Source of the DNA: a virus
IMG/VR virus record: IMGVR_UViG_3300005541_000291
Span: 1-39,996 of that record
DNA length: 39,996 nucleotides
Direction: 5' to 3' (one strand)
Position numbers and translations under genes: made by a program. The notes below the pieces were generated by a model, which worked only from the letters and a program-made list of their open reading frames with translations, did not search any database and was not told the origin of the DNA. Shown piece after piece: positions 1 to 39,996 of the stretch. Each line of letters begins with the position of its first letter. The first letter of the stretch is position 1.

Positions 1-1116
1 ATGGCGAACCTTCATGCAACCATCATCGTTAGGACTGTCCGGGACGGTCACCGCAAATTCACCGTCGTAGATAAGGATTGTGGGCCAGCAGATTATTACA
101 TCCGTTTCTGTATGGGTTCTAAGCCCGTAACCCGCAAAGCAGGTAGTACCTGGGAGCAAGCCGAACTGGCAAAGCTGCGGCAGGAGAGCAAGCTGCGGGG
201 TGGTGTAATCGTCCCGGAACTGAAGCCGAACTTGGCTCATCACGTCAGCTTGACCATCACCGCTTACCTTGAGCAGTTGCGAGAGAACCGAAGACCAGCA
301 CGTTCTATCAAGGCAAAAGAAACCGAACTCCGTGATTTTGCCCGGCGCTGCCGGAAGCAATACGTTGAGGAAATCACCCGCAAGGACTTGATCGCCTTCC
401 GCAACACACTGACAGACGAAGGCTATGCCAACGTCACCGTGCTGAACCGTATGATGTCGGTCGTCACTTGGCTCAAACAAAATCCGCTCAAGCCCGTAAC
501 GGGCTTACTCAAAAAGGAAGATTGGCCGGACAAACCTGATACATCCCCGCATCCATATTCAGAAAAAGAACTCAAGGCAATGATGGAAGCCGCTACACCG
601 GACGAACGATTATTGCTCCGCTTCTTCCTTGGCAGCGGGATGCGAGAACAAGAAATTGCTCATGCCGAACGCGAAGACCTCAAGGACACCTACATTGAGG
701 TCAAGCCCAAACCTCAGTATGGGTGGAAACCAAAGACGCGGGCAGGGGAGCGCAAGATTCCTCTGGGAGATGCCCTACTGGCCGATTTGAAGGCGCATTG
801 CTCTAAGGGACTCCTATTCCCGAATCCAACCACTGGGAAGCCCGAGGGTCACTTTCTCCGCATCATCAAAGCAATCGCGGGACGCGCTGATGTAACGGGC
901 GCGGGCTGTCACCGCTTCCGCGATACCTATGCCACAGATCAAGTGAGGGCGCGTGTATTGGACCTGCGCGACATTGCCAAAATCATGGGGCACGAAAATA
1001 TGGAAATGATGAAGCTATATGCCGCGTTCGTTGATCTGGAATCCGAACAGGCGAGGAACGCAGCTAATGCCTCGGACCGCTTTGCGGCGAAACCTGAACT
1101 CGTTAGGAGTGCCTAA
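1..1116 (+). CDS. int: Tyrosine recombinase / phage integrase
   Basis: Site-specific recombinase that would integrate and excise the phage chromosome. The 371-residue protein has an arm-type N-terminus, a helical core-binding domain (about residues 80-165) and a catalytic domain (about 185-350). Catalytic residues are visible: Arg215 in GSGMREQE, a Lys near 245, His304 and Arg307 in HRFRDTY, His331 in MGHEN, and the nucleophile Tyr340 nine residues later. The start codon is the first base of the window, so the ribosome-binding site, promoter and attachment site cannot be seen. It sits alone upstream of the early promoter at 1221. Two BglI-type sites (GCCN5GGC) lie inside it at 160-170 and 772-782. 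The family call is secure; the target site is unknown. Confidence 0.95.
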   Translation: MANLHATIIVRTVRDGHRKFTVVDKDCGPADYYIRFCMGSKPVTRKAGSTWEQAELAKLRQESKLRGGVIVPELKPNLAHHVSLTITAYLEQLRENRRPARSIKAKETELRDFARRCRKQYVEEITRKDLIAFRNTLTDEGYANVTVLNRMMSVVTWLKQNPLKPVTGLLKKEDWPDKPDTSPHPYSEKELKAMMEAATPDERLLLRFFLGSGMREQEIAHAEREDLKDTYIEVKPKPQYGWKPKTRAGERKIPLGDALLADLKAHCSKGLLFPNPTTGKPEGHFLRIIKAIAGRADVTGAGCHRFRDTYATDQVRARVLDLRDIAKIMGHENMEMMKLYAAFVDLESEQARNAANASDRFAAKPELVRSA

Positions 1117-1220
1117 ACTACCATAAACCCGGTCCAATCACGGCGTAAACTCCTAATTAACCAGATAGACACGTCCCACCCCACCCGTACTACTGACACA
1201 AATTTCCCCAAACGCCACAC

Positions 1221-1249
1221 TTGACCCCGTAGAACGGATTCGCTATGAT
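1221..1249 (+). promoter_or_regulatory. Near-consensus sigma70 promoter for the early operon
   Basis: TTGACC at 1221-1226 and TATGAT at 1244-1249 are separated by exactly 17 bases. Transcription would start near 1256 and read the rightward small-gene operon. It overlaps the first possible ATG (1245) of the following reading frame, so that codon is unlikely to be used from this transcript. The rest of the 254-base stretch between the integrase and the next gene shows nothing I recognise. Confidence 0.65.
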
Positions 1250-1370
1250 GATTGAAGCAATTCGCTACTCTATGGGGTTTGCCCCGGCGCGTATTTCGCT
1301 ACCGGGGACCACCAGACACCGCCAGCTGCGCGACCGGAAATTAACGGCCCAACGCGGCGGAGATAGTGAA

Positions 1371-1625
1371 TTGAGAAAACCTCGTAGTAAATCCAACAGT
1401 ACAGCTGTATCCACCGAGTCGGAAATTTCGGCTCTCCCAATAACAGAGAAGTTGATCATGCTCGCGGGCGCGGAAGAAGTTTTCAACGCCCAGAGCACTG
1501 ATGATCTGCGATCCGCCATTAGGATGATCGCAGACACATTTGAGCGGGGGCAACTGATCGCTGTGTTGCTCCAAATCAACGAGGAATGCTTCAAGACGTT
1601 ACTTGAAGCAGGCGTACAGCTGTGA
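1371..1625 (+). CDS. Hypothetical early phage protein
   Basis: Unrecognised protein of 84 residues. The C-terminal half reads as an ordinary helical protein, while the N-terminus is Lys/Arg/Ser-rich. I chose the TTG at 1371 because GGAGA lies seven bases upstream. The longer frame from ATG 1245 would begin inside the -10 box of the promoter, and its extra 42 residues do not look protein-like. The stop codon overlaps the next gene's GTG start (GTGA), which supports both genes and implies translational coupling. Function unknown; first gene of the early operon. Confidence 0.55.
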   Translation: MRKPRSKSNSTAVSTESEISALPITEKLIMLAGAEEVFNAQSTDDLRSAIRMIADTFERGQLIAVLLQINEECFKTLLEAGVQL

Positions 1626-1849
1626 AACGCTCATCACAACCGGGGGCCGCGCAAGCGGCCCTCACCTTCGTCCGCCATTACACGTGTGTTTGGTGCGGGA
1701 ATATTACCCGGCTATTTTGTGAAGCCGGGGACACCAAGATCTGGATTGACTGCGATGCTTGCGGCTATCCGGCGCACTGGTGCCAGAACTTTCCCTGCGA
1801 CCAGTGTGTAATTCCCGATTTCCCGCTAACTGACGTGGATGTGCTCTGA
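1622..1849 (+). CDS. Small zinc-ribbon-like protein
   Basis: Protein of 75 residues starting at a GTG that overlaps the previous stop. It has three CxxC-type pairs (CVWC, CDAC, CDQC) plus further Cys and His residues, a pattern typical of small zinc-binding phage proteins that contact nucleic acid or other proteins. Its stop overlaps the next ATG (ATGA), so it is the middle gene of a translationally coupled trio. The family is not recognised. Confidence 0.6.
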   Translation: MKRSSQPGAAQAALTFVRHYTCVWCGNITRLFCEAGDTKIWIDCDACGYPAHWCQNFPCDQCVIPDFPLTDVDVL

Positions 1850-2070
1850 TGAAACACCACAAAAACCAAGGGGCCGCTTTCGTGGCCCTCACCTGTACTT
1901 GGTACCTAAACGCGGATGAATTGTTGGAGCAGATGAACATTTGGTTCAAAGACAACGCGCAACCCCGACCGCAAGCAATTCTGTGCGGCAAACCAGCAAC
2001 CGAGCTAAACGAGGATTCTCCCGTGTGTGCTGAACACCACGCGGAATTCCTTCGTAGGCTCAATTCGTAA
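1849..2070 (+). CDS. Hypothetical small phage protein
   Basis: Protein of 73 residues whose ATG overlaps the preceding TGA. The C-terminal half has a Cys, a CAEHH cluster and basic residues, so a single metal site is possible. Its start resembles the gene before it: both have a short basic head and then a Gly-Ala-Ala, Ala-Leu-Thr stretch (GAAQAALTF against GAAFVALTC), which suggests an old duplication. Last gene before the hairpin region at 2101. Function unknown. Confidence 0.5.
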   Translation: MKHHKNQGAAFVALTCTWYLNADELLEQMNIWFKDNAQPRPQAILCGKPATELNEDSPVCAEHHAEFLRRLNS

Positions 2071-2100
2071 GTATTACGTCGTAGAGCGTTGGCGTGGGCT

Positions 2101-2148
2101 GGTCATCCTTTGACCGGGACCCGGCCCCACAACGTGAGTCCCGGTCAA
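2101..2148 (+). promoter_or_regulatory. Strong inverted repeat with alternative pairing (attenuator-, terminator- or operator-like)
   Basis: A perfect 11-base inverted repeat, TTGACCGGGAC at 2110-2120 and GTCCCGGTCAA at 2138-2148, encloses a 17-base loop. Just upstream GGTCA (2101-2105) can pair with TGACC (2111-2115) instead, so two mutually exclusive hairpins are possible. A short T-containing stretch (ATTTTGT) follows ten bases downstream but is not a clean U-tract. It lies in the 121-base gap before the replication-type gene. A terminator, an attenuator or a repressor operator would all fit. Confidence 0.5.
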
Positions 2149-2191
2149 CAATCAGAACATTTTGTCATGCCGGGCGTTGAGGGAGATTTTA

Positions 2192-3163
2192 ATGTCAAAA
2201 CGCATCATCGCCGACGTCACGTACCGTAGTAAGAAGGTCCGCGCTGTACACCCGCCCGAGTTCCGACCCGAATATGCCTGGATCATGCCTATGTTTGCTG
2301 ACAACGGGGTTTGTGAATATGACCCAGGTTTCATATGGACGACGGCCTATTCTTTATCAAGACCCGGTTGGACCGAAGAACAGGTTCAAACAGTCATAGA
2401 TGAATTCGTTCGGGTGGGCCTGTATCTCAAATACGAGGCCGAGGGCAAAGCCTGGCTGTATCTGGTTGGAAGTGATAAAGCGGGGCATCTACCACCACCC
2501 TCTCAGCGTCACAGTACCCTGCCCCTACCCTCCGGCTACCCTGAGCCTAGCCCGAACCTTACCTTGGCTTTGGCTACGGAACAGGCTATGGGTTTGGAAC
2601 AGGAACAGGTAGAGGCTGTGGTAACGGCTACGGACAAGGCGGCGGAGCCGCCAGTTCGTTCGTCTGTTACTACCACTCTTGTTAATTCTAAAGACGTAGG
2701 GGAGACCCCTACAACCCCCATTGAAACCCAAAAGCTAAACTGGGCCAAGGCTCACAAGTTTTGGAAAAAGTTTACCTCCAACCCCAAGAGCTTTCGCAAG
2801 GGTTGTCTTGATTCCGAAGAGTTCAATCAACAGTTCGCCGACCGTGAACCAGCCAAGAGGAACTTCCTCATGGATAAGATAAAGCAACAAGAAGCTGAGG
2901 CAGAGATTGACGTTGAAGATTTACCTGGATTTGAACCGGAAGTTGAACCTGACCCCGAACCGCAACCCAAACCAGATTTCAGCGGCGCTGTTAAGACTGA
3001 CCCCGCTGGCTGTTCTATTCACGGTAAGTATTATTGGAGTCCAACTTGGGAGAAGGATTGCCCGGTTTGTAATGAACTCCACCGACCCGCTACACCCGAA
3101 GAATGGAAGGCTCTCAAAAAGCGACGCCCCGTTCCGGTAACTGTAGACACGGAGGAATTGTGA
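2192..3163 (+). CDS. Phage replication initiator / replisome-organiser-like protein
   Basis: Protein of 323 residues. The first 100 or so resemble the winged-helix N-terminus common in phage replication initiators: a 'pEyaWImpmfaDNGv' start, a segment ending in ..RVGLYLKYEAEGKAWLYL, and a LPPPSQRHS tail. A long Pro/Glu/Thr-rich linker follows, then a C-terminal CxIHG...CPVC zinc-type motif. I chose ATG 2192 over 2162 because GGGAG precedes it at good spacing. It is the only replication candidate in the window, so host polymerase is presumably used. The stop overlaps the next gene's GTG start. The N-terminal fold is inferred from pattern; no helicase or DnaC partner was seen. Confidence 0.6.
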   Translation: MSKRIIADVTYRSKKVRAVHPPEFRPEYAWIMPMFADNGVCEYDPGFIWTTAYSLSRPGWTEEQVQTVIDEFVRVGLYLKYEAEGKAWLYLVGSDKAGHLPPPSQRHSTLPLPSGYPEPSPNLTLALATEQAMGLEQEQVEAVVTATDKAAEPPVRSSVTTTLVNSKDVGETPTTPIETQKLNWAKAHKFWKKFTSNPKSFRKGCLDSEEFNQQFADREPAKRNFLMDKIKQQEAEAEIDVEDLPGFEPEVEPDPEPQPKPDFSGAVKTDPAGCSIHGKYYWSPTWEKDCPVCNELHRPATPEEWKALKKRRPVPVTVDTEEL

Positions 3164-3585
3164 ACTTAGAAGCCTACATCAAATTTGTCTTATTCGCCCG
3201 CGCCCACCCCGAAATTTACGACCGCCTCGTCAGCTTTCTACGAAGGCTCAAGGATAAGGGCTGGACCCACTACTCCGTTAAAACCTGCTGGGATGTGTTG
3301 CGGTTCAATATCGCGATTGAGCACGGCCCCGACGATACGTATAAACTCAACGATCTCTATCAGAGCTTCTACGCTCGGCTGATATTCGCGCTCTGCCCCG
3401 ACCTCCGGGGATTTTATGAGATGCGCGAGAAGCAAGTCCTGGGACCAAACGATTTGTCAACGGCTGAGGTATTCCGCCGCTTGAACCAAGACTTCGCTAC
3501 CGGGTATCTCCCTGATGAACCCGTGGTGTTCCCGGTGACGGTTCCCTATGACGACGATCCCACAGCGGGCGAAGATTGCTTCTAA
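3160..3585 (+). CDS. Conserved phage protein of unknown function
   Basis: Protein of 141 residues starting at GTG 3160, four bases after GGAGGA and overlapping the previous stop (GTGA). It contains the pattern 'F...ArahPEiYdrlv.flrrlkdkGwthYsvkt...vlRf', followed by 'YklNdlYqsfYARLifalcPdLrGfYemRekq'. I associate this arrangement with a widespread uncharacterised phage family found near replication genes. No catalytic motif is obvious. The C-terminus is acidic. Function unknown. Confidence 0.7.
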   Translation: MNLEAYIKFVLFARAHPEIYDRLVSFLRRLKDKGWTHYSVKTCWDVLRFNIAIEHGPDDTYKLNDLYQSFYARLIFALCPDLRGFYEMREKQVLGPNDLSTAEVFRRLNQDFATGYLPDEPVVFPVTVPYDDDPTAGEDCF

Positions 3586-3755
3586 TGATTACCAAGATTC
3601 ACCTGACGAGCAAAAACATTCCTGGTCGCTTTCTTTGTGGGTTGCGCACCGTGACTAAGCAAGCCCCTACTGATGACCCGGCCAAGGTCACTTGTCGCCG
3701 CTGCCTCAAACTCCTCCGTATTAAAGGAGTATGCCAGCTTTCAATAAGTATGTAA
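3585..3755 (+). CDS. Tiny zinc-knuckle phage protein
   Basis: Protein of 56 residues (MITKIHLTSKN...) whose ATG overlaps the preceding TAA (TAATG). It has an N-terminal KIHL, a single FLCG, then VTCRRCL. This layout, His-Leu, lone Cys-Gly, then VTCxxC about 20 residues later, is a common form of very small phage zinc proteins. The tail overlaps the start of the next gene by 25 bases. Function unknown; the motif and the coupled start support it as real. Confidence 0.6.
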   Translation: MITKIHLTSKNIPGRFLCGLRTVTKQAPTDDPAKVTCRRCLKLLRIKGVCQLSISM

Positions 3756-4141
3756 GAACCCCAGAACAATGCGCCCGCCATAGCGCCTTCATGAAAGAGA
3801 GAATGGCGCATCCCGAACATCGCGCCCGTCAGAGTGCGGCTACGAAAAGAAGTATGACGCCTGAGCGACTCGCACAGTTACGCGCCTCCACTAAGGCCGC
3901 TTGGGCACGCGGCGTTAAGTTCCCGCCACGCGGCAAACAGAAGAAACCCAAAAAGACTCCACGCGGTAGATATAAGCATCCTAAGCCTCCCGTTTACTTC
4001 TATCGTCCTCAAGTACCCCCGGAGTTGCGCTTTGAGTGGGAAAAGATTCTCCAATCACACAACTTGAGTATGGCAGCGGGGATACAAGATTATTTCATTT
4101 TCTACGGCTGGGAAGAGAATTGCTTGCAAGACAACATTTGA
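3731..4141 (+). CDS. Basic phage protein with C-terminal EWE...FIFYGW domain
   Basis: Protein of 136 residues. The N-terminal 65 residues are Arg/Lys/Ala-rich helices, similar in feel to the DNA-binding repeats beside phage HNH enzymes, followed by a very basic Lys/Pro/Arg linker. The last 40 residues carry EWE.IL..H.L.M.AG....FIFYGW.EN, which recurs in the gene at 4456-4815 (18 of 29 positions identical without gaps). GGAG sits only one base before the ATG, so initiation may be weak or coupled to the upstream gene. A DNA-binding role is inference. Confidence 0.6.
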   Translation: MPAFNKYVRTPEQCARHSAFMKERMAHPEHRARQSAATKRSMTPERLAQLRASTKAAWARGVKFPPRGKQKKPKKTPRGRYKHPKPPVYFYRPQVPPELRFEWEKILQSHNLSMAAGIQDYFIFYGWEENCLQDNI

Positions 4142-4169
4142 ACTACGGATTCCAGGTTGGAGGCACCAC

Positions 4170-4355
4170 ATGAAGAACGCAACACGTAAGGTCTGCGAAA
4201 TAGATGAAGCATTCACCCTGCCACTGATCAATCCGCCCGACGTATTCTTTGAGTGGATTCCGTGCGGTAGGCCCGCGATAGGATTCTGGCAGGGAGTCTG
4301 GCTTTGCCCACGCTGTATGAATAAGCTCAACCCGGAATGGACAGGTATTGAATAA
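4170..4355 (+). CDS. Small zinc-binding-type protein
   Basis: Protein of 61 residues preceded by GGAGG at good spacing. It has CGRPA, then WLCPRCMN, a possible single zinc site (a CG pair plus CPRC) of the kind seen in many small phage proteins. It is the last gene before the terminator-like hairpin at 4399. No function can be assigned. Confidence 0.55.
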   Translation: MKNATRKVCEIDEAFTLPLINPPDVFFEWIPCGRPAIGFWQGVWLCPRCMNKLNPEWTGIE

Positions 4356-4398
4356 CTGGAAGGTCAAAACCTTTCATTGTGTATCCACCTCTCAACCG

Positions 4399-4433
4399 AA
4401 GCCGCTCAGCAATGGGCGGCTTTGGTCGTTTTA
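4399..4433 (+). terminator. Rho-independent terminator candidate
   Basis: AAGCCGC (4399-4405) pairs perfectly with GCGGCTT (4416-4422) across a 10-base loop, followed by TGGTCGTTTTA. The U-tract is short and interrupted, so it may be leaky. It ends the first small-gene group; a new gene starts 23 bases downstream. Confidence 0.5.
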
Positions 4434-4455
4434 GACCCCCACCGTATTACATAGA

Positions 4456-4815
4456 ATGAACCCCAAGCGCCCGCCGATTGAAGTCACTTGCGCGAAGTGT
4501 GGGGAGACGTTCGCCCTGCCGAACTGGACGATCAGGAGACGTAGGAAACGCAGCATCAGCGGTGAGATATTCTGTTCCCTGAAATGTAGCTCGCAGCGCC
4601 AGCAAAAGAAGGAACGCCCACCAAAACGGCACCGCATTAAGAGAGACCTCCGCCCGTTCGTCAAAGCCGCACCGCCAACCAAAGAACTAATTGTGGAGTG
4701 GGAAATTATTCTGGCGAAGCACGGCCTCGCTATGTGGGCGGGAGTTGACCCGCATTTCATCTTCTATGGCTGGGACGAGAACCCCCGTATTAAGCGAATG
4801 GAGGATGAAAAATGA
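4456..4815 (+). CDS. Zinc-finger protein sharing the EWE...FIFYGW domain
   Basis: Protein of 119 residues. The N-terminus has a two-pair zinc finger (CAKCGETF ... CSLKC, residues about 12-40), then a very basic Arg/Lys linker. The C-terminal 40 residues (EWEIILAKHGLAMWAG...FIFYGWDEN) match the end of the protein at 3731-4141. The two therefore share an effector or contact domain with different DNA-binding-type heads. No clear ribosome-binding site precedes the ATG. Its stop overlaps the next start (ATGA). Function unknown. Confidence 0.6.
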   Translation: MNPKRPPIEVTCAKCGETFALPNWTIRRRRKRSISGEIFCSLKCSSQRQQKKERPPKRHRIKRDLRPFVKAAPPTKELIVEWEIILAKHGLAMWAGVDPHFIFYGWDENPRIKRMEDEK

Positions 4816-5084
4816 GTGGTTGTGACTTTCAATTAAAGAAGTTCTCCGTACCAATCGCTGTAGACCTGCCAACGAAAATCTACGAGATTCGTGTCGGCAT
4901 CCGTTGTGACAAATGTAAGAAGCGATTCAGCGCAAAATACCAACCTCTCGGTACTCGCTGTGATAATTGCGAAAAGCTATGCGACCCGGAGTATCAACAC
5001 CTCCGCACACGACTGCTTCAATCCACTGGCGAAAAAGAATTCTGTGAATGTACAGAAGGATATTGCGAATGTATCCGCTCGTAA
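4812..5084 (+). CDS. Cysteine-rich putative multi-zinc protein
   Basis: Protein of 90 residues whose ATG overlaps the previous TGA and is preceded by GGAGG. A zinc-ribbon-like pair (CDKC ... CDNC) is followed by CDPEY, and the C-terminus ends in CECTEGYCEC, giving at least nine cysteines. It overlaps the glycosyltransferase start at 5069, so it is coupled to the glycosyltransferase island. Unrecognised. Confidence 0.6.
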   Translation: MSGCDFQLKKFSVPIAVDLPTKIYEIRVGIRCDKCKKRFSAKYQPLGTRCDNCEKLCDPEYQHLRTRLLQSTGEKEFCECTEGYCECIRS

Positions 5085-5728
5085 GCTGCCTCATGCCGAC
5101 GTACAACCGTCGTGAGTTTATTCCCCGCGCTCTACGCAACTTTGCTTCCCAAACGTACCCCGACCTTGAATTGATCGTCGTTGACGATGGTTCTGACCTC
5201 ATCGCTGACCTCATTCCGCGTGATGATCTCCGTATCAGTTATTTCTGGTCCGACCAAAAAGCAAATCACGGCGAGAAGATGAATATCGCCGCTGGGTTCG
5301 CTGACGGCGATTACTGCTGCGTTTGGGATGACGATGACTGTTATGCCCCAGATCGTGTATCGCGGCAGATCACGCCGCTCGTAGGCACGGAGAAGATAGT
5401 TTCAGGCACCAGTTCCCTTTATTACTACAAGCACGGCGGCCAACAAGCCTACATCTACGATTATCCCACTCAGCCCGCGCCGTGGATTGGCGCGATAGCG
5501 TTCCGTCGCGATTACTGGGAACATAACGAATTTGACGATCTACGTTCCGGCGCTGATTTCACTTGGCTCAAGAAGATTCAGTATGACCAACGAGTTGATC
5601 TACACGATCCCAGTCTTCTGGTTTGCGCGATACACGACACCAACGCAGCGCCCAAACCAATCGGCACATACATCAAGCCAATAGAGTGGTTCCGCCTACC
5701 GGAGTGGTTCCGTAATGCCGCTCTCTGA
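5069..5728 (+). CDS. Family 2 (GT-A fold) glycosyltransferase
   Basis: Protein of 219 residues that would transfer a sugar from a nucleotide donor. The N-terminus (MYPLVSCLMPTYNRREFI) is the classic GT2 beginning, followed by ELIVVDDGSD (35-43) and the metal-binding DDDD (87-90). An acidic motif near SGADF could hold the catalytic base. I chose ATG 5069 over 5048 because AGAAGGA sits upstream and family homology starts there. It overlaps the upstream gene, and the next glycosyltransferase starts before its end, so both are likely co-translated. The acceptor could be host surface polysaccharide, a virion protein or DNA; nothing here decides that. Confidence 0.85.
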   Translation: MYPLVSCLMPTYNRREFIPRALRNFASQTYPDLELIVVDDGSDLIADLIPRDDLRISYFWSDQKANHGEKMNIAAGFADGDYCCVWDDDDCYAPDRVSRQITPLVGTEKIVSGTSSLYYYKHGGQQAYIYDYPTQPAPWIGAIAFRRDYWEHNEFDDLRSGADFTWLKKIQYDQRVDLHDPSLLVCAIHDTNAAPKPIGTYIKPIEWFRLPEWFRNAAL

Positions 5729-7184
5729 TATCAGCATCCTCATTACCAGCTTCATGCGTCCCGGTTATTTGACGGAGTGCCTCAAGCGCATTAGAGAACG
5801 TCTGCCGGAATGCCCAATCATCGTCGTAGACGACAGTGGCGACGGCGTGAAAGACCCAGCCATCACCGTCAAGTGTCCGTTTGATTCCGGTCTCACTGTG
5901 AAGCGCAACGCCGGGGTGAAAGTCTGTAAGACGAAATATCTTCTACTTGGCAGCGATGATTTTGACTTCGGTTCAATAGAAGCACGTCAAGGCGTCATCA
6001 AGCTGTATGGAGTGTTAGAGAATTATCCTGATCTTGATATCGCTGCTGGGCGGCACAACAACATCCCATACGAAGGATTCCTGGATTACGTTCCCGGCCA
6101 ATACATCAAAGAGACTCGCCTGGTACCAAGAGGCAATCCGCCGTTTTACAAGGTAGATCTGTGCGTCAATTATTTCCTCGCAAAGACCAAAACGCTGATT
6201 GAGGTTTCGTGGGATGAAGACATCGTTCCCATTGGCGGTGAGCACGGACAGTTCTTCCTTCATCTAAAGGAAGCACGCAAGAAAGTCGCTTGGGTTCCCG
6301 GCGTCAACATAAAGGCACTCCCGTACACGCCCGCTTGGCAGCATCCCGATTATGCGATGTACCGGAGTAGAGCAAAGAGTTTCGGTCACAAGATTTTCCT
6401 CAAGAAGCGCAACGTCAAGGATTATTACGGATTTGACGAACCGCTGCCTAAGCAGAGTCAAGAATTCATTACACACACTCCCAAACCAACACCACCTCCG
6501 CCCGGCGCAAAGCTGCTAATCGCTATCACGTCCTGTCATCGTTACAGGTCACGCACAGCACAGCAACGCGACAGTTGGCTGCGCGACATCAGAGGAATTG
6601 ATTATCGTTTCTTCCTCGGCAAAGCACCTAACGGTGAGCAACCTACCAAGGACGAAGTCTTTCTTCCCGTTGAAGACAATTACGAAGCACTCCCGTTGAA
6701 AGTTCAAGCAGCTTGCGCTTGGGCATTAGAGAACGGTTACGACTACCTGTTCAAACTGGACGATGACGCATATTGCGTTCCTTCACGACTCCTGACTTCC
6801 AATTTTGCTCGCGCAGATTATGTGGGTCGTTATCGCGGAGCATCTGACTGGAAACGACCGGGCGACAATCCCTCAGGATATGCCAGCGGCGGCCCCGGTT
6901 ATTGGCTTTCACGCAAAGCGATGCAGATCGTAGTGGCAGCCAAACATAACGGTGATTGGGCAGAAGATCGTTGGGTTGGCAATGTGTTGGCGAAAGCAGG
7001 AATCAAATGTACGCACGAACCGAGATTCTGGCTTTGGCCTTGGCCGCACGGCGGGCAAAGTAACAATCTTGGAGATTTCATCACAGCCTGCGATATCAAT
7101 ACCAATCTTGGCGGTATCGCAGCTTCAATGCCCGAAACCCACCGCGTTTACAAACAAACGGGGAAATTGCCAGTTCCGAAGTAA
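5715..7184 (+). CDS. Two-domain glycosyltransferase: GT12-like domain fused to GT31-like domain
   Basis: Protein of 489 residues. Residues 1-250 look like a GT-A enzyme related to beta-1,4-GalNAc-transferases (GT12): VVDDSGDG (37-44), GLTVKRNAGV then TKYLLLGSDDFDF (73-85), and VNYFLAKTKTLIEVSWDE (151-168). A Pro-rich linker (252-264) joins a GT31-like (Fringe/beta-1,3-galactosyltransferase) domain: RDSWLR (285-290), FKLDDDAYC (346-354) with the DDD metal motif, SGGPGYWLS (391-399) and EDRWVG (417-422). It overlaps the GT2 gene by 14 bases. Both family assignments come from motif memory and are moderately firm. It probably builds a short glycan with two sequential sugars. Confidence 0.75.
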   Translation: MPLSDISILITSFMRPGYLTECLKRIRERLPECPIIVVDDSGDGVKDPAITVKCPFDSGLTVKRNAGVKVCKTKYLLLGSDDFDFGSIEARQGVIKLYGVLENYPDLDIAAGRHNNIPYEGFLDYVPGQYIKETRLVPRGNPPFYKVDLCVNYFLAKTKTLIEVSWDEDIVPIGGEHGQFFLHLKEARKKVAWVPGVNIKALPYTPAWQHPDYAMYRSRAKSFGHKIFLKKRNVKDYYGFDEPLPKQSQEFITHTPKPTPPPPGAKLLIAITSCHRYRSRTAQQRDSWLRDIRGIDYRFFLGKAPNGEQPTKDEVFLPVEDNYEALPLKVQAACAWALENGYDYLFKLDDDAYCVPSRLLTSNFARADYVGRYRGASDWKRPGDNPSGYASGGPGYWLSRKAMQIVVAAKHNGDWAEDRWVGNVLAKAGIKCTHEPRFWLWPWPHGGQSNNLGDFITACDINTNLGGIAASMPETHRVYKQTGKLPVPK

Positions 7185-7236
7185 TAGATAGTCAGTGGTG
7201 ATTGTTCCTCAAAGCCACGCAAAGAGATTCGCAGTA

Positions 7237-7533
7237 ATGAAGAAGATCAGCAAAAGCCTTCAAAAGTTCATCAAAGAAGGCGAGAAAATCGCCAATCCCG
7301 CCAACGGCCATACTTCTCCTGAAGTTGAGTTATTCGCACACGCCGTAGATCAACTGACAAAATTGAATCGTGTTCCTAAAAAGATCACTGATGAGCAACT
7401 GAGAGACTGGAACAGAGAAGCTCTTGGGTTGCCTATTGATGGTTCTTCCCAGATGGTTTTGGTTACGGAAGATTTGGCAATGAAAGTTCATGCTTTTGTC
7501 ACTGCCCGCATCAACGAGTTTTTCAATTCTTAA
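7237..7533 (+). CDS. Hypothetical phage protein
   Basis: Protein of 98 residues if started at ATG 7237 (MKKISKSLQKF...). An alternative GTG at 7195 adds 14 residues but lacks a ribosome-binding site. It is predicted mostly helical, with a Lys-rich N-terminus and an acidic middle. No motif is recognised. It sits just downstream of the glycosyltransferase island, with a good ribosome-binding site for the next gene close behind it. Confidence 0.5.
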   Translation: MKKISKSLQKFIKEGEKIANPANGHTSPEVELFAHAVDQLTKLNRVPKKITDEQLRDWNREALGLPIDGSSQMVLVTEDLAMKVHAFVTARINEFFNS

Positions 7534-7548
7534 TCCCCTGGAGGGAAC

Positions 7549-7746
7549 ATGATAGTAGAAATCACAGCACTCGCAATCGCGGCATTTGCCGCATATCACT
7601 ACCGCCTAAAGGTCAAGTCACAGCTTGCCACAGACGCCGCTTACTTCAAGCAGACAGAGGCTTATATCGCTGCTCTGACTTCTAAAGTAGAAACCGGAGT
7701 CGTAGCGGATACAAAAGCAGTCGTCGCAGATATCAAGAAGTTGTAA
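7549..7746 (+). CDS. Small putative membrane-anchored protein
   Basis: Protein of 65 residues preceded by GGAGGG. The N-terminus (IVEITALAIAAFAAYHY) is a plausible single membrane helix. The remainder is a soluble amphipathic helix rich in Ala/Val/Lys. Its stop overlaps the next ATG (TAATG). Function unknown; the position near late genes does not by itself suggest a holin. Confidence 0.55.
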   Translation: MIVEITALAIAAFAAYHYRLKVKSQLATDAAYFKQTEAYIAALTSKVETGVVADTKAVVADIKKL

Positions 7747-7901
7747 TGAGCGACGTTTCACAAACTCCCAATCACCGCTGCCAGTTTTGCGGTTCAGGAC
7801 TCGTCTGCGAACACGGCAAATGCGACGAATGCCAATTTTGCCGCAAGTGTGAACGAGAGTTTACAGAAGCAAACAGAGAATTCTTAGAGGAAATGAAATG
7901 A
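7746..7901 (+). CDS. Tiny cysteine-rich zinc-type protein
   Basis: Protein of 51 residues (MSDVSQTPNHRCQFCG...) whose ATG overlaps the preceding TAA. It has CQFCG, a CEHGKC stretch, CDEC and CRKC, followed by an acidic helix, and so is probably a two-zinc module. Its TGA overlaps the next ATG (ATGA). The coupled starts on both sides are the main evidence for expression. Confidence 0.55.
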   Translation: MSDVSQTPNHRCQFCGSGLVCEHGKCDECQFCRKCEREFTEANREFLEEMK

Positions 7902-8074
7902 CATTCTTTGAAGGCGTGAAGGATTTCTTCCTTTTCTTGTTCGCTCAAACAAAGTGGGAGAAGAAACAAATAGAACTCTGTGAACGTGAGAGAGAAGTAA
8001 TCAGAAACACGATGATGTATTTCTACACAGTCACGCCGATTTACAGGAGTAAAGATGAAGAAGATCGCAGTTGA
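7898..8074 (+). CDS. Tiny hypothetical protein with hydrophobic N-terminus
   Basis: Protein of 58 residues (MTFFEGVKDFFLFLFAQ...) starting in the ATGA overlap with the previous gene. The N-terminal stretch is strongly hydrophobic and aromatic and may associate with membrane, followed by a charged helix (KWEKKQIELCERERE). It overlaps the next gene by 20 bases. No family recognised. Confidence 0.45.
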   Translation: MTFFEGVKDFFLFLFAQTKWEKKQIELCEREREVIRNTMMYFYTVTPIYRSKDEEDRS

Positions 8075-8264
8075 AGTCTACCGCCGCGCCGGGGAAGCAG
8101 TAACGATCATCATCCCAGAAAACATCGGCATTCTTGAATTGCTCGGTGTGATGAACAGAATGTTGCCAGAACTCGGATTACAGCAAGCACGAATTATCGT
8201 TGGCGACGAAAAACAGCCGCACGCAAAAGATTGCAAATGCGAAGTGTGTAAATACGGAGCATAG
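8055..8264 (+). CDS. Hypothetical small protein with C-terminal Cys/His motif
   Basis: Protein of 69 residues preceded by AGGAG. The body (MKKIAVEVYRRAGEAVTIII...) looks like a small alpha/beta domain. The tail HAKDCKCEVC is a possible metal knuckle. Part of the coupled small-gene string. Function unknown. Confidence 0.55.
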   Translation: MKKIAVEVYRRAGEAVTIIIPENIGILELLGVMNRMLPELGLQQARIIVGDEKQPHAKDCKCEVCKYGA

Positions 8265-8267
8265 CAA

Positions 8268-8447
8268 ATGCCGATTGTCAGAAAGCCAAGAACAGCGGAA
8301 CACACTCGCAAGATTCTTGAGACTCGCAGGCGAAATCAGGAATTGCGGGAAGCAGAGAAGAATGCCAACGAGAGCAAAGCAAGTGTGTTGTCAACCCGGC
8401 TGCGACCAACTTACCGACGGTCGCTATTGCGTAGCTCACACGTATGA
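8268..8447 (+). CDS. Possible tiny basic protein overlapping the HNH gene
   Basis: Protein of 59 residues (MPIVRKPRTAEHTRKIL...) that is very basic, with a charged helix in the middle. It begins three bases after the previous stop but has no strong ribosome-binding site. It overlaps the HNH gene by 86 bases in another frame, and its last 20 residues look like an HNH shadow. Listed as possible because it fills the gap before the HNH start. Confidence 0.3.
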   Translation: MPIVRKPRTAEHTRKILETRRRNQELREAEKNANESKASVLSTRLRPTYRRSLLRSSHV

Positions 8448-8745
8448 CAACAAGACGAAAGAACGTCGCAAAGAGTTTGATCGCAATCGTACGAATGATC
8501 CGTTACGTGCGTTCTATCGCACAGCACATTGGACACGCACAAGAGCATTCGTATTAGCACGTGATCCTGTATGTGTTGCTTGTCATGTGTCTGCTGCATC
8601 CATCGCAGACCACATCACCCGCGCCAGTGTGTATGTGTCATCTGGTGGAGACTTCTACGATCTTGCCAACCTACAAGGTCTTTGCAAGTCGTGCCACGAT
8701 AGTAAGACAGCGAAAGAGTGCGGTTGGGCAGGAGCGAAGCAGTGA
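8362..8745 (+). CDS. HNH endonuclease
   Basis: Metal-dependent nuclease of 127 residues, of the small type found next to phage terminase genes, where such enzymes assist packaging cleavage in some phages. The N-terminus has a CCQPGC...GRYC finger, then HWTRTRAFVLARDPVCVAC. The HNH core is Asp83-His84 (IADHI), Asn103 (LANLQGLC) and His112 (CKSCH), with structural zinc cysteines 71, 74, 108 and 111. I chose ATG 8362 because the family starts there; upstream frame extension is not protein-like. Its TGA overlaps the next gene's GTG start. Location before terS/terL fits HK97-type packaging modules. Confidence 0.9.
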   Translation: MPTRAKQVCCQPGCDQLTDGRYCVAHTYDNKTKERRKEFDRNRTNDPLRAFYRTAHWTRTRAFVLARDPVCVACHVSAASIADHITRASVYVSSGGDFYDLANLQGLCKSCHDSKTAKECGWAGAKQ

Positions 8746-8972
8746 CGACATCATATCGCGGGTATCAGATAACAGTAGAGACCGTTGCCAATCCATTGAT
8801 CGTATATGACATACAAAGAGGACGCAACTGGTTGCTCGCTGGCTTCAGTTACACGGATATCAATGAAGATGTTGTGTTGGACCGCATGAAGCAAGCAGTT
8901 GACGACATCATTGCCGACCTAATTGCGACTAAGACTACTTGGTCCAAGAGATCAGAGACGAACGACTTATAA
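8742..8972 (+). CDS. Hypothetical small protein coupled to the HNH gene
   Basis: Protein of 76 residues from GTG 8742, which overlaps the HNH stop and is preceded by AGGAG. It reads as a compact beta-alpha protein (TTSYRGYQITVETVANPLIVYDIQ...). An upstream ATG at 8718 lies inside the HNH gene and is less likely. No family recognised. Confidence 0.55.
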   Translation: MTTSYRGYQITVETVANPLIVYDIQRGRNWLLAGFSYTDINEDVVLDRMKQAVDDIIADLIATKTTWSKRSETNDL

Positions 8973-9039
8973 GTGCCTGTGGGGGTATGGGGTGTCATTT
9001 AGTAAGTGTAAGCCGCCGAAGGCCGCCGCAGCTGTTTTA

Positions 9040-9049
9040 TTTACGTAAA
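9040..9049. promoter_or_regulatory. Palindrome TTTACGTAAA before the packaging genes
   Basis: A perfect 10-base palindrome in the 102-base gap between the HNH-linked gene and the packaging genes, preceded by a T-rich stretch. A direct repeat GCCGCCG-AAG-GCCGCCG lies just upstream (around 9012-9028). It could be an operator for late transcription, but such a short palindrome can arise by chance and no clear -35/-10 pair was found. Confidence 0.25.
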
Positions 9050-9074
9050 CGCGATTTGTGAGGACAAAATCCAG

Positions 9075-9317
9075 ATGGAACACACAGAAACAGCAGTCGC
9101 AAGACAGTATGAGACACCTGAACAGGATGGTCCGGTAGCAGGACCTGTCCATACGGCGCAGATGTTAGAGAAAATTCTCAGCGTGCTGTACAGCATCAAT
9201 GTGAAATTGGCGGAGGCCAATGCTAATGCCCGGACGCAGACCAATCCCGACAGAAATCAAGAAGCTAAACGGAAACCCCGGCAAGCGCCCGCTGAACCAA
9301 GCGGAACCGCAGCCTAA
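9075..9317 (+). CDS. Possible small protein overlapping terS
   Basis: Protein of 80 residues. The first 50 (MEHTETAVARQYETPEQDG...LEKILSVLYSINVKLAEANA) read as an ordinary acidic helical protein. The last 30 overlap the terminase small-subunit gene and are low-complexity. A GAGGAC sequence lies upstream. It occupies otherwise empty sequence between the HNH and terminase genes. Function unknown. Confidence 0.45.
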   Translation: MEHTETAVARQYETPEQDGPVAGPVHTAQMLEKILSVLYSINVKLAEANANARTQTNPDRNQEAKRKPRQAPAEPSGTAA

Positions 9318-9717
9318 GACCGGAGAGCCTACTCAGCCGCAAGGCTTGAGCACCGCTGCCCGGAAGGAATGGCGGAGGGTTGTGCCGATTCTTCTCAAGA
9401 TGGGCGTGCTGACCGAGGTTGACGGCCCGGCTCTGGCAGCTTACTGCGAAGCCTGGGCAAGTTGGACCGCCGCACTCAAGGATATTCGTAAAAACGGTCT
9501 TAGCTACGTAGCGCCTACGGGCGTTAAGCATTTGAACCCTGTGATACCTGAACGCGATAAGGCCATACAGGTCATGAAGACTTTCTTGGTGGAGTTCGGC
9601 ATGACGCCAGCTTCCCGCTCGCGCATTCATGTAACACCGCCACCGAAGGAAGAGGACCCGTTTGAGCAACTCATCTCAGGCAAAGGACAGTCCGGCACCG
9701 CCGCACGCCTCAACTAA
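9226..9717 (+). CDS. terS: Terminase small subunit (P27 family)
   Basis: DNA-recognition subunit of the packaging motor, 163 residues. The N-terminal motif KLNGNPGKRPLN (about 13-24) is diagnostic of the P27/phage_terminase_4 family. A helical domain follows (STAARKEWRRVVPILLKMGVL.., residues about 45-130). I chose ATG 9226 because GGAGG lies nine bases upstream; ATG 9220 leaves only three bases. The 3' end overlaps the large-subunit gene by 56 bases. Confidence 0.92.
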   Translation: MPGRRPIPTEIKKLNGNPGKRPLNQAEPQPKTGEPTQPQGLSTAARKEWRRVVPILLKMGVLTEVDGPALAAYCEAWASWTAALKDIRKNGLSYVAPTGVKHLNPVIPERDKAIQVMKTFLVEFGMTPASRSRIHVTPPPKEEDPFEQLISGKGQSGTAARLN

Positions 9718-11485
9718 CCACCCTGCCGTTCAATATGCCCAGGACGTCGTAGACGGAACCATTCCCGCCTGTAAGTACATCATCCTCGCCTGTAAGCGAT
9801 ATCTCAGGATGGTTGAGATTGCCGAGGCCCGCGAGTGGTACTTTGATGCGGACGCGGCCCAGCGCGTAATAGATTTCTCCGGGTACGTCACTCCCTCGCA
9901 AGGTGAGTGGGCCGGGAAGCCTCTCGTACTTCTCCCCTGGCAGCAATTCATTCTTTGGAACATTTTCGGTTGGTTCAAGTCTGACGGCACACGTCTCTTC
10001 CGCGAAGCCTACGTAGAAATCCCCCGCAAGAACGGCAAGTCTACATTCGCCTCCATTATTGGCCTGTTTATGCTCATGGCCGATCACGAACCCGGCTCCC
10101 AGGTCTACTGCGCCGCTACCAAGAAGGACCAAGCCAAGATTATTTGGGACGAAGCAGTCCTTATGGTGAAGGCATCGCCCGCGTTATCCAAACATCTCAA
10201 GCCCTGGCAGACCGCCATTACCCACCCGGCCAGCAACTCAAAGTTCCTCCCGCTGTCATCCGACGACGACAAGATGAGCGGACTCAACATTCATTGCGGC
10301 TTGATTGACGAACTCCACGAGCATCCCAACCGTAAAGTCTACGACATCATCATCACTTCGCTTGGTACCCGCCGTCAGCCGTTGATCTTCTCCATTACGA
10401 CCTCCGGTTGGGACCGCGAGACCATTTGCTGGAAGCAGCATGACTATGGCGTAAAGATTCTGGAACAAATCTTTGATGACGAGGGCAGCCAGTCGTTCTT
10501 CGTTTACATCGCTTGCCTGGATGAAGGCGCAAATTGGCAAGATGAGAAGGAATGGTTCAAAGCGAACCCTTCCTTGGGTGCGAACAAGAAGCTGGACTAT
10601 ATGCGCCGGGCCGCTTCCAAGGCGAAGCAGGAACCCGCCGCGCAGAATTCTTTCCTACGTTACGAACTCAATGTATGGACGCAGCAAGACTCCCGCTACA
10701 TCCCGATGGACAAATGGGATCTGTGCTCGGGTGACCCTGACCCCTACGCCGATCACAAGAAGCTCCGCGAGGATGCTGAACTCAGATTGTTAGGCCGGGA
10801 AGCCTTTGGCGGGCTTGACCTCGCTACCACGACCGACATCGCAGCATATGCGTTGTTGTTCCCGCCCTGTCACGAACTCAGTGAGATGGGACCCGACCCC
10901 GACGACCCCAAGAAAAAGAAAATGCTGGTCCTCCGAGCGGCTGACCCCAAGTGGACTCTACTCATATGGTTCTGGATTCCAAGGGACAACATACAGAAGC
11001 GGGCCGAACGCGACCGGGTGCCTTACGACCTCTGGGAACGCGAAGAGATTGTCTATGCGACTGACGGAAATGTGATTGACTACGACCACATCCACGAAAA
11101 GATCAAAGAACTCGGTACTAAATACTCAGTACAAGAGATTGCGTTTGATCCATATAACGCAACCCAGATCGTCGCGCAGTTGACGAACGATGGGTTCCTC
11201 ATGGTCCAGTTCCGTCAGGGTGATGTGTCAATGAACACCCCGACCAAAGAACTCCTCCGCTTGGTATTGACTGGGGACTTTGTACATCTGGCAAACCCGG
11301 CGCTGCGTTGGATGGCAGACAACCTGGTAGTCAGGGAAGGACCCACCGGGCTTTTGAAGCCTGACAAGGAACGGTCCACCGAAAAGATTGACGGCATCGT
11401 CGCTCTCATTATGGCGCTGGGCCGCGCCCAGGCCCACGCACCAGCAGAAGACTTTGACGCGGGTGACGCAATCTTCGTCGCATAG
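9662..11485 (+). CDS. terL: Terminase large subunit (Terminase_1 type)
   Basis: Packaging ATPase and nuclease, 607 residues. Walker A is PRKNGKST (121-128) and Walker B with catalytic acid is GLIDELHEH (Asp216, Glu217). The coupling motif region is SITTSGW (about 244-250). The nuclease domain begins at GGLDLATTTD (Asp386) and continues with IAFDPYNATQ near residue 500. The usual start would be TTG 9662, inside the small-subunit gene, with GGAAGAGG upstream. Walker and nuclease motifs are intact, so it is probably functional. HK97-like cohesive-end packaging is the usual association but cannot be confirmed here. Confidence 0.95.
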   Translation: MSNSSQAKDSPAPPHASTNHPAVQYAQDVVDGTIPACKYIILACKRYLRMVEIAEAREWYFDADAAQRVIDFSGYVTPSQGEWAGKPLVLLPWQQFILWNIFGWFKSDGTRLFREAYVEIPRKNGKSTFASIIGLFMLMADHEPGSQVYCAATKKDQAKIIWDEAVLMVKASPALSKHLKPWQTAITHPASNSKFLPLSSDDDKMSGLNIHCGLIDELHEHPNRKVYDIIITSLGTRRQPLIFSITTSGWDRETICWKQHDYGVKILEQIFDDEGSQSFFVYIACLDEGANWQDEKEWFKANPSLGANKKLDYMRRAASKAKQEPAAQNSFLRYELNVWTQQDSRYIPMDKWDLCSGDPDPYADHKKLREDAELRLLGREAFGGLDLATTTDIAAYALLFPPCHELSEMGPDPDDPKKKKMLVLRAADPKWTLLIWFWIPRDNIQKRAERDRVPYDLWEREEIVYATDGNVIDYDHIHEKIKELGTKYSVQEIAFDPYNATQIVAQLTNDGFLMVQFRQGDVSMNTPTKELLRLVLTGDFVHLANPALRWMADNLVVREGPTGLLKPDKERSTEKIDGIVALIMALGRAQAHAPAEDFDAGDAIFVA

Positions 11486-11492
11486 GAGCTTC

Positions 11493-11762
11493 ATGGCATT
11501 ACCAACACCTAAGAAACAAGAACCGCCCAAGTGGGATTTTCAGGACGCACTAATCATCCTCGGCCTCGGTTTGCTTGGCTACGCATTTTTCCGTGTCTGG
11601 GGCATCACGGCTTTGGTGTTCTACGCCGCGTTCCTTTGTCTCACTTACACCAAGATGACTTTGCTGGCCGTTCAGTTTTGTGAGTTTCATCTCGTGAACA
11701 CCGTGCGGGGAATTTTTTGGAAGCCAGAGAAGCCCGAAGATTTAACACAGAAGGTTGAGTAA
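11493..11762 (+). CDS. Small two-helix membrane protein
   Basis: Protein of 89 residues preceded by AGGAG. After a polar start there are two hydrophobic segments (about 18-35 and 38-60: ALIILGLGLLGYAFF and ITALVFYAAFLCL), then a soluble tail rich in Lys/Glu/Pro. It sits between terL and the portal gene, an odd place for a membrane protein. Possible roles include holin-like or superinfection-related functions, but neither is shown. Confidence 0.6.
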   Translation: MALPTPKKQEPPKWDFQDALIILGLGLLGYAFFRVWGITALVFYAAFLCLTYTKMTLLAVQFCEFHLVNTVRGIFWKPEKPEDLTQKVE

Positions 11763-11765
11763 CCG

Positions 11766-14192
11766 ATGGGTCGCATATATTACGAATCTCGTAGTTCTCT
11801 TGAAAATCCTCAGACCCCGCTCTCAATGCCAGCGGAGTGGATGTTGGACCTCTATAACGGAGGCCGCACCGACTCTGGTATCCGCGTCTCCCAACTCACG
11901 GCCCTACAAATCATTGCTGTCCGTGCCTGCGTTGAAATCATCGCCCGCGCTATCGCTACCTTGCCGATTCACATTTACGAAGAAGAATTGAATGACCTGG
12001 GCCAGCTAATCAAAACCATCGCGCACGATCATGCTCTGTACGACGTAGTTCACCGCGAGCCAAACCCGGAAATGACCCGGTTCATGTTCCTTGAAACTTT
12101 CATGGCTCATGCGTTGCTCTGGTCAAATGCTTATGCAGAAATTCAGCGCGACAAGGCCGGGCGTCCTATCGCTTATTGGCCGCGCAACCCCGCTAAGACT
12201 CGCCCGTATCGCTTGACACATCCGCTCAACATCGGCGGAGACATTTATCCGCAGGGCACGATGGTCTATGTAACCACCGACGGTTTGTCTGATTATGACC
12301 AATCCGAAGTGGACGCAATGGGCCTCTCCCGCGCCGAACGCATTATCCTCACCGACGATATGCTTCACGTTCAGGGTCTATCGCTTGACGGTCGTATCGG
12401 TCTGGACGTCATTGAGTATGCCCGCAATTCGTTTGGTCTATCCCTGGCAATGGAAAAGTACGCCGGGAAGTTCTTCGGTAACGGCGGACGCACATCGGTC
12501 GTCATTGAAATCCCCGGTAACGTCAGCAAAGAGAACCGCGACAAGATTCGTCAGTCCTACCAAGAGGCTATGGGCGGCGAGAATATGCTTCGCCCCATCG
12601 TCCTCACGCAAGGCGTCAAGATCACTCCTATCTCAGTCAAGCAAGATGAGGCTCAGTTCCTGGAGTCACGCGACGCACAGCAAACAGAAATCTGCGCTCT
12701 CTTTCACGTCCCGCCGCATATGTTGGGAAGTTCAAAGACCGTCAGCCGTTCAAACACAGAACAGTTTGCCCAAGAATTCTTACAGTTCTGCCTTGGCCCT
12801 TGGCTGGAAGCAATCAAGGAAGAGTTTGACCGCAAGCTCCTACCCCGCAATGCCCTCGGGCGTCCGGGCGGGTTGTACAGCATTGACTTTGATACCAGCG
12901 ACCTAATCCGTGGTGATAGCGATGCTCGTCAGAAGTTTATGACCGCGAAGTTCGGCGTCGGTGCTTGGAGCATCAACGACTGTAAGGCATACGACGGCGA
13001 GAACCCACTTCCCGATAAGTGGGCAAACGAACATTTCGTCCCGGTCAATATGATGTCCCTTAGCAATCCTCCGGCAGAGGGCGCACCGGGAGCGCCGGGC
13101 GGAACACAACCCCCAGCGAAGCCGGGAACACCTGCCTTGCCCGCTCCGCCGCAAGAGCCGAAGTCCCTAACGATGGATTTGGGTGGTATGGCCGTGGGTC
13201 ATGCGCTACCCGAAGTCCTACAAGGCCGCTATTCCAAGGTGTATACGCCGCTATTCCGCGATGCTTTCAATAGGGTTTTAGCTAAGAAAACCACGGATTC
13301 AAAGGTGATTTACCGCACTTTCGTACCAGTTCTAACCGCCATAACTGAGGACCTTCTTAGCGAAGTCGCACGTGAATTTAAGATGGAAGGACCCAAATCT
13401 GAGGTTCTGGCCGTCTGGGTCAAGGATTACATCGGTGCGATGGCAAAGCGGGCCGCAGAGTGGACCGAAGAGTCTTGCAAGGTTGAACTTGACCGCGCCG
13501 TGAAGTCTATCGGCATCGCAGCGTTTGAACAGATCGGAGGTCTCAAAGGTCGGTCTACATTCCGTGCCTTAGAGCTTCGTGAAGGTACTGCGCCGCGTAC
13601 CGACCCCGTTTGCTACATCGTTGAACACGGTGACACAGATTATTCCGCCGATGGAAAGATGCACGGTGAGAACGACATTGACCTGAACGACGCGGGCATT
13701 GCTCAGGCGCAAGCCGCAGCCGATTGGCTGAAGGCAAACGTCCCCAACATTCGCATCGTCGTAAGTTCTGACCTTCACAGGGCCGAACAAACAGCCGCAC
13801 CTATTGCCGCAGCCTTTGGAGTACACGCATCAGTTGATCACAGCCTCCGCCCGTTGAAGCTCGGAGACCTTTCCGGTCAGCCGGAAGACAAGCTCGCTCC
13901 TTACATCAAGGACCCAGGTCTGACGATTCCGAACGGTGAGTCGGTTAACGACTTCATCCAGCGTAGTCCCGTGTTTGATTATTTCTCTGGTGGTGAGCCG
14001 AACACCCCGACAGTTCTCGTTCTCCATTCGTTGAATATCGCAGCGACGATTGACAAGGCCGAGACTGGCAACGCACTCGCGAATATGTTGGAGATCAAGA
14101 AGAACGTGAAGTCGGGTGGAATCCTGGCAGTCACTCGCGACCCAGCAGACAAGAACAAGTACACATTATCCGTCGTATTAGAAGGTAAGTAA
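11766..14192 (+). CDS. Portal protein fused to a histidine-phosphatase-like domain
   Basis: Portal vertex protein of 808 residues, about twice the usual length. Residues 1-430 are an HK97 gp3-type portal (for example IIAVRACVEIIARAIATLP, FMAHALLWSNAYAEI and SRSNTEQFAQEF). A Pro/Ala/Gly linker (about 434-468) leads to a helical region (470-605), then a histidine-phosphatase-superfamily domain (613-800). The normal RHG signature reads VEHGDT (Glu620, His621). SSDLHRAEQTA (667-677) and a second histidine in LVLHSLNI (His754) are kept. Loss of the phosphate-binding Arg suggests altered or lost catalysis. The coding frame is continuous, with no sign of an artefactual join. Confidence 0.9.
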   Translation: MGRIYYESRSSLENPQTPLSMPAEWMLDLYNGGRTDSGIRVSQLTALQIIAVRACVEIIARAIATLPIHIYEEELNDLGQLIKTIAHDHALYDVVHREPNPEMTRFMFLETFMAHALLWSNAYAEIQRDKAGRPIAYWPRNPAKTRPYRLTHPLNIGGDIYPQGTMVYVTTDGLSDYDQSEVDAMGLSRAERIILTDDMLHVQGLSLDGRIGLDVIEYARNSFGLSLAMEKYAGKFFGNGGRTSVVIEIPGNVSKENRDKIRQSYQEAMGGENMLRPIVLTQGVKITPISVKQDEAQFLESRDAQQTEICALFHVPPHMLGSSKTVSRSNTEQFAQEFLQFCLGPWLEAIKEEFDRKLLPRNALGRPGGLYSIDFDTSDLIRGDSDARQKFMTAKFGVGAWSINDCKAYDGENPLPDKWANEHFVPVNMMSLSNPPAEGAPGAPGGTQPPAKPGTPALPAPPQEPKSLTMDLGGMAVGHALPEVLQGRYSKVYTPLFRDAFNRVLAKKTTDSKVIYRTFVPVLTAITEDLLSEVAREFKMEGPKSEVLAVWVKDYIGAMAKRAAEWTEESCKVELDRAVKSIGIAAFEQIGGLKGRSTFRALELREGTAPRTDPVCYIVEHGDTDYSADGKMHGENDIDLNDAGIAQAQAAADWLKANVPNIRIVVSSDLHRAEQTAAPIAAAFGVHASVDHSLRPLKLGDLSGQPEDKLAPYIKDPGLTIPNGESVNDFIQRSPVFDYFSGGEPNTPTVLVLHSLNIAATIDKAETGNALANMLEIKKNVKSGGILAVTRDPADKNKYTLSVVLEGK

Positions 14193-14203
14193 GGGAGCAT
14201 CAC

Positions 14204-15373
14204 ATGAGCAACAAACTTGAACGTCGCATTCTCAAAGCAACTGAGGTCCGTGCTGAAAAGGACGGAGATCAGAAAGTCCTCACGGGCTATGCCGCGAAGT
14301 TTAACAAGCTATCTGAAAACCTCGGCGGCTTCCGCGAGGCTATCAAGCCCGGCGCATTCAAACGCGCATTGGCTGAGAAGCAAGACGTAAAGATGCTTGT
14401 AAACCACGACCCCAACCTCGTTGTGGGCCGTTCTGGTTCCAACCTGGACCTCAGTGAAGACAAGACCGGACTCAAGTTCCGCGTCGTGCTACCCAACACA
14501 CAGGTTGCTAACGATCTACATGAGAACGTCCGCGCAGGTATCATGGACCAGTGCTCCTTCGGATTCATTCCTCAAAGCGAAACCTGGACCAACCAACGTG
14601 ACGGCGGCTATGCCGACGTATCTGGCAATTCTGGCAATCAAGGAATTGAAGACAAGCAGGCCATCGTCCGCGAGTTGAACGATGTGGACCTCAAAGATAT
14701 TTCTGCTGTCACTTATCCTGCCTACCCCGATACAGAGGTCAAGGCACGCGCAGCTTTGACTGCTGTAGAGATTCGCTCACTCTTCCCGGACGGAATCCCC
14801 GAGGAAGTCGCCAAGCATATGGCGTCTGCCATTGAAGAACGCGCCATCAAGTACCTCGTCACAGAAGACGACGGCACCACTCATCTTCCTTATACCGATA
14901 AGAGCGGCAACCCCGATCACACTCTCATGGGTGCTGCTTGGGCCGCGCTACACGGCGGCTACCGTGGCAACAAGTACGCTGGGCCGAACAAGGCCGAGGC
15001 GATTGCCAAGCTCAAGGGCGTCTACAAGTCCGAAGGAATGGACACGCCAGAAGAAAGTAAGTCTCTGTACGATATGGATACAGAACATCGTCACGACAAG
15101 ATTCATGACATCGGCGGTCTGCTACCTGAAATACAGGCCGCGTTCAAGTCTTTTGACGAACTCGCCGACAAGCTATTGGACGCGATTGATAAGGGCAATA
15201 TGGACAAGTATGACTCAGGAACTGAGAACATCGCTCCCAAGGTCAAGGCCCTGTCCGCTCTTCTTGACGCATTTGAGAAGGCTGTAGATAAAGAGAACAC
15301 CGAAGAGGAAGACAAGGAACGCGCCCGCAAGCTCCTCTTTTTGGAAATCGCAACTTTGACGAACGCTCTGTAA
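14204..15373 (+). CDS. Prohead protease (HK97 family) with added C-terminal domains
   Basis: Maturation protease of 389 residues, against the usual 180-250. The protease domain (about 8-170) starts TGYAAKFN and carries the catalytic His68 (VNHDPN) and Ser118 (DQCSFGF), with DISAVTYPAY near its end. Next is a module (about 215-285: THLPYTDKSGNPDH, GAAWAALHGGYRGN, AIAKLKGVYKSEGM) that I know only as an accessory domain in phage and bacterial proteins. The last 90 residues are acidic helices resembling a scaffold segment. GGGAG precedes the start. A protease-scaffold fusion is common in this position; the middle module is not. Confidence 0.9.
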   Translation: MSNKLERRILKATEVRAEKDGDQKVLTGYAAKFNKLSENLGGFREAIKPGAFKRALAEKQDVKMLVNHDPNLVVGRSGSNLDLSEDKTGLKFRVVLPNTQVANDLHENVRAGIMDQCSFGFIPQSETWTNQRDGGYADVSGNSGNQGIEDKQAIVRELNDVDLKDISAVTYPAYPDTEVKARAALTAVEIRSLFPDGIPEEVAKHMASAIEERAIKYLVTEDDGTTHLPYTDKSGNPDHTLMGAAWAALHGGYRGNKYAGPNKAEAIAKLKGVYKSEGMDTPEESKSLYDMDTEHRHDKIHDIGGLLPEIQAAFKSFDELADKLLDAIDKGNMDKYDSGTENIAPKVKALSALLDAFEKAVDKENTEEEDKERARKLLFLEIATLTNAL

Positions 15374-15553
15374 ATTCCCAGGTTTCGCAGTTCCACAGTA
15401 TTTATAGATTGAAGTAGCAGTTTGCCATCGGCGGGATGCCGTGCTCTTGGATGAGCAACGATTGGTGAGCTGAGATCAGCAGGTCCTGCCAGCGGCAAGA
15501 CTCCCGGCTGTTCATTAACGGACAACCACTGTCCTTAAACCGGGAGATATTCA
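15374..15553 (+). ncRNA. Structured 5' leader of the major capsid gene
   Basis: This 180-base non-coding gap holds a series of short hairpins: CGGC/GCCG (15429-15441), GCTC/GAGC (15443-15456), GCTG/CAGC (15469-15480) and GCAG/CTGC (about 15479-15489). A final element pairs CTCCCGG (15501-15507) with CCGGGAG (15540-15546), enclosing a perfect GGACA/TGTCC hairpin (15520-15534). The 3' arm is the capsid gene's Shine-Dalgarno sequence, so the fold would hide it. No open frame or clear promoter is visible. Role inferred: translational or stability control of the most abundant protein. Confidence 0.45.
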
Positions 15554-16921
15554 ATGTCAAACAAGTCTGTAGAACTCCGCAAAGAAGCTGTTGCCCTGAA
15601 CGAACAGGTTGCAACGCTCCTCAAGACCGAAAGCCGTACCAAAGAACAGAACACCACTATTGATAAGATGTTGGCCGATGCCGACCTCAAGATCGCTGAA
15701 GCAAAGCGCCTTGAAGCATCCGACAACATTGAGAGCGAGAACCGCTCCAAGATCGTTGATCCAGGCGCAGCCGTAATCGGTAAGACCGAGACTCGCCAGG
15801 AAAAGCGGTACAAGTTTGAAACCGAAGCAGAGCGTAAGGAACGCACGTTCAAAGAACGTCGCGGCTTCTATGACTTCATCTTCGGCGATTGCAACGATGA
15901 GTCCCGCAAGTATATGCGTCGGGACAACACCGCTGGTCTAACCCGTGCGGTTGAAACTCGTGATCAGCAAGCAATTTCCAACCCCATCACCGCCTTTACC
16001 GCCAACGCCAGCTTCTTGGTTCCTCAGGGATTCCAGGCTGAGTTGGAAGTCGCCACCAAGGCATACGGTAACTTGCTCGGAGACGCCCGCGTCATTGACA
16101 CTGCATCCGGCAACCCGATGTATTGGCCGACAGAAAATGACACTGCCCAGAAGGCACACGTCATTGGTGAATCGGTTCAGGTTTCTGAGAACGACCTCGG
16201 TCTCGCCCACGTGCTCTTCGGAGCCTGGAAGTACACCGCAGATGTTGTTCGTATCTCGTTGGAACTTGAGCAGGATTCGTTTGAGTCCATTGAAAACATC
16301 GTCAAGGATGCTTTCGCTATCCGTTGGGGCCGTGGTCTTAACTACGACTTCACCGTCGGCGACGGCGTTCAGAAGTCAACTGGTATCCTGACCGCTATCG
16401 CGGCCTCTGGATCAACCCCGGTAACGGCAGTTGGTTCCTCAGCTAACGACGGCACGGGAGCCACTGGCACCAACTCCATCGGTTACTACGACTACGTCAA
16501 CCTGATTCACAGCATTGACCCGTCCTACCGTAACCGTCCGAAGACCCGCTTCATGTTCCATGATCAGGTTCTTCAGTCAGCGCGTAAGTTGCTGGACAAG
16601 TACGGACGTCCTCTGTGGATGCCGGGCGTAGCTGCAAACGCTCCGGACACTATCCTGGGCTATGCGTACTCCATCAACCAGCAGATGCCTTCGGGCGGCG
16701 GTTCGCCGTTCACCCCGACGGTCTTCTTCTCGGGCAACCCGACCGTGGTCTTCGGTGACCTGAGCAAGTTCGTCATCCGTCGCGTCCGTGAGATGTCAGT
16801 AATGCGTCTCGTTGAGCGTTACGCAGACTTCGGTGAAGTCGGTCTCTTGAGCTTCGGTCGTTACGACTCGCAGCTTGTTGATGCCGGAACACACCCGATC
16901 AATTACTTGGTCCAAGCCTAA
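15554..16921 (+). CDS. Major capsid protein (HK97 gp5 family)
   Basis: Shell subunit of 455 residues. The first 60 or so form a charged coiled coil (the delta domain, acting as internal scaffold), followed by a basic/acidic linker. The HK97-fold body starts near residue 140 (NPITAFTANASFLVPQGF) and continues with YWPTENDTAQKAHVIGE and LFGAWKYTADVVRISLEL. Cleavage by the upstream protease would fall near residues 120-140. GGGAG precedes the ATG. It is followed at once by a strong terminator, as expected for a highly expressed gene. Confidence 0.95.
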   Translation: MSNKSVELRKEAVALNEQVATLLKTESRTKEQNTTIDKMLADADLKIAEAKRLEASDNIESENRSKIVDPGAAVIGKTETRQEKRYKFETEAERKERTFKERRGFYDFIFGDCNDESRKYMRRDNTAGLTRAVETRDQQAISNPITAFTANASFLVPQGFQAELEVATKAYGNLLGDARVIDTASGNPMYWPTENDTAQKAHVIGESVQVSENDLGLAHVLFGAWKYTADVVRISLELEQDSFESIENIVKDAFAIRWGRGLNYDFTVGDGVQKSTGILTAIAASGSTPVTAVGSSANDGTGATGTNSIGYYDYVNLIHSIDPSYRNRPKTRFMFHDQVLQSARKLLDKYGRPLWMPGVAANAPDTILGYAYSINQQMPSGGGSPFTPTVFFSGNPTVVFGDLSKFVIRRVREMSVMRLVERYADFGEVGLLSFGRYDSQLVDAGTHPINYLVQA

Positions 16922-16944
16922 ACACTTGGTCACAGAAACCCAAA

Positions 16945-16986
16945 AGGGGCGGGAGCGGAATAACCGCTCTCGCCCCTAATCTTTTT
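16945..16986 (+). terminator. Strong rho-independent terminator after the capsid gene
   Basis: A 14-base-pair stem (AGGGGCGGGAGCGG at 16945-16958 with CCGCTCTCGCCCCT at 16964-16977, one G-U pair) closes an AATAA loop and is followed by AATCTTTTT. It would partly stop transcripts after the capsid gene and so set its excess over connector genes. Confidence 0.85.
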
Positions 16987-16997
16987 GAGGACTCTTT

Positions 16998-17792
16998 ATG
17001 GCCTACATTCGCCCCACAAGTTATGCCCCAGTAGAGCCAGTCACGCTGGCTGAGATGAAGAATTTCCTCAAGATTCCTCCGTCAGTTTTGACGGACGATG
17101 CCTTGATCCTTGGTCTCATTTCAGGAGCACGTGAGCAAGCCGAGATTTTCTGTAACTGTGCCATCGCACAACGCACCTGGGTCGCTGCTCTTGATTCGTT
17201 CCCGTACTACGTGGACACGATCATGTCGCAGCAAGCCTATCCGCCCAACTACTACAGCAACCCGCGCTACAGCACAACGCTCTGGAACTATTCCCAAATG
17301 ATGAAGCTGGGCTATGGGCCGCTCACTATGGTGGGAAGTGTCAGTCCTTTTGTTCCGGGCATTCAGTACATTGACGGCAGCGGCGGCATAAACGACGGAA
17401 CGGTTCAGACTCTAACCGAGGGAATTGATTTCATCGTGGACTATCTATCGCTTGAGGCACGTATCTTCCCGCTCGCCGGGGGATTCTGGCCTCCGGTCAA
17501 GTATGTTCCCAACGCAGTCCTTATCAATTTCACGTCGGGATATGACCCGAACCCAACAAAAGTTCAGACGATCAACATCAGCCCGATAGCGCCCGACGTT
17601 GGCGGTCAGCCGTCTTACACGTTCTGTATCGGCGTACCGCAGAGCCTACGCACCGCAATCATGATGCTGGTCGCTCACTGGTACAGCAACCGTGAACCTG
17701 TAGTCGCGGGAACAGCGGGCACTCTGCCGTATCACGTTGAAAGCATTTTGTGGTCTTACAGGATTGAGGACGTCAGTCCTACAAGGGGATAA
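16998..17792 (+). CDS. Head-tail connector protein (phiE125 gp8 / HK97 gp6-like)
   Basis: Adaptor of 264 residues that docks under the portal. The N-terminus matches the family pattern: PVEPVTLAEMKNFLKIP, DDALILGLISGAREQAE, and RTWVAALDSFP. A Tyr/Asn-rich insertion of about 80 residues (about 75-155) makes it longer than the usual 180-200. The C-terminus (QSLRTAIMMLVAHWYSNREPV) is typical. It opens the connector operon downstream of the terminator, with GAGGA ahead of the ATG. Confidence 0.88.
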   Translation: MAYIRPTSYAPVEPVTLAEMKNFLKIPPSVLTDDALILGLISGAREQAEIFCNCAIAQRTWVAALDSFPYYVDTIMSQQAYPPNYYSNPRYSTTLWNYSQMMKLGYGPLTMVGSVSPFVPGIQYIDGSGGINDGTVQTLTEGIDFIVDYLSLEARIFPLAGGFWPPVKYVPNAVLINFTSGYDPNPTKVQTINISPIAPDVGGQPSYTFCIGVPQSLRTAIMMLVAHWYSNREPVVAGTAGTLPYHVESILWSYRIEDVSPTRG

Positions 17793-17794
17793 CG

Positions 17795-18178
17795 ATGGGC
17801 CAGACACTACTCAATACATTTCTGCTACCCCAAAACAACTACGCGGTTCAGCCGGAAGACTTGACACTCACAGTCACTTCTACCAGCCCGCTTGTTAACG
17901 GTATCTGGTCTTCGGACCCCATCAATGGGAATTATTTTGTTCCTACAGGAAATGAAATTCTTCTCGTTTGGAACACAGACACGGTTGCTCACGACTTCAC
18001 AATGGTATCAGTGCCAGATCATCTGGGCCGTGGCGACGACCTCGTTTACTCCGTTGACGCCGGGGCTATCGCTGCTTGGCAACTCAGTATTCTTGAAGGT
18101 TGGGTTCAGCCCGATGGTCAGGTGTACCTCAACCCTTCTAACGCACACATTCTCTTTGCGGTCTTGGTGAAACAGTAA
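17795..18178 (+). CDS. Virion-associated beta-rich protein, head-tail region
   Basis: Protein of 127 residues, almost entirely beta and lacking charged helices. It contains LLVWNTDTVAHDFTMVSVPDHLGRGDDLVYSVDAGAIAAWQL-like segments, a pattern I associate with small uncharacterised virion proteins encoded between connector and head-closure genes. It could be a decoration or stopper accessory. Its stop overlaps the next ATG (TAATG). Confidence 0.65.
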   Translation: MGQTLLNTFLLPQNNYAVQPEDLTLTVTSTSPLVNGIWSSDPINGNYFVPTGNEILLVWNTDTVAHDFTMVSVPDHLGRGDDLVYSVDAGAIAAWQLSILEGWVQPDGQVYLNPSNAHILFAVLVKQ

Positions 18179-18555
18179 TGCTACCTCGTCGCCTCAGTAC
18201 CGGAGCAGCTTACGAGCCACGCGGCGCTATGCAGCATCGCATCACGTTGCTCAAGCCACAGCCGGACTCCGCCCGTAACAACGAGGGCGAGTATCCGTCA
18301 CCGACAGACTTCGCCGATTCATGGGCGAGCATCGTTCTGCTACAGGGTCGCGAGTTAGATAAGACCCAGCAGATTGTTGCCGAGGTTACGCACAAGATCA
18401 TCATCCCGTACATATCGGGAATTGATTCGGGGATGCTCGTTCAGTTCGGTACCCGTATGTTCGTCATTCAAGCTGTACAGGATATTGACGAGCGCCAGTT
18501 TCAATTGAACCTTCTTTGCGTTGAGCGCAACGAGGGCCGGGACGGTGAGCAGTAA
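18178..18555 (+). CDS. Head-closure / head-tail joining protein
   Basis: Protein of 125 residues of the phage head-tail joining family (SPP1 gp16/HK97 gp7-like fold). The signature is a RITLLKP start of the beta-barrel, WASIVLLQGRELDKTQQI, and a final strand region ...FVIQAVQDIDERQFQLNLLCVE. The first 16 residues precede the typical family start, so ATG 18226 is an alternative. The TAATG overlap favours 18178. It would close the portal channel and receive the tail. Confidence 0.88.
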   Translation: MLPRRLSTGAAYEPRGAMQHRITLLKPQPDSARNNEGEYPSPTDFADSWASIVLLQGRELDKTQQIVAEVTHKIIIPYISGIDSGMLVQFGTRMFVIQAVQDIDERQFQLNLLCVERNEGRDGEQ

Positions 18556-18953
18556 TGTCATCGTTCACGGTCACTATTGAGGGCTTAGATGAGTTGGAGC
18601 AGAAACTTCGTGATGAGACGAAGAAGGTTGCTGTCGCTACTTTGCGTCGTGCTTCTAAGGATGCTGCTTCTATATGGGAAGTTGCGATCGCGGCTCGCGC
18701 CCCGGCGCTCACAGGATTTCTTAGGACCCAAATAACGATGTCCTCAAAGGCAAAGGGAGGTGATGAAGGAAAGATCACGGTGATGGTTGGTCCCTCTAAG
18801 AAAGCCTATTACGGGATATTCCAGGAGTTCGGTACTCGTTATATGAGGGCCAAACCTTTCATGCGCCCCGCCTTTGAGGAAACTAAGGATGAGGTTCTCA
18901 ATAAGTTCGTTGAGGATTTGAAAGAAGAGCTTGAAGCACTACAGGAGCGGTAA
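18555..18953 (+). CDS. HK97 gp10-family protein (head-tail completion)
   Basis: Protein of 132 residues. It begins TVTIEGLDELEQKLRD, the usual start of this family, then has a helix, KKAYYGIFQEFGTRYMRAKPFMRPAFEE, the family's best-conserved stretch, and a C-terminal helix. It forms part of the tail completion complex between head closure and tail terminator. Start and stop overlap the neighbours (TAATG). Confidence 0.9.
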   Translation: MSSFTVTIEGLDELEQKLRDETKKVAVATLRRASKDAASIWEVAIAARAPALTGFLRTQITMSSKAKGGDEGKITVMVGPSKKAYYGIFQEFGTRYMRAKPFMRPAFEETKDEVLNKFVEDLKEELEALQER

Positions 18954-19447
18954 TGCCGATTGAAGCTGGAATGTATCAATACATGAAACAGGACCCCGGC
19001 GTCAGTTCCTACGTCGGAGGCAGAATCTTTGGCAGCAAGCTACCCAAGGATAAAACTGCTATGCCCGCTATCGTGTGGACGGTTGTTCTCACACAGGAGC
19101 TTGGTTCTCACGCTCATGGCTCCAGCGGACTGCGCTCCAAGCGGTTTCAGATTGATAGCTACGCCTCCAAGTATATGGACTCCGTAAAGACTTCGGACGC
19201 TGTTCGTGCTCTGTTCCAGAACTTCTCAGGCACATTGCCAGACGGTTCTTCCGTCAACGGTTGCATCATCATTCGTGATATGGACTTTCCCTATGAACCG
19301 GGCACTTCTGGCTACGTTTACAGGCACTTACTTGAGATTGACGTAATATATAGTGAGTATGTAACTCCGTTCATCGGACCCAATGTTACCGTGCCCGGCA
19401 TTGATGACATCATCTTTGACACGGTTGAAGATGACGGGCAACCCTAA
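18953..19447 (+). CDS. Tail terminator protein (DUF3168 type)
   Basis: Protein of 164 residues at the expected place for the ring that caps the tail tube. The DUF3168-like pattern includes Y..L..D..V...VGGRIF, AMPAIVWTVV, RFQIDSYASKYMDSVKTSDAVRAL and a final strand LLEIDVIYSEY. The last 25 residues are an acidic extension. The family call rests on position plus pattern. Confidence 0.82.
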   Translation: MPIEAGMYQYMKQDPGVSSYVGGRIFGSKLPKDKTAMPAIVWTVVLTQELGSHAHGSSGLRSKRFQIDSYASKYMDSVKTSDAVRALFQNFSGTLPDGSSVNGCIIIRDMDFPYEPGTSGYVYRHLLEIDVIYSEYVTPFIGPNVTVPGIDDIIFDTVEDDGQP

Positions 19448-19609
19448 AGAGTTTCGTGGATGCCGCTACCCGCGAGGGTGGGTCCGAAAATCAGCATAAA
19501 GCAAAGGACGCTGACATCCACATGAGTTTTTGCCTTCTTAAGCGGGGGCTGAAAAGCGCGACCAGTGGCGTGCTAATTCCACCGGAAAGCATTACCAGGA
19601 GCACCACCA
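19448..19609 (+). ncRNA. Structured leader with possible pseudoknot before the major tail gene
   Basis: A 162-base non-coding gap. GTGGATG (19456-19462) pairs with CATCCAC (19515-19521). Inside is ACCC-GCGA-GGGT (19468-19479), a hairpin with a GNRA tetraloop. GTCC (19482-19485) pairs with GGAC (19506-19509) and TCAGC (19491-19495) with GCTGA (19510-19514), which interlock as a pseudoknot. The three 3' strands (19506-19521) are contiguous, as in compact folded RNAs. Near the start codon GTGCT/AGCAC brackets the Shine-Dalgarno AGGAG. I know no matching RNA class. Confidence 0.45.
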
Positions 19610-20068
19610 ATGTCATACACATCCTCCCAGGCATTTTCGTTTTGGGGTGGTTCGTTGGAGCTTGGCAACGCAGACGGTTCAGTTTCTCCGTTCGTAGCCG
19701 AGACCTTCACGGTCATCCAAGAAATTCAGATGGTAGACTTCACAGGCAGCAAGACTGACCTGGCCGACGTCACCAACGTAGAGTCAATCAACGCACGTCG
19801 TGAATTCATCGCGACCTTGATTGACAGCGGCGAATGTTCCTTCACCGCCAACGCAATCCCCACAGATCCTACACAGGTTCTTTTGCAGTCCGTGATGGAC
19901 AGCCGCGCAACCCGCGATTACCAGGTTGTGCTACCGGGTTCCCCTTCACTGGGCACCTATTCCTTCAAGGGAATCATCACAAGCCTTGACCGTAACTTTG
20001 ACTTCTCTAAGGAAGCCAAGCTGACGGGCAAGATCAAGATCACCGGGCCGCTCACCTTCGTGGCCTAA
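19610..20068 (+). CDS. Major tail tube protein
   Basis: Protein of 152 residues between tail terminator and chaperones, the standard place. The fold pattern fits lambda gpV-type tubes: FTVIQEIQMVDFTGSKTDLADVT, an NAR...ATLIDSGECSFTAN loop, and a final GTYSFKGIITSLDRNFDFSKEAKLTGKIKITG. AGGAG precedes the ATG, and long structured leaders flank the gene on both sides, consistent with high and separately set expression. Confidence 0.9.
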   Translation: MSYTSSQAFSFWGGSLELGNADGSVSPFVAETFTVIQEIQMVDFTGSKTDLADVTNVESINARREFIATLIDSGECSFTANAIPTDPTQVLLQSVMDSRATRDYQVVLPGSPSLGTYSFKGIITSLDRNFDFSKEAKLTGKIKITGPLTFVA

Positions 20069-20242
20069 AAGAGTTCGTGGTTTCTGAGCCACGAATAGTG
20101 CTCCGGCCTTTGAATAGGGTTCACGGGCCGGAGCGCCAAGGTTTTATCCTCCGAGCTTAGGGAATCTCCTAATCTCCCGCTCCTCCCGGAGCATCTTGGG
20201 CGTCCTGCCCGTGTTTCACAATCCCAATACACGGAGTATGGA
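20069..20242 (+). ncRNA. Tandem-hairpin region between tail tube and chaperone genes
   Basis: A 174-base non-coding gap with five perfect hairpins in a row: TTCGTGG/CCACGAA (20074-20095), GCTCCGGCC/GGCCGGAGC (20100-20134), TTAGG/CCTAA (20157-20172), GCTCC/GGAGC (20179-20192) and GGGC/GCCC (20198-20210). The second is followed by GCCAAGGTTTTA and could act as a weak terminator that lowers expression of downstream genes. The start (CCTAAAAGAGTTCGTGG) closely resembles the start of the leader at 19442. The ribosome-binding site CGGAG lies at 20234. Confidence 0.45.
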
Positions 20243-20638
20243 ATGAATAAAATTACGCAATTAGAGTTTGAAGTTTTGCCTATCACCGAGATTCAAATCG
20301 TTGGTGGCAAGACGTTGAAGCTCGTCCTGGACTACAACGCCATCGCAAAGGCTCAGAAAGAGATTGGCCGTGACTTGGCTCGCCCCGAGGCTTGGTTCAA
20401 TCCCCCGCTTAACAGTTCGGAAACTACCGCACTGGGCTGGGCCGCGCTGGATCGTTATCAGCCAGAGATTACGCTCCGCGAATTTCGCCAGATGCTTCCT
20501 CCCGCAGCATATATGCCGCTCCTGGTAATGCTGATGGAACAGTGCTGGCCGGGATTCGTGGAGCGTTTTGAGAAGCTCCAGAACGAACCGCCTCCGCTCG
20601 GTGAAGTCCCAAACGCGGAGGCGGTGGCGTCTGTTTAG
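20243..20638 (+). CDS. Tail assembly chaperone, short form (lambda gpG-like)
   Basis: Protein of 131 residues immediately upstream of the tape measure. The N-terminal beta segment (EFEVLPITEIQIVGGKTLKLVLDYNAIAKAQKEIG) and helical body are typical of gpG-type chaperones, which coat the tape measure during tail assembly. A slippery heptamer lies near its 3' end, so a fraction of ribosomes will extend it into the -1 frame to give a product of about 274 residues. The ordinary stop TAG is at 20636-20638, within the stimulatory hairpin. Confidence 0.88.
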   Translation: MNKITQLEFEVLPITEIQIVGGKTLKLVLDYNAIAKAQKEIGRDLARPEAWFNPPLNSSETTALGWAALDRYQPEITLREFRQMLPPAAYMPLLVMLMEQCWPGFVERFEKLQNEPPPLGEVPNAEAVASV

Positions 20639-20650
20639 ACGAACCACCGC
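20608..20650 (+). promoter_or_regulatory. Programmed -1 ribosomal frameshift signal
   Basis: The heptamer CCCAAAC (20608-20614) lies in register C-CCA-AAC with the chaperone frame. After a six-base spacer, GCGGTGG-CGTCT (20621-20632) pairs with AGACG-(AA)-CCACCGC (20637-20650), a 12-base-pair stem with a GTTT loop and a two-base bulge. Slipping back one base gives CCC-AAA and continues in an open frame to 21066. This has the full layout of a gpG/gpGT signal. Confidence 0.93.
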
Positions 20651-21066
20651 AAAATTGGCGGGAACTCTGGGCAGTCGCCCGCTACGACTTCGGCCTAACG
20701 ATGGAAGAGTTTGGGCTACTGACGCCGGGTATGTATTTCGCGCTGATGAAGCGCCGGAACGTGGAGTTCAAGCACCAGTGCTTTCAGTCCGGGACTATGG
20801 CCGCGATGATCGCGAACATGAGTCAGCGCGTAAGTTCAAAGGTTTGGACGCCGTGGGACTTTGTACCGGATGAGAAGCGCAACGAGGAACGTGAAAAGTT
20901 AAAGCGACTCATCATGACGATGTTCAGCTTCAACGCTGACAAGGCAATTCAGAACCCAATGAAGGATGAAGACTTGATTAAGAAGACTATCGCGAAGTTG
21001 GAAGCGCAGGGCTACCGGGACGCAGCAGAAATCTTTGATGAACTGTTCCCCGGTTGGAGGCAGTAA
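20614..21066 (+). CDS. Tail assembly chaperone, frameshift extension (gpT-like)
   Basis: The -1 frame is open from 20605 to 21066 and is reached only after slipping at CCCAAAC. It encodes about 150 residues: RGGGGVCLDEPPQNWRELW, then AVARYDFGLTMEEFGLLTP, and helices rich in charged residues. The segment before ATG 20701 is clearly protein-like, and that ATG has no ribosome-binding site, so independent initiation is unlikely. The fused product would recruit tail tube subunits onto the tape measure, as lambda gpGT does. Confidence 0.9.
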   Translation, partial: RGGGGVCLDEPPQNWRELWAVARYDFGLTMEEFGLLTPGMYFALMKRRNVEFKHQCFQSGTMAAMIANMSQRVSSKVWTPWDFVPDEKRNEEREKLKRLIMTMFSFNADKAIQNPMKDEDLIKKTIAKLEAQGYRDAAEIFDELFPGWRQ

Positions 21067-23736
21067 ATGTCCATAACAGTCGGCACACTCGTTGTTGATT
21101 TACAGGCAAACACCGCCAGCTTCGTAACTGGTATGGACAAGGCGGGGCAGATTGCCCTGACCTCCGGTAAGAACATTCAAAAAGCATTTGAAGCTGCTAT
21201 GGCGGGATTAACAACCGCTATCCTTGGCGCTGAAGCTGCCCTCGCGGAACTTGTTGATAAGAGCCTTGAGAACGCCGCACGCCTTGAGGATATGGCGCAA
21301 TCCACTGGCGTATCTACCGCTGCGCTGTCTGGCTTGGAGTATGCCGCCTCTCAATCGGGAGTAGAGACCGGACAACTGGATTCAGCCTTGGAGCGCATGA
21401 GCAAGACGATGCTCTCCGCCGCTACGGGTACGGGTAAAAACGCTGACGCCTTCAAACAACTCGGTGTTTCCGTAGTTGACGCCAACGGCCAGCTACGTCC
21501 CACACAAGATGTATTAGCGGACCTCGCCACAAAGTTTCAATCAATGCCCGACGGCCCGATGAAGACCGCCGAGGCCATAGCTATCTTCGGTAAGAGCGGC
21601 GCGGCCTTGGTTCCTTTGCTCAATAAGGGCAAGGACGGCATAGACGAACTCATGCAGGAAGCCCAGAAGTTGGGCATCGTCATCGGCGACGATCAAGCCG
21701 CAGCAGCCAAGAAGTTTGAAGAGTCCATGAACAAGTTGGGTGCCGCAGTCACAGGCGCGGGTAACAAACTCGTCTCTGCCCTCCTCCCGCAGATGCAAAT
21801 GGTCATAGACAACGTCGTGTCTGGCGCTGAGGAAACCAACAGCCGAATGGCAGCGTTGCTACAGGCCGCAGCGTTCACCGGGAAAGCATTCGTTGTGGCT
21901 TTCGGCGCTGTACAGACCTTCTTTGATTCACTCGGCAACCTAATCCAGCATATGGGCGCGGACATTGTCACCGTATTCACCGGGCTATCCTCCGCTGCTA
22001 AAGACGCACTACAGGGAAATTTCAAGGGAGCCGCCGCTGCCGTTAAAGACATCAACGCCGAGATGACGGCTAACGCTCAACTGTCAGCCGATGACCAAAA
22101 GAAAATTTGGAAAGATTATGGCGAAGGAGTGGTTGAGTTCTGGAATGCCACGGTAGAGAAAGTTCAAAAGAAGCCCGTAGCGGCTGGCACTACCCCGGCC
22201 CCGGCTAACAAGGCCGCTGATAATTTTGAGAAATCCATCCAGGAGCGCATCACCAAGTTACAGGACCAGGCCGCAGCTGAGGGCAAACTCGCCCAAGCAA
22301 TCGGTTCTACAACTCAGGCGACCATCGTAGCTACCGCCGCTGCCGACGCTCAAAAGACCATTGACGACCTCAACGCGCAGGGCGCGAAGGTCCACGTTCA
22401 GGTAACGAACGATCAGGCCGCAGCTATACAAAAAGCGACATTACTCCTGGCTTCTTACAAGAGTGCGCTGGACGCTAACAAGCAACTTGAAGCCCAAATT
22501 ACGAAGACGCAGGAAGCCACGGCCAACGTCAAGGAACTCGCCGATGCTTATTCTCGCGGTGCGCTCGCGGTTGAGCAGGCTCAAGAGTCGGCCAAGCTAA
22601 CACCATTCGCCAAGCAGGTTGCTGACCTCCAAGGATTGATTGCTGCGCTCAAGTCAATGGGCGCAACCGCCAAGGACCTCGCTCCCCTACAGTCCGCACT
22701 CACTCAGCTACAGCAGAAGTACCAAACCTTGACCGCCGCTGTTCATGCCGAGGCCGTAGAGCAGGAAGCTGCCAACCTGGGCAAAGTCACGGCAGACATG
22801 AACGTACAGATCACCGCTCTCAAGGGATATGCCATAGCAGTGTTGGGCGGCGCTGAGGCATTGCGTCAATTCAACGTGGAGCAACAGGTACAAGCCTTTG
22901 CTAAGGCTAACCCGCTCCTTGACGCCGCGCAGCTTGAACAATATCGCCAGGAAGTACAGAAAGTTTCTGATGCGGAGCAACTCAAGGCCAACGTACAGAA
23001 GATTGCCTCCCTGGACAACGTAGCGGCTATTCAGAATGAAATAGACCAACTGAAAAAGGCGCATGACCAGGTACAGCTAAACGCTGACCAGGAACTCGCC
23101 TACGACGTAGAGATTCACCAACTTGAATTACAGAAGCAGAAAGACGCCGATGACCTGCTACTCAAGACCAATTCCCTACAGGCGGGTGTGAAGGCTTGGT
23201 TTGACGAGTACACCAAGCAAGGCACCGCAGCCGCTACAACCGTTAAGAACCTCATGGATACTGCCATGAGCGGCATCACTAACAACCTCGCGGAGATGAT
23301 TACGACCGGGAAAGCAAAGTGGAGCGACTTCGTCAACACGATTGAGAACGACCTGATGAAGCTGGCGCTCAACCAAATCTTCAAGCAACTGTTCCAGTTG
23401 ATTGGCGGAGCGTTCAGCGGTAGCAGCGGCGGAATTGGCGGCTTGCTGGGCGGAATCTTCGGTGGTGGTAAGGCAGCGGGCGGCGCGGTCAATCCAGGCA
23501 GTCTCTACGCCGTTGGTGAGGCCGGGCCGGAATGGTTCGTCCCGACTACCGCAGGAACGATTGTCCCGAACACCGCTATGGGCAAAGTGATGAGTCCTGG
23601 TGGCGGCGGTACACAGGTCATCAACCAAAACATCACCGTCAACAGTCCCGACCTGAATTCTTTCAAGGCGTCTCAAGACCAAATCGCAAGCCAGTCAGCC
23701 GCAGCTGCCTCGCGTGCTATGCGGAGGAATAACTAA
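21067..23736 (+). CDS. Tape measure protein
   Basis: Protein of 889 residues that sets tail length and travels with DNA into the cell. The N-terminus (TVGTLVVDLQANTASFVTGMDKA) is typical, followed by long Ala/Gln/Lys coiled-coil stretches, hydrophobic segments near 255-285 and 740-790, and a Gly-rich end (GGIGGLLGGIFGGGKAAGGA) leading to LYAVGEAGPEWFVPTTAGTI, the usual tape-measure C-terminal motif. By the general rule of about 1.5 angstrom per residue the tail would be about 130 nm long. GGAGG precedes the ATG. Confidence 0.93.
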   Translation: MSITVGTLVVDLQANTASFVTGMDKAGQIALTSGKNIQKAFEAAMAGLTTAILGAEAALAELVDKSLENAARLEDMAQSTGVSTAALSGLEYAASQSGVETGQLDSALERMSKTMLSAATGTGKNADAFKQLGVSVVDANGQLRPTQDVLADLATKFQSMPDGPMKTAEAIAIFGKSGAALVPLLNKGKDGIDELMQEAQKLGIVIGDDQAAAAKKFEESMNKLGAAVTGAGNKLVSALLPQMQMVIDNVVSGAEETNSRMAALLQAAAFTGKAFVVAFGAVQTFFDSLGNLIQHMGADIVTVFTGLSSAAKDALQGNFKGAAAAVKDINAEMTANAQLSADDQKKIWKDYGEGVVEFWNATVEKVQKKPVAAGTTPAPANKAADNFEKSIQERITKLQDQAAAEGKLAQAIGSTTQATIVATAAADAQKTIDDLNAQGAKVHVQVTNDQAAAIQKATLLLASYKSALDANKQLEAQITKTQEATANVKELADAYSRGALAVEQAQESAKLTPFAKQVADLQGLIAALKSMGATAKDLAPLQSALTQLQQKYQTLTAAVHAEAVEQEAANLGKVTADMNVQITALKGYAIAVLGGAEALRQFNVEQQVQAFAKANPLLDAAQLEQYRQEVQKVSDAEQLKANVQKIASLDNVAAIQNEIDQLKKAHDQVQLNADQELAYDVEIHQLELQKQKDADDLLLKTNSLQAGVKAWFDEYTKQGTAAATTVKNLMDTAMSGITNNLAEMITTGKAKWSDFVNTIENDLMKLALNQIFKQLFQLIGGAFSGSSGGIGGLLGGIFGGGKAAGGAVNPGSLYAVGEAGPEWFVPTTAGTIVPNTAMGKVMSPGGGGTQVINQNITVNSPDLNSFKASQDQIASQSAAAASRAMRRNN

Positions 23737-24407
23737 TGGCATTTTTTGAATGTGAATTTCCACGAGCAATCGGCTTTACCTCCGTTGGTGGTAGCGCCTG
23801 GACGACCAACGTCAACCAGGGATTCAGCGGCTATGAACAGCGTAACCGTAACTGGGCGCAGTCACGCGCTATGTTCCAACTTCATTTGCAGGGCAAGACG
23901 GAGTCTGACTTTCAGCTTGTCTACAACTTCTACCTGAACGTCGGAGGCCGGGCAGATGCTTGGCGTCTACTCTGGCCGCTTGATTACCAAGCCGCTGCGC
24001 AATTCATCGCAACCGCTGACGGTACTGTAAACCCGGTCTATCAGCTACAAAAGACCTATGTAACCGCCAACCGTACTTACACGCGGAAGATCGTCAAGCC
24101 AATCATGGACACGGTTCAGGATTACACCGGAGCGTTTCTCCCTAACACCGTGGTGATTTATGACAACGGAACTCCAAAGACTCTTGGCTCCGACTACACC
24201 GTAGACGCTACGACCGGACTGGTTCAGATGCTTTACACAGTCACGTCCGGACACACGATCACCGCAGATTTTCAGTTTCACTTCCCGGTTCGCTTTGACG
24301 TTGACGATATGAAGAACGCCCAAATCATTGAGTCGGGCTGGGGAGCTAACGACGGCTCCGGTCTAACGACTTGGTCCCAGATAGACATCATTGAGGTCCG
24401 TATCTAA
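23736..24407 (+). CDS. Distal tail protein, DUF2460 family
   Basis: Protein of 223 residues following the tape measure, as in gene transfer agents and many phages of Gram-negative bacteria. The family pattern includes FPRAIGFTSVGGSAWTT, the SGYEQRNRNWAQSRAMFQ block, and a C-terminal FHFPVRFDVDDMKNAQI. It forms the hexameric hub ring between tube and tip. TAATG overlaps with both neighbours indicate co-translation with the tip genes. Confidence 0.9.
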   Translation: MAFFECEFPRAIGFTSVGGSAWTTNVNQGFSGYEQRNRNWAQSRAMFQLHLQGKTESDFQLVYNFYLNVGGRADAWRLLWPLDYQAAAQFIATADGTVNPVYQLQKTYVTANRTYTRKIVKPIMDTVQDYTGAFLPNTVVIYDNGTPKTLGSDYTVDATTGLVQMLYTVTSGHTITADFQFHFPVRFDVDDMKNAQIIESGWGANDGSGLTTWSQIDIIEVRI

Positions 24408-25981
24408 TGAAGGTTATTTCAGACGCATTGGCGGCTCACTTCGGGTTAGATTCCATGACCCTCGCCGTGCTCTGGAAAGTCGTAAGGGACTTCACTCCCG
24501 ACCCGCCAGCACTCATTCAATATGCGGGCGGTCAGTTTGACACGGGCATCGGTAACACAACTGGCACGGTGAGCTTCACCGCCAATGTGACGTCGGGCAA
24601 CGCCATCCTTGTTGATGTTGGTGGTGAAGACCTTCAAGGTGCGACGGTCACTGATAATTTGGGCAATGTTTATACTCAGCTTCTCAGCGTAGACCCAATC
24701 ATCCCGCCACAGCCACGCCGTTGTATTCAGTTCGCTGCTTATGGCGTAACCGGGGGAGCCTGCACGATAACAGTGGTCGCGAACTTTTCCGCAGCTTGGA
24801 AAGCCTACGTCCTCATTCACGAGTTTCAAGGCGTCGGGGAGTTCCTCCCTGTTGATACCACTGCCTCAGCCGACGGCACGGGGACGGTTATCTCAACGCC
24901 CGCTTACAACACGAACGTCGCGGATATCGCTTTCAGTTTCATCTACAGCCAGTACGCGGCTACGCCAACCGATGGTGCTGCGTTCATTCAAAGTCAAACC
25001 GGGGGGAGCGGGCCGGGGCCACAAAACATTTTCTCATCGTCCTGGATTGAGTTGGATACACCGGGCACGTACACAACGAGTTGGAGTCAGGGAACCTCGG
25101 GCGGCTGGATTGCTACGACTGTGCTCTTGAAGCAAGCCAGCAATACGCAGGGATTCACTACGCACGACGAGGACATCAATTATCTGGGAACCACCTACTA
25201 CGCCGGGTCCGGTATGACCAACACCGCCACGGCCAACAAGAGCGACCTCTCAGTGGATAACAGTGAAGTCACGGCACTGTTGGTATCGGACTCCGACGCT
25301 ATCACCGAGATTGCTCTCCGCGCCGGGGAGTACGACTACGCCACGGTGGAAATCAGAATTGTGAACTGGGCCGATCTGACGATGGGCGACTTGAAAGTTA
25401 AGTCAGGCACCGTTGGGCAGGTCGTTATGAAGAACGGAATGTTCACTTCTGAAATCCGTGGCCTGTCGCAATACTTCACCACGGTCATAGGCTCGCTGTA
25501 TGGGCCTCTATGCCGCGCCGAACTTGGGAGTGGCTTCAACGGGATTGACGTCAACACGCAATACCCGTGCTGTATAGACATTACGAAGTGGCGGCAGACC
25601 GGAGTAGTTGAGTCGTCCGTTGATCCGCTACACGTCGTACCAGCCGTAACGCTGTCACCGTTTGCTCCTCTGCTTCAGCCAGGCAGCGCGACTCCCACCG
25701 CTCCGGCTCCTAATGGTTGGTTTAACGACGGTGTGATGACGTTCACGAGCGGCCCGCTAAAGGGATTCACAGTTGAAATTAAGAGTTGGGATGGGACTAC
25801 GCTGACGATGTTCCTCCCGCTCCAGTATCAACCCAATGTGGGGGACAGTTTCATCATTGAGCCGGGTTGCGATAAGACCGCGCCTACGTGCTTCGCCAAG
25901 TTCAACAACATCGTCAATTTCAAAGGGGAAAACACCATTCCGGGTAACGACCTCGTTCTGCTTTATCCGAATGCTCAATAA
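24407..25981 (+). CDS. Tail hub protein DUF2163 with inserted beta-sandwich domain
   Basis: Protein of 524 residues, against about 280-300 for the family. Family sequence starts SDALAAHFGLDSMTLAVLWKVV (5-26), is interrupted at about residue 32, and resumes at GFTTHDEDINYLG (about 247), followed by ITEIALRAGEYDYATVEI and a normal C-terminus ending in CFAKFNNIVNFKG. The 210-residue insertion is a beta-sandwich with TANVTSGNAILV and VTDNLGNVYT, related to the protein at 35947-36660. Such modules are frequent on bacterial surface proteins, so receptor or glycan binding at the tail tip is a reasonable inference. Confidence 0.88.
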   Translation: MKVISDALAAHFGLDSMTLAVLWKVVRDFTPDPPALIQYAGGQFDTGIGNTTGTVSFTANVTSGNAILVDVGGEDLQGATVTDNLGNVYTQLLSVDPIIPPQPRRCIQFAAYGVTGGACTITVVANFSAAWKAYVLIHEFQGVGEFLPVDTTASADGTGTVISTPAYNTNVADIAFSFIYSQYAATPTDGAAFIQSQTGGSGPGPQNIFSSSWIELDTPGTYTTSWSQGTSGGWIATTVLLKQASNTQGFTTHDEDINYLGTTYYAGSGMTNTATANKSDLSVDNSEVTALLVSDSDAITEIALRAGEYDYATVEIRIVNWADLTMGDLKVKSGTVGQVVMKNGMFTSEIRGLSQYFTTVIGSLYGPLCRAELGSGFNGIDVNTQYPCCIDITKWRQTGVVESSVDPLHVVPAVTLSPFAPLLQPGSATPTAPAPNGWFNDGVMTFTSGPLKGFTVEIKSWDGTTLTMFLPLQYQPNVGDSFIIEPGCDKTAPTCFAKFNNIVNFKGENTIPGNDLVLLYPNAQ

Positions 25982-26329
25982 ATGGAAACCATCACTACAG
26001 CGAAGCGATATCTGGGTTGGCGCACGGAAAAGATCAACGAAGTCTCAGACCGCACGATTTTCTTTCCCGTGTATGCGCATACCTGTAAAGACTGCGGCGA
26101 ACCCGCGACCATCGGCTACACGGACGGCATTCAAGGCAAGCAGTGGAAGGAATGGACGCTCGCAGCGGAGCGTCACTACTGCTCATCGCACCGCGATATG
26201 GCGAGGATTTATTTCATCTTTGGCTTGACGATGACCGCCGATAGATACAACGAACTTACCCGCTGGCAGAGGTTTTTGCTCTGGACGAAGTGGGCAAATT
26301 GGAGAGTAAGAGAATGGCTAACAAATTAG
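25982..26329 (+). CDS. Hypothetical protein with Cys/His zinc motif, tail-tip operon
   Basis: Protein of 115 residues whose ATG directly follows the hub stop. It has CKDCGEP and later RHYCSSHRDM, a plausible C2-HC-H zinc site (about residues 35-70), and an aromatic basic C-terminus (RWQRFLLWTKWANWRVREW). In most related tails the NlpC/P60 gene follows DUF2163 directly, so this gene and the next are insertions. Function unknown. Confidence 0.65.
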   Translation: METITTAKRYLGWRTEKINEVSDRTIFFPVYAHTCKDCGEPATIGYTDGIQGKQWKEWTLAAERHYCSSHRDMARIYFIFGLTMTADRYNELTRWQRFLLWTKWANWRVREWLTN

Positions 26330-26472
26330 GAACACCGCAGGCACCAGAAGTTTACAGCACCGTTGACGCTGCCATAGCAGCCGCAGCCAACTACGCCCTC
26401 GTCTGGGCGCAGGTAGGAACGGTCATCTATCGGATCACGTCGGGCGGCAGGGTGGTTATCCGTGTCAACTAA
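26314..26472 (+). CDS. Tiny hypothetical protein, tail-tip operon
   Basis: Protein of 52 residues from ATG 26314 (MANKLGTPQAPEVYS...), with GGAGAG seven bases upstream. It overlaps the previous gene by 16 bases and the next by 11. A short helix is followed by a two-strand beta end (VGTVIYRITSGGRVVIRVN). Coupled arrangement supports it. Function unknown. Confidence 0.55.
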   Translation: MANKLGTPQAPEVYSTVDAAIAAAANYALVWAQVGTVIYRITSGGRVVIRVN

Positions 26473-26908
26473 GAAGGACATTGAGAGCAAGGCTCGTGAA
26501 TATGTTGGGACGCGGTTTCAACATCAAGGTCGCCTCAAGGGGCGGGCTATGGACTGCGTTGGCCTACCGCTCTGTGTAGCTGACGATCTGGGACTCGTAG
26601 ACAAACTGGGCGTGCCTTTCAAGAAGCACGACAACGCCAACTACTCCGCGCAGCCGCTTGACCGCTTCGTTCACGAGGAAGCGCAGCGCCGAATGATTGA
26701 AAAGCCTATAGACCAGATGCAGCCGGGCGACTTGGTCACGATCCGTTTGCCTGACGTTCCTTGTCACGTCGCGATTATTTCTACCGTGAACGGGACCATA
26801 GGAATGATTCATGCCTACGCCACGATTGGCAAAGTGGTTGAACACATTATGGACGTGAAGTGGCGTCGCCGCATTGAAGGCTGCTTCGCATTTCCGGGAG
26901 TTGAGTAA
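26462..26908 (+). CDS. NlpC/P60-family peptidase, tail associated
   Basis: Cell-wall peptidase of 148 residues at the standard tail-tip place (GTA gp14-like), expected to open peptidoglycan during DNA entry. The catalytic Cys is in GRAMDCVGL (about residue 29) and the His in PCHVAII (about residue 100). The GTG start at 26462 overlaps the preceding gene and AAGAAGGAC lies within it. The last residues (RRIEGCFAFPGVE) are typical. A TAATG overlap leads to the next tip gene. Confidence 0.9.
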   Translation: MSTKKDIESKAREYVGTRFQHQGRLKGRAMDCVGLPLCVADDLGLVDKLGVPFKKHDNANYSAQPLDRFVHEEAQRRMIEKPIDQMQPGDLVTIRLPDVPCHVAIISTVNGTIGMIHAYATIGKVVEHIMDVKWRRRIEGCFAFPGVE

Positions 26909-27792
26909 TGGCAAAGCTCGCTATAGCGATCGGGTTCGCAATTCTTGGCGCACTGACCTTCGGGTTGGGAGCCTTGGCGGGCATTGGTGTGCTGGCCGGA
27001 ACCAGCTCAGCAATCTTGGGCGCATCAATCGGTTTCGCAGTTGGAGGAATCGTAGGGGGTTTGCTATTCCCCACGCGATTACCAGATCAATATGGCCCGC
27101 GCCTAAACGACCTCACGGTTTCATCTTCTACAAACGGAGCGCCAATTCCGATTGGCTACGGCACATTCCGTTTTGCGGGAAACATCATCTGGTCGCCGGG
27201 CTTGGTTGAGCATACGACCGTAACGAAAACCTCCACCAAGGGAGGCCCGAGCTATTCAACAACCACATACACGTACACGGCGAGCTTCGCCGTTGCCTTC
27301 GGTGAGGGACCGGGCACGGTCATCAAGGTCTGGTTTGATTCCAAAATTGGCTACGACGACAACGTAGACAGCGCGGCAGCCTATGACGCCACGGTTGTTT
27401 ACGATGTTGGCGCGGTAGTCGCCTACGCCAACCAGCTATGGGTAACACAGATTGTAAATGGCCCTGGTACGGACGGCGGCGTGCTCGCGCCGAATTCTGG
27501 TGCGAACAAAACAATAGGCGGCGTCGTGACGTACTACTGGATTCTTCTCACGATCAAGTATCCGCCTCCTGTGCTTTATCCGGGTAACAACGCGCAGATG
27601 CCGGACCCGACGATTCAAAGCTATCAGGGCGTCAACGTGACCACAGCCTACCGTGGAATCATTTACGGCGTCTGGACCGATTTGCTCCTGACCGACTTCG
27701 GCAACCGTATTCCTAACATACAGGGACTCGTGAAGTTCGCTATCGGCACGTCGGACTACGCAAGGCTCTACAGGCCTCCGGTGATCGTCTAA
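26908..27792 (+). CDS. Tail-tip protein, N-terminal part, with inserted carbohydrate-binding-like module
   Basis: Protein of 294 residues matching the start of the large tip protein of GTA-like tails: a Gly/Ala-zipper hydrophobic N-terminus (1-55), YGPRLNDLTV, APIPIGYGTFRFAGNIIWS, and YTASFAVAFGEGPGTVIKVW. At about 157-213 a module (AYDATVVYDVGAVVAYANQLWVT...W) resembles a CBM5/12-type binding unit. The tip pattern then resumes (YPGNNAQMPDPTIQ, GIIYGVWTDLLLTDFGNRIPN). In relatives this region continues into the next protein, but here it stops and the next gene begins by TAATG overlap. Confidence 0.82.
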   Translation: MAKLAIAIGFAILGALTFGLGALAGIGVLAGTSSAILGASIGFAVGGIVGGLLFPTRLPDQYGPRLNDLTVSSSTNGAPIPIGYGTFRFAGNIIWSPGLVEHTTVTKTSTKGGPSYSTTTYTYTASFAVAFGEGPGTVIKVWFDSKIGYDDNVDSAAAYDATVVYDVGAVVAYANQLWVTQIVNGPGTDGGVLAPNSGANKTIGGVVTYYWILLTIKYPPPVLYPGNNAQMPDPTIQSYQGVNVTTAYRGIIYGVWTDLLLTDFGNRIPNIQGLVKFAIGTSDYARLYRPPVIV

Positions 27793-30700
27793 TGTCAACC
27801 TTCATACTACAAGACCGGACCAAGGCACTCATCCTCTCAACCACGTTGACGAGTGCTACGCCTATTCCGAATTTCACGCTGCGCATTTTGGACAGCACAA
27901 ATAGCAGTGTGTTCGCGACCATTCCTGTAGTGAATCCCAGCGGCACCGAAACATTTCTCAATGTCGCCACCTACATTTCTCAGGACTCTGTGACCAGCGA
28001 TGGTGAGTCGGTTTGGTACGACCAGGAAGTTGAGGTTGATGCCTCCAGCGTTCCGGGAGGAGTAAGCTACGGCTTCTTCGTAGAAGTGAACAGCCTCTTT
28101 GACGCCTTCGGCGCGACGTGCGGCTCTTGGGGATTGTACCCGGACGTGGATACTCATTCTGTCTGGGTCGCCAACAACGCCTTCACAGGTGCCAGCCTAC
28201 AGAAATACGACCTGGACACCTACGCGCTCACGGACTCTTGGCAGATCCCCTTTACCAGCTACGGGCCGTCCTACATCAACGGCACGACGTTTTTCGCTCA
28301 GGATACGACGGGCAACCTGTACGTGATGTCTGGCGACAACTTCACTGGATATGGCAACCACCGTCTACACAAGATTGACCCAAGCACGAAACTTGAGCTT
28401 GGTGCTCTGGGCTACGATCAAGTTCACACCTACACAAGCGGGGACGCTAACGTAATCTGGGGACCGATTGACTGGTCCGTGTGGTCTTACGCCGGGGCAG
28501 ACTATATCAGCTTCGCCTCAAACAATGACTTCATTCACGTCATCAATCTGAACACGATGACGCTCCTGGGTTCCTACAACCTGTATAATTTTGATTCAGC
28601 CATACAAGGAGTGTTCGGTACTTGGCAGGACAAGTTTGGCAACATCTGGTGGGCGTGTCTTCATACAGATCAGGCTATTCATCTCTTCAAATGGGTGCCC
28701 TCGTCAGGAACCAGCGGAACCGTAGGCGGCGGAAACGTAGACCCTCAGCTGGTAATCACCAATCCATTTAATGTTCCGCTGGCTAACTGGAGCACGGGTT
28801 TCACTGGCGGCGGCTACCTCTACACTCGTTACGTTCCTGAAATTCATGCTTTCATCGTTGCCGACTCTAACGAAACTGGGGATGAGTTCTGGGGAACGAC
28901 ACTTGCCCTGATTGATCTTACTGATGGTCATCAGGTGGCAATTATTCCCTCGTCCACCGTACCCGCCATTTCAATGGACGGCGGAGACCTTTCCTGTATC
29001 GCGGGATTATTCCGTGACAACAAAGTTCCTGGACTTAGCGGCAACACTTTCTTCGCTACAGAAGGCGACGTAACGGATACAGACCTCCCGCATCGTCGTG
29101 GTGGTGTCCTCAGTCTAATTGACCCCACAACTCTAATCGTTTCTCAGCAAGTAGACTTCACCCTGGACACCATTAACACGGTCACCACGCAGGAGACAGG
29201 CGGCGGTTATACCTTCCAAGGAGTCTGGTCCAGCGCCACCATCTATATGGTGGGGGATATCGTAACGGGTAGCGACGGAGCGAAGTATCTTGCGCTTACG
29301 ACTTCTGGTCCCGGCGATCCTATGGGTTTGGGTCCGCTTGATCCGACGAACATATCTGCTAACTGGGAAAACTGGGTTGGCTTGCCCGACTTTGACAACA
29401 CACGCGGAGACGTTCGCTCTCCTATTTATGCGCATTGCGCGGGAATGCTCTACAACGAAACCGTAGGCGTCCTGGTATCTACCCGCCAGTACAACGGCAG
29501 CACGGTCATGGTTACAAATTTGTCTTCGGGCAACGGGCCGTTCCTCTCCGACCTGACCAGGGACGTTTGTCTACGCGCCGGGCTTACCGTTGATCAGATA
29601 GACGTCACGCAAATCAGCAACATTCTTATCAATGGCTATCTGCTTACGAATCAGACCGACGCCAAATCTGCCCTTCAGAACCCCTTCGCGGCATATTTCG
29701 TAGACGCCGTGGAGTCGGACTTCAAATTGAAATTCGTTCCTCGGGGAGCAAATGCGAGCGTTCTACAGATACCTGAGAGCGATCTTGGCCTTGTCGCTGA
29801 CAAAGCAGAACTCCAAGAGACTTACGTACAGCAAGCCGACTTGCCCAAGAGCGTCAGTGTCACATTCATTGACCCAACGATTGATTGGCAGCAGAACACT
29901 GCTCTCAAGGCTCGCTCCGCCCGTGCGGTCAAGACAAAGAGCACCGCAACACTTGCGCTCCCAATGGTTCTGACTCCCGTTGAGGCCCGCGCTATTGCCG
30001 AGAAATCTCTCTACCTCGCTTACTACGAGCGGCGTCCTTACGACTTCAACCTTTGGAAGATGGCCTATGCCGTCCTTGACCCGACCGACGTTGTTCAATT
30101 CGTGTATGAGGGCAAGGTCTATCAGATGCGCATCGTCAACACGTCGCTGGGCGTGAACTATTCCTTGACTCTGTCGGGCGTCAGCGAAGATTTGAATGCC
30201 TATACCAGCGTCACCGTGGCTGGCATAGCAGCGGGCGTTCCTTCAGAATCGGGCGTACCCGTTCTTCCGACTGTTCTTGCGATGCTTGACGTTCCCTACC
30301 TGGAAGATTCCGATGCCTCTGCCGACCGCAGCCAGACTGGGTTCTATTGGTGGAGTTCCAGCGGTAAGGGTTGGCCGGGCGATGTCCTCTACAAATCAGA
30401 CGATGACATCACGTTTGACAGCATTGACTCCACTGTTGTACGCACCGTCTACGGAAACATTCTGGGCACGCTGGGTGATCCGCCAGTTCTTTGGTCTTGG
30501 GACACCATCAACACCCTCACCGTTCAACTTGCGGATACAACTGCGAGCCTATCGGGAACCACAGACCTTGCCGTTTTGAATGGAGCTAATCCTCTCTTCG
30601 TAGGCGGCGAACTCATTCAATATGTGAACGCCGTACAGAATATGGACGGCACCTTCACGCTCTCTCGCTTGCTCCGTGGCCGTCGCAATACAGAATACGC

Positions 30701-31241
30701 AGCCTATGGACACGCAGCAGATGAGCTTATTTTTGATCCCACGACCGGGATTAAACATGACGCTGCGCCTCTCGCGATCATCGGTCTGCTCCGTTACTAC
30801 CGTGGTGTCACGATTGGGCAGACTGTGACGAGTGCGCCCGACTACGACTTCACTATCAATGCCAACGACTTGAAGCCCGCGATGCCCGTTCATATCACTG
30901 GGACTCGCGATATGAGCGGAAACCTGACAATTGATTGGTTCCGGCGCACTCGTTACAACGGCGATTGGCTCAACAACGCGGGGAATGTCCCTCTTAACGA
31001 AGACTCAGAAGCCTACAGTATTGATATTTATGGGCTTCGTGGTTCGCCAGCGGTAGAGACCGTGGTGCGGACGATCAATTGGACGCCGGGAACCTACGAT
31101 GTGAACGGCAACCCGGAAGCAACTTACAGCGCAGCCGATCAGACAACAGATTTTGGAAGCCCTCAGTCTTCGGTCCTTGTTTACATCTACCAGATTTCGG
31201 GGGAAGTCGGACGCGGGTTTCCAGGCAAAGCAACCATATAA
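27792..31241 (+). CDS. Large tail-tip protein with N-terminal beta-propeller-like region
   Basis: Protein of 1,149 residues. From about 581 onwards (GPFLSDLTRDVCLRAGL, LVADKAELQETYVQQADLPKS, LLRGRRNTEYAAYGH) it is a Phage-tail_3/GTA gp15-type tip protein. Residues about 105-580 look like a propeller with repeated strand sets (SVWVANNAFTG.LQKYDLDTY, NLYVMSGDN, DFIHVINLNTMTLLG, TLALIDLTDGHQVAII). At about 475-530 there is a CBM5/12-like unit (VWSSATIYMVGDIVTGSDG..Y...W). It is the second half of a protein that is single in relatives. Host recognition or glycan binding by the added domains is inferred. Confidence 0.85.
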   Translation: MSTFILQDRTKALILSTTLTSATPIPNFTLRILDSTNSSVFATIPVVNPSGTETFLNVATYISQDSVTSDGESVWYDQEVEVDASSVPGGVSYGFFVEVNSLFDAFGATCGSWGLYPDVDTHSVWVANNAFTGASLQKYDLDTYALTDSWQIPFTSYGPSYINGTTFFAQDTTGNLYVMSGDNFTGYGNHRLHKIDPSTKLELGALGYDQVHTYTSGDANVIWGPIDWSVWSYAGADYISFASNNDFIHVINLNTMTLLGSYNLYNFDSAIQGVFGTWQDKFGNIWWACLHTDQAIHLFKWVPSSGTSGTVGGGNVDPQLVITNPFNVPLANWSTGFTGGGYLYTRYVPEIHAFIVADSNETGDEFWGTTLALIDLTDGHQVAIIPSSTVPAISMDGGDLSCIAGLFRDNKVPGLSGNTFFATEGDVTDTDLPHRRGGVLSLIDPTTLIVSQQVDFTLDTINTVTTQETGGGYTFQGVWSSATIYMVGDIVTGSDGAKYLALTTSGPGDPMGLGPLDPTNISANWENWVGLPDFDNTRGDVRSPIYAHCAGMLYNETVGVLVSTRQYNGSTVMVTNLSSGNGPFLSDLTRDVCLRAGLTVDQIDVTQISNILINGYLLTNQTDAKSALQNPFAAYFVDAVESDFKLKFVPRGANASVLQIPESDLGLVADKAELQETYVQQADLPKSVSVTFIDPTIDWQQNTALKARSARAVKTKSTATLALPMVLTPVEARAIAEKSLYLAYYERRPYDFNLWKMAYAVLDPTDVVQFVYEGKVYQMRIVNTSLGVNYSLTLSGVSEDLNAYTSVTVAGIAAGVPSESGVPVLPTVLAMLDVPYLEDSDASADRSQTGFYWWSSSGKGWPGDVLYKSDDDITFDSIDSTVVRTVYGNILGTLGDPPVLWSWDTINTLTVQLADTTASLSGTTDLAVLNGANPLFVGGELIQYVNAVQNMDGTFTLSRLLRGRRNTEYAAYGHAADELIFDPTTGIKHDAAPLAIIGLLRYYRGVTIGQTVTSAPDYDFTINANDLKPAMPVHITGTRDMSGNLTIDWFRRTRYNGDWLNNAGNVPLNEDSEAYSIDIYGLRGSPAVETVVRTINWTPGTYDVNGNPEATYSAADQTTDFGSPQSSVLVYIYQISGEVGRGFPGKATI

Positions 31242-31250
31242 GGAATAAAC

Positions 31251-32843
31251 ATGAGCACAACGCCAAATCTTTTAATAGACCACATCGCCACAAACCAGGC
31301 CAGCAAAGAGGTCTCTTGTAACGCCGCTTTTGACGCCTTTGACGGAGCTATCGCTGGACTGTTGACGGTTACGATGGACCCTACTTCTTCCTACACGGTA
31401 GCGGCACCGGACGGATTACATCACGGAATCTTCAGGTTCATCGGCCCCATCAACCTTCCCTTGGACATCGTACTCCCGCAGAATTCCAAACAATACTATC
31501 TCTGCAACGCCACCAGTGAAGGCGGCTCACCTGTAATGGGGCATAATCTAACCGCCATATCTGCGGCTCCTACGACCAATGCCACGATCACTAATGCTGC
31601 TGCCGATGGTCTTGAAACTTTTACCTACACTTACACGGGTTTGTCGGGTACGGGTTTCATCGTGGGCAAGTGGGTCACTGTCACTGAGTGTACATCGGGG
31701 TTTTTCAACGTCTATGCTCAAGTTTTGACTTGGACTCCTTCAAGCGGTACGGCGGGAACTTTCACAGTTTTTGGTACACATTCAGTTTTTTCAGAGTCGG
31801 AGTCAGCCCTCGCCGTTCAGGTTTATGCCACGGTCACTTTGCCTCCCGCTGATTCTGCCTACATCCCAGTCTATTGCGATGGCTATGACGTGTTTCAAAT
31901 TGGCAGCAGCATCCTGCTTGAAACCAACGGCGTCAACAACAGCCATCAGAACGTAATCAATATCACAGGCGGCGCGAACGTCACAGCAGTTGAAAGTGGG
32001 GGCACTGTAACCATCTCCGCTACGGGTACGGAGAATTCTAATGTGCTGGTAGGCGGCTTCCCCGTTTCAGATGGCTCGGACTTCACCGGGTACACGGTCT
32101 TCTGTCATATCCGTGGCCGCAAACTCTTACAGGCTTGTAACACTTGGTACCCGAATCTGACTATGGGTTTTGGTCAGGTACAGGGCACCCTGTATTTGAG
32201 CCGCTCCGTCGTCTACAAAATGAACGAAGTTGATCCCAACGGACAACTGTTCGGCCCTTACACGCTAACATCTTCTGCTGGTAGTCCTGGGCCTCCGTTC
32301 CCCGCGTCAAACACTTACACGGGAACTGGACTCAAGTATCTTCACCCACTTGATCACGTCTTGATTTCAGGCTTTTCTCACTCCGCGAACAACGGGCTAT
32401 GGACAGTCTTAGACGTCACTTCAACGACCGTCACCGTCAACAACGGAAATGGTGTGGCCGAGACAGCTCCAGGTTCTCCGCCAACAGCCACGATACAGTT
32501 GTCAATCATAGCTGACTCCGGCGGGCCGCCACCTCAAGCTATTTCTCTCCCTGGCAGCGGGGCGTCAACGAATATCGCGGGGCCTTTCACTATGCCGCTC
32601 GCGCCGGGGCATGATTATCTTCTGGCGATGTACTTCGCTGCGTCGGACAACACAGCCAACAACCCGCCCAGCGGAATTGCTTACATCCCCGGCATCATGG
32701 ATACATTTGCCAACGACGGGAACACGATGAAAGGTGCTCTGGTTTCCGGCGATGTCACCAACCTATCTTTCTTAGACGTCATACCGACGCTCACAAGCTA
32801 CGGCGTGGGAATTCTGGTATCAGGCATTACGGTGGTGAGCTAA
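31251..32843 (+). CDS. Tail fibre-like protein (DUF2793-like N-terminus)
   Basis: Protein of 530 residues, beta-rich with little charge. The N-terminus (LIDHIATNQASKEVSCNAAFDAFDGAI) resembles the attachment segment of DUF2793-type phage proteins. The middle has Thr/Gly/Ser-rich strands (NITGGANVTAVESGGTVTI), and the C-terminal 120 residues look like a jelly-roll-type receptor domain. AAGGAA precedes the ATG. Probably a side or tip fibre. Confidence 0.7.
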   Translation: MSTTPNLLIDHIATNQASKEVSCNAAFDAFDGAIAGLLTVTMDPTSSYTVAAPDGLHHGIFRFIGPINLPLDIVLPQNSKQYYLCNATSEGGSPVMGHNLTAISAAPTTNATITNAAADGLETFTYTYTGLSGTGFIVGKWVTVTECTSGFFNVYAQVLTWTPSSGTAGTFTVFGTHSVFSESESALAVQVYATVTLPPADSAYIPVYCDGYDVFQIGSSILLETNGVNNSHQNVINITGGANVTAVESGGTVTISATGTENSNVLVGGFPVSDGSDFTGYTVFCHIRGRKLLQACNTWYPNLTMGFGQVQGTLYLSRSVVYKMNEVDPNGQLFGPYTLTSSAGSPGPPFPASNTYTGTGLKYLHPLDHVLISGFSHSANNGLWTVLDVTSTTVTVNNGNGVAETAPGSPPTATIQLSIIADSGGPPPQAISLPGSGASTNIAGPFTMPLAPGHDYLLAMYFAASDNTANNPPSGIAYIPGIMDTFANDGNTMKGALVSGDVTNLSFLDVIPTLTSYGVGILVSGITVVS

Positions 32844-33151
32844 TGACTGACTGGAGCAAGATCATTCCTGAAAGTTACATCTACACGGCCTTCGGACTCC
32901 TCGTAACGGTCTTCGGTGGATTCGTGGTGTATACCGCCAAGAAAGCAATCGGTGCTCTCAAAGGGCAATGGAGCGGCGCTATGGACAAGCTCTCTATCAT
33001 TGAGAATACCACCCGCGTTCAAGCCGAGAATCACCTCAATACCATTCAGCAAGAAGCTGTGAAACAGACCGATCTCCTTGGAACGATGATCAAAGAGCAG
33101 GCGACAACGAATGGGTATTTGAAAGCCGTTGTTGATTTAGGAAAGAGATAA
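32843..33151 (+). CDS. Single-pass membrane protein with coiled-coil tail
   Basis: Protein of 102 residues. A hydrophobic helix (about 11-30: YIYTAFGLLVTVFGGFVVY) is followed by a basic hinge and a long soluble helix with coiled-coil character. This layout occurs in phage proteins between fibre and lysis genes and may aid lysis (holin- or spanin-associated), but it lacks a second helix typical of class II holins. The ATG overlaps the previous stop. Confidence 0.6.
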   Translation: MTDWSKIIPESYIYTAFGLLVTVFGGFVVYTAKKAIGALKGQWSGAMDKLSIIENTTRVQAENHLNTIQQEAVKQTDLLGTMIKEQATTNGYLKAVVDLGKR

Positions 33152-33306
33152 GCCAGATCCTGTATCCGCGAGGACCAGGCGGTTGAAATCCCGATCCAGT
33201 CTGGCACCAATTTAACGCACTGGGAATTCCTGCCCTGTTCTGAACCCCGGTATTAAATGAGTGACTCAGGGACGCTCCGCCAGGATGCGTTGGGAGAGTC
33301 GCAACG
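33152..33306 (+). ncRNA. Structured leader before the first fibre/decoration gene
   Basis: A 155-base non-coding gap. GCCAGA (33152-33157, directly after the stop) pairs with TCTGGC (33200-33205). Inside, CCTG (33159-33162) pairs with CAGG (33176-33179), capped by TCC-GCGA-GGA (33165-33174), again a GNRA tetraloop as in the leader at 19448. Near the 3' end GTGACTC pairs with GAGTCGC, and an internal CTCC can pair with the GGAG of the Shine-Dalgarno sequence. No promoter or open frame seen. Confidence 0.4.
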
Positions 33307-33819
33307 ATGGCAATTGCCAAGCGCGTCAAAATTATTGTGGATCGTGGTCTGGAAGCCAATCTCCCTTTCGGCTTTGAGCAGGGGCGTCTCTACGTCACCA
33401 CGGACACGAACAAGATTTATGGAGGCACGGGGATTAACACTCCTCTGGTGCTCCTGGGTTCAAGCAGCGTTGGAGTAGTCACACTGCTGGCAGGGCAAAA
33501 CATCAATGCCTACCAAGCCGTAGCCGTTCATGGCGACGGTCAAGCCTACGTGGCAGACGCTGGAACCGTAGCTGATGCCGACCGCTTTGTAGGAGTCGCC
33601 GTCACGAGTGCGGGTTCAGGAAATTACGTACAAGTTCAGCAAGTCGGTCTGGTTGTGAACAACGGGTTCCTATTCACACCAGGCGAAACAGTTTTTCTTG
33701 GATTGGCCGGGGCGCTGGTCCAAACACCTGGAGCGGGGGCATTTGAATTACCGCTCGGGGTGGCGTTGTCAGCCTCGGAATTAACAGTCCAAATCGGTTT
33801 AGCGATCATATTCGCTTAA
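33307..33819 (+). CDS. Tail-surface protein with fibre-type N-terminus and decoration-like C-terminus
   Basis: Protein of 170 residues. The first 45 (RVKIIVDRGLEANLPFGFEQGRLYVTTDTNKIYGG) match the short N-terminal segment found on many phage fibres and tropism determinants. The remainder (LAGQNINAYQAVAVHGDGQAYVADAGTVADADRFVGVAV) resembles a DUF2190-type capsid decoration fold. It probably binds the virion surface or the fibre base. GGGAGA precedes the ATG. Confidence 0.65.
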   Translation: MAIAKRVKIIVDRGLEANLPFGFEQGRLYVTTDTNKIYGGTGINTPLVLLGSSSVGVVTLLAGQNINAYQAVAVHGDGQAYVADAGTVADADRFVGVAVTSAGSGNYVQVQQVGLVVNNGFLFTPGETVFLGLAGALVQTPGAGAFELPLGVALSASELTVQIGLAIIFA

Positions 33820-33835
33820 CCACAGGAGCAACACT

Positions 33836-34348
33836 ATGGCAGCACCAAAGTACCTCAAGCGCGACACCACAAGCGGTAACGTGGCGGAAGTAATCGCAAC
33901 AGAAACCGGGCCAGCAGCAGAAGTCGTCGTCTCTACCACATCTGGTGGAACGATTGATCCTTCTCTGTTGCCTGCGGCTTCCGCTGCGACAGCAGTAGCA
34001 GGAGAAAGCATCAACGCAGGAGCTTACGTTTACATCAAGCTCTCTGGGTCCCCGGCAGTGCCAACACTGTTCAACGCAGTTTGGTCCAGCGGCGGAAACC
34101 AGGCCATCGGCTTCGTACTCAGTTCTTACACCACTTCGCAGACCGCGACGTACTACGACGCTGGCGTCAACTCGGCTCTCACCGCGTTGACCGTCGGTGA
34201 CCGTTATTACGGCGATAAGTCTACCGCTGGCGGCGTAACAACCACAGTACCGACAGGTGCTGGCGTTCTTTCTCAGTTCCTTGGTTACGCAACTTCAACC
34301 ACGGCAATTGAATCGGACCTCGCTGACGCGATTATCCTGGCTTCCTAA
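33836..34348 (+). CDS. Virion surface / fibre-associated protein
   Basis: Protein of 170 residues. It starts APKYLKRDTTSGNVAEV, a short segment that recurs as RKALYRDPTSGQVSEV at the start of the next gene, so the two may attach to the same site. The body (SINAGAYVYIKLSGSP..., AIGFVLSSYTTSQTATYY) again resembles decoration-type beta folds. AGGAG precedes the ATG. Confidence 0.6.
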   Translation: MAAPKYLKRDTTSGNVAEVIATETGPAAEVVVSTTSGGTIDPSLLPAASAATAVAGESINAGAYVYIKLSGSPAVPTLFNAVWSSGGNQAIGFVLSSYTTSQTATYYDAGVNSALTALTVGDRYYGDKSTAGGVTTTVPTGAGVLSQFLGYATSTTAIESDLADAIILAS

Positions 34349-34360
34349 AAAGGAGGCCTT

Positions 34361-35947
34361 ATGGCCGATCGCAAAGCTCTCTACCGCGATCCGACATCGG
34401 GACAGGTGTCGGAAGTCGTCTCAACTGACAAAGTCGGCAACGCTGACGCAGCTTCTATCCAGGGTGTGCCCGTAAACGGGGCCACCCCGACGCAGGGCGA
34501 GATTCTGATTTACGATCCCGTTTCCAATTCTTGGATTCCCGGCGACCCGTATGTTCAAGGTGTGTTCCCCGCTGGCACTGCCGTCGCGACAGCTAACGGC
34601 ACCAGCCCGCCCGTTCCTCTTTACCCCGTGATGATTGGCGGTTCTGACGGAACTGATCTACGAATTCTCAAGGTAGATTCGTCCGGCAACATCTACATCG
34701 GGAACACTGTCACTGTAAGTGGTTCGGTGACGGCAAATGCCGGAACGAACCTCAACACGAGTGCCTTGGCACTTGAATCGGGCGGCAACCTCGCGACAAT
34801 CGCAGGTGCGGTCGCTTCAAGCAAGATGAAGGTTTCCGCTGCCGCTGGCGACGTCGTCGTTGAAATTTCTGACGGCACCAACGTCATAGGCACTTCGTCT
34901 CACCCGGTTCAGGTTTCACTCGCCAATACGGGCAGCAACTCTACCGCCGTCAAGATAGACGGAAGCGGAGTCACGCAGCCAGTGAGCGGAACTGTCACCG
35001 TTTCCGGTCTCACTTTTGATGCCTCCAGCAATTTGCTCACAAATCCAGGCCTATACACCCAGACTCTAACCGCGTGGACTTCTTCCACTACTGTAAACAC
35101 GACGCAAGTTGTTCTTTCCGGTTCTGGCGCGGCGGCTGTTCTTGTTCAGCTTGACCAAAGTAGTGGCACATTTTCAGCGGGTCAAATCACATTTCAAGGT
35201 ACCTACGACGGCACCAATTGGGTCACAGTGCCAGCGGGCCAGGTTTTCAATGCGCAAACCTACAGCAGCGGTACTTCACCCCTTAACCCGTACACACTGG
35301 TGACCAACACGAATCAGCCCTTCTTGATCGTTCTGAGTGGCTTTCAATCCATTCGTATGAAGCTCACCGTAGCAATCACAGGAACGGGTAGCGTCACGCC
35401 ATTTGTTTCAACCATCACGAATTTGTCCGCGTCGTTGCTTCCGGCTTATAACAGCACAACCCCTCTGTTCGTACAAACCGTATCCGGCAGCACAACGAAC
35501 ATCGCAAATTGGGACGGTACTGCTTTGGGTGCTCCGACTGCTTGGGGTTCGGCTCCTTCTGGCAATGTCATCGGTGTCAACGCTAATGTGCTCGCACTGC
35601 CTGCCAACGCTACGACAATCCCCGGCAACCCGATCTCATCCAACTACTCCACCGCTGTTATCAATTTCAGCAGTTCGGGTGACAACACCATCATCGCGGG
35701 CGTGAGCAGCCAAACGATTCGTGTCTACAAGATTCAATTCACGGTCGCCGGGGCTACGAACGTCAAGTTTGGTGACACGACTGTTACCTACACTTCTGGC
35801 GCTTATGTCCTGACCGGAAATGGCAGCGTCTATTCCGACTGGATGAACGGCGAACTCGTAGACAAGACCGCCAGCGGAAAGGGCTACCTGATCAATTCCA
35901 GCAACGCCGTCTCCGTGCAGGGGAAGGTCTGGTACACGCAATCCTAA
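34361..35947 (+). CDS. Large tail fibre / surface protein
   Basis: Protein of 528 residues, Ser/Thr/Gly/Asn-rich and almost entirely beta. The N-terminal 20 residues repeat the attachment motif of the preceding gene. An elongated middle contains TVSGSVTANAG and VSGTVTVSGL repeats, and a C-terminal domain (TIIAGVSSQTIRVYKIQFTV, then NVKFGDTTVTY) looks like a jelly roll common on phage fibres. A very strong AAGGAGG site lies ahead of the ATG. Likely host-binding fibre. Confidence 0.7.
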   Translation: MADRKALYRDPTSGQVSEVVSTDKVGNADAASIQGVPVNGATPTQGEILIYDPVSNSWIPGDPYVQGVFPAGTAVATANGTSPPVPLYPVMIGGSDGTDLRILKVDSSGNIYIGNTVTVSGSVTANAGTNLNTSALALESGGNLATIAGAVASSKMKVSAAAGDVVVEISDGTNVIGTSSHPVQVSLANTGSNSTAVKIDGSGVTQPVSGTVTVSGLTFDASSNLLTNPGLYTQTLTAWTSSTTVNTTQVVLSGSGAAAVLVQLDQSSGTFSAGQITFQGTYDGTNWVTVPAGQVFNAQTYSSGTSPLNPYTLVTNTNQPFLIVLSGFQSIRMKLTVAITGTGSVTPFVSTITNLSASLLPAYNSTTPLFVQTVSGSTTNIANWDGTALGAPTAWGSAPSGNVIGVNANVLALPANATTIPGNPISSNYSTAVINFSSSGDNTIIAGVSSQTIRVYKIQFTVAGATNVKFGDTTVTYTSGAYVLTGNGSVYSDWMNGELVDKTASGKGYLINSSNAVSVQGKVWYTQS

Positions 35948-36660
35948 TGAAAATCTTTAATCCATTTACGACAACGGGAGGAGCAGGAAGCCTAACTTTT
36001 AGTCAAGGGACTTGGGGTACGACAGCGGGGGCAGTGTCTACCGTTTCCTTGGCTTACACCTCTAATGTCACGGCTGGAAATCTTCTTCTTTTCATGAACA
36101 CAGCCAACTCCACGAACACATTCAATACCCCGACTGATACGCTGGGTAACACCTGGGTTTCTATAACAACTTCTACTCACACCACCGCACTTCAACAAGT
36201 GTGGTGGTGTATAGCAAACGGTTCGGGGGCCAACACGGTCACTTGCACCATCGCAACTGGTGGGGCTTCTGGTATGAACCCTGTAGTCGCGGAATTCACC
36301 GTAGCGGGTAGTGCTCCCACTGTGGATGGCTATGGATCAGGTTCATCAGCAAACGCCACTACCGTTAGTGCCACCTCTTCCTCGGCAAGTGGAGCTGCTG
36401 ATCTTGTTCTCGCTTTCTGTATCAATAGCTACGGCGGCGTGACCAATCCTTCTGGCTATACACAGCGTGTGGCCGATACTCAAGGCGGCGGCCCGTATGT
36501 AATGTTGTCCACTAAGACGGCTTCCGGTTCGGGTACTCAGAGCGCAACCTTTGGGTGTACCCAAAATTCTCTCGCTATTGCCTGTGCCATCGTTGTTAAT
36601 TTTCAACCAGGCTCCGGCTCCTCCGTCGCTTCCAGCGCCAACTACGTCATCGGCGGGTAA
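35947..36660 (+). CDS. Stand-alone beta-sandwich surface protein
   Basis: Protein of 237 residues. Its core (SLAYTSNVTAGNLLLF ... DTLGNTWVSI ... WWCIANGSGANTVTCTI ... VVAEFTVAG) is the same type of domain as that inserted in the tail hub at 24407-25981. This is a free copy with a short N-terminus and a Gly/Ser tail. It overlaps the fibre gene by TAATG. Possibly a glycan-binding decoration of the fibre; no enzymatic motif. Confidence 0.65.
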   Translation: MKIFNPFTTTGGAGSLTFSQGTWGTTAGAVSTVSLAYTSNVTAGNLLLFMNTANSTNTFNTPTDTLGNTWVSITTSTHTTALQQVWWCIANGSGANTVTCTIATGGASGMNPVVAEFTVAGSAPTVDGYGSGSSANATTVSATSSSASGAADLVLAFCINSYGGVTNPSGYTQRVADTQGGGPYVMLSTKTASGSGTQSATFGCTQNSLAIACAIVVNFQPGSGSSVASSANYVIGG

Positions 36661-36668
36661 TAAAGAAC

Positions 36669-36887
36669 ATGAACTGGGACAAAATTTACGACACGATCAT
36701 CAACAAATTACACGTTGTCTTGGGCTGCGTAACCCAGGGCACGCTCATCGTCTATCACTTTCACTCGGGTAAAGACCTGGGGCCTGGTCTCGTATCCACC
36801 GTTTACGCATTCTATGGCTTTTTACTCGGGCACGCCGCGACGTACCAGAAGTGGCCCGATAAAGACGACGATGGAGACGGCAAGTAA
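36669..36887 (+). CDS. Small membrane protein, holin candidate
   Basis: Protein of 72 residues with two moderate hydrophobic segments (VVLGCVTQGTLIVYHF and GPGLVSTVYAFYGFLLGHA) separated by a short polar turn, and a very charged C-terminus (DKDDDGDGK). Two helices plus charged tail and the place upstream of the lysin fit a class II-like holin, but the segments are weakly hydrophobic. The stop directly abuts the next ATG. Confidence 0.5.
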   Translation: MNWDKIYDTIINKLHVVLGCVTQGTLIVYHFHSGKDLGPGLVSTVYAFYGFLLGHAATYQKWPDKDDDGDGK

Positions 36888-37028
36888 ATGAGTGACAGGC
36901 TGCTTCATTTCGTGCTCGCCTTCGGCGGCATCTCCGTTGGGACCATTTTCAAATCAATTCTTGATGCGGTTGGTTTGGACATCGCTGAGCATCTGAAGAA
37001 ACTATTTGGGAGAAAGAATCATGAGTAA
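36888..37028 (+). CDS. Tiny hydrophobic protein, lysis region
   Basis: Protein of 46 residues (MSDRLLHFVLAFGGISVG...) beginning right after the previous stop. It has a single hydrophobic stretch at 5-30 and a basic tail (KKLFGRKNHE). It overlaps the next gene's ATG by eight bases. It may act with the preceding membrane protein, though that is only positional. Confidence 0.5.
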   Translation: MSDRLLHFVLAFGGISVGTIFKSILDAVGLDIAEHLKKLFGRKNHE

Positions 37029-37239
37029 AGAAAAGTGTACTAATTGCGGTGCTTGCGAGAATCACGAACGCTGCCAATGCTGCGGGTGTTGCCGGAACTG
37101 CGGACTATGGATGGGCGGAAATATGATCTACATCTATCCTCAGCCGTATGTCTGGCCCCAGCCTTTCACGGGTCCCACCTGGAGCGGCACTACGACCATT
37201 TCAAGCGGCGGCAACAACGTCACCTACACGAGCCACTAA
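37021..37239 (+). CDS. Cysteine-rich small protein with Pro/Trp/Tyr-rich tail
   Basis: Protein of 72 residues from ATG 37021, with GGGAG upstream. The first 30 residues hold ten cysteines (CTNCGACEN, CQCCGCCRNCG), dense enough for a metal cluster or multi-zinc knot. The rest is extended (YIYPQPYVWPQPFTGPTW). Unusual composition; no family recognised. Followed directly by the hairpin at 37247. Confidence 0.6.
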   Translation: MSKEKCTNCGACENHERCQCCGCCRNCGLWMGGNMIYIYPQPYVWPQPFTGPTWSGTTTISSGGNNVTYTSH

Positions 37240-37241
37240 AG

Positions 37242-37272
37242 AAAAAGGCCCGGCGCATTTCAGCACCGGGCC
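37242..37272 (-). terminator. Rho-independent terminator for the leftward gene
   Basis: GGCCCGG (37247-37253) pairs with CCGGGCC (37266-37272), extended by two further pairs across a mismatch, with a six-base loop. Read leftward it is followed by a T-run (complement of GAAAAA at 37241-37246), giving a good terminator for the minus-strand gene. Read rightward it lacks the T-run but may still slow polymerase after the Cys-rich gene. Confidence 0.75.
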
Positions 37273-37298
37273 GTGACGCTGTTTGGTGGTAACACTTG

Positions 37299-37604
37299 TT
37301 ATTTAATACCCGCCCAGAGAGCTTTCACTTCATCAGGATCAGCCTTGAATCGTTCGCAGAGGTCCTCGGGCGTCATATTGAGCCGTTCTGCGCGGGTGAC
37401 CCACGACAGCGCGTAGCCAGACTTGGTGAAAACAGCGGTCACGGCTTGCTTGCTCGGACGCCCGGCCAACACGGCGTATGTCGCGCCCTTCTGAACCGCG
37501 CTCGCGTTCTTGGCCGGGAGCTTCACCACTGGGGTTTCCTTGTCGTTCGCTTGGGCCTTCTTGACATCAACAACCTTGCTGGTTTTCACTTTTCGCTTCG
37601 CCAT
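37299..37604 (-). CDS. Leftward basic protein of unknown function (lysogeny-gene candidate)
   Basis: Protein of 101 residues on the minus strand, start at 37604 with AAGGAGGG upstream. The N-terminal 35 residues are very Lys-rich (MAKRKVKTSKVVDVKKAQ), followed by a compact C-terminal part (GRPSKQAVTAVFTKSGYALSWVTRAERLNMTPEDLCERF) that could include a helix-turn-helix. It has its own promoter and terminator and runs against the late genes, the usual sign of a gene expressed in the lysogen (moron). Regulatory or DNA-binding function is only inferred. Confidence 0.7.
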   Translation of the reverse strand: MAKRKVKTSKVVDVKKAQANDKETPVVKLPAKNASAVQKGATYAVLAGRPSKQAVTAVFTKSGYALSWVTRAERLNMTPEDLCERFKADPDEVKALWAGIK

Positions 37605-37632
37605 TTTTGTTCCCTCCTTAGGAACGAAGCGA

Positions 37633-37661
37633 AACATAGCTCATGTTGCTAAGAGCGTAAA
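37633..37661 (-). promoter_or_regulatory. Candidate promoter for the leftward gene
   Basis: On the minus strand TTTACG (complement of 37656-37661) and TATGTT (complement of 37633-37638) are separated by 17 bases, placing the transcription start near 37626 and leaving a leader of about 20 bases before the start codon at 37604. A weak but well-spaced match to sigma70. Confidence 0.4.
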
Positions 37662-37707
37662 TAGCGCGTTAGTACCCAGCACTTCAGTTCAACCGTATTA
37701 GAAATAC

Positions 37708-38118
37708 ATGACCTATGATCAAACCGATGTTCAGAATATGGCGTTGTGTGCTTGGAAGGAATCACGCGGCGACGGAATTGGTGCTTGCTACGCGCAAATG
37801 CACGTAGTGATGAACCGAGTCAAAGCTCCTGATTTCCCCAAGACCGTTCACGATGTCATCTACCAGAAAAATGCGTTTACATCCATGAGCGTTCCCACCG
37901 ACCCGGAATACAATTTGGTTCCTCCGGCTGATGACGCAGTCTGGCAGGCCTGCTTAACCGATGCTCCTAATGTACTGGGCGGGGATGATGACCCTACCGG
38001 GGGAGCGGTCTGGTACAGCAACGAAAAGAACGTCACGTCAGGTTGGTATAAAGACAATATTGAAACCGCCGCTCACCCCATCACTGTGGTCATCGGGCAC
38101 CACACCTTCAGAAAATAA
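37708..38118 (+). CDS. Endolysin: SleB-type cell wall hydrolase
   Basis: Protein of 136 residues of the Hydrolase_2 (SleB/CwlJ) family, which cleaves peptidoglycan glycan strands as a lytic transglycosylase. The signature is ALCAWKESRGDGIGACYAQMHVVMNRV (catalytic Glu18), followed by DFPKTVHDVIYQKNAFT and a C-terminal VIGHHTF. No signal peptide, so export would need a holin. It is the expected late lysis gene. No strong ribosome-binding site is visible. Confidence 0.85.
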   Translation: MTYDQTDVQNMALCAWKESRGDGIGACYAQMHVVMNRVKAPDFPKTVHDVIYQKNAFTSMSVPTDPEYNLVPPADDAVWQACLTDAPNVLGGDDDPTGGAVWYSNEKNVTSGWYKDNIETAAHPITVVIGHHTFRK

Positions 38119-38160
38119 CCCTGCTGGATTCCCTCGTAATCGCCGTGTAGACTGCGATGC

Positions 38161-39063
38161 GTGTTCAACCGCTACCGAGACCAACAGTTCAAACGATATT
38201 CCGAAGCCAGGGAGTACTTCGTCAAGAATCCTGACTTGCTCATTGAGTTGGAGCACTTCTTCACTGAGTATGTGAAAAAGCTAATCATCACGAATTGGGT
38301 TGCCTTCGCACGGGACTATGACGAGGCCTCCTACCTGTACCCGTTTTGGCAAAACTATCCGCCGGACGAGCGCGGGCGTCAGCCGAAAGGAGACCAGTTC
38401 CCTTGGATTGAAGTTGGGGAGCACGCTATCGGAGCAAAGATACCACTGCTTCTGACTGCTGATTTCAAGGTGCGAGATCCCGGTATTCCAACGGGCGCGG
38501 ACCTGAGATTCGTAGTGGCGTCAGAAACGATTGCCAAAATAACGAAAGGTTTCACCGACTCCGCTTGGCTCACCATTGAGATCAAGAGTGTTGGGCCGAG
38601 GGATGATGCTGACCACACCGTCATGAGCCACAATCAAGTCTCTGGCGACGGGGTGTGGGCCAAGGCCGAAGACGGCGTGAAAAACACGATTGTGAAGGCA
38701 ACCGGGGCCGTAACTTCTCACGATTTTCATTGCGGCATCCCTCCCATCTACGTCTTGTCCGACATGACGGTCGCCCCGTTTGTAAACATCGTGGTAAAAC
38801 CAGTCTACAAAATGCTTTCGGTTGGTCGTAGCGAGAAGGATGGAGGCCAACCACTCGGACGAATAACACTTGCCTGTATCCCGAATGGCATTCTCTTGGT
38901 GATCACACCGGGGTATTTGAAGAAGTTTCCGGGGCTTCTCTTTCCCGGAAAAGATGACAAAGACAAAAACCCACTGAAGGTACGAGCGCGAGTAAGTTTT
39001 GAAATCCTGCGAAAAATAGCGGCTTGGCGGATGTGCGATATTACCGCGCCCTCAGGCAAGTAG
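38161..39063 (+). CDS. Type II restriction endonuclease, BglI family (GCCNNNNNGGC)
   Basis: Protein of 300 residues closely resembling R.BglI, as I recall it, over its full length. Examples are the NYPPDERGRQPKGDQFPWIEVGE block (66-87), IKSVGPRD (141-148), NQVSG (158-162), IPPIYVLSD (193-201) and FPGKDDK (261-267). The PD-(D/E)XK catalytic residues are in place: Asp114 in PTGAD, Glu140 and Lys142 in IEIKS, matching BglI Asp116/Asp142/Lys144 with a constant offset of two (Asp to Glu at the second). The GTG start aligns with the BglI N-terminus. The 3' end overlaps the opposite methyltransferase by 12 bases. BglI specificity is inferred from similarity. Confidence 0.9.
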   Translation: MFNRYRDQQFKRYSEAREYFVKNPDLLIELEHFFTEYVKKLIITNWVAFARDYDEASYLYPFWQNYPPDERGRQPKGDQFPWIEVGEHAIGAKIPLLLTADFKVRDPGIPTGADLRFVVASETIAKITKGFTDSAWLTIEIKSVGPRDDADHTVMSHNQVSGDGVWAKAEDGVKNTIVKATGAVTSHDFHCGIPPIYVLSDMTVAPFVNIVVKPVYKMLSVGRSEKDGGQPLGRITLACIPNGILLVITPGYLKKFPGLLFPGKDDKDKNPLKVRARVSFEILRKIAAWRMCDITAPSGK

Positions 39064-39996
39064 ACGCGGCTGGGCAAGAGCCTGGTCAACATTCTCACGC
39101 GCAAGCTCAACGTAGTGGCGTTCTTTCTCAAAGCCGATGTAATGGCGTTTATGCCTGATGGCGGCGAGTGCTGTTGTTCCCGAACCCATAAACGGGTCAA
39201 GCACTGTATCGCCCTCATCTGAGTACAGACGGATCACGCGCTCTGCCAGCTTTTGCGGGAATTTCGCTTCATGGTCATCATTCGCACGCACACTTTCTAT
39301 ATACCAAATCCCCCTCATTCCCCAATCCTTCCATTCGCCGGGGTTCAATTTGTTTCTGTCTATGATTTGTTGACCGGGCTTCCAGAAGACATAGAGGTCT
39401 TCAAACTCATGGACGGCCTTCAAGGAATTAGATGTCCACTTTGAGTTCGCCCAAGCGGGGTCCTTTGCCCAAATCCTGTGGTCGTGCAAATACAGGCCAG
39501 CGGCGTAGGCGTATTCTTCAAGCGGCCCGCCAACGAGCTTCACTCTGGTCTGTGCGGCGTGCTTTCCGCCCCGGATATTGTTCCCGTTCAATCGGCGGTC
39601 AACCGTCTGTTCGCTACACCCTAAATGTGCGGCCAACTCGTCACGGTTGTAATTGGGGAATTGCGCCTTGGCCTTCAAGACCATTTCCCGCGTTACCTCT
39701 GATTTGTGCATCGCCACGTTCATCGCTTGGTAGCGCGGAATCTCATCATCCGCAAAACACAATATGTCGGCGATATTGATCACCATGAAGCCACCGGGCT
39801 TCAGCGCCGCCGCGTGGCCGTGAATAACGGCCTTCAGCATCTGCTGCCAGCTTTCGTACGTCTCCCCCTTTTCGTAGCCCTTGCCAACAAAATATGGAGG
39901 CGACCAAAAGCTGAGAGCGACACTTGATGGCTTGAGTTCAAGAATGAGGTGTTCTGCGCGACCGTGATGAATGCGATCAACTTCCAAATGTTTCAT
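39052..39996 (-). CDS. DNA methyltransferase of the restriction-modification pair (beta-class, SPPY type)
   Basis: Protein of 314 residues on the minus strand. The catalytic motif IV is WSPPY (31-35) and the AdoMet motif DPFMGSGTT is at 267-275, the order of beta-class amino-methyltransferases (N4-cytosine or N6-adenine; SPPY favours N4-cytosine). FPQKLAERVIRLYS (about 246-259) is also typical. An inserted segment (about 112-150: NRDELAAHLGCSEQTVDRR) looks like a helix-turn-helix and could aid recognition. It should protect GCCNNNNNGGC from the convergent nuclease. The start codon is the last three bases of the window, so its promoter is not seen. Confidence 0.88.
   Translation of the reverse strand: MKHLEVDRIHHGRAEHLILELKPSSVALSFWSPPYFVGKGYEKGETYESWQQMLKAVIHGHAAALKPGGFMVINIADILCFADDEIPRYQAMNVAMHKSEVTREMVLKAKAQFPNYNRDELAAHLGCSEQTVDRRLNGNNIRGGKHAAQTRVKLVGGPLEEYAYAAGLYLHDHRIWAKDPAWANSKWTSNSLKAVHEFEDLYVFWKPGQQIIDRNKLNPGEWKDWGMRGIWYIESVRANDDHEAKFPQKLAERVIRLYSDEGDTVLDPFMGSGTTALAAIRHKRHYIGFEKERHYVELARENVDQALAQPRLLA

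Follow-up and report, generated by a model that had tools for sequence, protein, structure and literature searches.

Does the right-hand end of a viral record hold a genuine BglI-type restriction-modification (R-M) system, is that system carried by the phage, and what would it do there? The window analysed here is an entire IMG/VR record of 39,996 nt (IMGVR_UViG_3300005541_000291). It encodes an integrase, terminase, portal, protease, capsid, tail and endolysin, and it ends in two intact, convergent open reading frames that the original prediction had taken for such a pair. The first, the BglI-type restriction endonuclease R (positions 38161 to 39063, plus strand, 300 aa), starts with GTG and ends with a TAG stop at 39061–39063; its partner M (positions 39052 to 39996, minus strand, 314 aa) is a beta-class SPPY (m4C-type) DNA methyltransferase whose TGA stop lies at 39052–39054. 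The 3' ends meet tail to tail in an overlap of exactly 12 bases (39052–39063), as had been claimed; in relatives of the pair the overlap length ranged from −14 to +59. We consider it probable that this is a complete BglI-family type II module, held as accessory cargo at the late-gene/att end of a siphovirus-like prophage and restricting unmodified DNA in the lysogen.

Identity and predicted target of the endonuclease

When R was compared with all PDB chains (phmmer), BglI (1DMU) was the sole real match, with an E-value of 2.7e-76 and 44% identity, residues 1–288 of R aligning on residues 1–290. The Pfam model Endonuc_BglI (PF14562) scored 391 bits for a cut-off of 25. The GTG start is supported by the protein sequence, which opens with MFNRYRDQQF and thus matches the MFNxYRxxQF of the homologues. 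We then modelled R with AlphaFold2 from an input alignment of the window protein and its bacterial relatives that contained no BglI row. The predicted fold had a pTM of 0.86 and superposed on 1DMU with TM scores of 0.86/0.87 and 43% identity (Foldseek); apart from SfiI, considered below, there was no other confident match. These results confirm that R is a BglI homologue over its whole length, in agreement with the end-to-end alignment first proposed.

The residues of BglI involved in catalysis (E87, D116, D142 and K144) and in base contacts (D150, K266, D268, R277 and R279) are known from a study in which SfiI was modelled on BglI (PMC548270). We located their equivalents in an alignment (A1) of 13 sequences, comprising window R, BglI and 11 bacterial homologues. 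The catalytic equivalents in R are E87, D114, E140 and K142, so that the placement of Asp114, Glu140 and Lys142 at the BglI active site, at a constant offset of 2, was borne out. All five base-contact equivalents (D148, K264, D266, R275 and R277) are conserved, and they are invariant in the 13 sequences. The same is true of every catalytic position except 140, which is Glu in window R and Asp in the other 12 of the 13. The PD-(D/E)XK motif permits Glu, the canonical alternative at the second acidic position of the superfamily. R is therefore expected to be active, though this is not certain, and a Glu in place of the Asp that all aligned relatives share could alter its activity. In either case the phage enzyme provides a natural variant at a catalytic position that is otherwise Asp in the aligned BglI-family enzymes.

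Since all five BglI base contacts are kept, the predicted target of R is GCCNNNNNGGC; we regard this recognition as a strong prediction, and cleavage would be expected at GCCNNNN^NGGC. The window holds 8 GCCNNNNNGGC sites for 12.9 expected, and 7.7% of synonymous shuffles gave a count as low. We rejected this avoidance as evidence: a comparable shortfall is seen in phages that lack R, and the count for an unrelated spacer falls even lower.

The partner methyltransferase

M carries SPPY at residues 32–35 and motif I (DPFMGSGTT) in its C-terminal part, at residues 267–275, meaning that motif IV precedes motif I. It scored 142 bits with PF01555 and 462 bits, end to end, with the PADLOC model MTase_II, and its fold matched beta-class methyltransferases, m4C and m6A enzymes among them. 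SPPY is typical of m4C enzymes, and this product fits a predicted site with no A among its fixed bases; M is thus predicted to make N4-methylcytosine.

The helix-turn-helix (HTH)-like insertion described from the sequence was also found. It spans about residues 103–137 (positions 39586 to 39690, minus strand) and forms three helices in the model (103–112, 118–125 and 129–137), with a mean pLDDT of 81–89 over residues 101–130; Pfam matches to HTH_23 and HTH_28 were weak. The insertion was present in all 15 aligned M sequences, the window included, and the motif CxEQTxDRRLxGxNIR was conserved in all RM-associated M as well as in the viral orphans L021–L024. It is thus a family feature, which perhaps serves target recognition or autoregulation. 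We did not retain it as a novel one: the best PADLOC type II methyltransferase model covers M over its whole length, and the HTH recurs in all close relatives.

The late-gene end of the record and a sister prophage

As originally noted, the pair follows the endolysin. The gene concerned, a cell wall hydrolase (positions 37708 to 38118, plus strand; PF07486, 2e-16; PHROG endolysin), is the final recognised late gene ahead of the R-M pair and lies 42 bases before R. At the opposite end of the record stands a tyrosine integrase (positions 1 to 1116, plus strand; PF00589, 9.5e-14; PHROG integrase, 3.9e-35). The bounds of the record coincide exactly with the ATG of the integrase on the left and the ATG of M on the right. 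Such a coincidence at both ends points to a record trimmed at gene edges, with its own att sites outside it. The R-M pair therefore occupies a trimmed edge, and if the record is read as a prophage, attP would fall between the integrase gene and M.

Close to this end, positions 37299 to 37637 hold a minus-strand gene for a lysine-rich protein of 112 aa and of unknown family, running opposite to the late genes, to which gene a terminator-like hairpin at 37247–37272 belongs. It looks like a separate moron beside the R-M slot.

A location at the very edge raises the question whether the pair is part of the host chromosome beside the prophage, or of a nearby island, and entered the record through the way the provirus boundary was called. 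The two exact gene starts at the record ends speak for this, as do the relatives of the pair, which are mostly found on bacterial contigs, and the synonymous codon use of R, which is atypical with respect to the phage genes (z −4.5). However, the GC and GC3 contents of the R-M genes match those of the phage, and an HNH phage gene is just as atypical in codon use (z −4.7), so that composition fails to separate the R-M genes from the phage genes. The gap between the endolysin and R is also only 42 bases.

The most informative comparison came from a sister prophage, G001 (IMGVR_UViG_3300050821_005745; 45,273 bases), whose genes match those of the window one after another when its orientation is reversed (capsid 74%, TerL 56%, ORF 33836 84%). 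At the end equivalent to the right end of the window, it encodes a BglII/BstYI-family endonuclease (PF09195, 4e-20; BstYI, E 1e-6) beside an SPPY methyltransferase (PF01555, 8e-51). G001 also contains a perfect 47-bp direct repeat, at 3981–4027 and 44716–44762, the first copy of which overlaps a tRNA-Pro(TGG) (3949–4025). The integrase abuts the copy at 44716–44762 and the R-M genes abut the copy at 3981–4027 (attL; L037:3981-5690). The R-M genes of G001 thus sit within the prophage, inside the att repeats, in the slot held by the BglI pair in the window.

By analogy with this one sister genome, carriage of the window pair by its phage is likely, and a host origin becomes unlikely. The claim that the pair is phage-borne accordingly stands as probable, on the support of the sister prophage, the window record itself ending at trimmed gene edges. 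Altogether, one slot is filled by unrelated type II R-M modules in the two sister prophages, and its content seems to be swappable between related prophages, on the strength of two phages and two occupants. Searches with the window integrase and capsid profiles yielded no further informative sister prophages; one candidate, L052, was discarded, having only a fibre-type region in common.

Two other features of these genomes were noted. The tRNA-Pro of G001 is adjoined on its far side by a second integrase gene (L037:2660-3928), which suggests another element in tandem. In the window, positions 5715 to 7184 encode a protein of 489 aa that is GT2-like in its N-terminal part and galactosyltransferase/Fringe-like in its C-terminal part; it is also kept in G001 (48%) and could act in DNA or cell-surface modification.

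Distribution, possible roles and known systems

The original prediction held BglI-type enzymes to be rare and a phage copy to be notable. In one scan covering 84,980 species genomes, R turned up at 17 bacterial loci, mostly at 53–60% identity, in Cyanobacteria, Nitrospirota, Spirochaetota, Bacteroidota, Margulisbacteria, Fibrobacteres, Lentisphaerota and Planctomycetota. Rarity thus has to be qualified by this spread over many phyla. The second part held: searches of 50,697 phage and 72,556 plasmid records detected no R, two scans of IMG/VR revealed no intact BglI-like R elsewhere, and a profile search of viral contigs using R gave no match. A partial viral match in L002 (30%, residues 2–113) was dismissed as a chance match within a 1971-aa ORF, in a stretch without Pfam match.

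A full-length M, 59–70% identical to that of the window, adjoins R at 15 of the 17 bacterial loci, in convergent orientation except in L017; of the two others, L014 stops at R and L019 has an M fragment only. Divergence of R and that of M were strongly correlated (r=0.89 for 14 pairs, 0/5000 permutations), as expected of a module travelling together. The BglI-type pair is an old mobile module.

This module also decays. The sole trace of R elsewhere in IMG/VR is in L020 (positions 4926–6288; record G007, a 60 kb viral contig), where a full M (69%) stands convergent to the last 64 codons of R (residues 234–297). L020 is a decayed R-M system that left an orphan phage methyltransferase, and it shows one route to such orphans, loss of R, which is an uncommon route according to a pan-genome study. 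Further viral contigs (L021–L028) have relatives of M at 42–57% with no R detected; one of them (L022) is clearly a phage, with terminase and portal genes. Among the bacterial loci, R is broken in L018 (L018:10001-11654, two pieces about 730 bases apart), L016 (L016:10001-10726) and L019 (L019:7375-8285); L018 and L016 retain an intact M, and in L019 M is decayed.

Such losses raise the possibility that the pair is kept mainly for M, which would shield phage DNA from a BglI-type restriction enzyme of the host, R being a hitchhiker that is inactive (through the D142E-equivalent change) or on its way to being lost. The viral M relatives lacking a detectable R, the remnant in L020 and the intact M beside a broken R in L016 and L018 are all in keeping with this, as is Glu140 itself, and solitary methyltransferases are frequent in mobile elements (PMC4176335). 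Nevertheless, R of the window is full length and keeps all its other key residues, and Glu is a canonical residue at the position concerned; we therefore find this explanation doubtful.

Defence cargo remains the most likely role, function being the least settled part of our analysis. R would form a BglI-like dimer and cut GCCNNNN^NGGC, and M would mark that site with m4C in the DNA of both host and prophage. Incoming phage and plasmid DNA without this mark would then be cut by R in the lysogen, which would amount to lysogenic conversion; cells losing the prophage would be punished as a side effect, and the contents of the slot would be exchanged between related prophages. The specificity and activity of the pair, its expression in the lysogen, its protective role and its location inside its own att sites are what we infer here.

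Were punishment of such cells, by post-segregational killing, the main selected effect, the pair would be an addiction module by which the lineage retains the prophage. This behaviour is reported for type II R-M systems on mobile elements generally (reviewed in PMC4176335). However, an integrated prophage is already inherited stably, and neither a C protein nor another timing gene was seen; addiction as the main effect is thus quite unlikely.

Expression bears on a further possibility. A crude scan, which is a weak test, found no sigma-70-like promoter for R. Together with the position of R 42 bases behind the endolysin, this makes late read-through possible, and R may depend on it, staying silent during lysogeny. 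In this phage group, the slot separating the lysis genes from the attachment site could be reserved for the exchange of complete type II R-M modules (BglI-type here, BglII/BstYI-type in G001), with R switched on along with the late genes and directed chiefly, during induction, at co-infecting DNA that is unmodified; we give this scheme very little probability.

Turning back to cargo that protects the lysogen, there are precedents for functional type II R-M systems on temperate phages. In the temperate phage NrS-3 of Nitratiruptor, R.Nph3I and M.Nph3I are active and were proposed to protect lysogen and prophage (PMC10734518). That system is likewise a complete type II R-M on a temperate phage and was verified biochemically; unlike R, its endonuclease is a BglII-domain enzyme (RGATCY) that resembles the one of G001. 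The interesting parts of this analysis are the swapped slot content and the contig with the R remnant. P2-like phages and P4-like satellites carry anti-phage systems that replace one another at fixed positions, type II R-M being among them in P4-like elements (PMC9122126). The window shares with these hotspots a fixed slot with apparently exchangeable defence content, but it belongs to another phage group; its slot is placed between the late genes and att, and two occupants were seen.

Among the enzymes, SfiI (PF11487, PDB 2EZV) belongs to the same branch as R, with 248 bits for its Pfam model and a Foldseek E-value of 8e-9. R is nevertheless far nearer to BglI (TM 0.86 versus 0.55; 43% versus 12% identity), and it keeps the equivalents of BglI D150 and D268, both of which are replaced in the published SfiI model (PMC548270). 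R.BglI itself (1DMU, PF14562) is thus the closest known system: the whole-length identity of 44%, the TM score of 0.86 and the catalytic and base-contact residues are shared, and M is the SPPY-type partner expected for a site in which only G and C are fixed. In contrast to R.BglI, the window enzyme has Glu, not Asp, as its second acidic catalytic residue, sits on a virus record and is known here from its sequence and model.
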